From positions 62,001-126,000 of the forward strand of contig NZ_JRKJ01000021.1 of NCBI RefSeq assembly GCF_000770795.1: a DNA stretch of 64,000 bases, given 5' to 3'. Shown here one piece after another: positions 1 through 64,000 of the stretch. This DNA comes from Lysobacter dokdonensis DS-58 (GTDB lineage Bacteria; Pseudomonadota; Gammaproteobacteria; Xanthomonadales; Xanthomonadaceae). Position 1 is the first letter of the stretch. The number at the start of each line of letters is the position of its first letter. The notes beneath the pieces were generated by a model, which searched no databases, had not been told where the DNA came from, and was given only the letters and a program-made list of their open reading frames with translations. The position numbers were made by a program, and so were the translations under genes.

Positions 1-390
1 CACATCGCACGGCACCACTTCGAAGGGCGCGCACGTCGGATCGGGCTGCCGCTTGTAGTCGCCGGACGCGACCCACGTTTGACCATCGATTTCGATGCGC
101 ACCTGCGCCGAGCCCAGCACATGCCCCGCCGGGTGGAGCGATACGCGCGCATCGCCCAGCACGAACGACTCGCCGTAGTTGTAATCGAAGATGCGTTCGT
201 CCTGGCCCAGGCGCCAGCGCAGGATCGGCAGGCCGGCGCGCGTGGCGTGGTATTCGCCCATGCCGCCGCGTGCATGATCCCCATGGCCGTGCGTGATCAC
301 CGCACGTGGGACGGGACGCCACGGATCGATGTGGAATCCGCCCGCCGGGCAATACAGCCCTTCGGGACGCAGGACGACCAGGTCAGGCAG
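1..390 (-). CDS. Ligase-associated MBL-fold DNA exonuclease (N-terminal part, cut by window edge)
   Basis: The reading frame encodes 130 residues beginning PDLVVLRPEGLYCP and containing the metallo-beta-lactamase zinc motif ITHGHGDHARGG, then HPAGHVLGSAQ and ASGDYKRQPDP. These match the family of DNA exonucleases that sit beside ATP-dependent DNA ligase and an Lhr-type helicase. The ligase would be expected beyond the left edge. The frame opens just after an in-frame TGA and has no ATG, GTG or TTG before the conserved N-terminus. The best start is a CTG at 390-388, overlapping the stop of the upstream TspO-like gene by 8 bases, so translational coupling is likely. Family assignment rests on seen motifs; the start is inferred. 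Confidence 0.78.
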   Translation of the reverse strand, partial: MPDLVVLRPEGLYCPAGGFHIDPWRPVPRAVITHGHGDHARGGMGEYHATRAGLPILRWRLGQDERIFDYNYGESFVLGDARVSLHPAGHVLGSAQVRIEIDGQTWVASGDYKRQPDPTCAPFEVVPCDV

Positions 391-1147
391 GGTCGGTCAC
401 CCAACCGCCGCGATGCTTGAAGCGCAGCCACACCGTCTGCCCGACCAGCGCCACCGCCAGCACGAGCGCGCACCACGATGCCGCCACCGCACCGCGCACG
501 CCCCAGTTCGACTGCATCACGTACACCGCGAGCAGGCCCCACGTCGCGGCGCCCGCGTAGTCCGGGTTGCCGCGCATGCGATGGTTCGCCCACAGGAGCA
601 GGACCGCCAGCAACAGGAAGATCGCCAGGCTCCACGGCAGCATGTCATCGGTCGACATCAACCGATACGCAACGACGACCTGCGCGATGTTGACGAACGC
701 CGCCAGCGACAACCACCCGGCGTGCAGCGAGATTGGCGTCCACGCCCACAGCCATTGTTGCGGCAGGCGTTGCTTGTCGTCGGTGAGGACGAAGGCCGCG
801 CGCAGCAGGCACGCGAGCGCACCGAAGATCACCAGCAGGTTGAGCCAGTACAGGCCCATCGAGAACAGCGGCATCCACGCGGTCGTCAACGCGAAGCCCG
901 CGGCGGTCCACGGGGCGATGTGCGTGAGCGTCGCATCGTTGCGCCGCTCGCCCGTCGCCTGCCAGATCCCGTAGAGCACGTCGAACAGGAAGATCACGCC
1001 CCAGATCGCGAATGCGTAACCGGAGGGCAGCAGCAGATTGGGGAAATGCGCGGACACCGCGCCCGACGGCGGGCCGAAAGAGCCGTGTTCGGTGAGCCAT
1101 CCGACGACGGGCATCGCGATCGCGAACAACAGCACGAGCAGGCGCAT
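383..1147 (-). CDS. TspO/MBR-like tryptophan-rich membrane protein, long form
   Basis: A 254-residue protein made mostly of hydrophobic helices. It begins MRLLVLLFAIAMPVVGW and carries the family-like segment PSGYAFAIWGVIFLFDVLYG, with Trp residues at helix ends. Classic TspO proteins are about 155 residues; this resembles the longer tryptophan-rich sensory proteins annotated in Xanthomonads. It probably sits in the inner membrane, and the ligand is unknown. The ATG at 1147 has GGAGACC just upstream. Its TGA overlaps the start of the downstream exonuclease gene, so the two are probably co-transcribed, although no functional link is known. Membrane nature is certain; exact subfamily moderately so. 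Confidence 0.72.
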   Translation of the reverse strand: MRLLVLLFAIAMPVVGWLTEHGSFGPPSGAVSAHFPNLLLPSGYAFAIWGVIFLFDVLYGIWQATGERRNDATLTHIAPWTAAGFALTTAWMPLFSMGLYWLNLLVIFGALACLLRAAFVLTDDKQRLPQQWLWAWTPISLHAGWLSLAAFVNIAQVVVAYRLMSTDDMLPWSLAIFLLLAVLLLWANHRMRGNPDYAGAATWGLLAVYVMQSNWGVRGAVAASWCALVLAVALVGQTVWLRFKHRGGWVTDPA

Positions 1148-1330
1148 GGGAGGTCTCCGTTCCACCGATGGCGCGACGCTAACAGGCCGCCGTGATCGCG
1201 GCGTCGAACGCCCGCTTGCACATCCGTGAATCGTCCCGTTTTTCGCTGCTGAGTTGGCCATCGCGCATTGATGCGCCACTCACCGAGGCCCGCGCACGCT
1301 CGGCGCACCCATGAGAGGAGGATTCGATCG

Positions 1331-1903
1331 ATGACCCGCAAGACATTGCATATGTGCCTCGTCGCCGCGCTCGCAGGCATTGCCTTCGGCGCCTCGGCCC
1401 ACGGCGACGGGGACAAGTTCAAGATGATGGACACCAACGGCGACGGCCAGATCAGCGCGGCCGAACACGAGGCCGGTGTCACGAAGATGTTCACCGAAAT
1501 GGATGCCGACAAGGACGGCTTCGTCACCGCGGCGGAAATGGATTCGATGCACGCATCGATGAAGAGCGCCGACAAGGGCGAGAAGCGCGGCATGGACATG
1601 AAGTCCAGCGAGAAGATCGCCAAGATGGACAAGGACGGCGACGGCAAGCTCTCGGCGGCCGAACACAGCACCGGCGCACAGGAAATGTTCGGCAAGATGG
1701 ATGCGGACGGCAACGGCATGTTGTCCCGCGCCGAAATGAACGCCGGGCACGACAAGATGATGAGCAAGGACAAGCCGGCCAAGGACGACTGGTCCAAGAA
1801 GCCGACCGGCACCCAGGCCGATGCTTCGGATCACTCGGAGCATTCGGGCCACGACGACGCCGCGAAGGCCTCGACCCCGCCTGCGGACGACAACGGCGGC
1901 TGA
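1331..1903 (+). CDS. Secreted EF-hand calcium-binding protein (four EF-hand loops)
   Basis: A 190-residue protein with a Sec signal peptide (cleavage expected after ASA at about residue 23) and four EF-hand loops. The loops begin DTNGDGQISAAE (residue 34), DADKDGFVTAAE, DKDGDGKLSAAE and DADGNGMLSRAE, each with Asp/Asn at positions 1, 3 and 5 and Glu at 12. The C-terminus is rich in Lys, Asp, His and Ser. It is probably a periplasmic or secreted Ca2+-binding protein. The start at 1331 is chosen because GAGAGGAGG lies 9-15 bases upstream and the signal peptide begins there; a longer upstream frame lacks this. A second, shorter EF-hand gene lies at 4663. Confidence 0.86.
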   Translation: MTRKTLHMCLVAALAGIAFGASAHGDGDKFKMMDTNGDGQISAAEHEAGVTKMFTEMDADKDGFVTAAEMDSMHASMKSADKGEKRGMDMKSSEKIAKMDKDGDGKLSAAEHSTGAQEMFGKMDADGNGMLSRAEMNAGHDKMMSKDKPAKDDWSKKPTGTQADASDHSEHSGHDDAAKASTPPADDNGG

Positions 1904-2069
1904 AGCGCACGCTCGGTTCGCGCCGCGCCGCTGGTCGGCGGCCGTGGCGCGAACACCGCGTGAAGACGCATTAACCTGCGCGATGGTCCAATGGGTCGTC
2001 GCGCGCCTGCACCAATCGCGCGATGCAGTTCACCGGCCGAGGCCGGACGGGGGGTCATCGCAATTGGAT

Positions 2070-3989
2070 ATGTTCAACAAACCGGCGAAGGGCGTCGTGC
2101 CCGCGGCGTCGTGGGAAGAAGACAGCGCGCTGTTTCGGCGCCTCGTCGCCGAGGTGCCGGACTACGCGATCTTCCTGCTCGATGCAGACGGCATCGTGCG
2201 CACGTGGAACGCGGGCGCCGAGCGCATCAAGGGCTACAAGGCCGACGAGATCATCGGACGGCACTTCTCGACGTTCTATCCCCAGGAGCAGGTCGACTCG
2301 GGCTGGCCGCAGCACGAGCTGCGGGTCGCCGGCGAAACGGGCCGCTTCGAGGACGAAGGCTGGCGCGTGCGCAAGGACGGCACCCAGTTCTGGGCGAACG
2401 TGATCATCACGCGCGTACTGGACGACAACGGCCAGCTGCTCGGTTTCTCCAAGATCACGCGCGACCTCACGGCGCGCCGCCGCCACGAAGAACTCCTGCG
2501 CCGCAGCGAAGAGCGCGTGCGCCTGCTCGTCGAGAGCGTGGTGGACTACGCGATCTTCATGCTCGATCCCGACGGCCACATCGCCAGCTGGAACGCCGGC
2601 GCGCAGCGGACCAAGGGCTACACGGCCTCCGAGGTGATCGGCAAGCATTTCTCCATTTTCTATCCGCCCGAAGTGGTCGCCGCGGGTTGGCCGGAACGCG
2701 AACTCGAGATCGCGCTCGAGGACGGCCGCTGCGAAGACGAAGGCTGGCGTGTGCGCAAGGACGGCACGCGCTTCTGGGCGAGCGTGGTGATCACGCCCTT
2801 GCACGACGAGACCGGCCAGCATCTCGGCTACGCGAAGGTCACGCGCGATCTCACCGACCGCCGCCGCGTGTCTGCGCTGGAAGACGAAGGCCGTCGCGTC
2901 ACCACGTTCCTGGCGATGCTGGGCCACGAGTTGCGCAACCCGCTCGCACCGATCTCCAACGCGGTGTCGATCATGCAGCTGGAGCGCATCGAATCCGATC
3001 GCCTGCGCATGTGCCGCGACGTGATCACGCGCCAGCTCGGGCAGATGACGCGCCTGGTCGACGACCTGCTCGACGTGGGCAGAATCACCGCGGGCAAGAT
3101 CCATCTCGAACGCAAACCCGTCGAAATCGGCGCCGTGCTGGCAGCGGCGATCGAAGCGAGCGAACCCGAGGCGCGCAGCCGCGGCCACACGGTGACCCTC
3201 GAACGGCCGGGTGGACAGACGTGGGTGTCGGGCGATCCGGCGCGCTTGCAACAGGTCGTCGGCAATCTGTTGAGCAACGCGGTGAAGTTCACCGAGCCCG
3301 GCGGCCAGATCAAGGTCGCGCTGCGGCGCAACCGCGCGTTCGCCGAGATCGCCGTCAGCGACAACGGCCCCGGTATTCCACCGTGGCGCCTGCAGGACAT
3401 CTTCAATCTGTTCGTGCAGGGCGAACAGGATCTCGCGCACTCGCAGGGCGGGCTCGGCCTGGGCCTGAGTCTCGTGCAGCAGATCGTGGCATTGCATGGC
3501 GGCGATGTTGCCGCGTACAGCGCGGGCGTGGGCAAGGGCTCGGAATTCGTGGTGCGCGTGCCGCTGGTCGAAGCACCGGCCGCGGCGCTGGACGCCGAAC
3601 ACGCGACGTTGCAATCGCACACGCACAGCGTGCTGGTCGTCGACGACAACCGTGACGCGGCCGATACGATGGCCGCGTTGCTCGATGGCCTCGGCTACCG
3701 GGCACGCACCGCCTACGACGCGGCGAGTGCGCTCGATGCGGTGCGCGCATCGCGGCCGGATTTCGCCTTCCTCGACATCGGCCTGCCCGACATGGACGGC
3801 CGCGCGCTGGCGAAAGCCATCCGCTCCGAGTTCGGCGATGCGATCGCGCTGGTCGCGTTGACGGGCTACGGCCAGGAACAGGACCGCGAGAAAACACTCG
3901 CCGCGGGCTTCCGCGAGCACCTGACCAAACCGCTCGGCATCGACGGGCTGACGGCGGCGCTCGACCGCTTGGCCGCCGGCGAAGAATGA
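2070..3989 (+). CDS. Hybrid sensor histidine kinase, PAS-PAS-HisKA-HATPase-REC
   Basis: A 639-residue soluble hybrid kinase. Two near-identical PAS domains span roughly residues 20-135 and 150-265; both contain the segment EDEGWRVRKDGT, so the second arose by internal duplication. The HisKA H-box is GHELRNPLAPI with the phospho-acceptor His about residue 286. The HATPase has NLLSNAVKFT (N box), DNGPGIP (G1) and GGLGLGLSL (G2). The C-terminal receiver has VVDDNRDAA, phospho-acceptor Asp at about 569 (FLDIGLPDMDG) and the switch Thr and Lys (LTGYG, LTKPL). No membrane segment is visible, so sensing is cytoplasmic. An in-frame TTG at 2064 is better spaced from GGGGGG at 2050-2055 and may be the true start. 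No cognate output regulator is adjacent. Confidence 0.9.
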   Translation: MFNKPAKGVVPAASWEEDSALFRRLVAEVPDYAIFLLDADGIVRTWNAGAERIKGYKADEIIGRHFSTFYPQEQVDSGWPQHELRVAGETGRFEDEGWRVRKDGTQFWANVIITRVLDDNGQLLGFSKITRDLTARRRHEELLRRSEERVRLLVESVVDYAIFMLDPDGHIASWNAGAQRTKGYTASEVIGKHFSIFYPPEVVAAGWPERELEIALEDGRCEDEGWRVRKDGTRFWASVVITPLHDETGQHLGYAKVTRDLTDRRRVSALEDEGRRVTTFLAMLGHELRNPLAPISNAVSIMQLERIESDRLRMCRDVITRQLGQMTRLVDDLLDVGRITAGKIHLERKPVEIGAVLAAAIEASEPEARSRGHTVTLERPGGQTWVSGDPARLQQVVGNLLSNAVKFTEPGGQIKVALRRNRAFAEIAVSDNGPGIPPWRLQDIFNLFVQGEQDLAHSQGGLGLGLSLVQQIVALHGGDVAAYSAGVGKGSEFVVRVPLVEAPAAALDAEHATLQSHTHSVLVVDDNRDAADTMAALLDGLGYRARTAYDAASALDAVRASRPDFAFLDIGLPDMDGRALAKAIRSEFGDAIALVALTGYGQEQDREKTLAAGFREHLTKPLGIDGLTAALDRLAAGEE

Positions 3990-3993
3990 GCGA

Positions 3994-4527
3994 CTAGAAC
4001 TCCCTGCGAATCCAGCTGTCGATCATCCGCTTCTCGTAACGCAGCGAATCGCTGCTCGAGAACGGCGGCGGCGATTGCAGGTACGCCAGGTCCGAAATCT
4101 TGCGCTCGCCTTCGCTGATGACGTTGCCGTCCGCATCCTTGCGCGAGAACTGCAGGGTCATGCGCGGTGGATACACGTCACGCAACACGCGCACATCGTC
4201 GGTCTGGCTGCGCAGCCATTCGTATTCCCCGGCGCGCTGGATGTCGAGAATCTCGACGTCCACGCGTTCGCCCGCGGGCACGGCCTTCGCCAGCCTCTCC
4301 TGCATGTAGTCGGCCAGTTCCACGACCCAGTCGCCCTGCGCGGCCAGGCGCCGGTTCTGGCTGTAGCGCAGCTCGGCGAACTGCGCGGGGTCGCCCCAGC
4401 TCACGGAGACGGCGCTGCCTTCGCCCACGGCGTGCGGGCGCGCGGTATCGGTCACGGTGCGCGGGCCGTCGGTGGCGCAGGCCGACAGCGCGAGGACGAG
4501 GGCGATCAGGACGGGGCGGGGACGCAT
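3994..4527 (-). CDS. DUF3016-type outer-membrane lipoprotein
   Basis: A 177-residue protein starting MRPRPVLIALVLALSACA, with a clear lipobox (LSAC) giving lipidation at the Cys at residue 16. The mature part resembles DUF3016 proteins: a SVSWGDPAQFAELR segment, a central VDVEILDIQRAGEYEW and the C-terminal SLRYEKRMIDSWIRREF. Function is unknown. An ATG nine codons upstream at 4554 would put a Pro-rich stretch before the signal, so 4527 is preferred. It is convergent with the hybrid kinase, with 4 bases between their stop codons. Confidence 0.8.
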   Translation of the reverse strand: MRPRPVLIALVLALSACATDGPRTVTDTARPHAVGEGSAVSVSWGDPAQFAELRYSQNRRLAAQGDWVVELADYMQERLAKAVPAGERVDVEILDIQRAGEYEWLRSQTDDVRVLRDVYPPRMTLQFSRKDADGNVISEGERKISDLAYLQSPPPFSSSDSLRYEKRMIDSWIRREF

Positions 4528-4662
4528 GGCGGCGCTCGGGGGCGGGGGGTGCATTCGTGAGTGTGCGACTGCGAACCCGCCGGTTCAATCCGGTCTTGAC
4601 GGCCGCTTAATGCATGCCGCCGCAGCCTCCAGCCGCCTGCCCACCCCTCGCCCGGAGCGCCC

Positions 4663-5130
4663 ATGAACCGCTCGTCCCTGCTCGGCATCGTCCTGTTCGC
4701 CTGCGCCACGCCGTGCGCCTTCGCGCAGGTGCCCAACACCGCGCCCGACGCGACGCCGCGCACCAACAATCCCGTGCCCGCCTCGGTGCGCCTGCCGCAG
4801 AACGGCGAGCAGCGCATGGCCGCGATGGACCGCAATGGCGATGGCGCCCTGAGCGAAGACGAATACGAAGACGCGATGCGCCGGGCGTTCCGCGACCTCG
4901 ATGCCGACCGCAACAATCGCGTGAGCCCCGACGAACTCGCCAGCGCCAGCGCACCGCAGCAAGACGGGATGGTGTCGCCGGCCGATCGCATCCGTTCGGC
5001 GGATCTCAACACCGATGGCGAACTCACCGAAGAAGAACTCGTGCGCGGCGCCGAACAGGCATTCGACCGCCTCGATACCAGCAACGACGACGCGCTCGAC
5101 CTCGGCGAACTGAAATCCGGCGGCGGTTGA
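4663..5130 (+). CDS. Secreted EF-hand protein
   Basis: A 155-residue secreted protein (signal peptide ending ...CAFA, mature from about residue 22) with EF-hand loops DRNGDGALSEDE, DADRNNRVSPDE, DLNTDGELTEEE and DTSNDDALDLGE. The last loop lacks the usual Gly at position 6 and may bind Ca2+ weakly. The sequence differs from the EF-hand protein at 1331, so the two are not recent duplicates. GGAGCGCC lies just before the ATG. It is convergent with the glycosyltransferase at 5135. Confidence 0.85.
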   Translation: MNRSSLLGIVLFACATPCAFAQVPNTAPDATPRTNNPVPASVRLPQNGEQRMAAMDRNGDGALSEDEYEDAMRRAFRDLDADRNNRVSPDELASASAPQQDGMVSPADRIRSADLNTDGELTEEELVRGAEQAFDRLDTSNDDALDLGELKSGGG

Positions 5131-5134
5131 TCGC

Positions 5135-5833
5135 TCAGTGCCGGCGCTTGTCGTACCAGAGCGCCAGGTGGTCGCGTGAGCGCAGGATGCGCCGCCCGCG
5201 CAACGCGAAGCGCAACATCAGGCGCAGGTGGTCGAGCACGCCGAAGGTGCGCAGCTTCCGGTCGGACGTGCGCACCGCTTCGCGCAGGATGCGCACGCGG
5301 CCCACGGTGGCGAGCGCGCGGCTGAAGGCGACGTCTTCGCCCGCGTAGTAATTGGTGTCGAAACCACCCGTCGCATCGAATGCTTCGCGCGTGCAGAACA
5401 CGAAGCACCCCGGCGTCACCCGCATCCACCGGAACACATGCATCAGCGCCGCCGTGAACGCGCGGATGCCGAACGGCACGCGGCCGTCGAGGACGACCGC
5501 ACACCCGCCGCCGACCACGCCCGCGTCCAGCGCCGCGACCGCCGCGGCGAGCGCGCGGGCATCGATCAGCGTGTCGGCATCGACGAAGCACAGGCGCATC
5601 CCGTTCGCCACCGCCGCGCCGGCGTTGCGCGTCGCGGCGATATGCCGGAACGCGACCGACTCGACCCGCGCACCATTCGAACGCGCGATTTCCGCGGTGC
5701 CATCGCTCGAATCGTCATCCACGACGATCAGTTCGTACGCGACGCCGCATTCGCGCGCCGACGCATGGATCGCGGCCAGCGTCGCGGCGATCAACGGCGC
5801 CTCGTCGTGCGCGGGAACGATGAACGACCACAT
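5135..5833 (-). CDS. Family 2 glycosyltransferase
   Basis: A 232-residue GT-A fold glycosyltransferase. It begins MWSFIVPAHDEAPLI, followed by the nucleotide-sugar binding VVDDDSSDGTAE, FVDADT (DxD metal motif), and GGFDTNYYAGEDVAFSRAL carrying the acceptor-side catalytic Asp. Substrate cannot be read from sequence; it may act in envelope glycan or lipid glycosylation. The ATG at 5833 directly abuts its GGAGGG. An in-frame GTG at 5848 has a better spaced GGGAG, so the protein may begin five codons earlier (MKNGGMWSF). Confidence 0.83.
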   Translation of the reverse strand: MWSFIVPAHDEAPLIAATLAAIHASARECGVAYELIVVDDDSSDGTAEIARSNGARVESVAFRHIAATRNAGAAVANGMRLCFVDADTLIDARALAAAVAALDAGVVGGGCAVVLDGRVPFGIRAFTAALMHVFRWMRVTPGCFVFCTREAFDATGGFDTNYYAGEDVAFSRALATVGRVRILREAVRTSDRKLRTFGVLDHLRLMLRFALRGRRILRSRDHLALWYDKRRH

Positions 5834-5956
5834 CCCTCCATTCTTCACGCGATGTGCAACTCCCGCAACGGCGCGTGATCGCATGCGGTGACTTTCATCT
5901 GCGATTCGCGAGCACCTGCAGAGACTGGCGGCCGTTCCGAACACACGGAGAAGCCC

Positions 5957-6400
5957 ATGAAGCGCAAGACCCTGTTCCTCCTTTCCCTGGCGCTGGCCAG
6001 CGGCGTGGCTTTCGCGCAGCAGCCGGCCACGCAACCGGTGCAGGCCGCGATGACCGATGCGCAGGTGCACGCGAAGCTCGAAGCCGCCGGCTACACCAAC
6101 GTCAACGACGTGAAGTTCGAGGACGGCGTGTGGAAGGCCGACGCGAAGAGCGCGGACGGCAACCGCGTCGACGTCCGCATCGACGCGAAGTCCGGCGCGA
6201 TCTATCCGGACGAACAGGTCGCCAACCTCAACGAGGCCTCCGTGAAGGCCCAGCTCGCGGCCGCCGGGTACACCAACGTCCATGACGTCGATTTCGAAGA
6301 CGGCATCTGGAACGCCGAGGCCGACGACCCGAACGGCAAGGACGTCGAGGTCAAGATCGACCCGAAGACCGGGCAGGTCATCGGCAAGGAAAAGGACTGA
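5957..6400 (+). CDS. Secreted PepSY-domain protein with two tandem PepSY repeats
   Basis: A 147-residue protein with a signal peptide ending GVAFA (about residue 20). The mature chain is two tandem PepSY units. Unit 1 contains AAGYTNVNDVKFEDGVW and unit 2 AAGYTNVHDVDFEDGIW, each ending in a D(A/P)K(S/T)G turn. PepSY modules are often periplasmic inhibitory or binding domains linked to peptidases; here the protein is free-standing. The start is supported by GGAG seven bases upstream. The repeats are similar in DNA as well, indicating a fairly recent internal duplication. Confidence 0.85.
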   Translation: MKRKTLFLLSLALASGVAFAQQPATQPVQAAMTDAQVHAKLEAAGYTNVNDVKFEDGVWKADAKSADGNRVDVRIDAKSGAIYPDEQVANLNEASVKAQLAAAGYTNVHDVDFEDGIWNAEADDPNGKDVEVKIDPKTGQVIGKEKD

Positions 6401-6427
6401 AATCCGGCGCTGCCCCCGGCACCGCGC

Positions 6428-6433
6428 TAGACT
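6428..6433 (+). promoter_or_regulatory. Possible -10 element (TAGACT) before GAF-GGDEF gene
   Basis: TAGACT lies 28 bases before the ATG at 6461 and could be a -10 hexamer. No recognisable -35 lies 16-18 bases upstream. The same TAGA(A/C)T hexamer occurs at a similar distance before three other genes in the window. Confidence 0.25.
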
Positions 6434-6460
6434 CGGACCCCGGGGCGCCTCGGGGGCGAC

Positions 6461-7567
6461 ATGCACGGGCCGGGAGACATCGTCGAATTGGCTGACCAGC
6501 CTGCGGGCGCACGGGAGACCGTCGCGCCCGTTTGGCATGCGCGTTTGACGGCGCTGCTCGCCGAAGTCTCGCGCGAAGCGCTGCAGGGTGAAGACCTGGA
6601 GGAAGTGCTGCGGCGCATCGTCGAGTGCCTGGTGCGCAACCTGCCGGTGGCCATCGCGAGCATCATCCTGCTCGACGACGAAGGCGCCCATTTCGTGCAG
6701 GAAGTCTGGGCCGGCGACCTCGACCTTTACCCGGCCGAGTTGGCGCATGGCTGGCCCGTGAGCGTCGGCGCCGCAGGGCGTTGCGCGCGGACGGGCGAAG
6801 CGCAACTGATCACCGACGTCGACACCGATCCGGATTACGTGCCGGGCAACACGAAGGTGCGCTCGGAATATCTCGTGCCCATCCGCCATCGCGCGCGACT
6901 GCACGGCGTGCTCAACATCGAGAGCACGCAGCCCGACTTCTTCTATCCCGAGGCGCGCGACGTGTTCGACGCGATCGCCGACCAGATCGCCGGCGCGATC
7001 CACCTGGCGCGCGTCGTCGCCGAACTCGAATCGGCCAACCGCAAGCTCGAAGCGCTGTCGATGATCGACGGGCTCACCGGCATCGCGAATCGCCGCTGCT
7101 TCGACCAGCGCCTGGCGGCCGAGTGGGAATGGCAATCGGTGGAGCATCGCGAACTGGCGATCGTGCTCATCGATGCCGATGCCTTCAAACCCTTGAACGA
7201 TGCCCACGGGCATCTCTACGGCGATGAATGCCTGCGCGAACTCGCGCGCCTGTGCGCACGATTCGCCGACGGCGCCGACGATCTCGTCGCGCGCTTCGGC
7301 GGCGAAGAGCTCGTGCTGCTGCTGCCGGATCGCTCGCTGGAAGCGGCCGTGGCGCTGGGCGAAGCGCTGCGGCGCGACGTCGAAGCGGCCGCGATGCGGC
7401 ACGACAACTCGGCCATCGCCCCCTACGTGACCGTGAGCGTGGGCGTGGCGTCGGTCACGCCGACGTCGGGCCGTTCACCCGACCGGCTCATCGCGGCGGC
7501 GGACCGCGCGCTGTATGCGGCCAAGGCGCAGGGCCGCAATCGCGTGGTCGCCGCGCAGGTCGAATGA
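6461..7567 (+). CDS. GAF-GGDEF diguanylate cyclase
   Basis: A 368-residue cytoplasmic protein with a GAF domain (about residues 28-190) and a GGDEF domain (about 200-365). The active-site signature is [12 protein letters not shown] at about 278-289: GGEEL rather than GGEEF, a common active variant. The substrate and metal residues ([24 protein letters not shown]) are intact, and [12 protein letters not shown] closes the domain. No RxxD product-inhibition site is visible five residues before GGEEL, so feedback control may be absent. It likely makes cyclic di-GMP in response to a GAF ligand. GGGGGC precedes the ATG. The EAL protein at 15901 is a candidate opposing activity. Confidence 0.92.
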
Positions 7568-7867
7568 GCATTGCCCCGGCGATTGCCCCACATCAGGGAC
7601 ACTGATTCCGCGTATTGCCGTCTTATCGCCGTCGCATCCGGCCCGTAGCCTGAGCGTCCCCCACGCCCCCTGGTGAAGCCTCATGCGTCGTCGTAAGCGC
7701 AGCATCGTCGTCTCCATCACCCGCGTGTTCCGCGCCTTGTTCCTGCGCCCCCGCGTCGCGACACGCGGTCTGGGCGAACTGGGTTGATCGAACGGTCGAT
7801 CGACGCAGGCGTCGCGGCGCCCGGCTACGATGGTCTCCTCCCCCGCCATCGAACCGAGGCGTCGCGC
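7568..7867. other. Intergenic stretch between the cyclase and ABC exporter
   Basis: About 300 bases with no recognised gene apart from a small basic reading frame at 7683-7787. No convincing terminator hairpin with a T-run and no strong sigma70 promoter was seen, although transcription of the ABC genes must start somewhere near here. Confidence 0.4.
7683..7787 (+). CDS. Possible small basic protein (34 residues)
   Basis: A short frame encoding [20 protein letters not shown] and a further 14 residues: strongly basic at the N-terminus, then a hydrophobic patch. There is GGTGA shortly before the ATG. The composition would suit a membrane-associated or nucleic-acid-binding micropeptide, but it may be chance in GC-rich DNA. 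Conservation in relatives would decide. Confidence 0.25.
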
Positions 7868-8803
7868 ATGGCTGTTCGCGAACCCGTCGTTTCCATCCGC
7901 AACGTCAGCAAGACCTACGCCTCGGGCTTCGAAGCGCTCAAGCACGTCGACCTCGACATCCATCGCGGCGAGATCTTCGCGCTGCTCGGCCCGAACGGCG
8001 CGGGCAAGACGACGCTGATCAGCATCATCTGCGGCATCGTCAACGCCAGTTCCGGCACCGTGGTCGCCGACGGGCACGACATCGTCGCGGACTATCGCGG
8101 CGCGCGCAGCAAGATCGGGCTGGTGCCGCAGGAGTTGTCGACCGACACGTTCGAAACGGTGTGGTCGACGCTGCGCTTCAGCCGCGGGCTGTTCGGCAAG
8201 CCGCCGGATGCCGCGCACCTGGAACGAGTTCTGCGCGATCTGTCGCTGTGGGACAAGCGCAACGACAAGATCATGACGCTCTCCGGCGGCATGAAGCGCC
8301 GCGTGCTGATCGCCAAGGCCCTGGCGCACGAGCCGCAGATCCTGTTCCTCGACGAACCGACCGCCGGCGTCGACGTCGAGTTGCGCCACGACATGTGGCA
8401 GATGGTGCGCCGCCTGCGCGAGAACGGCACGACGATCATCCTGACGACGCATTACATCGAAGAGGCGGAGGAGATGGCCGACCGCATCGGCGTCATCCGC
8501 AAGGGCGAGCTGATCCTCGTCGAGGACAAGAAGACCTTGATGCGCCAGCTCGGGAGCAAGCAACTCGCGATCTCGCTGCAAGCGCCGCTGGCCGACATTC
8601 CCTCCGGGCTAGCGGATTTGCCGCTGACGCTGTCGGAAGGCGGACATTCGCTGGTCTACACGTTCGACACGCAATCGGAGGACACCGGCATCGCGCCGTT
8701 GCTGCGCCGGTTGCACGAGCAAGGGATCGACTTCAAGGACCTGCATTCCAGCGAGAGCTCGCTGGAGGACATCTTCGTCTCCCTGGTGAGGGCGCCGGCA
8801 TGA
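7868..8803 (+). CDS. ABC transporter ATP-binding protein (YadG/DrrA-like)
   Basis: A 311-residue ATPase with Walker A (GPNGAGKTT, about residue 40), the [15 protein letters not shown] signature, Walker B ([12 protein letters not shown]) and the switch His ([11 protein letters not shown]). The C-terminal third is the extension typical of the DrrA/YadG export family. It pairs with the permease starting at 8800, whose ATG overlaps this TGA, so the two are translationally coupled. The complex probably exports a lipid-like, polysaccharide or drug substrate across the inner membrane; the substrate cannot be inferred. Upstream in-frame codons lie before the family's conserved start, so the ATG at 7868 is used. 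Confidence 0.92.
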
Positions 8804-9561
8804 ACACCCATGCGATCAAGGCGATCTACCGATTCGAGATGGCGCGCACCTTCCGCACGATGCTCGAGAGCATCCTCTCGCCGGTGCTGTCGACGTCGCT
8901 GTACTTCATCGTCTTCGGCGCGGCCATCGGCTCGCGCATGGGCGACCTCGGCGGCGTGAGCTACGGGGCCTTCATCATTCCCGGCCTGATCATGCTGTCG
9001 CTGCTCAACGAGAGCATCTCCAACGCCTCGTTCGGCATCTACCTGCCGAAGTGGTCGGGGACGATCTTCGAGTTGTTGTCGGCGCCGGTGTCGTACTTCG
9101 AAGCGGTGGTCGGCTACGTCGGCGCGGCGGCGACCAAGTCGCTGATGCTCGGCCTGCTGATCCTCGTGACGGCGCGCGCGTTCGTTCCCTACGAGATCGC
9201 GCATCCGTTCTGGATGCTGTGCTTCCTGCTCCTGACGGCGGTCACCTTCAGCCTGTTCGGTTTCATCATCGGCATCTGGGCCGACAGCTTCCAGCGCCTG
9301 CAGGTGATCCCGCTGCTGATCGTCACGCCGCTGACATTCCTCGGCGGCGCGTTCTACTCGATCGACATGCTCCCCGAGCCGTGGCGCACGCTGACGCTGT
9401 TCAATCCGGTGGTGTACCTGGTGAGCGGAATGCGGTGGAGCTTCTACGGCATCGCGGACGTCAACGTGTGGCTGAGCGCGGGCGCGATCGTCGGATTCCT
9501 GGTCGCGTGCCTTGTCGGCGTTTGGTGGATCTTCAAGACGGGCTACAAGATCAAGGCGTGA
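8800..9561 (+). CDS. ABC-2 type permease (YadH-like)
   Basis: A 253-residue membrane protein with about six helices and the ABC-2 family features [30 protein letters not shown] and the late [16 protein letters not shown]...[13 protein letters not shown]. Its start overlaps the ATPase stop (ATGA), and the two form an exporter. The 3' end overlaps the convergent HNH gene by 11 bases. Confidence 0.92.
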
Positions 9562-9898
9562 CGGTGCGCATGAGCGTCGTTGTCCGCCATGCAGGGTCGT
9601 TGCGTACGCGCTCGCGATAGTCGTCGGCCGCAAACGGCCCTTCCATCTGATGCCGCGCGATGTTGCAGTACCGGCAGGCGGCGACGATGTTGCGCACTTC
9701 ACCACCGCCGTCGCGTCGCGCGACGACATGCTCCGCGGTGCACTGGAAATGCGCGCAGTCTTCGAGCGTCAACCCGTGGCGTTGCGCGAACTGCCACGGG
9801 TTGCGGGTCCACATCGGTGCGTCGCAGTAGTGGCAGCGGTGTTGCTGCCGGCGCGCGGCGGCTTTGCGGAAGCGGCGGAGTTTGTGGTTGTTCGGCAT
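9551..9898 (-). CDS. HNH endonuclease family protein
   Basis: A 115-residue basic protein with two zinc-type Cys pairs (RCHYCDAP and CRYCN) and the HNH core around [26 protein letters not shown], where His and Asn line up with HNH metal and catalytic residues. Free-standing small HNH proteins of this kind occur on many chromosomes with unproven nuclease roles. It lies next to the YciI gene in the same direction but without overlap. There is no sign of an intron or phage context. Confidence 0.84.
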
Positions 9899-9908
9899 CG
9901 CCTTGCGA

Positions 9909-10283
9909 TCACGCGCCGACGCGCTTGCGCACCAGGCCGATGTCGCGCAGCGGGCGCACTTCGATGCAGCCTGTCGCGGCCCACGGGAGGTCCGCGGCCA
10001 TCGCGATCGCGTCCTCGATGCTGTCCGCTTCGATCAGGTTGAAACCGCCCAGCAGTTCCTTTGTCTCGGCGAACGGGCCGTCGCTCACGCGCGTCTTGCC
10101 ATTGCGGATGCGTACCGAGCGTGCGGTTTGCGCGTCTTCCAGTTGCGCGAAGGACTTCAACGTCCCCGCGCGCTGCAGGTCGTCGGCCTTTTCCAGGCAG
10201 CCCTTCATCATCGTGTCGAACTGTCCGTCGGGCAGGGCGCCGAGCAGATCCGGGTCGGTGTAGACGAGCAGCAGGTATTGCAT
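9909..10283 (-). CDS. YciI-family protein (DGPF domain)
   Basis: A 124-residue protein with the hallmark segments MQYLLLVYTD, VSDGPFAETKELLGGF and IEVRPL. It belongs to the YCII-related, ferredoxin-like-fold family. Members are small dimeric proteins with a conserved His/Asp-type site and largely unknown roles; in actinobacteria and proteobacteria they often accompany ECF sigma factors. Here no sigma gene is adjacent. It was probably transcribed with the HNH gene 10 bases downstream. Confidence 0.88.
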   Translation of the reverse strand: MQYLLLVYTDPDLLGALPDGQFDTMMKGCLEKADDLQRAGTLKSFAQLEDAQTARSVRIRNGKTRVSDGPFAETKELLGGFNLIEADSIEDAIAMAADLPWAATGCIEVRPLRDIGLVRKRVGA

Positions 10284-10331
10284 GCGGCGACTCCGCGCAG
10301 GGCGACTGCGCGGAATGCTAGCGCATCGGGC

Positions 10332-11603
10332 TCAGCCGTTCGCGGCCTGCGCTTCCTGAGACTGGCGCTTGAGGGCCTGCAGGCGCTCGAGCTCGATCTG
10401 GTCGCGCTTGTCCTGCTGCTTGCGCAGCTCCTCGCGGCGCGTGATCTCCACGTCCTGCGCGCTCGGTTCGTGCCGCAGCTCCAGCGAGCCACCCGCCGCC
10501 ATCGCCGGCTCCCCGCGACGGCTCTTGAGCTTGATGTTCAGGCGCAGCTCGTTGGCCGAGTCGGCGTTGCGGATCGCTTCTTCGTAGGCGATGTGGCCTT
10601 CGTTGTACAACTCGAACAGCGCCCAGTCGAACGTGCGCATCCCGAGCTCGCGGGACTTGTTCATGATGCCCTTGAGCTCGTTGAACTCGCCCTTGAAGAT
10701 CTTCTCGGCGATGGTCGGCGTGTTGAGCAGGATCTCGATCGCGGCCACGCGCCCCTTGCCGTCCTCGGTGCGCACCAGGCGCTGCGAGACGATCGCGCGC
10801 AGGTTGGCCGACAGGTCCATCAAGAGTTGCGTGCGGCGTTCTTCCGGGAAGAAGTTGATGATGCGTTCCATCGTCTGCGACGCGCTGTTGGCGTGCAGCG
10901 TGGACAGGCACAGGTGCCCGGTTTCGGCGAAGGCGATGGCGTGTTCCATCGTTTCGGCGTCGCGGATTTCGCCGACGAGGATGACGTCCGGTGCCTGGCG
11001 CAGCGTGTTCTTCAGCGCGTGGTGCCACGAATGCGTATCGACGCCGACTTCGCGGTGCGTGACCAGCGACTTCTGCGAGGCGTGCGCGTACTCGACCGGA
11101 TCCTCGACGGTGATGATGTGGCCGGCCTGCGTGCGGTTGCGGTGGTCGATCATCGCCGCGAGCGACGTCGACTTCCCCGAACCCGTGCCGCCGACCACCA
11201 GCACCAGCCCGCGTTTTTCCATCACGACGTCCTTGAGGACCTCGGGCAGGCGGAGCTTTTCGAAGTTGGGGATCTCCGCGGCGATCGTGCGGCACACCAG
11301 GCCGACATGGCCCTGCTGCACGAACACGTTCACGCGGAACCGCGACACGCCGGGGACGGCGATCGCGAAGTTGCATTCCATCTCCTGCGCGAACTCCGCC
11401 CGCTGCTTGTCGTTCATCAGCGCGTTGGCGAGCACGGCGGTGACATCACCCGTGAGCTTCTGCTGCGTCAGCGGCGTCATTGCGCCGTGCGCCTTCATGC
11501 TGGGCGGGAAGTCGTGCGAGATGAACAAGTCCGAGCCGCCAGCCTTGGCCATCGCCGCGAGCAACTTGTGCATGTACTCGCGGGCTTGCGATTCATTGAG
11601 CAT
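10332..11603 (-). CDS. pilU: Type IV pilus retraction ATPase, PilU-like
   Basis: A 423-residue PilT/PilU hexameric ATPase with Walker A (GGTGSGKST, about residue 141), Asp box (ITVEDPVEY), Walker B (DVILVGEIRDAETM) and His box (HLCLSTLHANSA). The N-terminus (GGSDLFISHDFPPSMKAHG) and the long charged C-terminal extension after about residue 350 favour PilU over PilT. PilU assists PilT in pilus retraction and twitching. No pilT is adjacent in this window, although pilT and pilU are neighbours in many species. A 15-base palindrome lies about 40 bases upstream of the start. Confidence 0.88.
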   Translation of the reverse strand: MLNESQAREYMHKLLAAMAKAGGSDLFISHDFPPSMKAHGAMTPLTQQKLTGDVTAVLANALMNDKQRAEFAQEMECNFAIAVPGVSRFRVNVFVQQGHVGLVCRTIAAEIPNFEKLRLPEVLKDVVMEKRGLVLVVGGTGSGKSTSLAAMIDHRNRTQAGHIITVEDPVEYAHASQKSLVTHREVGVDTHSWHHALKNTLRQAPDVILVGEIRDAETMEHAIAFAETGHLCLSTLHANSASQTMERIINFFPEERRTQLLMDLSANLRAIVSQRLVRTEDGKGRVAAIEILLNTPTIAEKIFKGEFNELKGIMNKSRELGMRTFDWALFELYNEGHIAYEEAIRNADSANELRLNIKLKSRRGEPAMAAGGSLELRHEPSAQDVEITRREELRKQQDKRDQIELERLQALKRQSQEAQAANG

Positions 11604-11642
11604 CCGCGAATTTTACGGACACGAGCCCCTTTCGATCCCGGA

Positions 11643-11657
11643 TGACCGTCACGGTCA
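11643..11657. promoter_or_regulatory. 15-base palindrome upstream of pilU
   Basis: TGACCGT-C-ACGGTCA is a perfect 7-base inverted repeat around one base, 40 bases upstream of the pilU start and downstream of the DUF3297 stop. It could be an operator. No T-run follows, so it is not a classic terminator. Function is inferred from position only. Confidence 0.3.
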
Positions 11658-11690
11658 CCCGGTTGCGGGCGGTCACCTGTGCGTGTTCAG

Positions 11691-11954
11691 TTACGCGTCG
11701 CTGCCGGTTTCTTCCGACGGCATGCGGAACCACGCTTCGACCGTGCCCTTCACCTTCATCGTCATCGGCATGCCGCGGCGATCGAGCGACTTGCCCACCG
11801 GCACGCGCACCCAGCCTTCGCTGATGCAGTATTCCTCGACGTTCGTGCGCTCGGTGCCGTTGAACTTGATGCCGATGCCGCGCTCGAGCGCCTGTTCGTC
11901 GTAGAACTTGCTGCTCGGATCGTTGGAGAGGCGGTCGGGAGGCGTGTCGGTCAT
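11691..11954 (-). CDS. DUF3297 family protein
   Basis: An 87-residue soluble protein whose segments MTDTPPDRLSNDPSSKFYDE, GIKFNGTERTNVEEYCISEGWV and VPVGKSLDRRGMPMTMKVKG match the DUF3297 family over its full length. The role is unknown; the family is widespread in proteobacteria as a single short gene. It is followed by pilU in the same direction with an 87-base gap. Confidence 0.85.
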   Translation of the reverse strand: MTDTPPDRLSNDPSSKFYDEQALERGIGIKFNGTERTNVEEYCISEGWVRVPVGKSLDRRGMPMTMKVKGTVEAWFRMPSEETGSDA

Positions 11955-11990
11955 TGGGCGCTCGGTGCGTGGATCGGTGGAGCGCGCATT

Positions 11991-12275
11991 CTACGGTGCC
12001 TCGCGGCGGCCCTGTGCGCGGGCGCGGGCGATGACCCGGCGGACGAGGGCGCGGTCGGCGTGTCGGGAAATCGGGATGGCGCCCAGGCGCAGCGCGGCTT
12101 CGCGCAGGTCGGCGTCGACGTCATAGTGGGCGCCGCTGGTCTTGTCCTGGAACGCGCGCCGCGGCATGCCGATCGCCGCGGCCATCGCATGGAGTTCGTC
12201 CAGCGTGTCTGCCATCAGGTGCGCCCAGCGCCGGCCGCGCCAGAGCGTCACCGCGTCGTCCACGTACACGCTCAT
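11991..12275 (-). CDS. DUF4031 domain protein
   Basis: A 94-residue protein starting MSVYVDDAVTLWRGRRWAHL, followed by HAMAAAIGMPRRAFQDK and HYDVDADLREAALRLGA, the pattern of DUF4031. Members are small cytoplasmic proteins of unknown function. It is divergent from the Atm1-type ABC gene, with the two starts 75 bases apart. Confidence 0.8.
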   Translation of the reverse strand: MSVYVDDAVTLWRGRRWAHLMADTLDELHAMAAAIGMPRRAFQDKTSGAHYDVDADLREAALRLGAIPISRHADRALVRRVIARARAQGRREAP

Positions 12276-12350
12276 GTGAAAGCACCGGCCATGGGCGCAG
12301 GATCGCCGCTGGCGTTGCATCCTGTCCATCGCGCCACCATGTGAAGGCCC

Positions 12351-14240
12351 ATGCAGACCCCCGACGAGCAAGCGCAACCCCAGCTGCAGGTGTCCGACGA
12401 CATCGCCGCCACCCCCGACGCCCTGGCCGGCAGCGCGCCCCTCGCGCGGCCGACCGGTGCGCGCGCCGACTGGCAGGTGCTGCGCTCGCTGGTGCCGTTC
12501 CTCAAGCCGTTCTCCGGGCGCATCGCTTTCGCGCTGTTGCTGGTGGTATGCGGCAAGCTCGCCAACCTCGTCGTGCCGGTGGTGCTGAAGAAGATCGTCG
12601 ATGCGCTGAACGTCGCGCCGACCTTGCTGGTGCTGCCGGTGGCGCTGTTGCTGGCGTACGGCGCATCGCGCGTGTCGGTCACGCTGTTCACCGAATTGCG
12701 GCAGGTCGTCTTCGCGCGCGTGATGGCGCGCGTGTCGCGCCGCGTGACCTTGCAGGTGTTCCGCCACCTGCATGCGCTGTCGCTGCGCTTCCACCTCGCC
12801 CGGCGCACCGGCGGCGTGGCGCGCGATGTCGAACGCGGCGGGACGGCGATCTCCGACCTGCTCGACTGGACGATCTACACGATCATCCCGACCGCGCTCG
12901 AGATCATCATGGTGGCCGCGGTCCTCGCATACGCCTACGACTGGGGCTTCGTCGTCATCACAGGCATCACGCTCGTGGCCTACGTGCTGTTCACCGTGTC
13001 GATCACCGAATGGCGCACGCGGTACTACCGCGCGGCCGTGGAAGCCGACACGAAGGCCAACGAGCGCGCGGTCGATTCGCTGCTCAATTACGAGACCGTC
13101 AAGTACTTCGGCAACGAGGAACACGAGGCACGCCGCTACGACGAGAATCTCCAGCACCTGGAGAACGCGTCGGTGATGAGCCGCAAGACGCTCGCCGTGC
13201 TCAACCTCGGGCAGACGGCGATCGTGGCGCTGGGCGTGTCGGCGATGATGTGGCGCGCGGCGGCGGGCGTGGTTGCCGGGCACATGACGGTCGGCGACCT
13301 GGTGCTCGTCAACGCCTACCTGCTGCAACTGTCCGCGCCGCTCAACATGCTGGGCATGATGTATCGCGAAGTGAAGCAGGCGATGACGAACCTCGAACGC
13401 CTGTTCGGCCTGCTGGACGAACGCCAGGACGTGCAGGACCGCCCGGGCTCCGTGGCCTTGCACGCCACGCAGCCGGAAGTGCGGTTCGAACGCGTTCGCT
13501 TCGCCTACGACGTGCGCCGGCAGATCCTGCGCGACGTCGATTTCACGATCCGGCCGGGCGCGACGGTGGCCGTCGTCGGCCATTCGGGCTCGGGCAAGTC
13601 CACGCTCGCGCGATTGCTGTATCGATTCTACGACGTGGACGACGGCCGCATCACGATCACCGACGCGCACGGCGCGGCACACGACGTGCGCGATTACACG
13701 CAGCAATCGGTGCGCGCGACCATCGCCATCGTCCCGCAGGACACGGTGCTGTTCAACGACACGATCTACTACAACATCGAATACGGCCGGCCCGGCGCCA
13801 CGCGCGAGGAAGTGGAACATGCCGCGCGTGCCGCGCACATCCACGACCTCATCGTGGGCCTGCCCGATGGGTACGAAACCGAAGTCGGCGAGCGCGGCCT
13901 CAAGCTCTCGGGCGGCGAGAAGCAGCGCGTCGCCATCGCACGCGCGCTGCTGAAGAACCCGGCCATCCTGATCTTCGACGAAGCGACCTCGGCGCTCGAT
14001 TCGCGCTCGGAACAGGCCATCCAGGGCGAACTCGATCGCATCGCATTGGGGCGCACGACGCTGACCATCGCGCATCGCCTCTCGACGGTGATGGGCGCCG
14101 ACGAAATCCTCGTGATGGATGCCGGCCGCATCATCGAGCGCGGCACGCACGGCGCGCTGATCGCGATGCAGGGCCACTACGCGCAGATGTGGAAGCTGCA
14201 GCAGCAGGAGCGGCAGCGCGAACTCGAGGCGGCCGGCTGA
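12351..14240 (+). CDS. Atm1/HMT1-type ABC exporter (fused permease and ATPase)
   Basis: A 629-residue half-transporter. An N-terminal six-helix exporter domain (about residues 40-340) contains VVLKKIVDALN and the coupling region NYETVKYFGNEEHEARRYDE, characteristic of the ABCB7/Atm1 class. The ATPase domain has Walker A (GHSGSGKSTLARLLYRFYD), LSGGEKQRVAIARAL, and Walker B (ILIFDEATSALD). Bacterial homologues export glutathione-derived or metal-linked compounds and support metal tolerance; the exact substrate here is inferred. Its TGA overlaps the start of the NRDE gene by one base. Confidence 0.92.
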   Translation: MQTPDEQAQPQLQVSDDIAATPDALAGSAPLARPTGARADWQVLRSLVPFLKPFSGRIAFALLLVVCGKLANLVVPVVLKKIVDALNVAPTLLVLPVALLLAYGASRVSVTLFTELRQVVFARVMARVSRRVTLQVFRHLHALSLRFHLARRTGGVARDVERGGTAISDLLDWTIYTIIPTALEIIMVAAVLAYAYDWGFVVITGITLVAYVLFTVSITEWRTRYYRAAVEADTKANERAVDSLLNYETVKYFGNEEHEARRYDENLQHLENASVMSRKTLAVLNLGQTAIVALGVSAMMWRAAAGVVAGHMTVGDLVLVNAYLLQLSAPLNMLGMMYREVKQAMTNLERLFGLLDERQDVQDRPGSVALHATQPEVRFERVRFAYDVRRQILRDVDFTIRPGATVAVVGHSGSGKSTLARLLYRFYDVDDGRITITDAHGAAHDVRDYTQQSVRATIAIVPQDTVLFNDTIYYNIEYGRPGATREEVEHAARAAHIHDLIVGLPDGYETEVGERGLKLSGGEKQRVAIARALLKNPAILIFDEATSALDSRSEQAIQGELDRIALGRTTLTIAHRLSTVMGADEILVMDAGRIIERGTHGALIAMQGHYAQMWKLQQQERQRELEAAG

Positions 14241-15052
14241 TGTGCCTGATCGCCGTCGGCTTTCGCGCGCATCCGCGATGGACGCTCGCGGTGATCGCCA
14301 ATCGCGACGAGTTCCATGGGCGTCCCGCGGCGCCTGCCGGGCCTGATCCGGAATTCCCGCAGGTCTTCGGCGGTCGCGACCTCGAAGCGGGCGGCAGCTG
14401 GCTGCTCGCATCGGCGCAACGCCGCTTCACGGCGGTGACCAACGTGCGCGCGGGACTGAATCCGGAGTCGGCGCCGCGCTCGCGCGGCGCGCTCGTGCGC
14501 GGATTCGCCACGGGCGCGATCGCGGCGAATGAATACACCGCCTCCCTTTCGGATACCGCCGGCGACTACGGCCGCTTCAACCTGCTGTGCTGGGACGGCG
14601 ATGCGCTCCACTTCGCCACCAACCATCCGCGTTTCGAAACGCACGCGGTCGGCGATGGCATCCACGCGATGTCGAACGGCGCGTTCGACGCGCCATGGCC
14701 GAAGAGCGGACGCGCGACGCGCGCGCTGGAACAGTGGCTCGCGCACGCGCCCCCGGAGGTGGACGCGGCCTCGCTCTCGCCGTTGTTCGACGCGCTCGCC
14801 GACACCGCGCCCGCGCCCGATGCGCGATTGCCCGACACCGGCGTGGGCCTGGACATGGAACGCGTGCTCTCGCCGCCGTTCGTGCGCGGCGCGCGTTACG
14901 GCACGCGCTGCAGCACCGTGGTGCTGATCGACGATGGCGGCATCACATTTGCCGAGCGCCGTTTCGGCCCCGACGCGCAACCACAGGGCGCCACCTTCGC
15001 GCAACTGCCGTTCGCTGCAACACCGTGTGTGAACGGTGCAACATTGCGATGA
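14240..15052 (+). CDS. NRDE (TANGO2-like) family protein
   Basis: A 270-residue protein beginning MCLIAVGFRAHPRWTLAVIANRDEFHGRP, with the NRDE signature and Cys at position 2 as in the Ntn-hydrolase-like TANGO2 family. Further family segments are GGRDLEAGGSWLLAS, TNVRAG and the late RYGTRCSTVVLI. The eukaryotic member has been implicated in haem and membrane trafficking; bacterial roles are unknown. The start overlaps the ABC exporter stop (TGATG), so it is translationally coupled, which hints at a shared metal or haem role. Confidence 0.88.
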   Translation: MCLIAVGFRAHPRWTLAVIANRDEFHGRPAAPAGPDPEFPQVFGGRDLEAGGSWLLASAQRRFTAVTNVRAGLNPESAPRSRGALVRGFATGAIAANEYTASLSDTAGDYGRFNLLCWDGDALHFATNHPRFETHAVGDGIHAMSNGAFDAPWPKSGRATRALEQWLAHAPPEVDAASLSPLFDALADTAPAPDARLPDTGVGLDMERVLSPPFVRGARYGTRCSTVVLIDDGGITFAERRFGPDAQPQGATFAQLPFAATPCVNGATLR

Positions 15053-15084
15053 CCTCCGGCACATTCGCGGCGGGAACGTCTCCT

Positions 15085-15090
15085 TAGAAT
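15085..15090 (+). promoter_or_regulatory. Possible -10 element (TAGAAT) before secreted protein gene
   Basis: TAGAAT matches the sigma70 -10 consensus at five of six positions and lies 37 bases before the ATG at 15128. A -35 hexamer is not evident at the right spacing. Confidence 0.3.
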
Positions 15091-15127
15091 TCGCGCTCGC
15101 AAACCCCACTTTTCGAGCACGAACATC

Positions 15128-15418
15128 ATGAAGCGTTCCTTTTTCGCCGTCGCGGCGTTCTCCCTCCTCGCCTTGTCCGCCCACGCGCAGCAGGCTTCCG
15201 GCAACCTGATGGGCAACGCCCAGCCCGGCGACACCGTCGAAGTGACCGGCAACGGCACCGGCTGGCACCGCGAAGTCGCGGTGCAGGAAAGCGGCAAGTG
15301 GATGATCCGCCAGGTCCCGCTGGGCGAGTACACGGTCGTCGTCAAGCACGCCGACGGCACGGCCGAAAAGGCCAAGGGTGCCGCGGTCCGCGCCGGCTCC
15401 ACCGCGCGCGTCAAGTAA
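15128..15418 (+). CDS. Small secreted beta-sandwich-like protein, paralogue 1
   Basis: A 96-residue protein with a signal peptide ending LSAHA (about residue 20). The mature chain contains GNLMGNAQPGDTVEVTGNGTG, KWMIRQVPLGEYTVVVKHADGT and a C-terminal VRAGSTARVK, the strand pattern of carboxypeptidase-regulatory-like domains. It is a clear paralogue of the gene at 15512. Function is unknown; it is probably periplasmic or exported. A strong terminator follows at 15433, so the two paralogues are separately controlled. Confidence 0.82.
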   Translation: MKRSFFAVAAFSLLALSAHAQQASGNLMGNAQPGDTVEVTGNGTGWHREVAVQESGKWMIRQVPLGEYTVVVKHADGTAEKAKGAAVRAGSTARVK

Positions 15419-15432
15419 GGCCTCCGTTCGTC

Positions 15433-15470
15433 GCGAAGGGCGCTCCCACGGGGGCGCCCTTCGCTTTTTT
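15433..15470 (+). terminator. Rho-independent terminator
   Basis: A perfect 11-base stem (15433-15443 pairing with 15454-15464, GCGAAGGGCGC) with a 10-base loop is followed by six Ts. It lies 15 bases after the stop of the first secreted paralogue. Confidence 0.93.
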
Positions 15471-15511
15471 CGGGCATACACTTGCTCCACCGAACGGTTC
15501 GGAGACGTGTC

Positions 15512-15814
15512 ATGATCAGGCTCCCGCATCGCGTACTCGCCGCCATCGCGGCGTTGTGCCTTTCCATTTCGTGCGCCTACGCGCAGTACTCCGGCGGCGG
15601 CCTGTGGGGCCGCGCGAAGGCGGGCGACGTCGTGCACATCGAGAACGCCGACACCGGCGTCAAGCAGGACCAGACGCTCGCCGAAGACGGCAAGTACCGG
15701 TTCGAGCGCATTCCCGTCGGTGTCTACACGATCACCATCACGCACGCCGACGGCACGGTCGATCCGCCAAAGAAAGCGCGCGTCGCGCTGGGCACCAACA
15801 CCTACGTGAAGTAA
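15512..15814 (+). CDS. Small secreted beta-sandwich-like protein, paralogue 2
   Basis: A 100-residue protein with a signal peptide ending SCAYA. The mature chain aligns along its length with the product of 15128: GGGLWGRAKAGDVVHIENADTG, DGKYRFERIPVGVYTITITHADGT and a C-terminal VALGTNTYVK. GGAG lies seven bases before the ATG at 15512. The pair looks like a tandem duplication that has diverged, with the intervening terminator giving each its own transcript end. The role is unknown. Confidence 0.82.
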   Translation: MIRLPHRVLAAIAALCLSISCAYAQYSGGGLWGRAKAGDVVHIENADTGVKQDQTLAEDGKYRFERIPVGVYTITITHADGTVDPPKKARVALGTNTYVK

Positions 15815-15900
15815 ACGGTCGTTGCGGGAAACGGCCGGTTCGCGGCGCGAACGCCGTTTCCCCACGGACATCCATCATGTCTTCCACAGGGGGAAGAGGC

Positions 15901-17106
15901 ATGAGCACCGTGATCCGCGAACTGTTCGCGGGCGAAGTCCTGTATCGCCAGGGCGACCCATCCGACTGCGCCTGGCTGATCGAGAAGGGCGCGATCGAAC
16001 TCCACTCCGAACATGGCCGCCGCAACACGCAGCACGGCACGCTGGGCCCCGGCGAATTGATCGGCGAACTCGGAATGCTCGACGGCCAGCCGCGAAGCGC
16101 CACCGCCACCGCACGCGGTGACACGACGCTGCTGGCGATCGACCACGACCAGTTCCTCGAACGCCTCGACGGCGGCGACCCGATCGTGCGCACGCTGGTC
16201 CTGAGCCTGCTGCGCCGCACGCGCAGCATCCTGGCGGCGATGCCGCAGGACGTGCAGTTGCCCGCCGAAGATCTGGCCACCGAATCCAACGAGGAGCGCG
16301 CGGGCCTCGACAAGATCCGCCTGGAAGCGCGCCTGCGCGATGCGCTCGATACGAAGACGCTCGAGGTGCGCTACCAGCCGATCTTCGACATTCCCGAAGG
16401 CCTCGTGCGCGGGTATGAAGCATTGGTCCGTTGGCAGTTGCCCGATCGCGGCCCGGTGTCGCCGGCCGAATTCATCAAGCTCGCAGAAGAGACTTCGTTG
16501 ATCGTGCCCGTCGGCGAGTACGTGCTCGACCGCGTGATCGAAGTGCTCGTCGCATTGCGCGACGCGGGCGTGTCGCCGTTGCCGAGCATCGCGGTGAACC
16601 TCTCCGCGCGCCAACTCGTCGAGCCCGGCATGGCGCGCCAGATCGTGCAACGCGTCGAACGCGCGCAACTGCCGCCCGGCACGCTGAAGCTCGAAGTCAC
16701 CGAAAGTCGCATGCTCGACTACGCGCCGGTCGCGGCCGTGATGCAACATTGCCGCGCGCACGGCATTCCGTTCGCGCTCGACGATTTCGGCACCGGCTAC
16801 TCCAACCTCACGCACCTGCACAAACTCGACTTCGAGTTCGTCAAGGTCGACCAGGCCTTCGCGCGGCACATGTTCGATTCGGAGCGCGCGATGAAGATCG
16901 TCGAGGCGATCATCGCGATGGCGCACGCCATCGGCGCGAGCGTGGTGATGGAAGGCGTCGAGACGCACGAGCAACTCGAACGCTTGCGCATGATGGGCGT
17001 GCGTTACGCGCAGGGCTACCTGATCGGGCAGGCGGCGCCCACGGCGCAGGTGTTGTCCGGCGAAGCGGCGCGCGGCATCGCGCCGAAAACGCCCGAACCG
17101 GCCTGA
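15901..17106 (+). CDS. Cyclic-nucleotide-binding-like / EAL phosphodiesterase
   Basis: A 401-residue protein with an N-terminal cNMP-binding-type beta-barrel (about residues 5-115; FAGEVLYRQGDPSDCAWLIEKG, GELIGELGMLDGQPRSATATA) and a C-terminal EAL domain (about 145-390). The EAL catalytic set appears complete: GYEALVRW, NLSARQ, LEVTES, LDDFGTGYSNL, FVKVDQAF, MEGVET and QGYLIG. It probably degrades cyclic di-GMP under control of a nucleotide or other ligand bound by the barrel. The start at 15901 follows a GGGGGAAGAGGC Shine-Dalgarno region; an in-frame ATG at 15877 is less well placed. Confidence 0.9.
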   Translation: MSTVIRELFAGEVLYRQGDPSDCAWLIEKGAIELHSEHGRRNTQHGTLGPGELIGELGMLDGQPRSATATARGDTTLLAIDHDQFLERLDGGDPIVRTLVLSLLRRTRSILAAMPQDVQLPAEDLATESNEERAGLDKIRLEARLRDALDTKTLEVRYQPIFDIPEGLVRGYEALVRWQLPDRGPVSPAEFIKLAEETSLIVPVGEYVLDRVIEVLVALRDAGVSPLPSIAVNLSARQLVEPGMARQIVQRVERAQLPPGTLKLEVTESRMLDYAPVAAVMQHCRAHGIPFALDDFGTGYSNLTHLHKLDFEFVKVDQAFARHMFDSERAMKIVEAIIAMAHAIGASVVMEGVETHEQLERLRMMGVRYAQGYLIGQAAPTAQVLSGEAARGIAPKTPEPA

Positions 17107-17144
17107 CCACCCGGGCGTCACGCGGGCATGCCGACCATCGCGGC

Positions 17145-19220
17145 ATGCCCGTGAAATCCTTCCTCGCCATCGCGGGTCTCGCCCCCGCGCTCGCCTGGGC
17201 GCAAAGCGCGCCGGCTCCCGTCGAACTCGATCGCGTGCAGGTCACCGCCACGCACGCGCCCGCCGCCGCACGCGACGTGCCGGCGTCGGTGAGCGTGATC
17301 GACCGCGACGACGGACGCACCGATGCGCTCGGCGCGTCACTGTCCGAACGACTGACGACCGTGCCCGGCGTGCTCGCGCGCGACCGCCGCAACTACGCGC
17401 AGGACGAGCAGATCTCGGTCCGCGGATTCGGCACGCGCGCGAGCTTCGGCATTCGCGGCGTGCGGCTCGTGGTCGACGGCGTGCCGGCGACGATGCCGGA
17501 CGGGCAGGGGCAGGTCTCGCATCTGCCGCTCGCCTTCGCCGACCGCATCGAGGTGCTGCGTGGGCCGTTCTCCGTGCTGTACGGCAATGCAGCCGGCGGC
17601 GTGATCCAGGTGTTCACCGACGATCCGATGGCGCCGTGGTCGATCGATGCGGGCGCCAACGTCGGGCCCGATGCATCGCGGCGTTTGTCGCTGGCGGTCC
17701 AGGGCGGGCGGGATCGCATGGGGGGATTGCTGGGCGCGCAACACTTCCGCACCGATGGCTTTCGCGAACACTCGGCGGCGGAACGCAATCTGTTGCACGG
17801 GAAGTTTTGATACGACTCTGGGGCGACGAGCGCCACGCTTGTCGTCGACACGCTCGATTCGCCGAACACGCAGGATCCGCTCGGCCTGGATCGCGCGCAA
17901 TTCGAAGCCGATCCGACGCAGGCCGCGCCGCAGGCGATTACCTTCGATACGCGCAAGTCGGTGTCGCAGCGGCAGCTGGGCGCGGTGGTCGAACACGGGC
18001 CGTTCCGCGCGACGCTGTACGCAGGCAAGCGCGAGGTCGAACAATTCCTTGCGATTCCGGTCGCCACGCAGCGCAATCCGTTGAGCAATGGCGGTGTCGT
18101 GGACCTCAGCTCGCCATACTCGGGCGTCGATGCGCGCTGGACCGGCACGATGGGCGATGCATGGTCGTGGACGGCTGGCGTGTCGTACGACGCGATGCGG
18201 CAGGATCGACGCGGCTACGAAAACTTCGTCGGGACGACCCTCGGCGTGCGCGGCGCCCTGCGCGCAGACCAGGCCGATCGCGTCGATGCGCTCGACCCTT
18301 TCGCGCAAGCCACGTGGACGCCGAACGATGCGTGGCAACTCACGGCGGGCGTGCGCCACAGCCGCGTCCGCTTCCGCTCCGAGGACCACTACATCCGGCC
18401 CGGCAACCCCGACGACAGCGGTCGCGTGACGTATACGGCGACCTCGCCGGTCCTCGGCGTGCGCTGGCGCGCGAACGCCGCCGTGCAGTTCTACGCCGCG
18501 TACGGCGAGGGCTTCGAGACCCCGACCTTCAACGAATTGCAGTACCGCAGCGACGGCGGCAGCGGCCTGAACTTCACGCTGGACGCCGCGGAGACGCGTA
18601 GTGCGGAGGCGGGCATGAAAGTCTCGAGCGGTCGCCTGCGCACGGAACTCGCACTCTTCCAGGCGCGCACGGACGACGAGCTCACCGTGGGAACGAGCGC
18701 GGGCGGGCGCACGACGTACCAGAACGCCGGCCGTGCGCAGCGCACGGGGATCGAACTCTCCGGCGCGCTGGCGTTCGCCGACGCGTGGACCGCGGAATTC
18801 GCAGTGACGTGGCTCGATGCCAAGTTCGTCGACGGATTCCTCGCATGCACCGCCGCGCCGTGTACCGTGCCGACGGTGCCCGTCGCCGCCGGCACGCACA
18901 TCCCGGGCATCCCGCGCACGCAGGCGCAAGCCGCGGTGCGGTGGGGCGATCTCGCAAGCGGTTGGCATGCGCGCGTGGAAGGCGTGTACGTCGATGCCGT
19001 GCCGGTCAACAACTTCGGCGACGAAGCGGCGCCTTCCTACGCGGTCTTCAACGCCAGCGCCGGCTACGGATTCGACAGCGGGCGCGTGTTCCTCGCGCTC
19101 GACAATCTCGGCGACCGCATTTACGCAGGATCGGTGATCGTGAATGAAGCCAACCGCCGCTATTACGAACCGGCACCGGGCCGCGGCGCGACCGTCGGCA
19201 TCGAGTTCCACTGGCGCTGA
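17145..19220 (+). pseudogene. TonB-dependent outer-membrane receptor interrupted by in-frame TGA
   Basis: The frame encodes a 691-codon TonB-dependent receptor. It has a signal peptide (ALAWA), a TonB box region (DRVQVTATHA), a plug domain (DVPASVSVIDRDD, QISVRGFG, RIEVLRGPFSVLYGNAAGGVI) and a barrel ending in the aromatic FHW before a terminal Arg. Codon 222 (17808-17810) is TGA: the frame reads LLHGKF, stop, YDSGATSATLVV and then continues in the same frame to 19220 with full receptor similarity. A single CGA-to-TGA change (Arg to stop) explains it; no frameshift is needed. The plug and first strands would be made as a truncated product. It could also be a sequencing error, or rescued by readthrough or by internal start at GTG 17961. 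Confidence 0.85.
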
Positions 19221-19223
19221 CGC

Positions 19224-20447
19224 TCACCCCTTGACGCACACGACCTGGCGCAGCGTGTGCACGATCTCGACCAGGTCCTGCTGCGCGGCCATGACCGCTT
19301 CGATCGGCTTGTACGCGGCCGGCGATTCGTCGATCACGCCGGCGTCCTTGCGGCATTCGACATGCGCCGTCGCCTCGCGATGCTGCTTGAGCGTGATGCT
19401 GTTGCGCGCCTGCGTGCGGCTCATCACGCGGCCGGCGCCATGGCTGCAACTGTGGAAGCTGTCCGCATTGCCCAGCCCGCGCACGATGTAGCTGCGCGTG
19501 CCCATGCTGCCCGGGATGATGCCGAGCTCCCCGGCGCGCGCGCTCACCGCACCCTTGCGCGTGACCAGCAGCGACTCGCCGTGGTGGTCTTCGCGGTCGA
19601 CGTAGTTGTGGTGGCAGTTCACCGCTTCCTTTTCCAGCTGGAACTTCGGCAGCTTCTGGCGGAGGGCGTGCAGCACGCGGGCGAGCATCGCCTCGCGGTT
19701 GGTGCGCGCGTAATCCTGCGCCCACGACACCGCTTCGACGTAGTCGTCGAACAGTTGCTCGCCTTCGAGGAAGAACGCGAGGTCCTTGTCGGGCACGTGG
19801 AAGCCGAGCACGCGCTTTTCGAGCTCGCGACGCGCGCGCTCGATGAAATACGTGCCGATGAGATTGCCAGTCCCGCGCGAGCCCGAATGCAGCATCACCC
19901 ACACGCGGTCGTCTTCGTCGAGGCACAGCTCGATGAAGTGGTTGCCGCCGCCGAGCGTGCCTGCCTGGCGATCGACCTTGTCCGGGCGGATCTTCGGATG
20001 CTTCGAACGGATGCCGGACAGGCGCTGTTCGAGCCCGGCGTCCGCGAGCCGCGTCGCGATGCCGTCGGGCACGTGGCGATGTTCGCCGTGCGGGCCGTTG
20101 CCGACCGGCACGGCGCGCTCGATGGCATCGCGCAGACCTGCGAGCGAATCGGGCAGGTCGTTCGCGCGCAGCGTCGTGCGCACCGCGGCCATGCCGCAGC
20201 CGATATCGACGCCGACCGCCGCCGGGATGATCGCGCCGCGCGTGGGCACGACCGAGCCCACCGTCGCCCCCTTGCCCAGGTGCACGTCGGGCATGACGGC
20301 GACCCACGGACCCACGAACGGGAGCGCGGCGATGTTGCGCAGTTGCGCGTGCGCCTGCGATTCCAGCGGCACGCCGCGCACCCAACCCTTGATGGGTGTC
20401 TCCCCTTCAGCGTGGAGAAGTTCGAACGTCGAGCTTTCAGTGTTCAT
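19224..20447 (-). CDS. rtcB: RNA-splicing ligase RtcB
   Basis: A 407-residue protein, the length of E. coli RtcB. The manganese and GTP site is visible: [17 protein letters not shown] with the metal Cys at residue 84, [29 protein letters not shown] and the guanylylated His in [11 protein letters not shown]. RtcB joins 2',3'-cyclic phosphate or 3'-phosphate ends to 5'-OH ends in RNA repair. No rtcA or archease is adjacent. AGGAAC precedes the ATG at 20447; upstream frame extension is Arg-rich and not family-like. It ends 3 bases from the TonB receptor stop (convergent). Confidence 0.95.
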
Positions 20448-20576
20448 GATCCGTTCCTGTTTAGCGCGCCCGGCGCATGCGTGCAAGCGCGTCGTTGCGT
20501 TGCGATCACGCCGCGCATCGCAGGCTTTCGCCCGCAGGCGCGATGGCGTGCGCCGCATTCGCCACGGAGGCACCCC

Positions 20577-21896
20577 ATGCGCGTTCGACTCGCTTTCTCA
20601 TTGCTCGCCGCCTGCGTCAGCGCCGCGATCGCCACGTCCTGCGCGCAGAAATCCAACATCGCGCCGGAAGACACCAGCGGCCCCGCACCCGCGCTGACCG
20701 CGCCCGACAAGGCCCTGTTGCCGACGGTGAAGATCGCGCCCGCGACCGGTTGGAAAGCCGGCGAAATGCCGACGGCCGCGAACGGGATGAACGTGCGGGC
20801 GTTCGCAACGGGGTTGGTGCATCCGCGCTGGTTGTACGTGCTGCCGAACGGCGATGTGCTCGTGGCCGAGACCAACCGCCCGCCGACGCCCGACGAACCC
20901 GCCAATCCGATCCGCGGCGCGCTGATGAAATCGGCCTTCGAAAAAGCCGGCGCCGCGGTGCCCAGCCCCAACCGCATCTCGCTGTTGCGCGACACCGACG
21001 GCGATGGCGTAGCCGAAACAAAGTCGACGTTGTTGTCGAACCTGTTCTCGCCCTTCGGCATGGCGCTGGTCGGCGACAGACTGTACGTCGCCAACGCCGA
21101 TGCGCTGGTGTGGGTGCCGTACAAGAAAGGCGAGACGCGGATTTCCGCCGCGCCGCAACAGCTCGCCGCGCTGCCCGGCGCACCGCGCAACCACCACTGG
21201 ACGAAGAGCCTGCTTGCATCACCCGATGGATCGAAGTTCTACGTCGGTGTCGGTTCGAACAGCAACGTGGCCGAGAACGGCATCGAAGTCGAAGCCAATC
21301 GCGCGGCGATCCTGGAGATCGACGCGAAGACCGGTGCCTCGCGCGTGTTCGCCAGCGGCTTGCGCAATCCGGTCGGGATCGCGTGGGAACCGACGACGAA
21401 GGTGTTGTACGCGGTGGCCAACGAGCGCGACGAGCTCGGCAACGACCTGGTGCCCGATTACCTGACCTCGGTGAAGGAAGGCGCGTTCTACGGTTGGCCG
21501 TGGAGCTACTACGGCGCGCACGTCGACACGCGCGTCAAACCCGAACGCCCGGACATGGTCGCGAAGGCGATTGCGCCGGACTATGCGCTCGGCCCGCACG
21601 TCGCTTCGCTGGGGCTGACGTTCTCTTCCGGGAACAGGATGCCGGCTGCGTGGCGCACCGGTGCCTTCGTCGGTCTGCACGGATCCTGGAACCGCGATCC
21701 GTTCAGCGGCTACAAGGTGATCTTCGTGCCCTTCGCCAACGGCAAACCCGCCGGCGAACAACAGGACGTGCTGACCGGATTCCTCGATGCGCAAGGCAAT
21801 GCGCGCGGCCGCCCGGTGGGCGTGGCGATGGCGAAGGACGGGGCGTTGCTGGTGGCCGACGATGTCGGGAACACCGTGTGGCGCGTGGCGCCGTAG
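20577..21896 (+). CDS. PQQ-dependent sugar (L-sorbosone) dehydrogenase-like beta-propeller
   Basis: A 439-residue exported protein. The N-terminus [24 protein letters not shown] is a signal peptide with a weak lipobox (ATSC). The rest is a beta-propeller with family markers [77 protein letters not shown] and [16 protein letters not shown]. Relatives oxidise aldoses or sorbosone in the periplasm with PQQ; cofactor and substrate here are inferred. GGAGG lies six bases before the ATG at 20577. It is divergent from rtcB. Confidence 0.88.
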
Positions 21897-21920
21897 CGCC
21901 ACGCACATGTCTCCAGGAAA

Positions 21921-22181
21921 TCAGGCGATCTCTTGCGGCTTGGCCTCGAACCGCCGGGCGTAGTCGCGTTCCGACGCGATGCGCTGCACTTCCGACGATG
22001 CGAGGTCCGGCGCCGCGTACACCGCGTAGGCGATCTCGCCGCCGTTGCGCTGTCCCACGTGGTGCAGGTTGTAGCGCGATTGGCCCGCGCCGGTGTTTTC
22101 GGGGTAATGCTTCGGCGGCGTGTTGCCGTCCATGTCGAGTTCGGCGTTGTCGACCGTGCCACCGACGAAGAGTGCTCGCAT
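21921..22181 (-). CDS. Hypothetical protein (86 residues)
   Basis: I do not recognise this protein. It begins MRALFVGGTVDNAELDMDGN and contains PPKHYPENTGAGQSRYNLHHVG and EIAYAVYAAPDLASSEVQRI. It is soluble and has no signal peptide. The internal ATG at 22181 is preferred over a TTG at 22244 because the sequence before it is not protein-like. It may be a small conserved Xanthomonad protein; that is inference. Confidence 0.6.
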   Translation of the reverse strand: MRALFVGGTVDNAELDMDGNTPPKHYPENTGAGQSRYNLHHVGQRNGGEIAYAVYAAPDLASSEVQRIASERDYARRFEAKPQEIA

Positions 22182-22272
22182 GCGCTGGCCCCGCAGAGGT
22201 GTGTGAACCCCATGCTGGGCCAGCGGCCGTGGACATTCCATCAAACCGGCGTTAGGCCGGCGCTAATCCCGC

Positions 22273-22608
22273 TCAGGTGGCCGGGCTCATCCGACGCGTG
22301 AGGAAGTAGTACGCCAGGTTGCCGGCGCCGGTGGCCAGTGCGAGCACCGCGATCACGCCCGGCGTGACGTGGTCCCAACCGTAGGCTTCGATGAGGGCGA
22401 AGCCGGCACCGACGGCCAGCAACGTGACGCCCCAGCGCAGCGAGCTGTGCTTCTGGCGCAATTCCTCGCCGACCATGATGGAACGGACGAGTTCTTCCGA
22501 ACCGTTGGTGCCGATCAGCGCGCGGCGGGTGCGGGCATCCACGATGACCTTGATGACGTAGGCGATGCTCACGAACAGGGTGATCGGGATGAGGATTTCG
22601 AAGTTCAT
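22273..22608 (-). CDS. Small inner-membrane protein, DUF6249-like, predicted ECF target
   Basis: A 111-residue protein with an N-terminal helix (MNFEILIPITLFVSIAYVIKV), a conserved charged segment (DARTRRALIGTNGSEELVRSIM) and two further helices in the C-terminal half. It resembles the small membrane proteins (DUF6249 type) found beside sigma-factor genes in Xanthomonads; the domain name is from memory. It is divergent from the ECF sigma gene, and both carry the same promoter motif. GGAG lies seven bases before the ATG. It is a likely direct target of the sigma factor. Confidence 0.75.
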   Translation of the reverse strand: MNFEILIPITLFVSIAYVIKVIVDARTRRALIGTNGSEELVRSIMVGEELRQKHSSLRWGVTLLAVGAGFALIEAYGWDHVTPGVIAVLALATGAGNLAYYFLTRRMSPAT

Positions 22609-22660
22609 GGGGTGCTCCGGGGTGGTCTGGGCAGGTGCGTTGTTGGGGTGACGGAGCAGG

Positions 22661-22688
22661 AGATACCGGCGGCGCGGGACCGGTTGCA
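22661..22688 (-). promoter_or_regulatory. Predicted ECF sigma promoter for the divergent membrane protein
   Basis: Read on the minus strand: TGCAACC (22688-22682), 15 bases, GTATCT (22666-22661). The same arrangement occurs on the plus strand before the sigma gene and, with GCATCT, before the gene at 28995. The predicted transcript start is near 22654, giving a leader of about 46 bases. Confidence 0.68.
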
Positions 22689-22720
22689 GCGGCGGCGACC
22701 GTTCGTCGCCCATGCCGGGT

Positions 22721-22748
22721 TGCAACCGATGGCCTGTCGGGCGTATCT
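22721..22748 (+). promoter_or_regulatory. Predicted autoregulatory ECF sigma promoter
   Basis: TGCAACC (22721-22727), 15 bases, GTATCT (22743-22748). The transcript would start near 22755, just before the ATG at 22758, implying a nearly leaderless mRNA. The -35 sequence lies within a perfect palindrome, GGTTGCAACC (22718-22727). Confidence 0.66.
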
Positions 22749-22757
22749 GGAACCGGC

Positions 22758-23393
22758 ATGGATGGAGGCCTGCCCCTGGAACACCCCGCGCCCGCCGACG
22801 CGCCCCCACCCACCGATGCGCCCGACCGAGAGGCCGACCGCGCATTGGTGGCGGACGTGCTCGCCCAGCGCCCGGGCGCGTTCGAGCGCCTGGTCCGGCA
22901 ATACCAGGGCCTGTGCTTCCACGTGATCCAGCGCATGGTCCGCCAGCCCGACGACACCCGCGAGCTGTGCCAGGACACGTTCCTGCGCGTGCATCGCTAT
23001 CTCCACCAGTACCGCGGCGACAGTTCGCTGCAGGGCTGGATCGGGCAGGTCGCCTACTCGGTGGCCAAGCGCCACCTGGAACGCAAGCGCATCCCCTTGC
23101 AGGATGCTGCCGACCCGCACGAACACCAGGCACTGTTGGAGAACGTCGGCGATGCCTTCGACCTGGAAGGCGCCCTGGTCGACGACGAATCCGCACGCTG
23201 CCTGCACGAGGCCATCGAGACACTGCCGCCGTTGCAGCGCACGCTGCTCACGCTGTATCACCTGGAAGAGCTGCCGATCGGCGAAATCGCCGAAATGACT
23301 GGCCTCGCCGAAGGCACCATCAAGAGTCACCTGTTCCGCAGCCGCCAGCGCCTTCGCCAGGTGCTGGAAGGCCGCATGGGAGTCGCCGCATGA
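22758..23393 (+). CDS. ECF-type RNA polymerase sigma factor
   Basis: A 211-residue sigma70-family factor. Region 2 is FERLVRQYQGLCFHVIQRMV...ELCQDTFLRVHRYLHQY and region 4 is LPPLQRTLLTLYHLEELPIGEIAEMTGLAEGTIKSHLFRSRQRLRQVL, a normal helix-turn-helix. The N-terminus has an unusual Pro/Ala-rich 30-residue lead. The stop overlaps the ATG of the next gene (ATGA), whose product looks like its membrane anti-sigma factor. It is likely autoregulated through the motif directly upstream. Signal unknown. Confidence 0.92.
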   Translation: MDGGLPLEHPAPADAPPPTDAPDREADRALVADVLAQRPGAFERLVRQYQGLCFHVIQRMVRQPDDTRELCQDTFLRVHRYLHQYRGDSSLQGWIGQVAYSVAKRHLERKRIPLQDAADPHEHQALLENVGDAFDLEGALVDDESARCLHEAIETLPPLQRTLLTLYHLEELPIGEIAEMTGLAEGTIKSHLFRSRQRLRQVLEGRMGVAA

Positions 23394-23860
23394 ACACCAA
23401 CGACCACATCGATTCGCAGGAATGGACCGCGCAGGAACGTGCGATGCGCGATGCCCGCGCAGGGCTCCCGTCGACCGATCCGCTCGCGATGCGCTACCGC
23501 AAGGTCGCCGATGCGTTGCGCGCCCCCGTGGCGGATCAGTTGCCCGCCGATTTCGCGGCGAGCGTCGCGCGCCTGGCGGAAGCCAACGCCTGCGCGCCGG
23601 AACCGGCGCTCGTGCAATCCGCGCGCGCCGGCATGCTGGAACGGACGTTGCTGCGCGCCACGCTCGCGGTCCTCGGCCTCGGCAGCGCGGTGGTCGTGGC
23701 GATGTGGGGCCCGACGTGGATCGCGCCGATCGCGTCGTTCCTGCGGCTGGATTCGGCCGGCGCGGTGAACTGGGCGCTCGCGCTCGCCGCCTGTGTCGGC
23801 ACCACGTGGCTGACCGACCAACTGCGGCGCCGCAAGGAGCAGCCGGCGCGCGCCGCGTAA
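23390..23860 (+). CDS. Probable anti-sigma factor, membrane anchored
   Basis: A 156-residue protein with a soluble N-terminal half (about residues 1-80, containing MRYRKVADALRAPVADQLPADFAASVARLA, a common anti-sigma-like pattern) followed by two hydrophobic helices (about 85-105 and 120-140) and a basic tail. It overlaps the sigma gene by 4 bases, and translational coupling is usual for sigma/anti-sigma pairs. No zinc HxxxCxxC motif is seen, so it is not a ZAS-type factor. Function is inferred from context. Confidence 0.75.
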   Translation: MNTNDHIDSQEWTAQERAMRDARAGLPSTDPLAMRYRKVADALRAPVADQLPADFAASVARLAEANACAPEPALVQSARAGMLERTLLRATLAVLGLGSAVVVAMWGPTWIAPIASFLRLDSAGAVNWALALAACVGTTWLTDQLRRRKEQPARAA

Positions 23861-23869
23861 ACTGGCGGC

Positions 23870-24910
23870 ATGCCGACTTCCCCTGGTCCGCGCGACGCCG
23901 ACGCCGCGCTCGACATCCTGTTCCATCCCTTCGCCACCGGCGCGCTGCAATGGCCGCGCGAAGGCGGCGCGTTGTTCCTGCGCGCGCGCGAAGGCTGGCC
24001 GCTGCATGCGCGCCCGCTCCCCGGGCTGATCGCGGAACAGAGTTACAAGCCTGCGTTCGATGCGTTGCAGCGCTCGGGCATCGACGTGCACGGCGAAGAC
24101 GTCGACGGCACGTTTCCACTGGTGCTCGTGCTGCCGCCGCGGCAACGCGACGAAGCGCGCGCGTTGTTCGCGCGCGCGGTGGCGCAGGCCGGCGCGAATG
24201 GCACCGTCGTCGCCTGCATGCACAACGACGAAGGCGCGAAGACCGGGCAGGCGGAGCTCGCGCGCCTGACCGGGCCGGTCAACGTGTTGTCCAAGCAACA
24301 TTGCCGCGTGTTCTGGACCGGCGCGCGCGTGCTCGACTCGGCTTTGCTGGAGCAGTGGCGTGCGCTCGATGCGCCGCGCCTGGTCGCTGATGGGACGCTG
24401 CACAGCCGGCCCGGCGTGTTCGCGTGGGATCGCATCGATGTCGCCTCCGCCTTGCTGCTCCGGCACCTGCCGACGGACCTGGCGGGCGAGGGCGCCGATC
24501 TCGGCGCCGGCATCGGCGTGCTCGCCATGGACGTGCTCGCGCGCTGCAAGGGCGTGCGTTCGATCGACCTCTACGACGCCGAGCGACGCGCGCTGGAACT
24601 GGCGCGGCGGAACCTCGCCGCGCAGGCCAACGTCGGTTTCCATTGGCACGACGTCACCCAAGGCGTGTCGGCACACTACGACTTCATCGTCATGAATCCG
24701 CCGTTCCATGCCCAATCGCGCGCCGACCGCCCGGATCTCGGCCGCCGCTTCATCGAAGTCGCAGCGCAAGCGTTGCGCGCGCGCGGCCGGTTGGTGATGG
24801 TCGCCAACCGCCATCTGCCGTACGAAGCCGTGCTCGGTGGCCACTTCGCGCAGGTGCGCATGCTCGCCGATGCGAGCGGGTTCAAGGTCGTCGAGGCGGT
24901 GCGCGCATGA
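23870..24910 (+). CDS. RsmC-like class I methyltransferase (16S rRNA guanine-N2)
   Basis: A 346-residue two-domain protein. A degenerate N-terminal methyltransferase-like half is followed by an active C-terminal half with the SAM site (ADLGAGIGVLAMDVLARC) and the NPPFH catalytic motif (IVMNPPFHAQSRAD). This architecture and motif are typical of RsmC/RlmG N2-guanine methyltransferases, with RsmC (G1207 of 16S rRNA) the closest fit by length. Its TGA overlaps the ATG of the pseudouridine synthase gene, linking two rRNA modification steps. Confidence 0.85.
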   Translation: MPTSPGPRDADAALDILFHPFATGALQWPREGGALFLRAREGWPLHARPLPGLIAEQSYKPAFDALQRSGIDVHGEDVDGTFPLVLVLPPRQRDEARALFARAVAQAGANGTVVACMHNDEGAKTGQAELARLTGPVNVLSKQHCRVFWTGARVLDSALLEQWRALDAPRLVADGTLHSRPGVFAWDRIDVASALLLRHLPTDLAGEGADLGAGIGVLAMDVLARCKGVRSIDLYDAERRALELARRNLAAQANVGFHWHDVTQGVSAHYDFIVMNPPFHAQSRADRPDLGRRFIEVAAQALRARGRLVMVANRHLPYEAVLGGHFAQVRMLADASGFKVVEAVRA

Positions 24911-25629
24911 AGCTGGTCAAACACATCGCCAACCTGGGCTACGGCAGCCGCAAGGAAGTGCAGTGGATGTTCCGCGAAGGGCGCATCACCGACGCCGACG
25001 GCGAGGTGCTGTACGCCGACGACCAAGTGGCGCACGAAGCGATCCGCGTCGACAGCGAACCGCTCGATCCGCCTGCCGGCCTGCTGTTGATGCTCAACAA
25101 GCCGGTCGGGTACACGTGTTCGACGAAAGACAAAGGCCGCATCGTCTACGACTTGCTGCCGTCGCGGTTCCGCCTGCGCGCTCCGTTGTTGTCGACCGTC
25201 GGCCGGCTGGATCGCGATACCAGCGGCCTGTTGCTGATGACCGACGACGGCGCGCTGCTGCATCGCATCGTGTCGCCGAAGACGCACCTGCCGAAGCGTT
25301 ACGAGGCCACGCTCGCGCAGGATCTGCGTGGCGACGAGGCGGCGTTGTTCGCCAGCGGCACGCTGATGCTCGAATCGGAAGACACGCCGCTCAAGCCGGC
25401 GACGCTCGAAGTGCAGGATGCACGCCACGCGAGCCTGGTCCTGACCGAAGGCCGCTACCACCAGGTGCGGCGGATGTTCGCGGCGGCCGGCAACCACGTC
25501 GATGCACTGCATCGCAGCGCGGTGGGCGGCCTGACGCTGGGCGATCTCGAATCGGGCGCGTGGCGCATCGTCGACGCGAGCGAGCTGCCGTTACTCCTTC
25601 AGCAGGGCGATCCAACCATCGCGTCCTAA
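24907..25629 (+). CDS. RsuA-family 16S rRNA pseudouridine synthase
   Basis: A 240-residue enzyme with an S4-like RNA-binding N-terminus (MKLVKHIANLGYGSRKEVQWMFREGRI) and the catalytic motif GRLDRDTSGLLLMTDDG carrying the nucleophilic Asp, then KRYEATL and EGRYHQVRRMFAAAGN. The RsuA type modifies U516 of 16S rRNA. It overlaps the upstream methyltransferase by 4 bases, forming an rRNA-modification pair. The 3' end overlaps the convergent DUF1415 gene by 39 bases. Confidence 0.9.
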   Translation: MKLVKHIANLGYGSRKEVQWMFREGRITDADGEVLYADDQVAHEAIRVDSEPLDPPAGLLLMLNKPVGYTCSTKDKGRIVYDLLPSRFRLRAPLLSTVGRLDRDTSGLLLMTDDGALLHRIVSPKTHLPKRYEATLAQDLRGDEAALFASGTLMLESEDTPLKPATLEVQDARHASLVLTEGRYHQVRRMFAAAGNHVDALHRSAVGGLTLGDLESGAWRIVDASELPLLLQQGDPTIAS

Positions 25630-26133
25630 CTTGCGCAGCGTTTCCACGTTGCGCTCCACGATCACGTCCGGATCCGGGAAGGCCTCCACCGCGCGCGACA
25701 CGCTGTCCTCGCGCAGCAGGTGCAAGGTCGGATACGGCGAGCGGTTGGTGTAATTCTCGACATCGTCGGGATGGCTGTCGGCGAACTGGTAGTCGGGGTG
25801 GAAGCTCGCCACCTGCAACACGCCGTCGAGGTCCAACGCTTCGACGAGCGCGTCGGCATCGCCGAGGAAGTCGTTGTAGTCGATGAAATCCTGCAGCACC
25901 TGCGGATGGACGATGAGCGTGGTGTCGATTTCCGCCGCGTCGGTATCACGCAGCATTGCGAGTTCCTCGCCCAGCTCGGCCAACAGCGCCTCCGGCGCGG
26001 AGGCATCGCTCAGCACCCAGCGCACCTGGCCTTTCGTGTGCACCGCCTTGGCGAACGGGCACAGGTTGAGGCCGATGACGGCGCGTTCGAGCCAGCGTTG
26101 GGAGACGGCGATGGGGTCTTCGTTCGAGTCCAT
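25591..26133 (-). CDS. DUF1415 family protein
   Basis: A 180-residue soluble protein with DUF1415 hallmarks: WLERAVIGLNLCPFAKAV, VRWVLSDA, TTLIVHPQVLQDFIDYNDFL, VASFHPDYQFADSHPDDVENYTNRSPYPTLHLLRE and NVETLRKLG. The conserved Cys and His suggest a metal or catalytic site, but no activity is established. It overlaps the convergent pseudouridine synthase gene by 39 bases, and follows the Nei-like gene in the same direction. Confidence 0.88.
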   Translation of the reverse strand: MDSNEDPIAVSQRWLERAVIGLNLCPFAKAVHTKGQVRWVLSDASAPEALLAELGEELAMLRDTDAAEIDTTLIVHPQVLQDFIDYNDFLGDADALVEALDLDGVLQVASFHPDYQFADSHPDDVENYTNRSPYPTLHLLREDSVSRAVEAFPDPDVIVERNVETLRKLGRDGWIALLKE

Positions 26134-26142
26134 CGCGCAAGG

Positions 26143-26886
26143 TTACTCGTAAAGCGTCTGGCACGTGGCGCACCAGAAGGCGCGCCGCCCTGCGCGGCCG
26201 AGGTGCTTGCGGTACGACAACGGCGTGCTGTCGCGCGGGCAGGTTTTCTTCGCGTGCACCTGCCAGTGCTTGCGCAGCACGTAGGCCTTTTTCCATTCGA
26301 GGAAGTCGAAGCTGTACTCGCGCGCCTGCTTGATCATCTCGCCGAGCTTGCGCGAGGGCAGGGCGCCGACGGTGCTTTCGGGGTGCACGCGGATGCGGTG
26401 CAGCACCTCGTTCTTGATGATGTTGCCCACGCCGGAGAACACCGATTGGTCGAGCAGCGCGTCGGCCACCAGCGCGTCGGGCTGCGCGGACAGCTTCTTC
26501 CGCGCCGCGCGCGGATTCCACGCATCAGCCATCACGTCCGCGCTCCAGTCGTACGTCTCGTCAAGCGGGCCTTCGATGTACTTCAGCGAGCAGGCGTAGA
26601 AATTCAGTTCGCGGCCCTTCGCGAACCCGAGCGAGAGACGTACGTTGGCATTGGGCTTGCGCTCGTCGATGCGGTAGCTGCCGAACAGCATGAAATGCAC
26701 GCGCAGCGCGAAAGTCGGGAACGCGATGAGGAAATGCTTGCCCCAACTGCACACGGCGCGCACGGGCTGGTTGCGCATGCGATCGACGTCGATCAGCCGC
26801 GCGTTGCCTTCCACGCGCAGGACCTTGCGCCCGGCGAACGACGCGGCTTCTTCGCGCAGGATGACGATGGACGGACCTTCGGGCAC
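26143..26886 (-). CDS. Fpg/Nei-family DNA glycosylase (endonuclease VIII-like)
   Basis: A 247-residue protein with the catalytic N-terminus MPEGPSIVILREE (Pro2 nucleophile, Glu3), the H2TH region (DQSVFSGVGNIIKNEVLHRIRVHPE) and a C-terminal zinc-finger-like segment. The finger reads CPRD (Cys216, Asp219) and CATC (Cys239, Cys242), so one of four usual Cys ligands is Asp. It should excise oxidised pyrimidines and nick DNA by beta/delta elimination. It lies 9 bases upstream of DUF1415 in the same direction. Confidence 0.88.
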   Translation of the reverse strand: MPEGPSIVILREEAASFAGRKVLRVEGNARLIDVDRMRNQPVRAVCSWGKHFLIAFPTFALRVHFMLFGSYRIDERKPNANVRLSLGFAKGRELNFYACSLKYIEGPLDETYDWSADVMADAWNPRAARKKLSAQPDALVADALLDQSVFSGVGNIIKNEVLHRIRVHPESTVGALPSRKLGEMIKQAREYSFDFLEWKKAYVLRKHWQVHAKKTCPRDSTPLSYRKHLGRAGRRAFWCATCQTLYE

Positions 26887-26963
26887 GCCCGCAGGCTGAC
26901 GGGCGGCGCGTCGGCGCGGCGTGCAGGGTGGCGCCGGCCATCGCGTTGCCCCAAGCTTGCGCG

Positions 26964-27860
26964 ATGGACTCCCCCGCCCACCACGATCGTCGCCGCCAGT
27001 TGCGCGCGATCGGCCTGATGCTCCTCGCCGTCGCCCTGTTCGCGCTGATGGATACGGCGCTGAAAATGCTGTCGGCGCATTACCCGCCGTTCCAGGTGGC
27101 GACCATCCGCGGCCTGTCGTCCCTGCCGCTCGTACTCGCGTGGGCGCTGGCGACGGTCGGCCTGCGCCCGTTGTTCCGCGTCCGCTGGTCGTTGCACATC
27201 CTGCGCGGCGTGCTGGGCATCGCGATGATGGCCGCGTTCGTCTACGCGCTGAAGTCGTTGCCGTTGTCGACGACCTATTCGATCTTTTTCGTCGCTCCCT
27301 TGCTGATCACCGCGTTGTCTGTGCCGTTCCTGAAAGAGCGCGTGGGCCCGCGGCGTTGGATCGCGATCGGCGTCGGCCTGGTCGGCGTGCTCGTCGTGTT
27401 GCGGCCGACGACCGCCGGCGTACTGAGCCTGGCGGGGATGGCGGTGCTGTTGTCGGCGCTGGCCTATGCGGTGTCGGCGATCACCGTGCGCTTGCTGGCG
27501 AAAACCGACTCGGTGCAATCGATGATGGTCTGGCTGATGGCGATGATGGCGCTCGGTGCGGGCGCGCTCGCGTATCCCGACTGGGTCCCCGTGCAGCGCG
27601 AACATTGGCCGCTGATCGCGGCCCTGGGCGTCGCCGGTGCGTTCGGCCAGTACGCGATCACCCTTGCGTTCAAGTGGGGCGAAGCCTCGCTGATCGCGCC
27701 GCTGGAATACACCGCGCTGGTGTGGGGCGTGTGCCTCGATCTCGCCTTCTGGGGCGTGCTGCCGGATTCGATCACGTGGTTCGGCGCGGCGATCATCATC
27801 GGCAGCGGGCTGTATCTGCTGCGGCGCGAGAAGGTCCACGCCGAAGCCGAACACCCTTAA
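26964..27860 (+). CDS. EamA/DMT-superfamily transporter
   Basis: A 298-residue membrane protein with ten predicted helices in two EamA repeats. The first is LRAIGLMLLAVALFALMDTALK and the second AGMAVLLSALAYAVSAITVRLL; GEASLIAPLEYTALVWG is typical. It is probably an inner-membrane metabolite exporter; the substrate is unknown. The ATG at 26964 is preferred because the 12 codons before it are not family-like, although no strong Shine-Dalgarno is seen. A bidirectional terminator follows. Confidence 0.88.
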   Translation: MDSPAHHDRRRQLRAIGLMLLAVALFALMDTALKMLSAHYPPFQVATIRGLSSLPLVLAWALATVGLRPLFRVRWSLHILRGVLGIAMMAAFVYALKSLPLSTTYSIFFVAPLLITALSVPFLKERVGPRRWIAIGVGLVGVLVVLRPTTAGVLSLAGMAVLLSALAYAVSAITVRLLAKTDSVQSMMVWLMAMMALGAGALAYPDWVPVQREHWPLIAALGVAGAFGQYAITLAFKWGEASLIAPLEYTALVWGVCLDLAFWGVLPDSITWFGAAIIIGSGLYLLRREKVHAEAEHP

Positions 27861-27863
27861 GAG

Positions 27864-27890
27864 AAAGGGGCCGGTTTCCCGGCCCCTTTT
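27864..27890. terminator. Bidirectional Rho-independent terminator
   Basis: AAAGGGGCCGG (27864-27874) pairs perfectly with CCGGCCCCTTT (27879-27889) around a 4-base loop, with A and T tracts on either side. It can end both the EamA transcript (plus) and the OmpW-like transcript (minus). Confidence 0.93.
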
Positions 27891-27911
27891 GTTCGCCTAC
27901 GCACTGCTCGC

Positions 27912-28559
27912 TCAGAAACGTGCGCCGACACCCACGCCGACGATCCACGGGTCCAGGTCCACCTCACCGGCGGGCACGCCGGCGACATTCGCCTCCGCAT
28001 CGCCCTTCAGGTAACGCGCATCCGCGCGCGCGAACACGCGGTCGGTGATGTTGAAGTCCGCGCCGACCGTCGCGATCGCGCCCTTCGGCGTATCGAGGCC
28101 GACATGGTTGCCGCCCGCGGCGGTCGCATCGAAGCGTTCACCGTCGATGTTCGACTCGTAATAGCCCAGGCCCACGAACGGGCGGATCGGCTGCGAGGCC
28201 TGGCCGAAGTGATACTGGCCGCTCACCGCGATGGGCTGCTGCTTGTACGCACCGCGACCGCCGTTGGCGAGGTCCACGTCCGTCTTGAACTTGTCGGGCG
28301 TGCCCCACAGCTCGACGCCCCAGTGATCGTCGACGTGCCACGTGCCGCTCAACGTCGCGGCGCCGTTGCCGTCGAGATCGGCCGACTGGCCCGCGATCGT
28401 GCCCGGATTCGATTTCGGCACCATGTGCGCGTAGCCGCCGACGACGCTGAAGCGCTTCGGCGTCGCGTCATTCGACGTCGTGGTGCTGTCCTGCGCGAAG
28501 GCCATCGGGGTGGCCGCGAGCGCGGCGGCGATGGCAAGGGCTCGATAAGTGTTTCGCAT
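27912..28559 (-). CDS. OmpW-family outer-membrane beta-barrel protein
   Basis: A 215-residue protein with a signal peptide ending MAFA (about residue 22). It has alternating beta-strands including WGVELWGTPDKFKTDV, VSGQYHFGQASQPIRPFVGLGYYESNI and a C-terminal aromatic (VGVGVGARF), the OmpW eight-stranded barrel pattern. OmpW proteins form narrow hydrophobic channels and respond to stress. GAGGAGAGG lies before the ATG. A shared bidirectional terminator follows the gene. Confidence 0.87.
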   Translation of the reverse strand: MRNTYRALAIAAALAATPMAFAQDSTTTSNDATPKRFSVVGGYAHMVPKSNPGTIAGQSADLDGNGAATLSGTWHVDDHWGVELWGTPDKFKTDVDLANGGRGAYKQQPIAVSGQYHFGQASQPIRPFVGLGYYESNIDGERFDATAAGGNHVGLDTPKGAIATVGADFNITDRVFARADARYLKGDAEANVAGVPAGEVDLDPWIVGVGVGARF

Positions 28560-28728
28560 GTGCCTCTCCTCGTTGTGTTCTGTGCCCCGGGGAGATGGGG
28601 CGAGGCCATGCTTGCGTGGCCCGCATGAACGACAACGGGTGCGGCGTCCGCGCGCCGCGCGATGCATTGCGGAATTTCACCGCATCGGCAAGTCGATGAC
28701 GCGCGCGTTCAGGCACGCGACATCGATT

Positions 28729-28995
28729 TCACGCTTCTTCGGGCTGCGGCGGGATGCCCTTGATGACGACGGTTTCGAAGACCTGCAGGTGCTGCACCGG
28801 CTGGTCGACGACGAAGGCGAAGCCGGACTTCATTTCGCCGTGGACGCCATCGAAGACGAACGCCGCGTCTTCGCACGCGATCTGATCTTCCACGGCCGGC
28901 AGCGGCTGCGGGGACATGCCGGCGCCGATACCGCCGACGACCAGCAGGCTGATCGCCATCGCGCCGCGCCACAGGACATGTTGAACGGAATACAT
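28729..28995 (-). CDS. Small membrane-anchored or secreted protein, possible ECF target
   Basis: An 88-residue protein: a short N-terminus (MYSVQHVLWRG), one hydrophobic helix (AMAISLLVVGGIGAGM), then a soluble acidic domain (DQIACEDAAFVFDGVHGEMKSGF, HLQVFETVVIKGIPPQ). I do not recognise a family. The ATG at 28995 has GAGG upstream. The promoter region holds TGCAACC-N15-GCATCT, nearly the same motif as before the ECF sigma gene, so it may belong to the same regulon. Confidence 0.65.
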   Translation of the reverse strand: MYSVQHVLWRGAMAISLLVVGGIGAGMSPQPLPAVEDQIACEDAAFVFDGVHGEMKSGFAFVVDQPVQHLQVFETVVIKGIPPQPEEA

Positions 28996-29042
28996 GACGG
29001 ACCTCGCACGGTGGCAGGGGGGAATGGTTGCCACGGTATGGA

Positions 29043-29070
29043 AGATGCGCCCTGTGCGTGGATGGTTGCA
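29043..29070 (-). promoter_or_regulatory. Third copy of the predicted ECF promoter motif
   Basis: On the minus strand TGCAACC (29070-29064), 15 bases, GCATCT (29048-29043), one base different from the pair at 22.7 kb. The predicted start near 29036 gives a leader of about 40 bases for the gene at 28995. Confidence 0.55.
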
Positions 29071-29171
29071 GTCCCATGCGCCACCGTGACGTCAGTCATG
29101 GCTCCCACCGGCACGTGCCGTTTCCGGCACGCCCGTTGCATGATCGGCCCATAGACGAGGAGAGGTGAGCG

Positions 29172-29936
29172 ATGCGTGGCATGAAGCTTGCGTTGAACGG
29201 CGGCCTGGTGGTCGCCCTGGCACTGGCCTGCGGCGCCGCGACGGCGAAGAACATCGAGTGCGACGTCGACAGCGACTACGACCTCAACGTCACCGACAAG
29301 TCGGTGGTCCTGACGCGCCAGACGGGCACGCCGAAGGCGATCGTCATGCGCAACGGACGCATGTTCGTCGACGACAAGTGGGTGAGCTTGAGCAAGGACG
29401 ACAGCAAGCGCATCGCCGATTACGAACAGCACATCCGCGCCACCTTGCCGCTTGCCGCGCAGATCGGCCGCGACGCCGCCGACATCGCATTCACCGCGCT
29501 GGGCGAAGTGGCCACGGGCCTGAGTTCACGTCCCGAGGAGACCCGCGCCGCGCTTGCCCGTTCGCGCGCCGACGTCGACAAGCGCCTGGAACGCGCCGTC
29601 ACGGCGAATCGTTTCAACGGCAACGAACTCGGCCGCAGCATCGAAAACGCCATCTCCGAAGTCCTGCCGCTGGTCATCGGCGACATCGTCGGCGGCGCGA
29701 TCTCGGCCGCGTTCAGCGGCGACGAGGCGCGCATCGAGCGCATGAACAACCTCGACAAGGAAATCGAACGCCGCGTCGAGCCCCGCGCGAAACAGCTGGA
29801 AATGCGCGCGGAAAACCTCTGCCGCCGCATGGAGGCGCTCGACGCCATCGACAACGCGCTCGTCTATCGGCTGCCCGATGGCCGGCGCCTGGACCTGATC
29901 GACGCGAAGGTGAAGGTCCGCGACGACTACCGCTGA
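29172..29936 (+). CDS. YggN-like (DUF2884) periplasmic protein
   Basis: A 254-residue protein with a signal peptide ending GAATA (about residue 24). Mature segments are IECDVDSDYDLNVTDKSVVL, VMRNGRMFVDDKWVSLSKDDSKRIADYEQHIRATLP, DIAFTALGEVATGL and ENLCRRMEALDAIDNALVYRLPDGRRLDLI. The pattern fits DUF2884 (YggN). The two Cys could form a disulfide. The role is unknown. GAGGAGAGGTGAGCG precedes the ATG. A GTGCCG-TTTC-CGGCAC inverted repeat lies about 50 bases upstream. Confidence 0.82.
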   Translation: MRGMKLALNGGLVVALALACGAATAKNIECDVDSDYDLNVTDKSVVLTRQTGTPKAIVMRNGRMFVDDKWVSLSKDDSKRIADYEQHIRATLPLAAQIGRDAADIAFTALGEVATGLSSRPEETRAALARSRADVDKRLERAVTANRFNGNELGRSIENAISEVLPLVIGDIVGGAISAAFSGDEARIERMNNLDKEIERRVEPRAKQLEMRAENLCRRMEALDAIDNALVYRLPDGRRLDLIDAKVKVRDDYR

Positions 29937-29986
29937 CCTCCCCGCACCCCTGAGTCGCGCCGGAAGAGCACCGACGCGTCCCCCGC

Positions 29987-30017
29987 CGCCCGCGCCTCCC
30001 CCGCGGGCGTTTTTTTT
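29987..30017 (+). terminator. Rho-independent terminator
   Basis: CGCCCGCG (29987-29994) pairs with CGCGGGCG (30002-30009) around a 7-base loop and is followed by eight Ts. It ends the yggN-like transcript just before aceF. Confidence 0.92.
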
Positions 30018-30056
30018 CGCACAATGGACGACCAATCTCCACGGAAGTCGTCCCCC

Positions 30057-31511
30057 ATGGCCGGAACCCAGGAAGCGAAAGTCCCCGACATCGGTGGTTA
30101 CGACGACGTCCCCGTCATCGAATTGCTGGTCGCCGTCGGCGACACGGTCAAGGCCGACCAGGGCTTGGTCACGCTGGAATCGGACAAGGCGACGATGGAA
30201 GTGCCCGCGCCGTTCGCTGGCGTGGTGCGCGAGTTGAAGGTGAAGGTCGGCGACAAGTTGTCCGAAGGCAGCGTCGTTGCGCTGATCGAAGCCAGCAATG
30301 CCGCGGACGCGCCGAAGACGGAAGGCGCGAAGGCCGCGAGCGCGCCGGCACCGGCGAACCCGCCCACGCCGCCGCCGACCAAGCCCACGTCGGAAACCGG
30401 CGAGAAGGTCGAACCCGTCGCACCGTCCACGCAACCCGACCGCATCGCGCAGCAGAGCATCGCCGCCGCGCCGTCGTCGCAGGCCGCGTCGACGGGCACG
30501 CCGCTCGACAGCAAGCCGGGCATCGATGCCGAAGCGTTGCCGCCGCGTTCGCCGCCGGTGTCTTTCGACGCCGACGGGTTGCTGCCGGAGAAAGTGCCGT
30601 ACGCGAGCCCCGCCGTCCGCCTGTTCGCGCGCGAACTCGGCGTCGATCTGGCGCACGTGCAAGGCAACGGCCGCAAGGGGCGCATCGAAAAGGAAGACGT
30701 GCAGAATTTCGTGAAGCGCGCGCTGTCCGGTGGCGGGGCACCGTCCACGGGCGTCGTTGCCGCCGGTGGCGGCCTGCACCTGCTGCCGTGGCCGAACGTC
30801 GACTTCTCCAAGTTCGGTGAAATCGAAACTAGGCCGCTCACGCGCATCCAGAAGATCTCCGGCGCCAACCTCGCGCGCAACTGGGCGATGATCCCGCACG
30901 TCACGCAGCACGACGATGCCGACATCACCGACCTCGAAGCCTTGCGTGTCTCGCTCAACAAGGAGAACGAGAAGGCCGGCCTCAAGCTCACGATGCTCGC
31001 CTTCCTGATGAAAGCCAGCGTGGTCGCGCTGCAGAAGTTCCCGAATTTCAACGCCTCGCTGGATGCCAGCGGCGAGAACCTCACGCTCAAGAAGTATTTC
31101 AACATCGGCTTCGCGGCCGATACGCCGAACGGCCTGGTCGTTCCCGTCGTGCGCGACGTCGACAAGAAGGGCGTGCTGCAGATCGCGAAGGAAACCAGCG
31201 AACTCGCGGCGAAGGCGCGCGACGGCAAGCTCGGTCCGGCCGACATGAGCGGCGGCTGCTTCTCGATCAGCTCGCTCGGCGGCATCGGCGGTACGGCGTT
31301 CACGCCGATCGTCAACGCGCCGGAAGTCGCGATCCTCGGCGTGTCGAAGTCGTCGATGAAGCCGGTGTGGGACGGCAAGCAATTCCAGCCGCGCCTGGTG
31401 TTGCCGCTCTCGCTGAGCTACGACCACCGCGTGATCGACGGCGCCGCCGCCGCGCGCTTCACCGCGTTCCTGGCGCAACTGCTCGGCGACATGCGCCGCG
31501 CGACCCTGTAA
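30057..31511 (+). CDS. aceF: Pyruvate dehydrogenase E2 (dihydrolipoyllysine acetyltransferase)
   Basis: A 484-residue E2 with one lipoyl domain (about residues 5-80, lipoyl Lys in LESDKATMEV), an Ala/Pro-rich linker (about 85-180), a peripheral-subunit-binding domain (PYASPAVRLFARELGVDLAHVQGNGRKGRI) and the catalytic core ending in the active-site DHRVIDG. E. coli AceF has three lipoyl domains; this has one, with a second lipoyl domain carried by the E3 encoded next. GGAAG lies nine bases before the ATG at 30057. aceE (E1) is not in the window. The operon partner lpdA starts 12 bases after the stop. Confidence 0.95.
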   Translation: MAGTQEAKVPDIGGYDDVPVIELLVAVGDTVKADQGLVTLESDKATMEVPAPFAGVVRELKVKVGDKLSEGSVVALIEASNAADAPKTEGAKAASAPAPANPPTPPPTKPTSETGEKVEPVAPSTQPDRIAQQSIAAAPSSQAASTGTPLDSKPGIDAEALPPRSPPVSFDADGLLPEKVPYASPAVRLFARELGVDLAHVQGNGRKGRIEKEDVQNFVKRALSGGGAPSTGVVAAGGGLHLLPWPNVDFSKFGEIETRPLTRIQKISGANLARNWAMIPHVTQHDDADITDLEALRVSLNKENEKAGLKLTMLAFLMKASVVALQKFPNFNASLDASGENLTLKKYFNIGFAADTPNGLVVPVVRDVDKKGVLQIAKETSELAAKARDGKLGPADMSGGCFSISSLGGIGGTAFTPIVNAPEVAILGVSKSSMKPVWDGKQFQPRLVLPLSLSYDHRVIDGAAAARFTAFLAQLLGDMRRATL

Positions 31512-31523
31512 GGAGATTCGCGC

Positions 31524-33338
31524 ATGGCACGCACCGAAGTGAAAGTCCCCGACATCGGCGGTTACGACGATGTCCCCGTGATCGAGTTGCTCGTTGCCGT
31601 CGGCGACACCGTGAAGCAGGACCAGGGCCTGGTCACGCTGGAATCGGACAAGGCGACCATGGAGGTTCCGTCATCGGTCGCCGGCAAGATCGTCGAGTTG
31701 AAGGTGAAGGTGGGCGACAAGTTGTCGGAAGGCAGCGTGGTCGCGGTCGTCGAGGCCGAAGGCGCGGGCGATGCGCCTGCCCCTGCGAAGGCGGAAGCGC
31801 CGAAGGCCGAAGCGCCCAAGCCCGCGCAACCGGCCGCACCCGCCGCCGCGCATGCGACGCCCGTGACACCGTCCCCGTCCGCACCGTCGACCGGTCCGGC
31901 GCCTGCGGCCGCGACGGGTCGCAAGGCCGACATCGAGTGCCAGATCGTCGTCATCGGTTCGGGCCCCGGCGGTTACAACGCCGTGTTCCGCGCGGCCGAT
32001 CTCGGAATGGATGCGGTCGTCGTCGAGCGCTACCCCGCGCTCGGCGGTGTCTGCCTCAACGTCGGCTGCATACCGTCGAAGGCGCTGCTGCATGCGGCGG
32101 CCGTCGTCGATGAAGCGGCGCACGCGAAATCCTTCGGCATCACCTTCGGCGAGCCGAAGATCGAACTCGATGCGTTGCGCGCGTACAAGGACAAGGTGGT
32201 CGGCCAGTTGACGAAAGGCCTGGCCGGCATGGCGAAGCAGCGCAAGGTGCGCCAGGTGCAGGGCACCGCGAAGTTCGTCTCGCCGAACGAGTTGGAGATC
32301 GCGGGCGAGCAGGGCACGCAGCTGCTGCGCTTCCAGTACTGCATCATCGCGGCCGGCTCGCAGCCGGTGAAGCTGCCGAGCTTCGACTGGAAGGACAAGC
32401 GCATCATGGATTCCACCGATGCGCTGGAGCTCGCGGACATCCCGAAGACGATGCTCGTCGTCGGCGGCGGCATCATCGGCCTGGAAATGGCGACGGTATA
32501 TCGCGCACTGGGCACGGACGTCACCGTCGTCGAATTGCTCGACCAATTGATGCCCGGTGCGGATGCCGATCTCGTCAAGCCGCTCGCCGCGCGCTTGAAG
32601 AAGCAGGGCGTCAAGGTGCACCTGAAGACGAAGGTCGTTGCGAGCGAAGCGAAGAAGGCCGGTGTCGATGTGTCGTTCGAAGGCGAGAGCATTCCCGAAC
32701 GCAAGACATTCGACCGCGTGCTCGTTGCCGTGGGCCGCAGCGCCAACGGCGGCAAGCTCGATGCAGGCAAGGCCGGCGTGCAGGTCACCGATCGTGGCTA
32801 CATTCCCGTCGATCGGCAGATGCGCACCAACGTGCCGCACATCTTCGCCATCGGCGATCTGATCGGTAATCCGATGCTCGCGCACAAAGCCGCGCACGAG
32901 GGTCGCCTCGCGGCGGAAGTCGCCAGCGGCATGAAGCGCGAGTGGGTCGCGCGCGTGATTCCGTCGGTGGCGTACACCGATCCGGAGATCGCGTGGGTCG
33001 GCGTGACCGAAAGCGAAGCGGCGGCGAAGGGATTGAACGTCGGCGTCGGCAAGTTCCCGTGGGCCGCGAGTGGCCGCGCGATCGGCATCGACCGCACGGA
33101 AGGCTTCACCAAGTTGATCTTCGACAACGCGACGCATCGCGTGATCGGCGGCGGCATCGTCGGCGTGCACGCGGGCGATCTCATCAGCGAGATCGCATTG
33201 GCCATCGAGATGGGCGCGGAAGCCGAAGACATCGGCGCGACGATCCATCCGCATCCGACGTTGAGCGAATCGGTGGGCTTCGCGGCCGAAGTGTTCGAGG
33301 GAACCGCGACGGACATCTACGCGCCGAAGAAGAAGTAG
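31524..33338 (+). CDS. lpdA: Dihydrolipoyl dehydrogenase (E3) with N-terminal lipoyl domain
   Basis: A 604-residue E3. Residues 1-80 form a lipoyl domain (lipoyl Lys in LESDKATMEV) almost identical to that of the adjacent AceF, followed by an Ala/Pro linker to about residue 130. The flavoprotein has the FAD site IVVIGSGPGGYNA, redox disulfide GGVCLNVGCIPSK, NAD site LVVGGGIIGLEMA and the C-terminal catalytic HPHPTLSE. Ordinary E3 is about 470 residues; lipoyl-E3 fusions occur in some beta- and gammaproteobacteria. It reoxidises dihydrolipoamide of PDH. An AAGGAG lies before the ATG. A hairpin follows the stop. Confidence 0.95.
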   Translation: MARTEVKVPDIGGYDDVPVIELLVAVGDTVKQDQGLVTLESDKATMEVPSSVAGKIVELKVKVGDKLSEGSVVAVVEAEGAGDAPAPAKAEAPKAEAPKPAQPAAPAAAHATPVTPSPSAPSTGPAPAAATGRKADIECQIVVIGSGPGGYNAVFRAADLGMDAVVVERYPALGGVCLNVGCIPSKALLHAAAVVDEAAHAKSFGITFGEPKIELDALRAYKDKVVGQLTKGLAGMAKQRKVRQVQGTAKFVSPNELEIAGEQGTQLLRFQYCIIAAGSQPVKLPSFDWKDKRIMDSTDALELADIPKTMLVVGGGIIGLEMATVYRALGTDVTVVELLDQLMPGADADLVKPLAARLKKQGVKVHLKTKVVASEAKKAGVDVSFEGESIPERKTFDRVLVAVGRSANGGKLDAGKAGVQVTDRGYIPVDRQMRTNVPHIFAIGDLIGNPMLAHKAAHEGRLAAEVASGMKREWVARVIPSVAYTDPEIAWVGVTESEAAAKGLNVGVGKFPWAASGRAIGIDRTEGFTKLIFDNATHRVIGGGIVGVHAGDLISEIALAIEMGAEAEDIGATIHPHPTLSESVGFAAEVFEGTATDIYAPKKK

Positions 33339-33351
33339 GCGCCACAAAAGG

Positions 33352-33385
33352 CGAAGCCCCGACGAGACGAGGCGCCGGGGCTTCG
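33352..33385 (+). terminator. Stem-loop after lpdA (possible terminator)
   Basis: CGAAGCCCCG (33352-33361) pairs perfectly with CGGGGCTTCG (33376-33385) around a 14-base loop. No T-run follows, so it may act as a 3' stabilising hairpin or a factor-dependent terminator. Confidence 0.55.
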
Positions 33386-33534
33386 GTGAGCTGCCGCGAG
33401 GACCGACGAGGAAGTAGCGACAGCCTCGGTGATCACTGACACGGGTGTCGGCGAAAAGGTTCCGCGATTTCAGCGAACGTCGTGCGGACACCCGTTCAGC
33501 CCGCTAAATGCCTGATTTCCGGTGCTTCCGGCGG

Positions 33535-33563
33535 TTGCCGCCCGTCCGGGGGCGTTCTATACT
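33535..33563 (+). promoter_or_regulatory. Sigma70 promoter of the ATP synthase operon
   Basis: TTGCCG (33535-33540), a 17-base spacer and TATACT (33558-33563) form a near-consensus promoter. The transcript start would lie near 33570, about 55 bases before the GTG of atpI. It also argues against longer atpI starts upstream of 33570. An inverted repeat ACGGGTGTC/GACACCCGT (33441-33449 and 33487-33495) lies upstream. Confidence 0.8.
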
Positions 33564-33624
33564 TTCGCGGCTTCGCGGAGCCCTTTTGGTCCGCAGCCTC
33601 CGTCACCTCCCCCGGAATACGCGC

Positions 33625-34831
<1,207 letters not shown>

Positions 34832-34891
34832 GAGTTTTTTCGCGGTACGTACCACCCCGCTTTCGCTTCACCCTTCAAACCAACTAGTTAA

Positions 34892-35185
<294 letters not shown>

Positions 35186-35193
35186 GCAGCACG

Positions 35194-35222
35194 TGCATGC
35201 GCGCCCTGTCGGCGCGCGTGCA
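35194..35222 (+). other. mRNA stem-loop between atpE and atpF
   Basis: TGCATGCGCGCC (35194-35205) pairs with GGCGCGCGTGCA (35211-35222) with a single mismatch around a 5-base loop. No T-run follows, so it is not a terminator. A stabilising or processing hairpin after the high-stoichiometry c subunit is plausible. Confidence 0.6.
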
Positions 35223-35278
35223 GTTGGAACTGGCGTCGCGGCATCCGGCCGCGGCGCTTTCGATTCGCAGGGCATGAC

Positions 35279-35749
35279 ATGAATCCGAATATCACCTTGC
35301 TTGGCCAGATGTTGTCGTTCGCGATCCTCATCTGGTTCACCGTGAAGTTCATCTGGCCGCCGCTGATGAAGGCGATCGAAGAGCGCCAGCAGAAGATCGC
35401 TGAAGGCCTCGCCGCCGCCGACCAGAGCCAGAAGAACCTCGCGCAGGCGCAGGACAAGGTCAACGAAGAACTCAAGGCCGCGCGCATCAAGGCCAACGAG
35501 ATCATCGAGCAGGCCCATACCCGCGCCAACCAGATGATCGACCAGGCCAAGAACGACGCGATCGCCGAAGCCAACCGCCAGAAGGCGCTGGCCGAAGCCG
35601 AAATCGTCGCCGCCGCCAACCGTGCGAAGGAAGACTTGCGCAAGCAGGTGTCCGCCCTCGCCGTGACCGGCGCCGAAAAGCTGCTCAAGCGCGAGATCGA
35701 CGCCAACGCCCACAAGGCGCTGATCGACGATCTGGCCGCGCAGCTCTGA
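35279..35749 (+). CDS. atpF: ATP synthase F0 subunit b
   Basis: A 156-residue protein, the same length as E. coli b: one N-terminal membrane helix ([23 protein letters not shown]) followed by a long charged alpha-helix (residues 35-150) that dimerises as the peripheral stalk. It lies between atpE and atpH in the standard order. Confidence 0.97.
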
Positions 35750-35759
35750 GGACGCATCG

Positions 35760-36296
35760 ATGAGCCAGGCCCTGACCCTCGCCCGTCCCTACGCCCGCGC
35801 TGCGTTCTCGCTGGCGCGGGACGCTGGCGCGCTCGCCGGTTGGTCCGACGCGCTCGGCTTTGCCGCGCACGTCTCTGCCGACCCGCGCGTGTCCGCACTG
35901 CTGGGCAACCCCGCGTTGACGTCGGCCGATGCCGTCGCGCTGCTCACGCCGCCGCAGGCGAACGTTGACAGCGAAACCTTCGCGCGTTTCCTGGGCCTGC
36001 TCGCCGACAACCGTCGCCTGGGCGCGCTGCCGGAAATCGCGGGCCTGTTCGACGAGCTGCGCTTCGAAGCCGAACGCGTCGTCAAGGCGCGCGTGACCTC
36101 CGCGACGCCGCTGCCGGCCGCCGAGCTCGACACCATCAAGGCCGCGCTGAAGAAGCGCTTCGGCCGCGAAGTGGAAGTCGAGACCGCGGTGGACGAAGCC
36201 CTGATCGGCGGCGCGGTGATCGACGCCGGCGACGTGGTCATCGACGGCTCGCTGCGCGGCAAGCTCGGTCGCCTCCAGGCCGCGCTGTCCAACTAA
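35760..36296 (+). CDS. atpH: ATP synthase F1 subunit delta
   Basis: A 178-residue protein with the delta signature: TLARPYARAAFSLA at the N-terminus and a C-terminal ALIGGAVIDAGDVVIDGSLRGKLGRLQAAL. It joins the stator stalk to the F1 head. It begins 10 bases after atpF. Confidence 0.97.
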   Translation: MSQALTLARPYARAAFSLARDAGALAGWSDALGFAAHVSADPRVSALLGNPALTSADAVALLTPPQANVDSETFARFLGLLADNRRLGALPEIAGLFDELRFEAERVVKARVTSATPLPAAELDTIKAALKKRFGREVEVETAVDEALIGGAVIDAGDVVIDGSLRGKLGRLQAALSN

Positions 36297-36344
36297 TTCA
36301 TTGCTAAACGTCGGCGGCAACGCCGGCACATCGGGAAAAACACC

Positions 36345-37895
<1,551 letters not shown>

Positions 37896-37908
37896 TCGGA
37901 GACTGACG

Positions 37909-38772
37909 ATGGCTGGCGGCCGCGAAATCAAAACCAAGATCAAGAGCGTGCAGAACACCCGCAAGGTGACGCGCGCGCTCGAAATGGTCTCGGCGTCCAA
38001 GATCCGCAAGGCGCAGGACCGCATGAAGGCCTCGCGCCCGTATGCGCGCGCGATGAAGCAGGTGATCGGCCATCTCGCCCAGGCGAACTCCGAATACCGC
38101 CATCCGTACCTGGTGCAGCGCACCGACATCAAGCGTGTCGGTTACATCGTCGTCTCGTCCGATCGCGGCCTGGCCGGCGGCCTCAACAACAACCTGTTCC
38201 GCAAGATGCTGGCCGAGTTCCGCCAGTGGCAGCAGCAGGGTGTTGAAGTCGACGTCGTCACCATCGGCCAGAAGGCGTCGGTGTTCTTCCGCCGCATCAA
38301 GGTGGGCATGCTCGCCTCGGTCACGCACCTGGGCGACACGCCGCACGTCGAACAGCTGGTCGGCGTCATCAAGGTGATGCTGGACCACTACCAGAACGGT
38401 TCGGTCGACAAGGTCTTCCTCGCCTACAACGACTTCGTCAACACGATGACGCAGAAGGCGACGTTCGACCAGTTGCTGCCGCTGCCGGCGTCGGACACGC
38501 AGGTCGCCAAGCACGACTGGGACTACCTGTACGAACCCGACGCGCAGGCCGTGCTGGAGCACGTGCTGACGCGTTACATCGAATCGCTGGTGTACCAGGC
38601 GGTGCTCGAGAACGTGGCTTCCGAACATGCCGCGCGCATGGTCGCGATGAAGTCCGCGTCCGACAACGCCACCAAGCTGATCGGCACGCTGAACCTCGTC
38701 TACAACAAGGCGCGCCAGGCGGCGATCACGCAAGAAATCTCCGAAATCGTGGGCGGTGCGGCCGCGGTCTGA
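37909..38772 (+). CDS. atpG: ATP synthase F1 subunit gamma
   Basis: A 287-residue rotor shaft subunit: N-terminal helix [31 protein letters not shown] and C-terminal helix [21 protein letters not shown]...[22 protein letters not shown], the two coiled-coil strands of the shaft. Normal length and operon position. Confidence 0.98.
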
Positions 38773-38789
38773 CCGCGCCCACCAACTAG

Positions 38790-40226
<1,437 letters not shown>

Positions 40227-40238
40227 GGAGCACCTGGC

Positions 40239-40664
40239 ATGGCATCCACCATCCGCTGCGACATCGTCAGCGCCGAAGCCGAGATCTTCCGCGGCGAAGC
40301 CGAATTGATCGTCGCCACCGGTGAGCTGGGCGAGCTCGGCATCGCGCCGAAGCACGCTCCGCTGATCACGCGCCTCAAGCCGGGCAAGGTCGTCGTGACC
40401 CTGCCGGGCGGCGAAAAGCTCGACTTCGCCATCTCCGGCGGCATCCTCGAGGTGCAGCCGCAGGTCGTCACCGTCCTCGCCGATACCGCAGTCCGCGCGG
40501 AAGACATCGACGAAGCCGCCGTGCGCGCCGCGAAGGAAGAAGCCGAGCGCATCCTCGCCGGCCGCGGTGAAGCGATGGAAGTCGCCGAAGCCCAGGCCAA
40601 GCTGGCCGAAACCGTCGCCCAGCTGCAAGCGCTGGAACGCCTGCGCAAGAACCTCAAGCACTGA
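40239..40664 (+). CDS. atpC: ATP synthase F1 subunit epsilon
   Basis: A 141-residue protein with an N-terminal beta-sandwich ([37 protein letters not shown], in family style) and a two-helix C-terminal domain that can inhibit hydrolysis. It is last in the operon and is followed by a strong terminator. Confidence 0.97.
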
Positions 40665-40687
40665 GGTCCTCGCGAAAAGCAGAATCG

Positions 40688-40718
40688 AAAACGCCGGCGA
40701 AAGCCGGCGTTTTTGTTT
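40688..40718 (+). terminator. Rho-independent terminator of the atp operon
   Basis: ACGCCGGC (40691-40698), a GAAA tetraloop and GCCGGCGT (40703-40710), extended by A:T pairs, are followed by a T-rich tract. It lies 24 bases after the atpC stop. Confidence 0.94.
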
Positions 40719-40894
40719 GCGTGTCCACGTGACCGCTGCTCGCATCGGAGGCAAAACGCCACGAAATGCAGGCGAAATTGCTGTTTTTGTGAATCCCACT
40801 CGCTTCATTCTGGCCTCGCGTGCGAGGCTTGATCGAAGACAACTGAAGTGCCCATGGCCTGCGCTCGCGGCCATGGCGGGGAAAGGAGTGGGAT

Positions 40895-42691
40895 GTGCGA
40901 TCTATCGGAACTGCGTGCGTGGCCATGGGTATGGCCGCGGCAATTGCGTTGCCTGCGCTCTGCGCGAACATCGACGCCAACGAGTACCAGAAGCGCCTGA
41001 AGGTGTATCAGACGATCGAACCGCTCGGGGCAACGCCGCTGGGTGAGTCGATCAATCTCTACACCGGCGAGGCGTCGTTCTCCAATGTGGACATCCGCCT
41101 CGAAGGCACCGGCCCGACGATCGAGATCGTGCGGCAATTCCGACGCGGTGATCCGGCGGAAACGCAGGAGCAGGTGCCCAATGGCTTCGGCGATTGGGTG
41201 CTGGTCATCCCCAACATCGAAACGCTTACGCCGGGCCGCGAAGGGTGGCAGGTGGGCGAGACCACGCCCAGCAACGCCCGTTGCACGCAGTTCGGGCCGA
41301 TGTATTCGCCGGAACAAGGCGTGTATCCGCGCTATGGCGGCGTCGACCTCGACAAATGGTGGCGCGGGTATCAGTTGACCACGCCCGACGGCGGCAAGCA
41401 GGAATTGCTGAAGCGCGCCCCATCCAACCTCCGCAAACCGGCGACCGGCAATTACCCGGCGGTTACCTACACGCAATGGCAGGTCGGTTGCCTGGACACC
41501 ATCCAGGGCGGTGCCAGCGGCGACGAGGCATTCGTCGCGCTCGCGCCGGATGGGACACGCTACTGGCTGGACAAGCTGGCATATTCCACCTATCAGGGCA
41601 TGGCGTACATGGATGGCGGCGACAAGGCCGGCACCTACGTACTCACGCGTCGCGTCGGCCGCCTGTACGCAACACAGGTGCAGGACCGCTTCGGCAACTC
41701 GCTGACCTACTCGTGGACGGGCGACCAACTCACGCGCATCCACGCCAGTGATGGCCGGCACGTGGTTATCGAATGGGCGCCCGCGACCAACCTCATTCAG
41801 GCGATCAAGGTCATGCCCGGCACGCCGGTGGAGCGCACGTGGACCTACACGTACGCGAACAACCGGCTCACGCAACTGACGTTGCCCGATGCCTCGTACT
41901 GGGCCTTCAACCTGAGCGCCAGCATGGGCGCGCCGTTGCTTCCCTACAACGTGCTCGGGTGCTTCAACGCCAACCCCGCGCCGGGCGGTGATGGTTCCGG
42001 CACCGGCTCATCGCCGACGGGGCAAGTCGACGCGACGGCAACCATTCGCCACCCCAGCGGGCTCATCGGCACCTTCAACTTCGCACGTCGCCTGCACGCG
42101 CAGTCCTCGGTGCCGAGCTACTGCCCGAACGACCCGGGCGAAGTGAACGAAACCGGGAACCCGTACTTCGTCAGCATGGCATTGGTCGATAAGACGCTGT
42201 CCGGTCCAGGTCTTACGAACCAGACCTGGCGCTACGACTACGAGATCCCGCGCGCGAGCCTCGACCGCTATTGCCCGACACCCACGTCGTGCCCGACCAC
42301 GGCATATGTCGACGTCACCGACCCCGCCAATGCCGTCACGCGCTACACCTACAGCACGCGCTTCGACACGCTCGAAGGGCAACTGCTGCGCGTGGACTAC
42401 AACCTGGTCAACGGCGTGGCCACCAAGACCGACCTGACCGAGTACTACACGCCCTACGGGCTGCGGCCGACGGCGTTCCCCGACGGCGGCACCTTCGGCG
42501 GCGGCAATTGGTACAAGGTGGACGGCCTGACGCCGGCACGCAAGCGCACCACGCTGTTGCAAGGCCGCGCATTCGTCTGGGAAGTGCCCGACACCTGCGG
42601 TGCGAACGGGCAGGGCTCCGGCACATTGCCTTGCTTCGATGCGTACCGGCGCCCGACGAAGATCACCAAGTCCAGCGCACCGGCGCCCTGA
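40895..42691 (+). CDS. Secreted RHS/YD-repeat protein, N-terminal component
   Basis: A 598-residue protein beginning with GTG (AGGAG six bases upstream) and a signal peptide ending LPALCA. It has a front domain (LGESINLYTGEASFSNVDIRLEG...IEIVRQFRRG) like the start of RHS/YD proteins, then YD-type repeats (VQDRFGNSLTYSWTGDQLTRIHASDGR, TWTYTYANNRLTQLTLPD). It ends without the RHS core. The next gene, in another frame, continues the RHS shell with its own signal peptide. The pair may form a two-part cocoon, as TcB and TcC do; that is inference. Confidence 0.82.
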   Translation: MRSIGTACVAMGMAAAIALPALCANIDANEYQKRLKVYQTIEPLGATPLGESINLYTGEASFSNVDIRLEGTGPTIEIVRQFRRGDPAETQEQVPNGFGDWVLVIPNIETLTPGREGWQVGETTPSNARCTQFGPMYSPEQGVYPRYGGVDLDKWWRGYQLTTPDGGKQELLKRAPSNLRKPATGNYPAVTYTQWQVGCLDTIQGGASGDEAFVALAPDGTRYWLDKLAYSTYQGMAYMDGGDKAGTYVLTRRVGRLYATQVQDRFGNSLTYSWTGDQLTRIHASDGRHVVIEWAPATNLIQAIKVMPGTPVERTWTYTYANNRLTQLTLPDASYWAFNLSASMGAPLLPYNVLGCFNANPAPGGDGSGTGSSPTGQVDATATIRHPSGLIGTFNFARRLHAQSSVPSYCPNDPGEVNETGNPYFVSMALVDKTLSGPGLTNQTWRYDYEIPRASLDRYCPTPTSCPTTAYVDVTDPANAVTRYTYSTRFDTLEGQLLRVDYNLVNGVATKTDLTEYYTPYGLRPTAFPDGGTFGGGNWYKVDGLTPARKRTTLLQGRAFVWEVPDTCGANGQGSGTLPCFDAYRRPTKITKSSAPAP

Positions 42692-42717
42692 CCATGGCCG
42701 CCGAGAAGGAATCCACG

Positions 42718-45700
42718 ATGAAGCGACTCCACATCGCCGCGGCGCTTGCGCTGGCCACGGCGCAGGTCAATGCGCAGACCTACAGCCGCACCGACGAGAT
42801 CACCTACGAAGACAACGCCGCTGTCTGGGTGATCGGGCAACAGAAGCAATCGAAAAACGTCGACACGCAACTGATCGAATCGCGAACGCTGTTCGATGCG
42901 GGGACGGCGTTGCCGGTGCAGACGTTCGCCTTTGAAAAGCTGCAGCAGACCTTTGCGTACGACGCGCTGGGGAATCTCGCGGCGATCTCGGACGGCCGCG
43001 ACACGCCGACCTTCAATACCACGATCAAGTTCGAGGAATGGAAGCGCGGCATTCCGCAGAAGATCACGTTCGCGGATGGCAACTACCGCTCCGCGCTCGT
43101 CGATGACCTCGGCCTGATCAAGTATGTCGAGGACGAACTTCGCAATCGCACCTGCTACACGTTTGACCCCGTGGGGCGCCTGGCCGGCATCACGTATCCG
43201 TCGGACACTGCACAGACGTGCGACACCTCGCGCTGGAACCCGCTGGTCCGCTCGTTCCAGCCATCGGGCACGGCCGAGGCAGGCTTGCCGATCGGCCATT
43301 GGGTCGAGCAGGTCGCCACGGACAAGGGGGTTCAGGTCACGCGCTTCGACGCGCTGTGGCGTCCGGTGGTCACGGACCGATATGACGACACGAGCGCAGC
43401 GAGCAAGCTCGCGACGCGCAGCATGTCGGTCACGCGTTATGCGCCGCAAGGCGGCGTTGCATTCCAGTCCTATCCGTCGGCGCTGGTGTCCAACTACGCA
43501 ACCGTTACCGCCGGAACGCGAACGACGTATGACGCGCTCGGCCGGCCGACGCGTGTCGAGCAGGACACCGAGCTCGGCTTGGCGATCACGCAGCACGAGT
43601 ATCTGTCCAACTTCCAGTACCGGGTGACCTCGCCGAAAACCACCCAGACGACCACGTCGTATTACACATACGACGAGCCATCGACGGATTTGCCTTCCGG
43701 CATCTTTTCGCCGGAGGGCGTCGTCACGTCCATCGTTCGCGACAGGTTCGGCAAGCCTGAAGCCATTACCCGCGGCAACGCGAGTGGGACGATTGCAGTC
43801 GCGCGCAGCTTCACGTACGCCACCGATCAATCGCTTTGCCGAACCGCAGAGCCGGAAACCGGCGTGACATTGATGGATTACGACGACGCCGGCAACCTCG
43901 CCTGGTCCGCCGCTGGTCTTCCGGAAGGCACCCCATGCGGCGGCAGCACCGTCGTCGGCGGGATCGAGCGCAAGTCCACCCGCACGTACGACAACCGCAA
44001 TCGCCTGACGGTGCTGGAGTTCGGCGACGATGTCGGCGAGCAGGTTTGGAACTACACCGCCGACGGCCTTCCAAATGGTGTCTGGAACTACAACGGCGCA
44101 GGCCGCACGCAAGGCGTGTACCGTGCTTATGCGTACAACACCCGCCGCATGATCGCCGGCACCGGCGAAACCGTGTACCAGCCCGGCCAATACACCTGGT
44201 CCCTCGGCTACGGATACAACGCAAACGGTTTTCAGGTCACGCAGGTCAACCCGGATACCTCGGGGCTCACGTTCGCCGTCAACGCCCTTGGCCAGACGAC
44301 CGGCATCACCGGGACTTCGGGCACGTACGTCTCCAACGCGACGTACTACCCCAACGGCGCGCTCGACCAGTTCACGTACGGCAACGGCATCGTCCACAAG
44401 CTCCTTCAGAACGCCCGCGGCATGCCCGACCGCAGCAAGGACAGCTATGGCACCACGGCGTTCCTGGACGACAGCTACACCTACGACTACAACGGCAACG
44501 TCGCAGGAATCAGCGACGGACGCAGCGGCGCACGCGGCAATCGCACCATGACGTACGACGGGCTGGACCGACTGACCTCGGTTACCTCGCCGATGTTCAA
44601 CGGAACGATCAATTACACGTACGACGTGCTGGACAATATCCAGGCGCTGAGCGCGCCGGCGAATGGCAGCATGGCCGAACGTAAGTGGCGGTATTGCTAC
44701 GAAGCAGCAACCAACCGTCTGCAGTTCCTGCGAGAGATCACTTCCAATTGCAGTTCCGGCACCACGGCGTACAACGCGTTGACCTTCGATGTGCAGGGCA
44801 ACCTGACCAGCAAGGGCGGCCAAGGCTACACGTTCAGCCAGGACAACCGTCTGCGGGAAGTGAACGGCAAGGAGACATACCTCTACGACGCGCACGGTCT
44901 TCGGGTGCAAGCGACAAGCATGCCGGGCACCGGCAAGATCCTCTCGCTCTACAGCAAGGCCGGCCAAATCGCGTTCCAGCGCGACGAGCGCGCTCTAACG
45001 AACAACGCGTACGTTTACCTCGCCGGTAGCTTCGTCATGACGCGCGAGCAACCGCTCTCGGGCGGTCCGCCGACGTTGAAGTTCCATCACACCGATGCGT
45101 TGGGAACGCCCATGGTGGTGACCGGGCTTGCGCGCAACATCATCGAGCAGAGCGAGTACGAGCCGTATGGGCGCGTGGCGAATCGGGCGATGCATGGGGG
45201 ACCAGGATTCACCGGTCATGTGGAGGATTCGCTGACTGGCATGACCTACATGCAGCAGCGGTACTACGACTCCGACGTTGTCGCGTTCTTGAGCGTAGAC
45301 CCAATGGCCGTAGATACGGCAACGGCTTGGAACTTCAACCGATACAACTATGCTGCAGGCAACCCATACAAATTCAAGGATCCAGATGGCCGAGTGATCG
45401 ATACCGTCTGGGACGTCGCCAGCGTGGTCTATGACCTAGGAAAAGTCGGTTACGGTGTGTACAAGGGAGATCGCGAGCTTGTCAAGGAAGGGTTGATTGA
45501 TGCCGGGTTCGATGCTGCTGCAATCCTCATACCGTTTGTCCCCGCAGGCGCTTCAAAGGCCGTTCGCGCAGGCGACAAGGCAATGGATGCGGTTCGAGCC
45601 ACTACAGATTTTAAGGACTTCAATCAGGCGCGGAACGCCGCGATCGGTTGGCTAGGAGATAAAGGATTCAAGGCAGAGAAAGCGACGCTGGGCAAATTCG

Positions 45701-45891
45701 GTGAGAATAAGGGAAAGCCAGTGGGCATGACGACAGCTGATGGAAAGTCTGGATTTCGTGTGGAGTACGATGGCCGGCACGGCGCTCACATAAATGTATG
45801 GTCCGGTAAGGAAAAGCAGACCTTTACTTTCAAAGGAACTCCAGAACAAGTCAACAAATTGGTTAGGCAGTTCATCAAGGAGCATCAATGA
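42718..45891 (+). CDS. Secreted RHS-family polymorphic toxin
   Basis: A 1057-residue protein with its own signal peptide (MKRLHIAAALALATAQVNAQ) and AAGGA-like Shine-Dalgarno (AAGGA, seven bases upstream). Many YD repeats are followed by the RHS core (KFHHTDALGTPMVV, YEPYGRVANR, GFTGHVEDSLTGMTYMQQRYYD, NRYNYAAGNPYKFKDPDGR ending about residue 890). The variable tip (about 891-1057) has a pre-toxin hydrophobic stretch (DAAAILIPFVPAGASKAV) and a C-terminal domain with GKPVGMTTADGKSGFRVEYD and RHGAHINVWSGKEKQTFTF. The tip is visibly more AT-rich than the core. I cannot name the toxin fold with confidence; conserved His residues would suit an RNase-like toxin. The overlapping next gene is its likely immunity gene. 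Confidence 0.88.
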   Translation: MKRLHIAAALALATAQVNAQTYSRTDEITYEDNAAVWVIGQQKQSKNVDTQLIESRTLFDAGTALPVQTFAFEKLQQTFAYDALGNLAAISDGRDTPTFNTTIKFEEWKRGIPQKITFADGNYRSALVDDLGLIKYVEDELRNRTCYTFDPVGRLAGITYPSDTAQTCDTSRWNPLVRSFQPSGTAEAGLPIGHWVEQVATDKGVQVTRFDALWRPVVTDRYDDTSAASKLATRSMSVTRYAPQGGVAFQSYPSALVSNYATVTAGTRTTYDALGRPTRVEQDTELGLAITQHEYLSNFQYRVTSPKTTQTTTSYYTYDEPSTDLPSGIFSPEGVVTSIVRDRFGKPEAITRGNASGTIAVARSFTYATDQSLCRTAEPETGVTLMDYDDAGNLAWSAAGLPEGTPCGGSTVVGGIERKSTRTYDNRNRLTVLEFGDDVGEQVWNYTADGLPNGVWNYNGAGRTQGVYRAYAYNTRRMIAGTGETVYQPGQYTWSLGYGYNANGFQVTQVNPDTSGLTFAVNALGQTTGITGTSGTYVSNATYYPNGALDQFTYGNGIVHKLLQNARGMPDRSKDSYGTTAFLDDSYTYDYNGNVAGISDGRSGARGNRTMTYDGLDRLTSVTSPMFNGTINYTYDVLDNIQALSAPANGSMAERKWRYCYEAATNRLQFLREITSNCSSGTTAYNALTFDVQGNLTSKGGQGYTFSQDNRLREVNGKETYLYDAHGLRVQATSMPGTGKILSLYSKAGQIAFQRDERALTNNAYVYLAGSFVMTREQPLSGGPPTLKFHHTDALGTPMVVTGLARNIIEQSEYEPYGRVANRAMHGGPGFTGHVEDSLTGMTYMQQRYYDSDVVAFLSVDPMAVDTATAWNFNRYNYAAGNPYKFKDPDGRVIDTVWDVASVVYDLGKVGYGVYKGDRELVKEGLIDAGFDAAAILIPFVPAGASKAVRAGDKAMDAVRATTDFKDFNQARNAAIGWLGDKGFKAEKATLGKFGENKGKPVGMTTADGKSGFRVEYDGRHGAHINVWSGKEKQTFTFKGTPEQVNKLVRQFIKEHQ

Positions 45892-46322
45892 CGCCTCAGG
45901 ATGATCTGTTGCTGAGTTTGCGGAAGCTGGGTCTCGGCGAAAGGATTCAAGTAATTCCAGATTCCTCTACCTTCTTTGCGGCAATCGAGTCGCGATTCCC
46001 GATTACAGGGTCAAAAGTTGATTGGCAACTACTTGAAAGCGAGTACCGCCAACTTCGTACTGACAACGAAGGAGAAGAATTTGCTGAGTTTCTAGTTGAG
46101 CTTGGGAGTCGCTTTAAATTGGCTGGTAAAGCGACGTATGCTGGAGATGGCTTGACTGATGTTGCAATCATCTTCGACTTCGCGGACGCCGGTCGCCTTG
46201 CCGAAGCCGTAGCTGGCATTCCTCAGCATCACTATATCGCCAACCAGGAAATGCAGTGGTGTGCTTCCCTGACGATGGAGCGTGAGATGTGGTTTGCCTT
46301 CGCTCCGTGTTCTAGTAAATAG
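45888..46322 (+). CDS. Putative immunity protein of the RHS toxin
   Basis: A 144-residue acidic soluble protein (MTPQDDLLLSLRKLGLGERI...HHYIANQEMQWCASLTMERE). Its ATG overlaps the toxin stop (ATGA). It shares the AT-rich composition of the toxin tip. No immunity family is recognised. Role is inferred from position, size and composition. Confidence 0.72.
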   Translation: MTPQDDLLLSLRKLGLGERIQVIPDSSTFFAAIESRFPITGSKVDWQLLESEYRQLRTDNEGEEFAEFLVELGSRFKLAGKATYAGDGLTDVAIIFDFADAGRLAEAVAGIPQHHYIANQEMQWCASLTMEREMWFAFAPCSSK

Positions 46323-46522
46323 AAGCGTGTTGCCATCCAGCTACGGCGTGCGTTCCATCTGTTGAGACGTAAAGGTTATCGGCTGGTGCTTCGAACGATT
46401 GGCGAACGAGCTGGACGCCGTGGTGGGCGCCATCCACTTCGATCGGGCGCTTGCTGGTTCGATGCCCGGGAGGAATAGCCCCGGGGTTTGGCTTTCTCGG
46501 CTTCGCCAAGTAGCCTGACCCG
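46323..46522. other. Non-coding gap after the RHS module
   Basis: About 200 bases without a convincing gene. Minus-strand frames here (for example one covering 46312-46554) have no Shine-Dalgarno and overlap neighbours. It marks the right boundary of the RHS island, where composition returns to high GC. CCCGGGAGGAATAGCCCCGGG (46467-46486 region) includes a short CCCGGG-type repeat but no clear terminator. Confidence 0.4.
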
Positions 46523-47029
46523 ATGAACCTCCAAGAACGACTGAAACTCACCAATCACCTCCTCACCGCGGTGACTTGGGCAGCGCTATTCGCGCTGTCG
46601 CTCCATCTGGTCGTGGTGAAGGTCGCGCTCGCATCCAAGCCCGACCTCGTCTACCTGATCGCGCCGGTCATCCTGCTGCTGGTCGTCATCCGTTCGACGC
46701 GCAGGTACTTCCACTACAGGAAGTTGATGCAACGAGGGCGGGTCGCGAAGTACCTTGATCTCATGCGCGCGTTCCTGGGATGCGCGATTACCGCGAACCA
46801 GTTCCAAGCCAGTTACCTGCAGACATTCAAGGCCGATGACAGCAAGTTTTCCGCCATGGAATACGAGATTCTGAACCGCGTTTTCTGCGACGCGGACTGT
46901 TACACCACCGATGTGCAGCTCCGCGCAGAGAAGCCGGAAATTCTCATCGACGAGGCGGAGCTTCGGCGCAACGTGGCAGTAGCCCTGGGCGATCTGTGCG
47001 CGTTGGAAAATGCCCCGCAACGGGCCTGA
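46523..47029 (+). CDS. Hypothetical membrane protein with two N-terminal helices
   Basis: A 168-residue protein: two hydrophobic helices (about residues 14-36 and 42-56), then a basic turn (RSTRRYFHYRKLMQRGR) and a soluble, mostly helical C-terminal domain with Cys residues (FCDADCYTTDVQL). I do not recognise a family. It could be part of the accessory RHS region or of the ancestral locus. GC content is normal. Confidence 0.6.
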   Translation: MNLQERLKLTNHLLTAVTWAALFALSLHLVVVKVALASKPDLVYLIAPVILLLVVIRSTRRYFHYRKLMQRGRVAKYLDLMRAFLGCAITANQFQASYLQTFKADDSKFSAMEYEILNRVFCDADCYTTDVQLRAEKPEILIDEAELRRNVAVALGDLCALENAPQRA

Positions 47030-47413
47030 TTACTTCTTGTAAACCCAATGCCGTGACAAGAAGAACCCGGTCACCCCAAGCACGCCTTCCACCGCAGGCT
47101 TCGCCAACCAAGCCCACTTCAACCCCAAGTGATCGTCGATCGCGCCCATGCTCCACGTGCTGACGAAGGTGGTGCACAGCCACATCAGGATGAAGCGGGT
47201 GAGTTGCTTGCGGCCGACCACCGTGTCGTCGCCGCGGAAGGTGAGCTTGCCATTGAGCCAGTAGCCGAGCATTGCGCCGGCCACGCGGCCGAGGACGTTG
47301 GCCAGTTCGATCACCATCCCCCAGTGGCTCAGGAGGACCATGACGCCCCAGTCCACCAGCCATTGCACGATGCCGATGATCAGGTATCCGCGGGCGTGGC
47401 GGCCGAGCGTCAT
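47030..47413 (-). CDS. GtrA-family membrane protein
   Basis: A 127-residue protein with four predicted helices and GtrA features: YLIIGIVQWLVDWGVMVLL, ANVLGRVAGAMLGYWLNGKLTF and the C-terminal GVTGFFLSRHWVYKK. GtrA proteins act as flippases or accessory factors for lipid-linked sugars in envelope glycosylation. The ATG at 47413 is chosen because the 21 codons before it are not family-like. It is divergent from glmU. Confidence 0.87.
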   Translation of the reverse strand: MTLGRHARGYLIIGIVQWLVDWGVMVLLSHWGMVIELANVLGRVAGAMLGYWLNGKLTFRGDDTVVGRKQLTRFILMWLCTTFVSTWSMGAIDDHLGLKWAWLAKPAVEGVLGVTGFFLSRHWVYKK

Positions 47414-47494
47414 GCGGCGGTCCCTGCAAGGCTGTCGTGCGTCATCCGTGGACCCGTGAAGGAAAGGGCAACGCATCCTAGCAGCGGCCGCCGC

Positions 47495-47500
47495 TAGAAT
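47495..47500 (+). promoter_or_regulatory. Possible -10 element (TAGAAT) of glmU
   Basis: TAGAAT matches the -10 consensus at five of six positions and lies 31 bases before the ATG. No convincing -35 is seen at 16-18 bases. Confidence 0.35.
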
Positions 47501-47531
47501 CCGTCGTCATTGTTCCCCGGATCGGACCCCG

Positions 47532-48902
47532 ATGCCCGCACCCCTGCACGTCGTCATCCTCGCCGCCGGCGAAGGCAAGCGCATGCGTTCCACCTTGCCC
47601 AAGGTCCTGCACCGCATTGCGGGCAAGCCGATGCTCGGGCAGGTGATCGACGCGGCGCGGGCGTTGTCGCCCGAAGGCATCCACGTCGTCTACGGCCACG
47701 GTGGCGAGCGCGTGCAGCAGGCCTTCGCCGGTCAGCCCGACCTGCAGTGGGCAGAGCAGGCGCAACAGCTCGGCACCGCGCACGCGGTGCAGCAGGCGAT
47801 GCCCAACGTGCCTGATGGCGCGCAGGTGCTGGTGCTGTACGGCGACGTCCCGTTGATCACGGCGCAGACGTTGCGCCGCTTGCTCGATGCGCCGGGCCGC
47901 CTGGCCGTGCTGGCCGCCGAATTGCCCGATCCCACCGGCTACGGCCGCATCCTGCGCGACGCCGAAGGCCGCGTGGCCTCCATCGTCGAACACAAGGACG
48001 CGACCGACGATGAGCGCCAGATCCGCCTGGTCAACACCGGCGTGATCGCGGTGGAATCCACCGCGTTGAAGCGCTGGCTGGTGCGCGTGTCCAACGACAA
48101 CGCGCAGGGTGAGTATTACCTCACCGACGTCTTCCGCGAAGCCGCCTCCGAATTCAGCGCCGCGGAAATCGTCATCGCCGCCGATCCGCTGGAAACCGAG
48201 GGCGCCAACGATCCGTGGCAGCTCGCGCAGCTCGAACGCGCATTCCAGTTGCGCACGGCGCGCGCGCTGTGTGTCGAAGGCGTGCGTTTCGCCGACCCGG
48301 CGCGCGTGGACATCCGCGGCGACGTGACAGTCGGGCGCGATGTCGAGGTCGACGTGAATGTCGTGTTCGAAGGCACCGTCGTGCTCGGCGACGGCGTCCG
48401 CATCGGGCCGTTCTGTCGATTGAAGGACGTCTCGCTCGCAGCGGGCACCGAAGTGCGCGCGCATTGCGATCTCGAAGGCGCGACCACCGAAGGCGCGGTC
48501 ATGATCGGCCCGTTCGCGCGCCTGCGCCCGGGCACCGTGCTCGCCGACGGCGTGCACATCGGCAACTTCGTCGAGACCAAGAACGCGAAACTGGGCGTCG
48601 GCAGCAAGGCCAACCACCTCACGTATCTCGGCGATGCGGTGGTCGGCGGCGGCGTCAACATCGGCGCGGGCACGATCACGTGCAACTACGACGGCGCGAA
48701 CAAATCGACGACGACGATCCACGACGGTGCGTTCATCGGCTCCAACAGCGCGCTGGTGGCGCCGGTGACGATCGGCAAGGACGCGACGATCGGCGCGGGC
48801 TCGGTCATCGGCAAGGACGCACCGGACGGCAAGCTGACGCTGTCGCGTGCGAAGCAGACCACGCTCGAAGGCTGGCAGCGGCCGGTGAAGAAGCCGAAGT
48901 AG
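47532..48902 (+). CDS. glmU: Bifunctional UDP-GlcNAc pyrophosphorylase / GlcN-1-P acetyltransferase
   Basis: A 456-residue enzyme, the length of E. coli GlmU. The N-terminal uridylyltransferase has [21 protein letters not shown] and YGDVPLI; the C-terminal left-handed beta-helix acyltransferase has hexapeptide repeats and [20 protein letters not shown]. It catalyses the last two steps to UDP-GlcNAc for peptidoglycan and LPS. It sits downstream of the atp operon as in E. coli, but separated from it by the RHS block and two genes. Confidence 0.97.
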
Positions 48903-48971
48903 ACGTTTCGCGGGCACATATGCCCGTCGGGACAATTGTGCGCCGGGGTGCGCACTGCGGACCATGGCGCA

Positions 48972-49946
48972 ATGCATGCGGCCGCGGTCTCGATGGTCAG
49001 GAACGAGTGCGACGTGATCGAACTGTTCGCGCGCATCAACCTGCGTGCGTTCGCGCACCTGTTCATCGTCGATCACGGCAGCAACGACGGCACGCCGGCC
49101 ATCCTGGAGCGCCTGCGGTTGGAAGGCCTGCCGATCACCGTGCTGCACGAGCACGGGATCCAACAAACGCAAGCGCAGACGCTCACGCGGCTGGTGCGGC
49201 ACGTGGCGGCCCTCGGGCGATACGGGTACGTCGTGCCGCTGGATGCCGACGAGTTCGTGCAGTTGCCGGCGGGATTCGAGTGGGAATCGCTCGACGAGAC
49301 GCTTGGCGATGCGTACTACGGCCAGGTGCATTGGGCGACCTACGTGCCGATGTGCGGGGATTTCTTCGGCGCGCGCGCGCCGCTGCATGCGCACTTCCGG
49401 CTGCGCGCGATGGCGCTGCCGGAGGAATCGAAGGTCGTGTTGCCGCGCGCCGCCGCGCTCGATTGCACCTTGGGGCCGGGGAGCCATGCGGCGCACACGC
49501 CGTCGGGCCATGCGCCGAAGGTGTTGCCGTTGTCGCTCTGCCACGCACCCGTGCGCAGTGCGGGTCAATTGCTGCGCAAGGCCTTGATCGGCACGCATGT
49601 GCTGTCGATCAAACCCGATCGGCTGCCGACCGAAGGCGCGCATTGGGACGCACTGGCCGCGGAACTGCGCCGGCGCGATTACCGCTGCGACGACGATTTC
49701 CTGAAAGCGATGGCGTTGCGGTATGCGCTTCCGGCCGATGCGCCGCTCCCGCGCGTGGATGACGAAGGCGATGCCTGCGCGCATCGGATCGGGACCGACG
49801 ACGACGTGATCCGCCATCGCGACCTGGCGCACATCGACGTGATCGCTGGGCTGGACGGATTCCTTGCGAAGGCGTGCGCGGAGATCAACGCGCTGTCGGC
49901 GATCGGCAACCCCGCCGCGCGCAAGCGCCGCTGGTTACGCTGGTAG
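48972..49946 (+). CDS. Glycosyltransferase family 2-like protein
   Basis: A 324-residue protein with a GT-A like start (VSMVRNECDVIELFARINLRAF, FIVDHGSNDGT) and a metal motif (VVPLDADEFVQLP). It fits the family (PF13704-like) of GT2 enzymes whose substrates are unknown. The ATG at 48972 (MHAAAVSMVRNE) places the motif near the N-terminus; a TTG at 48936 is possible. The 3' end overlaps the convergent kinase gene by 12 bases. Confidence 0.82.
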   Translation: MHAAAVSMVRNECDVIELFARINLRAFAHLFIVDHGSNDGTPAILERLRLEGLPITVLHEHGIQQTQAQTLTRLVRHVAALGRYGYVVPLDADEFVQLPAGFEWESLDETLGDAYYGQVHWATYVPMCGDFFGARAPLHAHFRLRAMALPEESKVVLPRAAALDCTLGPGSHAAHTPSGHAPKVLPLSLCHAPVRSAGQLLRKALIGTHVLSIKPDRLPTEGAHWDALAAELRRRDYRCDDDFLKAMALRYALPADAPLPRVDDEGDACAHRIGTDDDVIRHRDLAHIDVIAGLDGFLAKACAEINALSAIGNPAARKRRWLRW

Positions 49947-51257
49947 CGTCATCGCCACGCACAAACCGCCGCCCTGGCGGTTCAGCAGCGCGATGCGCCC
50001 GCCATGCGCTTCGGCGATCTCACGCGCGAGCGCGAGGCCCAGGCCGGTGCCATGCCGCTTGGTCGAATAGAACGGCAGCAACGCATTGGCGAGCACCGCT
50101 TCGTTCATGCCGCTGCCGCGGTCCAGCACTTCGATGCGCCAGCTCTCCGGCAAGCGTTTGAGCGCGAGCGTGACATCGCCGTGCGCCGAGCCGGATTCGT
50201 GCGCGTTCTTGAGCAGGTTGAGCAGGCATTGGGACAACTGCGCGGCGTCGAAGCGCCCGATGCCGGGTTCGTCCGCGCCCTCGTACGCGAACTCCACCTG
50301 CGAATGCAGCTGCGCGATGAAGCGCTTCCATTCCACCGATTCCAGGCGCGGCGCAGGCAGCTTGGCGAAGCGTGCGTAGTCGCGGATGAAGCCTTCCAGG
50401 TGCCGCGCGCGGTCCTCGATGGTCGCCAGTGCGTTCGGCAAACGCTCGTACTGCCCGCGCTTGACCAACTCCGCGCCCGAGTGCGCCAGCGAGGCAATCG
50501 GTGCGAGCGAGTTGTTCAACTCGTGGCTGATCACGCGGATCACCTTCTTCCACGTTTGCACTTCCTGCCGGCGCAGCTCCGCGGTCAGTTGGCGCAGCAG
50601 CAACAACTCGTGCTTGCGGCCGTTGAGGCGGAAGCTGCGGCGGGAGAGGTGGTAGATCTCTTCGTGCTCCGCATCGCCGACGGTGAACATGCCGTCGCCG
50701 CCGCGTTGCAGGGCTTCGCGCAGCGCATCGGGCGAGCGGTCGAGGATCTCCTCGAACGATTGGCCTTCCAGGCGCTTGCCGTCGCCGAGCAACTTGCGCG
50801 CGGCGAGGTTGCCGTGCACGACGCGATGATGCGGGTCGACCAGCACCATCGCGACGGGCGTGTGCTGCACCATCGTGTCGAGCAGCAACTCGCGCTGCAC
50901 GAGCGCGATGCGCTGCTCGCGCAACGCATCGCCTAGGTCGTTGTGCGCGTCGACCAGGTCGCCGAGTTCGTTCTTCGCATGCCACGACAGGCCGAAGCTG
51001 AAGTCGCCGTCGCGGTAGCTCGCCACCGTGCCGGCCAGTGCGCGGAACAAAGAGCGCATCGGCGAGAACGCGCGGCGCACGTGGTAGTACAGCAGCGGGA
51101 GCAACAGTGCCGGTGCGACCAGGATCGCCCACCACGGGTGTTCGAGCACCGCCGCCAGCACCACGGAGATCGTGGAGGCGAGCAGCAGGTACGCGCCGGC
51201 CAGGATCGTGAACGTCGTGCTCAGCGTCAGGCGACGGCCGGTGACGGGAGGCGCCAT
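49935..51257 (-). CDS. NtrY-like membrane sensor histidine kinase
   Basis: A 440-residue kinase with two N-terminal helices (about residues 12-60), a HAMP-like segment, a PAS-like domain (MVQHTPVAMVLVDPHHRVVHGN), HisKA H-box VISHELNNSLAPIASL with His at about 245, and HATPase boxes NLLKNAHESG, DRGSGM and GTGLGLALAREI. It starts one base after the stop of the NtrC-like regulator, so the two are one operon. The HELNNSLAPI variant is typical of NtrY-like kinases. It probably senses an envelope or periplasmic signal and controls the exporter operon. Confidence 0.9.
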   Translation of the reverse strand: MAPPVTGRRLTLSTTFTILAGAYLLLASTISVVLAAVLEHPWWAILVAPALLLPLLYYHVRRAFSPMRSLFRALAGTVASYRDGDFSFGLSWHAKNELGDLVDAHNDLGDALREQRIALVQRELLLDTMVQHTPVAMVLVDPHHRVVHGNLAARKLLGDGKRLEGQSFEEILDRSPDALREALQRGGDGMFTVGDAEHEEIYHLSRRSFRLNGRKHELLLLRQLTAELRRQEVQTWKKVIRVISHELNNSLAPIASLAHSGAELVKRGQYERLPNALATIEDRARHLEGFIRDYARFAKLPAPRLESVEWKRFIAQLHSQVEFAYEGADEPGIGRFDAAQLSQCLLNLLKNAHESGSAHGDVTLALKRLPESWRIEVLDRGSGMNEAVLANALLPFYSTKRHGTGLGLALAREIAEAHGGRIALLNRQGGGLCVAMTLPA

Positions 51258-51258
51258 G

Positions 51259-52602
<1,344 letters not shown>

Positions 52603-52622
52603 GGATGTCCGCAAGCGTACCT

Positions 52623-52658
52623 AAAGAAAAGGGGCCGCACCGATCCCGGCGCGGCCCC
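52623..52658 (-). terminator. Rho-independent terminator of the exporter operon
   Basis: GGGGCCGC (52658-52651 on the minus strand) pairs with GCGGCCCC (52638-52631) and is followed on the minus strand by TTTTCTTT. It separates the exporter operon from the regulator-kinase operon downstream, which therefore needs its own promoter or readthrough. Confidence 0.88.
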
Positions 52659-52697
52659 CGCTTGGCCTTGGGGGCCGGAACGACGTGGTGGCGCGGG

Positions 52698-53930
52698 TCA
52701 GACCGAGCGCGTGGCGACCGCCGGCGGCACGGAGGCGGCCTTGCGCGCGGGGCCGAACACCGAGACCTGGCCGAGCAGCCAGAGCACCAGCGCACCGATC
52801 GGCAGGTACATCAACGGCAGGCGCGGGAGCTCGTACTTGCCCATGAGCAACTGGTTGATGCCGAAGGCGAGCACCATGCCGATGGCGATGCCGAGCGTGG
52901 CGAGCAGGAAGTTCTCGGTCTGGAAGTAGCGCGTGATCTGCCCCTTCGTCGCACCGAGCGCACGCCGCACGCCGATCTGGCGCGTGCGCTGCTGTACCCA
53001 GAAGCTGGCCAGGCCCACGATCCCGAGCGCAGTGACGATCAGCAGCGCGACGCACACCGACGCGAGCATCCACGCCATCGAGCGGTCGGCGCGGTAGAAC
53101 TCCGAACGCATGTCTTCCATCGTGTCCTTGTTGAGGATCAGGCGGTTGTTGGCGTTCTTCAGCAGCGCCTTCTCCGCCGCGGCCAGCGTCGCCTGGCGCT
53201 GCGAGGCGTCGGCGATGCGGATCTCGTAGTTGCCGCCGACGTTGTACGAGGTGCGCACCGGCAACAGCTGCGAGTACTCGTATCCGCCGGGGCCGTCGCC
53301 GTTGTAGTTCGGGCGCACGAAGTGGTCGACGATGCCGATCACGCGCGTGGGGTCGTCGCCCCAGCTGTAGTACTGCTTGCCGATCGGGTTCTCGCCGGGC
53401 CACAGCTTGTCGGCAGTGGCCTTCGACAGGATCGCCACGTGCGGCTGCACCTTGCTGTTGGGCTTTTCCAGTTCGCTGAACAACACAACGTCGTCCGGCG
53501 TGAAGTTGCGCCCGGCGACCAGCTTCAGGCCCATCGTGTCGAGGAACTGCACGTCGCCCATGTACACCGTGGCGTTGAGGTTCTGGTGCGTCTGTTCCTT
53601 GGTCAGGTTGATGCTGCTGTTCCAGGAACTGTTGTTGAAGGGCACCTGGTTGGTCGTCGTGGCGTTCTTGACGCCCGGCAACGCACGCAGCGCGGCCAGG
53701 TCGGTCTGCGTCAGCGAATCGGCGTCCTCGTCGGTGCCGATGCCGCCGACCTGCACGCGCACGATGTGCTGCTCGTCGAAGCCGCTGACCTTGTTGATGG
53801 ATTCCAGTCGCCCGCTGATGAGGAACAGCGCGTTGCAGATGATGGCGCAGCTCAACGCGATCTCGAGGACGATCAGGGACGCGGCCGTCTTGTGGCGGCG
53901 CAGCGTCGAGAGGATGGGTCGGAGTTCCAT
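52698..53930 (-). CDS. MacB-type ABC permease, second copy
   Basis: A 410-residue protein with an N-terminal helix, a large periplasmic domain (about residues 45-270) and three C-terminal helices with the FtsX-like motif IGVRRALGATKGQITRYFQTE. It is the fourth gene of the adaptor-ATPase-permease-permease operon. The two permeases differ in sequence and probably act as a heterodimer. Confidence 0.9.
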   Translation of the reverse strand: MELRPILSTLRRHKTAASLIVLEIALSCAIICNALFLISGRLESINKVSGFDEQHIVRVQVGGIGTDEDADSLTQTDLAALRALPGVKNATTTNQVPFNNSSWNSSINLTKEQTHQNLNATVYMGDVQFLDTMGLKLVAGRNFTPDDVVLFSELEKPNSKVQPHVAILSKATADKLWPGENPIGKQYYSWGDDPTRVIGIVDHFVRPNYNGDGPGGYEYSQLLPVRTSYNVGGNYEIRIADASQRQATLAAAEKALLKNANNRLILNKDTMEDMRSEFYRADRSMAWMLASVCVALLIVTALGIVGLASFWVQQRTRQIGVRRALGATKGQITRYFQTENFLLATLGIAIGMVLAFGINQLLMGKYELPRLPLMYLPIGALVLWLLGQVSVFGPARKAASVPPAVATRSV

Positions 53931-53938
53931 GGGGGGCC

Positions 53939-55255
53939 TCACTGCGACTTGAGTTGGACGGCGGGCGTCACCTGGCAGGCATGCCACGCCGGCACGAGGC
54001 CCGCGAGCACGCTGGCCAGGATGGCGAGCGCGAAGGTCATGAGGAACATCGCCGGATCCAGGTGCGCGAGATCGGCGTAGCCGACCGGCTGCTGGCGCAC
54101 GGCCCACAGCCCGAGCATCGCAAGGCCGAGGCCCAGCACGCCGCCGGCGAGGCCGACCGTGCCGGCTTCGACCAGGCACTGCGCGAAGATCGCGCGGCGC
54201 GAGGCGCCCAGCGCACGGCGCACGCCGATTTCGCTGGAACGACGCAGGAACTTGGCGAGCAACAGTCCGACGGTGTTGAGCAGGCACACGGCGAGGAAGC
54301 CGAACGCCAGCCACACCTGCAACCGCACGTCGCCCGGCACCACGCGCTTGAAGTCCAGCCATTCCATGACGCTGCGCAGGCGCACGTTGGTCGGACGCTG
54401 GAAGCGGCCGGACTGGCGCTGCTGGTCGGAGTAGTTCGACAGGTAACGCTTGTAGGCGTCCGCTTTTTCCGGCGTGTCGAGCTGCACCCAGTACTGCATC
54501 CAGGTGCACGGCGCGCTGACGCCGGTTTCGCCTTCCGGATCGTCCTCGTCCTTGCCGTCGTCCCAGCAGTTCATCGACCCGTTGCGGCCCATCTTGAGGT
54601 CGCGCGAGGTGGTGAAGGGCAGGTAGATCTGTTCGGCCTCGCCGTAGCGATCGGAGTTGAGGTCGTAGAACTTCGGCTTCGGGCGGTAATCCTCCATGAC
54701 GCCGACGATGCGGAAGTCGTTGTCGTCCATGCGCAGCGTCTTGCCGACCACCTGCACGCTGCCGAACAACTTCTCGGCGAGCTTGCGCGTGATCACGGTG
54801 ACGCGGTCGTGCGCGTCGTCCTGCGCCTTCGACCAGCCGTTGCCGGCGAGGAACTTCATGTCGAACATCGGGAAGAAATCAGCCGAGGCGTAACGCGCAT
54901 CCAGCGCGAAGGGCGCCAGGCCCTGCTTGTCGGGCTGCACGGCCACGCCGCCGCCGGTCATCAACACCTGGCGGTCGCCCTTGGCTTCGCGCAGGAGTTG
55001 CTCGGCGTCGTAACGCGTGACCTGGTCGTCGGGTTCTTCGCCCGGCGTGTAGCCGTCCATGCTTTGCGGATCGAGCTGCACGGCGAACAACTGGCCGCTC
55101 TTGTGCGGGATCGGGTCGCCGGAGAGGACGTGGAAGACGGTGAGCGTGGTCATGCTCGCGCCGATGCCGAGCGCGATGGCCAGCACCATCAGTGCGGTGA
55201 GGACGCGATTGCGCCGGAAACTGCGCAATGCGAGATCGAAGTAGTAACCGAACAT
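53939..55255 (-). CDS. MacB-type ABC permease, first copy
   Basis: A 438-residue permease with an N-terminal helix (RVLTALMVLAIALGIGASMTT), a periplasmic MacB-like core domain and C-terminal helices with SSEIGVRRALGASRRAIFAQCL. It is followed by the second permease with an 8-base gap. Together with the ATPase and adaptor it should form a tripartite exporter coupled to a TolC-like protein encoded elsewhere. Confidence 0.9.
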   Translation of the reverse strand: MFGYYFDLALRSFRRNRVLTALMVLAIALGIGASMTTLTVFHVLSGDPIPHKSGQLFAVQLDPQSMDGYTPGEEPDDQVTRYDAEQLLREAKGDRQVLMTGGGVAVQPDKQGLAPFALDARYASADFFPMFDMKFLAGNGWSKAQDDAHDRVTVITRKLAEKLFGSVQVVGKTLRMDDNDFRIVGVMEDYRPKPKFYDLNSDRYGEAEQIYLPFTTSRDLKMGRNGSMNCWDDGKDEDDPEGETGVSAPCTWMQYWVQLDTPEKADAYKRYLSNYSDQQRQSGRFQRPTNVRLRSVMEWLDFKRVVPGDVRLQVWLAFGFLAVCLLNTVGLLLAKFLRRSSEIGVRRALGASRRAIFAQCLVEAGTVGLAGGVLGLGLAMLGLWAVRQQPVGYADLAHLDPAMFLMTFALAILASVLAGLVPAWHACQVTPAVQLKSQ

Positions 55256-55268
55256 GGGTGCGGCCCTC

Positions 55269-55988
55269 TTACGGCGTTTCGGCGAGCGAGGCGGCGGCGA
55301 CGCGGGACAGGCTGGGTTCGACGGACAGGTCCGTCGCCATGCCGTCGACGATGTGGACGTTGCGCTGCGCGCGCGCGGCCAGTTCCGGATCGTGCGTGAC
55401 CATCACGATGGTGGTGCCGTTGGCGTTGATCTCTTCCAGCAGCTCCAGCACGCCGCGCGCCATCTGCGAGTCGAGGTTGCCCGTCGGTTCGTCGGCCAGC
55501 AGCAGGCGCGGCGTGCCGGCGAGCGCACGCGCGATGGCCGCGCGCTGTTGCTGGCCGCCGGAGAGTTCGGCCGGGTAGTGCTTCATGCGCGAACCCAGGC
55601 CCACGCGCGAGAGCGCGTCTTCGATCCGCGCCTTGCGCTCGGACGCGCTCATGCCGCGGTAGCGCAGCGGGACGTCGCAGTTGTCGAACAGGTTGAGGTC
55701 GGGGATGAGGTTGAAGCTCTGGAAGATGAAACCGATCTTCTGGTTGCGCAGCTTGCTGCGCGCATCGTCCGAGAGGCCCTGCACGTCCTGGCCATCGAGC
55801 TGGTACACACCGCCGGTGAAGGTCTCCAGCAGGCCCGCGATGTTGAGGAAGGTCGTCTTGCCCGAGCCCGACGGGCCGGTGACGGCGACGAACTCGCCTT
55901 CGCGCACGTGCAGGTCCAGCGACCGCAACGCGTGGGTTTCGACGAGTTCGGTGCGGTAGACCTTGGTGACCTGGCGCATGTCGAGCAT
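55269..55988 (-). CDS. MacB/LolD-type ABC ATPase
   Basis: A 239-residue ATPase with Walker A GPSGSGKTTFLNI, signature LSGGQQQRAAIARAL, Walker B RLLLADEPTGNLD and the switch His in VMVTHDPELAA. The ATG at 55988 (MLDMRQVTKVYRT) is preferred; upstream codons are low complexity. It lies between the adaptor and the first permease. Confidence 0.94.
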   Translation of the reverse strand: MLDMRQVTKVYRTELVETHALRSLDLHVREGEFVAVTGPSGSGKTTFLNIAGLLETFTGGVYQLDGQDVQGLSDDARSKLRNQKIGFIFQSFNLIPDLNLFDNCDVPLRYRGMSASERKARIEDALSRVGLGSRMKHYPAELSGGQQQRAAIARALAGTPRLLLADEPTGNLDSQMARGVLELLEEINANGTTIVMVTHDPELAARAQRNVHIVDGMATDLSVEPSLSRVAAASLAETP

Positions 55989-56049
55989 GACGGTGTTCCT
56001 TCTTCTGGGGTTCGAGCGTGGATGCGGGAGAGTGCGGAAACGTTGCGTG

Positions 56050-57354
56050 TCAGTTGATGGCGATGCTTTCGGCGTCGCCGAACTGGTCGGCGCCGGAGAC
56101 GACGATGCGGTCGCCTTCCTTCGCGCCATCGAGGATTTCGACCGCGCTGATGCTCGCGGCGCCCAGTCGCACGGGCTTCTTGACGGCGGTGTCGCCGTCC
56201 ATCACCCACGCGCTGTTGCCGCCGCCTTCGTCGACGAACGGGCCGCGTTCGACCTGCAGCACGTTCTTGCGCGTATCCATAACGATGCGCGCGGACAGGC
56301 GCTGGTTCTGGCGCAGGCCCGGGGGCTGCTTGCCCGAGAAGCGCAGGCGGCTGGTGACCTCGCCATTGACCACTTCGGGCGACACCGCGGCGACGTGCGC
56401 TTCGTACGGCGCGCCGCCCGAGCTGCGGATTTCGGCCGGCATGCCGATGCCGAGGTCGCGCGCGAAGCTTTCGGGGATGCGGATCTCGACCTCGAATTCG
56501 GTGAGGTCGACGACGCTCAGCACCGGCGCGTTCTGCGCGACGTTGGCGCGCTGCGCGACCTGCACCTGGCCCACTTGACCGTCGAACGGCGCGCGCAGCG
56601 TGAGCGCGGCGACCTGGCGCTGCAGTTCGACGACGACCGCGCGCTGGCGGTCGGCGAGCAGACGCTTGTTGCGCGTGTCGAGCGTGGCGCCCTGGCCGGA
56701 CAGGCCGACATCGGACTTGGCGTGCGACAGGCCGATGTCGGCGCTCTTCAGCGAATCCTGCGCCTTGGCGACGTCGACCTGCGCCACCGCGCCGCCTTCG
56801 AAGGCACGCTGGTAACGCTCCAGGTCGCGCACCGCGGCCTGGCGGAGGATGCTCGCTTCGTCGAGCGCCTTGCGGGCGTTGGCGCGCGAGAGTTGGCCAT
56901 CGAGCGCGGCGCGGCTGGCTTCGGCTTCGAGGCCCGCGAGCGCGGCTTCTTCCTGCGCGAGCTTGCTGCGCAATTCGGGGCTGTCGATTTCGGCGAGCGC
57001 CTGGCCTTTCTTGACCGCATCGCCCGCGACTACCTTCAACGTGACCGTGCCGCCGGCGATGGCGTAGAGCACCGGGCTGTTGGCGGCGATGACGCGGCCG
57101 TCGGCGGAGATGTCGCGGATCAAATCACCACGCGTGACTTCGGCGATGCGCACGCGCGCCGAATCGACCGAACGATTGCCCGCGCTCCAACCGGAGGCCA
57201 CCCAGCCGGCGAGCAGCAGCAAACCCACGCCCGCGCCGCCGGCGATCAGCCACGACCGCTTGATCTTCGGCAGGCGGCGCGCGGTTGGCGCGCCGGCGGC
57301 GGGGGTGGACGAGGAAAGCGGACGGTCCTGTCCGGAGGTGTCGCGGATGGCCAT
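56050..57354 (-). CDS. MacA/HlyD-type periplasmic adaptor
   Basis: A 434-residue membrane-fusion protein: a cytoplasmic N-terminus, one helix ([20 protein letters not shown]), a beta-barrel/lipoyl core ([29 protein letters not shown] and [17 protein letters not shown]) flanking a long alpha-hairpin (about residues 125-235). It is first in the exporter operon and lies 32 bases after the sigma54 promoter. Confidence 0.93.
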
Positions 57355-57385
57355 GGGGAACTCGCAAGGTGACTGCAGGGTTATC

Positions 57386-57401
57386 AGCACGAAACGTGCC
57401 A
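57386..57401 (-). promoter_or_regulatory. Sigma54 promoter of the exporter operon
   Basis: On the minus strand TGGCACG-TTTC-GTGCT matches the sigma54 -24/-12 consensus (TGGCACG-N4-TTGCW) at 11 of 12 fixed positions with the GG and GC elements correctly spaced. A transcript start near 57376 gives a 22-base leader to the adaptor gene. Confidence 0.85.
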
Positions 57402-57444
57402 GCGCCAAGCCATTGATTCGAAAGGGCGGACGCCCCATTGTCCG

Positions 57445-57487
57445 GGTGTCCACGCGGACACCACGCCGTCCGGCGGACAGTGTCCGC
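57445..57487. promoter_or_regulatory. Two inverted repeats, likely activator-binding sites
   Basis: GGTGTCC-ACGC-GGACACC (57445-57462) and GCGGACA-G-TGTCCGC (57473-57487) are both perfect inverted repeats built from TGTCC/GGACA half-sites. A further TGTCC half-site starts at 57439. They lie about 45-100 bases upstream of the sigma54 promoter, where enhancer sites for NtrC-type activators sit. Confidence 0.72.
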
Positions 57488-57533
57488 AGCTCATCCGTAT
57501 GCCAGCGGGCATTCGGGGATTTCACGCGTCCAC

Positions 57534-57539
57534 TAGACT
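57534..57539 (+). promoter_or_regulatory. Possible -10 element (TAGACT) of glmS
   Basis: TAGACT lies 29 bases before the glmS ATG, with a weak TTCGGG 16 bases further upstream. It matches a hexamer seen before three other genes in the window. Confidence 0.28.
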
Positions 57540-57568
57540 GTGGGCCCTTGCAGGAGTTGAACAATCCC

Positions 57569-59407
57569 ATGTGCGGCATCGTTGGCGCGATCGCGGATCG
57601 CGATGTGGTTCCGGTCCTCATCGAAGGTCTGAAGCGGCTGGAATATCGCGGGTACGACTCGGCGGGCATCGCGGTCGTCGACAGCAGCGCGGGCGACGTG
57701 CGCCGCGTGCGCCGCACCGGGCGCGTGGCGGAAATGGAAGCGGCCGCGCAGGCCGAACACTTCGCATCGCGCCTGGGGATCGGCCACACGCGCTGGGCCA
57801 CGCACGGCGGCGTCACCGAAGGCAACGCGCATCCGCACGTGAGCCACGGCGAGCTCGCGCTGGTGCACAACGGCATCATCGAAAACCACGAGCAGCAGCG
57901 CGAACGCCTGCGCAAGCTCGGCTACGAATTCGAATCGCAGACCGACACCGAGGTCATCGCGCACCTGGTGCACCACTACCGCGCGCAGGGCGACTCGCTG
58001 TTGCATGCGCTGCAGAAGGCGGTGAAGGAACTGCACGGCGCGTACGCGATCGCGGTGATCGACAAGCGCGATCCCGACCGCATGGTCGCCGCGCGCATGG
58101 GCTGCCCGCTGCTGGTCGGCCTGGGCGAGGGCGAGAACTTCGTCGCCTCCGACGTCTCGGCCATCGTGTCCTCCACGCGCCGCGTGATCTTCCTCGAAGA
58201 AGGCGACACGGCCGAGCTCACGCGCGACAGCGTCAAGGTGTTCGACGCCAACGGCGCGCCGATCGACCGCGACGTGCACGTGTCCGACGTCTCGCTCGCT
58301 TCGCTGGAACTCGGCCCGTACCGCCATTTCATGCAGAAGGAGATCCACGAGCAGCCGCGCGCCGTGGCCGACACGATCGAAGCGGTGATCGACAACAACG
58401 GATTCTCCGCGTCGCTGTTCGGTGCCAACGCCGAAGCCGTGATGGGCGATATCGAGGCCGTGCAGATCCTCGCGTGCGGTACAAGCTATTACGCCGGCCT
58501 GGTCGCGCGGTACTGGATCGAATCGATCGTCGGCATCCCGTGCGCGGTCGACATCGCCAGCGAATATCGCTATCGCCAGGTCGTCGCCAATCCGAAGCAG
58601 CTGGTCGTCACCATCTCGCAGTCGGGCGAAACGCTCGACACGATGGAGGCGCTGAAGTACGCCAAGTCGCTCGGCCACGAGCGCACGCTGTCGATCTGCA
58701 ACGTGCCCGAAAGCGCGATCCCGCGCGCCAGCAAGCTCGTGTACTACACGCGCGCCGGCGCGGAGATCGGCGTGGCCTCGACGAAGGCATTCACCACGCA
58801 GCTGGTCGCGTTGTTCACGCTGACGTGCACGCTGGCCAAGCTGCGGGGCACGCTGGATCCGGAACTGGAACAGGGGCATCTGGAATGCCTGCGCCAGCTG
58901 CCGGGCAGCGTGCAGCACGCGCTGAACCTCGAGCCGCAGATCGTCGCGTGGGCGGAGAAGTTCGCGGGCAAGCAGCACGCCTTGTTCCTCGGCCGCGGCA
59001 TGCACTATCCGATCGCGCTGGAAGGCGCGCTCAAGCTCAAGGAAATCTCGTACATCCACGCCGAGGCGTATCCGGCGGGCGAGCTCAAGCACGGCCCGCT
59101 GGCGTTGGTGGACAGCGCGATGCCAGTCGTCGTGATCGCGCCGAACGACAGCCTGCTGGAAAAGGTGAAGTCCAACATCCAGGAAGTGCGCGCGCGCGGC
59201 GGCGAAATGTTCGTGTTCGCCGACGCCGACAGCCAGTTCGGCGAATCCGAAGCGGTGCACGTCATCCGCACGCCGCGGCACGTCGGCGTGCTGTCGCCGA
59301 TCGTGCATGCGATCCCTGTACAACTGCTGGCGTACCATGCAGCACTCGCGCGCGGGACCGATGTCGACAAGCCGCGCAACCTGGCCAAGTCCGTCACCGT
59401 CGAGTAA
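57569..59407 (+). CDS. glmS: Glutamine-fructose-6-phosphate aminotransferase
   Basis: A 612-residue enzyme (E. coli 609). The N-terminal nucleophile Cys2 ([21 protein letters not shown]) and glutaminase residues ([16 protein letters not shown]) are followed by two SIS domains ([37 protein letters not shown]) and the C-terminal KSVTVE. It makes GlcN-6-P at the head of the UDP-GlcNAc pathway. glmU lies 9 kb upstream. AGGAG is 12 bases from the ATG, an unusually long spacing. Confidence 0.97.
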
Positions 59408-59861
59408 GCGGCAAACTCATCGCGGAACGGATTTCCGGCGACGGCGCACGCAGCCCGTGCGCGTCGCCCGCGAATTTCCCCATTCGGAAACCTGTCTGCG
59501 TGCGTCGCGCGATGCCGCGGGGCAACGCGCGCGCGTGCGCAATGCGGACACCTTCTGCAAAACCGTTGCGCCGGAATCCACGCGCACGTCGGAACCGCGT
59601 TCCGGGTGACACCTGTGGCATTCGTGCGGCGCGGCATCGACGATGCATCCGCGCAGCGTGCGATGGAAGCGTTGCCAGCGGCGGTTCGAATGGCTGGTCA
59701 ATCCCTGCGCGCAGCCGTTCGTCGTGACGCCCGTTCACCCGTGAGCGCAAGGCCTCACCAATCGCACATCTGGCACCGAACCTGCGCCCGCTCGGGCACC
59801 GGCCGCCGCATCGGGGGAACAGTTGCGCGATCGGCAATAAGAGCAACAAGGGAGTACCCCA
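59408..59861. other. Long intergenic region upstream of the Fap-like cluster
   Basis: About 450 bases without a recognisable gene; reading frames here lack Shine-Dalgarno sequences and family-like content. The only regulatory signal I can point to is a sigma54-like box at 59771. No strong terminator for glmS is visible beyond small GGAAC-CGC-GTTCC type hairpins (59590-59604 area). Confidence 0.45.
59771..59785 (+). promoter_or_regulatory. Candidate sigma54 promoter of the Fap-like cluster
   Basis: TGGCAC-CGAAC-CTGC fits the sigma54 TGGCAC-N5-TTGC consensus with one mismatch and correct GG-N10-GC spacing. A transcript start near 59797 would give a 65-base leader. Weaker than the exporter promoter; chance occurrence in GC-rich DNA is possible. 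Confidence 0.45.
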
Positions 59862-60788
59862 ATGCGCAAGACAGTCCTCGCCTCGTTCCTGCTGCTCGCC
59901 TGCGGCCTTGCCGGCCAGGCGTATGCACAGGACGTCAACGTGACAGGCGACAACAACACGACGGACAACAACTCCAACAATTCCACGGGAGACAACCGCG
60001 ACAACACAGGGCCGGCGACGGCCGGCGGCCCGGGCAGCGCAGCTGCGACCAACGGCGGCACCGCCACGGCGACATTCTCCGATTCGTTCAACACCAGCAG
60101 CGTCGTGGCCAACACGACACTCAACGGCACGGTGTCCGGCAACACCATTGCGCCGCTGGGTAACGTCGCGACCAACAACGGCAACAACAACTCCGGTGCC
60201 GGTGGCGCGGGCGGTTCCGCGACCGGTGGCGCCGCGACAGGCGGCACGGGCGCCGGCGGCGCCGGTGGCCCGGGCAGTGCAGCGACCGCGAGCAGCGGCG
60301 ATGGCGGCGACAGCATCGCCGACAGCAGCGGTGCGACCGGCACATCGACCGCGGCAGGCGGCGGTGCGACAGGCGCCGGCGGCAGCGTGGCCAATACCAG
60401 TGGTGATGGCGACAACACCAACACCGGTGGCGACGGCACTGCCACGGGTGGTGCGGCCGACTCGACCGCGAGCGCGACAACCGGCGATTCCACCAGCACC
60501 GGCGGCAACAGCGGCGAAGTGGCCGCGACCGGCGGCAACGGTGGCGACGGTGGCTCGGGCACGGGCGGCGACGGCAACGGCGGCGATGGCAACGCAGCCG
60601 CGGGTGGCGACGGTGGAGCGGGCGGATCGATCACGGTCGATGCCGGCACGTTCGATTCGTCGAACTCGATGGACAGCGTCGGCCAATCGGCGGCGGGCGT
60701 GATGATGGCCGCGCAGAACAGCGGTGCAGCCTCGCTGATCCAGCAGGGCATGACCGTGCAGGCCAACCTCGACGTCGGCGCGCCGTAG
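59862..60788 (+). CDS. Low-complexity Gly/Ala/Thr/Asn-rich secreted protein, candidate amyloid-like subunit
   Basis: A 308-residue protein with a signal peptide ending QAYA (about residue 22). The mature chain is almost entirely Gly, Ala, Thr, Ser, Asn and Asp, with repeated GGxGxGGxGG and GDGGDS-type runs and very few charged or aromatic residues (about residues 110-265). The C-terminus is more ordered and contains AAQNSGAASLIQQGMTVQ (about 284-300), a motif shared with the products of 60850 and 61924. AAGGGAG lies before the ATG. Composition and context suggest a secreted fibre subunit, but low-complexity composition alone is not proof. Confidence 0.72.
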   Translation: MRKTVLASFLLLACGLAGQAYAQDVNVTGDNNTTDNNSNNSTGDNRDNTGPATAGGPGSAAATNGGTATATFSDSFNTSSVVANTTLNGTVSGNTIAPLGNVATNNGNNNSGAGGAGGSATGGAATGGTGAGGAGGPGSAATASSGDGGDSIADSSGATGTSTAAGGGATGAGGSVANTSGDGDNTNTGGDGTATGGAADSTASATTGDSTSTGGNSGEVAATGGNGGDGGSGTGGDGNGGDGNAAAGGDGGAGGSITVDAGTFDSSNSMDSVGQSAAGVMMAAQNSGAASLIQQGMTVQANLDVGAP

Positions 60789-60849
60789 ACCACACGTCGA
60801 ACGGACCAGGCGCGCGCGCCAACGCGCGCGCCTGGCGGAAGGAGTCGCC

Positions 60850-61236
60850 ATGCACATCCAACGCAAGGCGCGAACACGCATGCGGCGCGATGCGTTCGCG
60901 CTCGTATTCTTCGCGGCCGCATCGCCGGCGGCCCTCGCGCAACAGGCGAATGCGACATTCGCAACACCGGTCGACAACGCGGCGCTCGACGCCCAACGCG
61001 GCGGCGACGGCACGCTCGTCAACACGGTCGACATCGACATCGACCTGGACGGCACGGTCGACGGCAACACCGCGATCGACAACGTCACGGGACAGAACCT
61101 GATCGACGGCGGCAGCTTCGCCAACAACGCGGGCATCGCCACCGTGATCCAGAACTCGGGCAATAACGTGCTCATCCAGAACGGCATGGCGGTCAGCGTG
61201 CAGTTCCTGGGCGCGACCACGGCCGCACCGCCATGA
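60850..61236 (+). CDS. Small secreted protein with QNSG...IQNGM motif, candidate minor amyloid subunit
   Basis: A 128-residue protein with a basic N-terminus and signal peptide ending PAALA. The mature part has LDAQRGG (residues 46-52), a double-glycine site reminiscent of C39 peptidase substrates, and IQNSGNNVLIQNGMAVSVQ (about 100-118), close to curlin- or Fap-like repeat style. Overlap of its stop with the ATG of the C39 peptidase gene (ATGA) makes them translationally coupled. GGAAGGAG precedes the ATG. Function inferred. Confidence 0.72.
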   Translation: MHIQRKARTRMRRDAFALVFFAAASPAALAQQANATFATPVDNAALDAQRGGDGTLVNTVDIDIDLDGTVDGNTAIDNVTGQNLIDGGSFANNAGIATVIQNSGNNVLIQNGMAVSVQFLGATTAAPP

Positions 61237-61931
61237 TCCGGCGGCGCGCGCGCTGGCACGCGATCGCAACGGGCGCGCTGTTTGCGCTCGGCGTCGCCTG
61301 CGCGCACGCCGGTTCGGTGCCGTTGCACGATGGCAACGGCGACTATGCAGTGCGCGTGACGAGCCTGAAGGAAGCGCGCTTCGCCACCGTGGTGCGGCAA
61401 CGCTACGACTTCAGTTGCGGATCGGCGGCGGTGGCGACGTTGCTGACGCATCACTTCGGCCGGCCCGTGCGCGAAGCGGACGTCTTCCAGGAGATGTACG
61501 CGCAAGGCGACCAGGCGCGTATCCGGAAGCTCGGATTTTCCTTGCTCGACATGCGCCGCTACCTGCAGGCGCACGGGTTCCGCGCAGATGGGTTCGCACT
61601 GCCGCTGGAAAAGCTGGCAGAGGAAGGCGTGCCGGCAATCGTGTTGCTCAACGACCGCGGCTATCGGCATTTCGTCGTGGTGAAGGGGATCCGCGGCAAT
61701 CGCGTGCTCGTGGGCGATCCCGCCGCGGGCCTGCGTACGATCCGGCGCGATCGCTTCGACACGTTGTGGGAGTCGCGCGTGTTGTTCGTCGTGCACAACC
61801 ATCGCGACCTGGCGCAATTCAACAACCCGCGCGACTGGCGCATCGCGCCGGCCGGGCCGCTGGACCTGTCGATCCAGCGCGACGGGCTGCAGCATGTCGT
61901 GATGCCGCGACGCGGGCCGGGCGATGTGTAG
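61233..61931 (+). CDS. Secreted C39-family cysteine peptidase (FapD-like)
   Basis: A 232-residue protein with a signal peptide ending AHA (about residue 26). The papain-like C39 domain has the catalytic Cys62 in YDFSCGSAAVATLL, His146 in YRHFVVVKGI and Asp162 in VLVGDPAAG. It lacks any ABC transporter part, as FapD does. In Fap systems FapD is needed for fibre secretion or maturation. It overlaps both neighbouring genes by a few bases, so it belongs firmly to this operon. Confidence 0.86.
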   Translation: MIRRRARWHAIATGALFALGVACAHAGSVPLHDGNGDYAVRVTSLKEARFATVVRQRYDFSCGSAAVATLLTHHFGRPVREADVFQEMYAQGDQARIRKLGFSLLDMRRYLQAHGFRADGFALPLEKLAEEGVPAIVLLNDRGYRHFVVVKGIRGNRVLVGDPAAGLRTIRRDRFDTLWESRVLFVVHNHRDLAQFNNPRDWRIAPAGPLDLSIQRDGLQHVVMPRRGPGDV

Positions 61932-62424
61932 GGCGATCGCGCTCTTCGCGTTGTTCGCCATCGCGCCGGCGTTCGCGCAGGACGCCGCGCCGAACGTGCG
62001 CGACCTGCCGCCCGACTGGCAGGCCGTCGCGCCGTCGAGACTGGCGCAAATGCGCGGCGGATTCACCATTCCCGGCGGCGCCAACATTTCCTTCGGCATC
62101 GAACGTGCGGTGTACATCAACGGCACGCTCGTCGTCGAAACGCGGGCGTACGTGCCCGACCTGTCGCGCATCACGACCGACCAGGCGCAGGCGCTCTCGC
62201 GCGCGATCGCGCCGCTGGTCGTGCGCAACGGCGCGGGCAACACCGCGTCGGTGTCGCCCGGCGCGGTGGGGACGCTGACCATCGTGCAGAACTCGCTGGA
62301 CAACCAGCGCATCGCGGGCATGACGGCGCTGACGGTCGGCGTCGGCTCGCTCGCGCAATTCCAGGCGCTCAACGCCAGCGGCGCGTTGATCGACGCACAG
62401 CTTCGACTCGCATCCACCCGCTGA
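61924..62424 (+). CDS. Secreted protein with QNS...GM motif, FapE/curlin-like candidate
   Basis: A 166-residue protein with a signal peptide ending PAFA (about residue 18). It has LAQMRGG (residues 40-46, another double-glycine), a beta-rich stretch (NISFGIERAVYINGTLVVETRAYVPD, in parts) and VQNSLDNQRIAGMTALTV (121-138) related to the motif in the other two small proteins. The start overlaps the peptidase stop by 8 bases. It is a candidate minor subunit or nucleator. Confidence 0.72.
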   Translation: MCRAIALFALFAIAPAFAQDAAPNVRDLPPDWQAVAPSRLAQMRGGFTIPGGANISFGIERAVYINGTLVVETRAYVPDLSRITTDQAQALSRAIAPLVVRNGAGNTASVSPGAVGTLTIVQNSLDNQRIAGMTALTVGVGSLAQFQALNASGALIDAQLRLASTR

Positions 62425-62446
62425 TCCACGACAAGGAGGTCGCGCC

Positions 62447-63751
62447 ATGGCCCGACGTGCATGCAGTCTTCGACGGCTGGCGCTTGCGATGGCGGTGTGT
62501 GGCGCGACCGGTGGCGCATGGGCGCAGCAGAAGGCGGAAAGTACGGAAGCGCGCATCGAACGGCTGGAAGCGCAGGTGAAGGCGCAGTCCGCGCGGCTGG
62601 ATTCGATGGAGAAGACGCTGATCGAACGCGAGTTCGAGATCGCCGAATTGAAGCAGGCGATCGGGATGGACGACATGCGTGCGCGCGGCACCGCGTCGCA
62701 ACCGGCACCACAGGCGCAACCGGCGCAGGCGACGGCGCAGCAATCGCAGCAACGCCAGGCACCGGTGGGACAGGCTCCGCCCGAGGCGGAGAACCCGCCG
62801 CAGGTCGCGCAGATCTTCGATCAACCCAGCGTGCTGACGCCGGCGGGCTCGTTCGTCTTCGAGCCTTCGTTGCAGGTGGGCTACTGGGCGAACGACCGCG
62901 TCGCGCTCGTCGGCTACTCGGTGATCCCTGCGCTGCTCATCGGCCTGATCGACGTGCGCCAAGTGAAGATCACCAGCGCCACCGCCGCATTCGCCGCGCG
63001 CTGGGGCGTCTCGAAAGGCTTCGAACTCGAAGCGCGCATTCCCTACGTCTACACGAACACCGACACGGTGAGCCGCGAGATATTCACCGGCACGGCGGTG
63101 GATCGCGTGTTCGAAGCCGACGGCAAGGGCATCGGCGATGTCGAACTCACCGGGCGCTATCAGTTCAGTCATTCGGGGCCCGACAAGCCGTTCTACGTGG
63201 GGTGGCTGCGTTACAAGAGCACCACCGGGAGGGATCCGTTCGAAGTGCCGTCCGATTGCGTCACGCGCTGCGTGGGCAACGCCACCGGCACGGGGTTGCC
63301 GCTCGAATTGCCGACGGGCACCGGTTTCCAGTCGCTGCAGGCCGGCGTGACCTGGCTCTATGCGTCGGACCCGGCGGTGTTCTTCGGGAACCTGAGCTAT
63401 CTGCACAACTTCGAGCGCGACAACGTGCAGCGGCAAGTGCTCGGCGGTGCGAAGGAATCGCTGGGGTCGATCGACGTGGGCGATGTGTTCGGGCTCAACG
63501 TCGGCGTCGGTTTGGCGCTGAACGAGAAGGCCTCGATCAGCATCGGCTACGAGCAGAACTTCATCGGCAAGACGCAGCAGAACGGGCAGGACCTGCCGGG
63601 CGCGGTGCGGTTGGTGACGGGGACCTTGCTGCTCGGCGCGAGTTATCGCTTCAGCGACACACGCATGCTCAATGTCTCGCTCGGCGTGGGCACGACCCGG
63701 GATACGCCGGATGTGACGCTCACCGTGCGGACGCCTTTCTCGGTGCGCTGA
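62447..63751 (+). CDS. Outer-membrane beta-barrel with N-terminal coiled coil (FapF-like exporter)
   Basis: A 434-residue protein: signal peptide (ends GAWA, about 26), a heptad coiled coil (ARIERLEAQVKAQSARLDSM, about 33-72), a Gln/Ala/Pro-rich linker (about 78-118) and a beta-barrel with VLTPAGSFVFEPSLQVGYW, IPALLIGLIDVRQVKITS, ELEARIPYVYTNTDTVSREI and GKGIGDVELTGRYQF, ending FSVR. This is the layout of FapF, whose trimeric coiled coil gates a barrel exporting amyloid subunits. AAGGAGGT directly precedes the ATG. It is the last gene of the cluster. Confidence 0.86.
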   Translation: MARRACSLRRLALAMAVCGATGGAWAQQKAESTEARIERLEAQVKAQSARLDSMEKTLIEREFEIAELKQAIGMDDMRARGTASQPAPQAQPAQATAQQSQQRQAPVGQAPPEAENPPQVAQIFDQPSVLTPAGSFVFEPSLQVGYWANDRVALVGYSVIPALLIGLIDVRQVKITSATAAFAARWGVSKGFELEARIPYVYTNTDTVSREIFTGTAVDRVFEADGKGIGDVELTGRYQFSHSGPDKPFYVGWLRYKSTTGRDPFEVPSDCVTRCVGNATGTGLPLELPTGTGFQSLQAGVTWLYASDPAVFFGNLSYLHNFERDNVQRQVLGGAKESLGSIDVGDVFGLNVGVGLALNEKASISIGYEQNFIGKTQQNGQDLPGAVRLVTGTLLLGASYRFSDTRMLNVSLGVGTTRDTPDVTLTVRTPFSVR

Positions 63752-63903
63752 CGCCTTCGACTGCCGCTTCAACGCGAATCGTCCGCGCCTGATCGGGTTG
63801 CGCGCCGCTATCTGCGCGGTTCGCGCAATGGCCAGCATGAAAGGGCGCGAGCACCAGGGGGATGTCGATCCGCGATGTCCGGTGCCGCGGGGAGAGGGCA
63901 TCG

Positions 63904-64000
63904 ATGCACGTGAAACCAGCGTGGTGGGCGGGCGCGTTGTGCGCGTCGCTGTGGTGGATGGGCATGGCACGGGCGGAAGAGACGTCCGGTGAAGCGGTCG
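63904..64000 (+). CDS. Start of a secreted protein (cut by window edge)
   Basis: The first 32 codons encode MHVKPAWWAGALCASLWWMG followed by MARAEETSGEAV, a signal peptide with cleavage near ARA. GGAGAGGGC lies five bases before the ATG at 63904. The function cannot be read from this fragment; it may belong to the Fap-like cluster. Confidence 0.6.
   Translation, partial: MHVKPAWWAGALCASLWWMGMARAEETSGEAV

Follow-up and report, generated by a model that had tools for sequence, protein, structure and literature searches.

What does a compact five-gene cluster in Lysobacter dokdonensis DS-58 build, and how is it related to the Fap system, which in Pseudomonas exports amyloid fibres for biofilms? 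The cluster lies in the window, the stretch of 64,000 nucleotides analysed here, and was described in an initial annotation as a Fap-like export cluster with unrecognised subunits. With a probability of about three in four, it is an operon without fapA that belongs to a separate lineage of Fap-type fibre systems, one with single-repeat subunits, and works by the mechanism outlined below.

All five open reading frames (ORFs) were located on the forward strand at 59862-63751, packed as first described: P1 (59862-60788, 308 aa), P2 (60850-61236, 128 aa), P3 (61233-61931, 232 aa), P4 (61924-62424, 166 aa) and P5 (62447-63751, 434 aa). The genes are closely joined, as had been claimed, with overlaps of 4 bases between P2 and P3 and of 8 between P3 and P4, and gaps of 22 bases between P4 and P5 and of 61 between P1 and P2. 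The gene upstream of P1 is glmS. When the ORF list was judged by eye, no plausible fapA was seen between glmS and P1.

The five genes are conserved as a unit. The order P1-P5 is kept in all 25 loci read, which include the window and come from 25 of 41 positive genomes; in two of them a contig end truncates P1. Among 80 named loci, the best-scoring of 201 relatives found through P4, the order P1-P2-P3-P4 is kept in 78, far beyond chance, and in 66 P5 follows downstream in the same orientation. In close relatives, then, the genes are linked rather than scattered, and the synteny holds. Within the genus, the cluster is missing from two of four further genomes examined. It is present in Lysobacteraceae, Rhodanobacteraceae and Burkholderiales, including Cupriavidus, Variovorax, Massilia and Pandoraea. 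The initial suggestion of a divergent system of Xanthomonads was right about divergence and too narrow in naming Xanthomonads alone.

As a stand-alone C39 peptidase (PF03412, E 2.4e-20 in Pfam), P3 has the catalytic residues already recognised in its sequence: Cys62, His146 and Asp162 do not vary across the 24 aligned sequences, which include the window's and leave out P3 of locus L061 for its uncertain start. Its own signal peptide predicts a periplasmic location. The proposed resemblance to FapD was recovered by NCBIfam profile search (E 8.5e-41), though at 139.7 bits it falls far below the equivalog cut-off of 330. P5 looks like a FapF-like outer-membrane exporter, with a coiled coil and a barrel; FapF itself is a plugged 12-strand barrel trimer. 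The FapF profile matches as expected (E 2.4e-46; 158.4 bits, far below the equivalog cut-off of 700), as does PDB FapF 5o67 (E 5.9e-27 over residues 114-431). Equivalog cut-offs are also missed by the canonical-type FapB, FapC, FapD, FapE and FapF of L071.

Regarding the subunits, the initial view that they do not look like FapB/FapC has to be given up, as P1 and P2 both have a single diverged Fap-type repeat at their C-terminal end, and P4 resembles FapE. In Pfam and NCBIfam searches, the window's own P1, P2 and P4 returned nothing useful, and no FapB, FapC or FapE model was matched. P2 looks like a small FapB-like subunit carrying a FapE-type leader. Its single repeat (61096..61206, forward strand, residues 83-119) matches the FapB/C repeat in profile-profile comparison with a probability of 57, and 0 of 100 column permutations were as good. 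Among the NCBIfam models, FapB alone was matched by two or more of the 25 P2 homologues; six matched it, with a best E of 2.5e-4, and the window's P2 is not one of the six. One repeat is present in 89 of 91 homologues and four in the other 2; L211 and L217 have four-repeat subunits within this cluster, and the four-repeat P2-type subunit of L211, a member of the wider lineage, matches FapB (E 1.7e-4). A canonical-repeat HMM built here found nothing at E <=0.01 in 7381 ORFs of the lineage's loci, a set that contains some species twice (once by handle and once as a named record). Its top 60 rows comprised 53 from P2 and 7 unlabelled, and reversed-sequence rows numbered 7; the lineage is detected by this model only as an enrichment of P2.

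P1 is Gly/Ala/Thr-rich, as first noted (Gly 25%, Ala 17%, Thr 13%), with few aromatics, and looks like a secreted subunit that is FapC-like by size and repeat. Its uncut homologues span 298-508 aa; the alignments leave out P1 of L053 and L066, which are cut by contig ends. The single C-terminal repeat (60642..60770, forward strand, residues 261-303) matches the P2 repeat in profile-profile comparison (probability 94, 0/100 column permutations as good); compared directly with the FapB/C repeat profile, it gives no significant match (32/100 permutations as good). One repeat was counted in 70 of 86 homologues, and none at threshold in 16. Both the P1 and P2 repeats are Asn/Gln-patterned, as Fap repeats are. 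Aligning whole P1 with FapC by hhalign paired the signal peptides alone, and this comparison was discarded.

By profile comparison, P4 looks like a FapE-like secreted protein (probability 94, 0/100 permutations as good), the match covering only 34 columns round its leader. The NCBIfam FapE model matched 0 of 24 P4 members by HMMER, and P4 gave no signal against the FapB/C repeat (93/100 permutations as good). P4 and P2 also match each other (probability 96, 0/100 column permutations as good; P4 of L076, with a long insert, is left out of the alignments). Both carry a double-glycine leader on the forward strand: in P4 at 62026..62061 (residues 35-46) with Val at -12, Leu at -7, Met at -4 and a terminal Arg-Gly-Gly, and in P2 at 60970..61005 (residues 41-52) with the same Val, Leu and Arg-Gly-Gly and with Gln at -4. 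Across the named and class-level loci and the window (handle loci left out), the leader was found in 91/92 P4 proteins by a loose pattern and 77/92 by a strict one, in 76/91 and 62/91 P2 proteins, and in 0/83 P1 proteins by either, compared with 24/429 and 4/429 control genes. The 15 P2 proteins in which the loose pattern found no leader comprise, among others, those of the wider gammaproteobacterial lineage. In canonical FapE the leader is spaced in the same way, and 17 of 19 sequences have R-G-[RKG]-[YF]. Of the Pseudomonas Fap proteins, only FapE is reported to have been observed losing its whole N-terminal stretch (PMC5557850).

Given the repeats of P1 and P2 and the FapE-like P4, the cluster looks like a fap operon without fapA, a gene that is optional in Fap systems, and has the gene order of fapBCDEF. 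In size, P1 resembles FapC and P2 resembles FapB, so the B and C positions may be swapped.

The same features could be explained if an exporter of the FapD/FapF type had been put to use for a product other than fibres: P3 would clip the leaders, P5 would release soluble or cell-bound effectors, and P1 would form a disordered glycine-rich coat. Bacteriocin precursors typically bear double-glycine leaders (PMC3140520), and FapD and FapF likely belong to families larger than Fap (PMC3792158). The glycine content of P1, its scarce aromatics and the presence of only one repeat in most subunits point the same way; one repeat may not suffice to make a fibre, a point that also counts against the preferred reading. 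Nevertheless, the matches of P2 members to the FapB model, the Fap-like Asn/Gln patterning and the four-repeat subunits of L211 and L217 count against a non-fibrous role, which is unlikely.

Less probable still is the idea of a normal canonical Fap operon with subunits that simply have low sequence scores. Gene order and partner families are identical, but a branch with SH-aLRT support of 100 in the FapF tree and 99 in the FapD tree has the canonical loci on one side, and both systems occur together in G010, G021 and G026. These quick trees, built without an outgroup or Fil proteins, took the window and the named and class-level loci, and left out even-numbered named loci below L150, short rows and other family loci fetched by handle; P5 of L062 (a partial match) and one FapC row with unread letters were left out of the alignments. 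The subunits also have one repeat rather than the three of FapB (19/19) and FapC (19/21) in the canonical set, and the double-glycine leader of P2 is absent from canonical FapB (0/19 strict, 1/19 loose). Based on the trees and the coexistence of both systems, the canonical operon was rejected, and the cluster is assigned from its sequences to a separate FapD/FapF lineage. Finally, a closer kinship with the Acinetobacter Fil 'putative pilus' system is very hard to credit, as P3 matches FilB (E 1.9e-35) with 122.6 bits of a required 475 versus 139.7 for FapD, and P5 matches FilC (E 1.2e-11) with 44.6 of 630 versus 158.4 for FapF.

The putative control region adds a further feature. A sigma-54-like promoter, scored against the -24/-12 consensus, lies at 59771..59785 on the forward strand, 91 nt before the P1 start, and agrees at 9 of 10 positions. 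After removal of duplicates from 95 loci with 300 nt upstream, 41 of 85 distinct loci score at least 9 within 130 nt upstream of P1, compared with 2 of 455 control genes (both P1 itself) and 13 of 3400 random windows. A site of even 8/10 is missing in 30 of the 85, 17 of them named Pseudoxanthomonas. Upstream of fapB in 19 canonical loci with a fapB match, no score of at least 8 occurs within 130 nt; within 400 nt, L196 has a 10/10 site at -332 and two loci score 8 beyond -380.

Most probably, this cluster encodes a fibre system of the Fap type in which the C39 enzyme trims P2 and P4 ahead of their export. The sigma-54 promoter would switch the operon on, and Sec would carry all five proteins, each with a signal peptide read from its sequence, to the periplasm. 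There, P3 would cut the leaders off P4 and P2 after Arg-Gly-Gly, and P5, by analogy a trimeric channel, would export P1, P2 and P4, which would remain unfolded until outside. P1, with one repeat on a long glycine-rich spacer, would be the bulk subunit; P2, one repeat and little else, may nucleate or cap the fibre; and P4 may connect it to the exporter.

A bolder claim, that this is a second, phylogenetically separate Fap-type amyloid lineage with one-repeat fibres, sigma-54 control and C39 double-glycine maturation of two subunits, hangs evenly in the balance. If true, it would place the FapD substrate site of Fap at the MRG[RK] leader of FapE; a 2017 paper described the FapD target as unclear (PMC5557850), and a 2018 paper as still to be determined (PMC6173800). 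It would also contradict the view of three repeats as fixed in Fap: published GTDB surveys in which a match to the FapB/C repeat model was required found three in nearly every case (PMC12392863; PMC12822426). A C39-type leader on two subunits, together with the aligned leader in canonical FapE, makes the cut site open to a point-mutant test, and a natural one-repeat subunit allows the minimum number of repeats in a Fap fibre to be explored.

Among open-licence PMC papers, none was found on a fap operon amyloid in Lysobacter, on 'Fap-like' amyloid operons, or on FilF and FilB of Acinetobacter. The leaders resemble the double-glycine leader peptides that C39 domains cleave in ABC exporters, which have hydrophobic residues at -12 and -4, Leu at -7 and Gly-Gly at -2/-1. 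Here, in contrast, the peptidase is a separate protein that has a signal peptide of its own, and the five genes encode no ABC exporter. The Fil system (FilB, FilC) shares a C39 peptidase and a FapF-like barrel, but the cluster's Fil matches are weaker than those to FapD and FapF, and no Fil subunit model was matched by its proteins in the NCBIfam search. With Fap (fapABCDEF in Pseudomonas, and also found in Lysobacteraceae), the cluster shares the FapD peptidase, the FapF exporter with coiled coil and barrel, repeat-bearing subunits, a FapE-like protein and the order B/C-D-E-F. It differs in lacking a visible fapA, in one repeat per subunit instead of three, in the FapE-type leader of P2, in leaders ending RGG where most FapE have RG[RK], and in a sigma-54-like promoter at about half of its loci. 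A further difference is Cys271-x3-Cys275 of P5 (63257..63271, forward strand), in the loop between the positions of two FapF PTG motifs, a pattern present in 53/56 core-lineage FapF-like rows, 0/18 canonical FapF and 0/11 of the wider lineage. On its own branch in both trees, the cluster appears to be a stripped-down, widespread cousin of the Pseudomonas biofilm amyloid export system, in which P2 and P4 carry the predicted cutting signal of P3.

Five genes on the plus strand (59862-63751) encode a long glycine-rich secreted subunit (P1), a small FapB-like protein (P2), a FapD-like C39 peptidase (P3), a FapE-like protein (P4) and a FapF-like exporter (P5). As judged from sequence only, a Sec signal peptide is apparent at the N-terminus of all five. 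Together they form a real, conserved and widespread sister of Fap, in keeping with the initial annotation, which had proposed a Fap-like export cluster from its FapD- and FapF-like genes. Supporting this, the FapD and FapF models are matched by P3 (E 8.5e-41) and P5 (E 2.4e-46), respectively, both with scores far under the equivalog cut-off, and crystallised FapF (5o67) matches residues 114-431 of P5 (E 5.9e-27). Cys62, His146 and Asp162 of P3 are invariant in 24/24 aligned sequences. In the alignment with 5o67, Cys271-x3-Cys275 of P5 sits in the loop equivalent to that between the two PTG motifs of FapF, whose positions come from PMC5557850. This Cys-x3-Cys is found in 53 of 56 exporter rows of the core lineage (loci of the one-repeat type described below), 0/18 canonical rows (Pseudomonas-type, three-repeat Fap) and 0/11 rows of a wider lineage of further gammaproteobacterial relatives; at a guess, the two cysteines of P5 could form a disulphide.

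Within the family, 41 of 198 genomes have a P4 homologue, counting the one that holds the window; in a 369-genome sample of the class, 13 have a P4 match. In the neighbourhoods read from 25 of the 41 positive genomes, P1-P5 lie in order on a single strand in 25/25, although in two of these loci P1 is truncated by a contig end. Across species genomes, a scan narrowed 306 candidate stretches to 201 P4 relatives, the best 80 of which belong to Lysobacteraceae, Rhodanobacteraceae, and Burkholderiales or kin (Cupriavidus, Pandoraea, Variovorax, Massilia, Undibacterium and Thauera). Among these best 80 of 201, the order P1-P2-P3-P4 is kept on one strand in 78 loci; P5 comes next on that strand in 66, is encoded on the opposite strand within the locus in eight, and was not found within the fetched stretch in six.

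For comparison, 20 canonical loci from the same family and class were assembled: L070-L075, with FapF-like proteins of 26-31% identity, and 14 loci drawn via FapE (L193-L206). FapB, FapC and FapE are all recognised in 18 of these, the exceptions being L074, with no recognised FapE, and L195, with recognised FapE only. Quick trees, drawn by midpoint and with some long branches, place every canonical row on one side of a branch, both for FapF (85 rows, 18 canonical; SH-aLRT 100) and for FapD (92 rows, 19 canonical; SH-aLRT 99). Both systems occur together in 3/60 genomes examined (G010, G021 and G026). The canonical-type loci L070 and L074 have a diverged FapF on its own branch of the FapF tree, and their FapC-like proteins have a Cys-rich end, with CGTC in L070 and in two of the three of L074.

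No FapB, FapC or FapE model is matched by the window's P1, P2 or P4. When 25 P2 homologues are compared with 18,950 NCBIfam models, only FapB is matched by more than one of them (6/25, best E 2.5e-4; the window's own P2 is not among the six). Profile-profile comparisons, each judged against 100 column permutations, link the P2 repeat to canonical FapB/C repeats (57%, 0/100), the P1 repeat to the P2 repeat (94%, 0/100), P4 to FapE (94%, 0/100), and P2 to both P4 (96%, 0/100) and FapE (9.6%, 0/100). The FapB/C repeats were not linked to the P1 repeat (1%, 32/100 permutations) or to P4 (0.1%, 93/100). P2 is thus the bridge, with P1 joined to Fap via P2 only and P4 FapE-like mainly by its leader region. 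A repeat model built from P2 finds one repeat in 89/91 P2 proteins, four in the other two (L211, of the wider lineage, and L217), and one in 70/86 P1 proteins, with none at threshold in 16. Canonical loci have three repeats in FapB (19/19) and FapC (19/21). The four repeats, near-identical and of the same type, lie in a subunit gene of another gammaproteobacterial family (L211:6658-7644 and L217:3593-4504); against the FapB model, the L211 subunit reaches E 1.7e-4 and the L217 subunit only 0.08.

Counting each species record once, R-G-G is present in 92/92 P4 and 69/91 P2 proteins. The other 22 P2 comprise ten with S-G-G after the same Leu, two from Massilia and ten from the wider gammaproteobacterial lineage. 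Among R-G-G rows (P4, P2), position -7 is Leu in 90/92 and 69/69, position -12 Val/Ile/Leu/Met in 90/92 and 67/69, and position -4 Leu/Met/Ile/Val in 76/92 and 49/69. Double-glycine leaders cleaved by C39 peptidases have this same spacing; PMC3140520 gives their consensus as M(R/K)ELX3E(I/L)X2(I/V)XG(G/A). A loose leader pattern matches 91/92 P4, 76/91 P2, 0/83 P1 and 24/429 control genes; a strict one matches 77/92, 62/91, 0/83 and 4/429. R-G-G also occurs in the glycine-rich part of 54/83 P1 proteins, without leader spacing. At the same place, canonical FapE has hydrophobic-x4-[LM]-x2-hydrophobic-R-G-[RKG]-[YF] in 17/19, and no comparable R-G-[RKG] leader was found in canonical FapB (19) or FapC (21). 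Rouse and colleagues report that FapE alone is fully processed at the N-terminus and that secretion needs FapD Cys38, state that the canonical C39 sequence is absent from Fap proteins, and weigh FapF as a second possible target (PMC5557850). We infer that FapD-type enzymes cut at a leader of this R-G-G/R-G-[RKG] type and have two subunit substrates in the core one-repeat lineage.

Upstream of P1, a sigma-54-like site, TGGCACcgaacCTGC (59771-59785), agrees with the consensus at 9 of ten positions. Of 85 distinct loci, 41 have a site with 9-10 consensus positions within 130 nt 5' of P1, and 55 have one with at least 8; the corresponding counts are 13 and 181 among 3400 random windows and, among 455 control genes, 2 and 16, those 2 being P1 genes themselves. 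Even an 8-of-10 site is missing from 30/85 loci, 17 of them named Pseudoxanthomonas.

The upstream neighbour of the cluster is glmS (start 57569), and a YadA-like adhesin gene starts near 63904 on its 3' side and extends past the window end. The adjoining 3' genes (63904-64000; L049:7904-11409) encode a YadA-type trimeric autotransporter, with head, stalk and anchor, and an S8 subtilase that includes a PPC domain; this pair adjoins the cluster in L050 too. The cluster is absent from two genomes of the window's genus (G039 and G075; loci L226 and L227). Over the 19 kb from glmS onward, one of these lacks the adhesin/protease pair as well; the other, L227, has only the pair. The site 3' of glmS is a variable locus. 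In L052, L054, L055, L057 and other Lysobacteraceae, as read from sequence, the cluster adjoins lolA-like and rarA-like genes, not glmS.

Dueholm and colleagues noted that FapD and FapF likely belong to larger families (PMC3792158) and reported fapD and fapF homologues together in five further phyla (PMC6173800). Two 2025 surveys describe a required FapB/C repeat match, three repeats in about 94%, and Fap as evolutionarily 'fixed' (PMC12392863, PMC12822426). The one-repeat lineage would probably be missed by this filter, since the repeat model built here missed it; no description of it was found in the searches made of open-licence PMC literature. The one-repeat cluster shares the logic of Fap but differs in subunit design.
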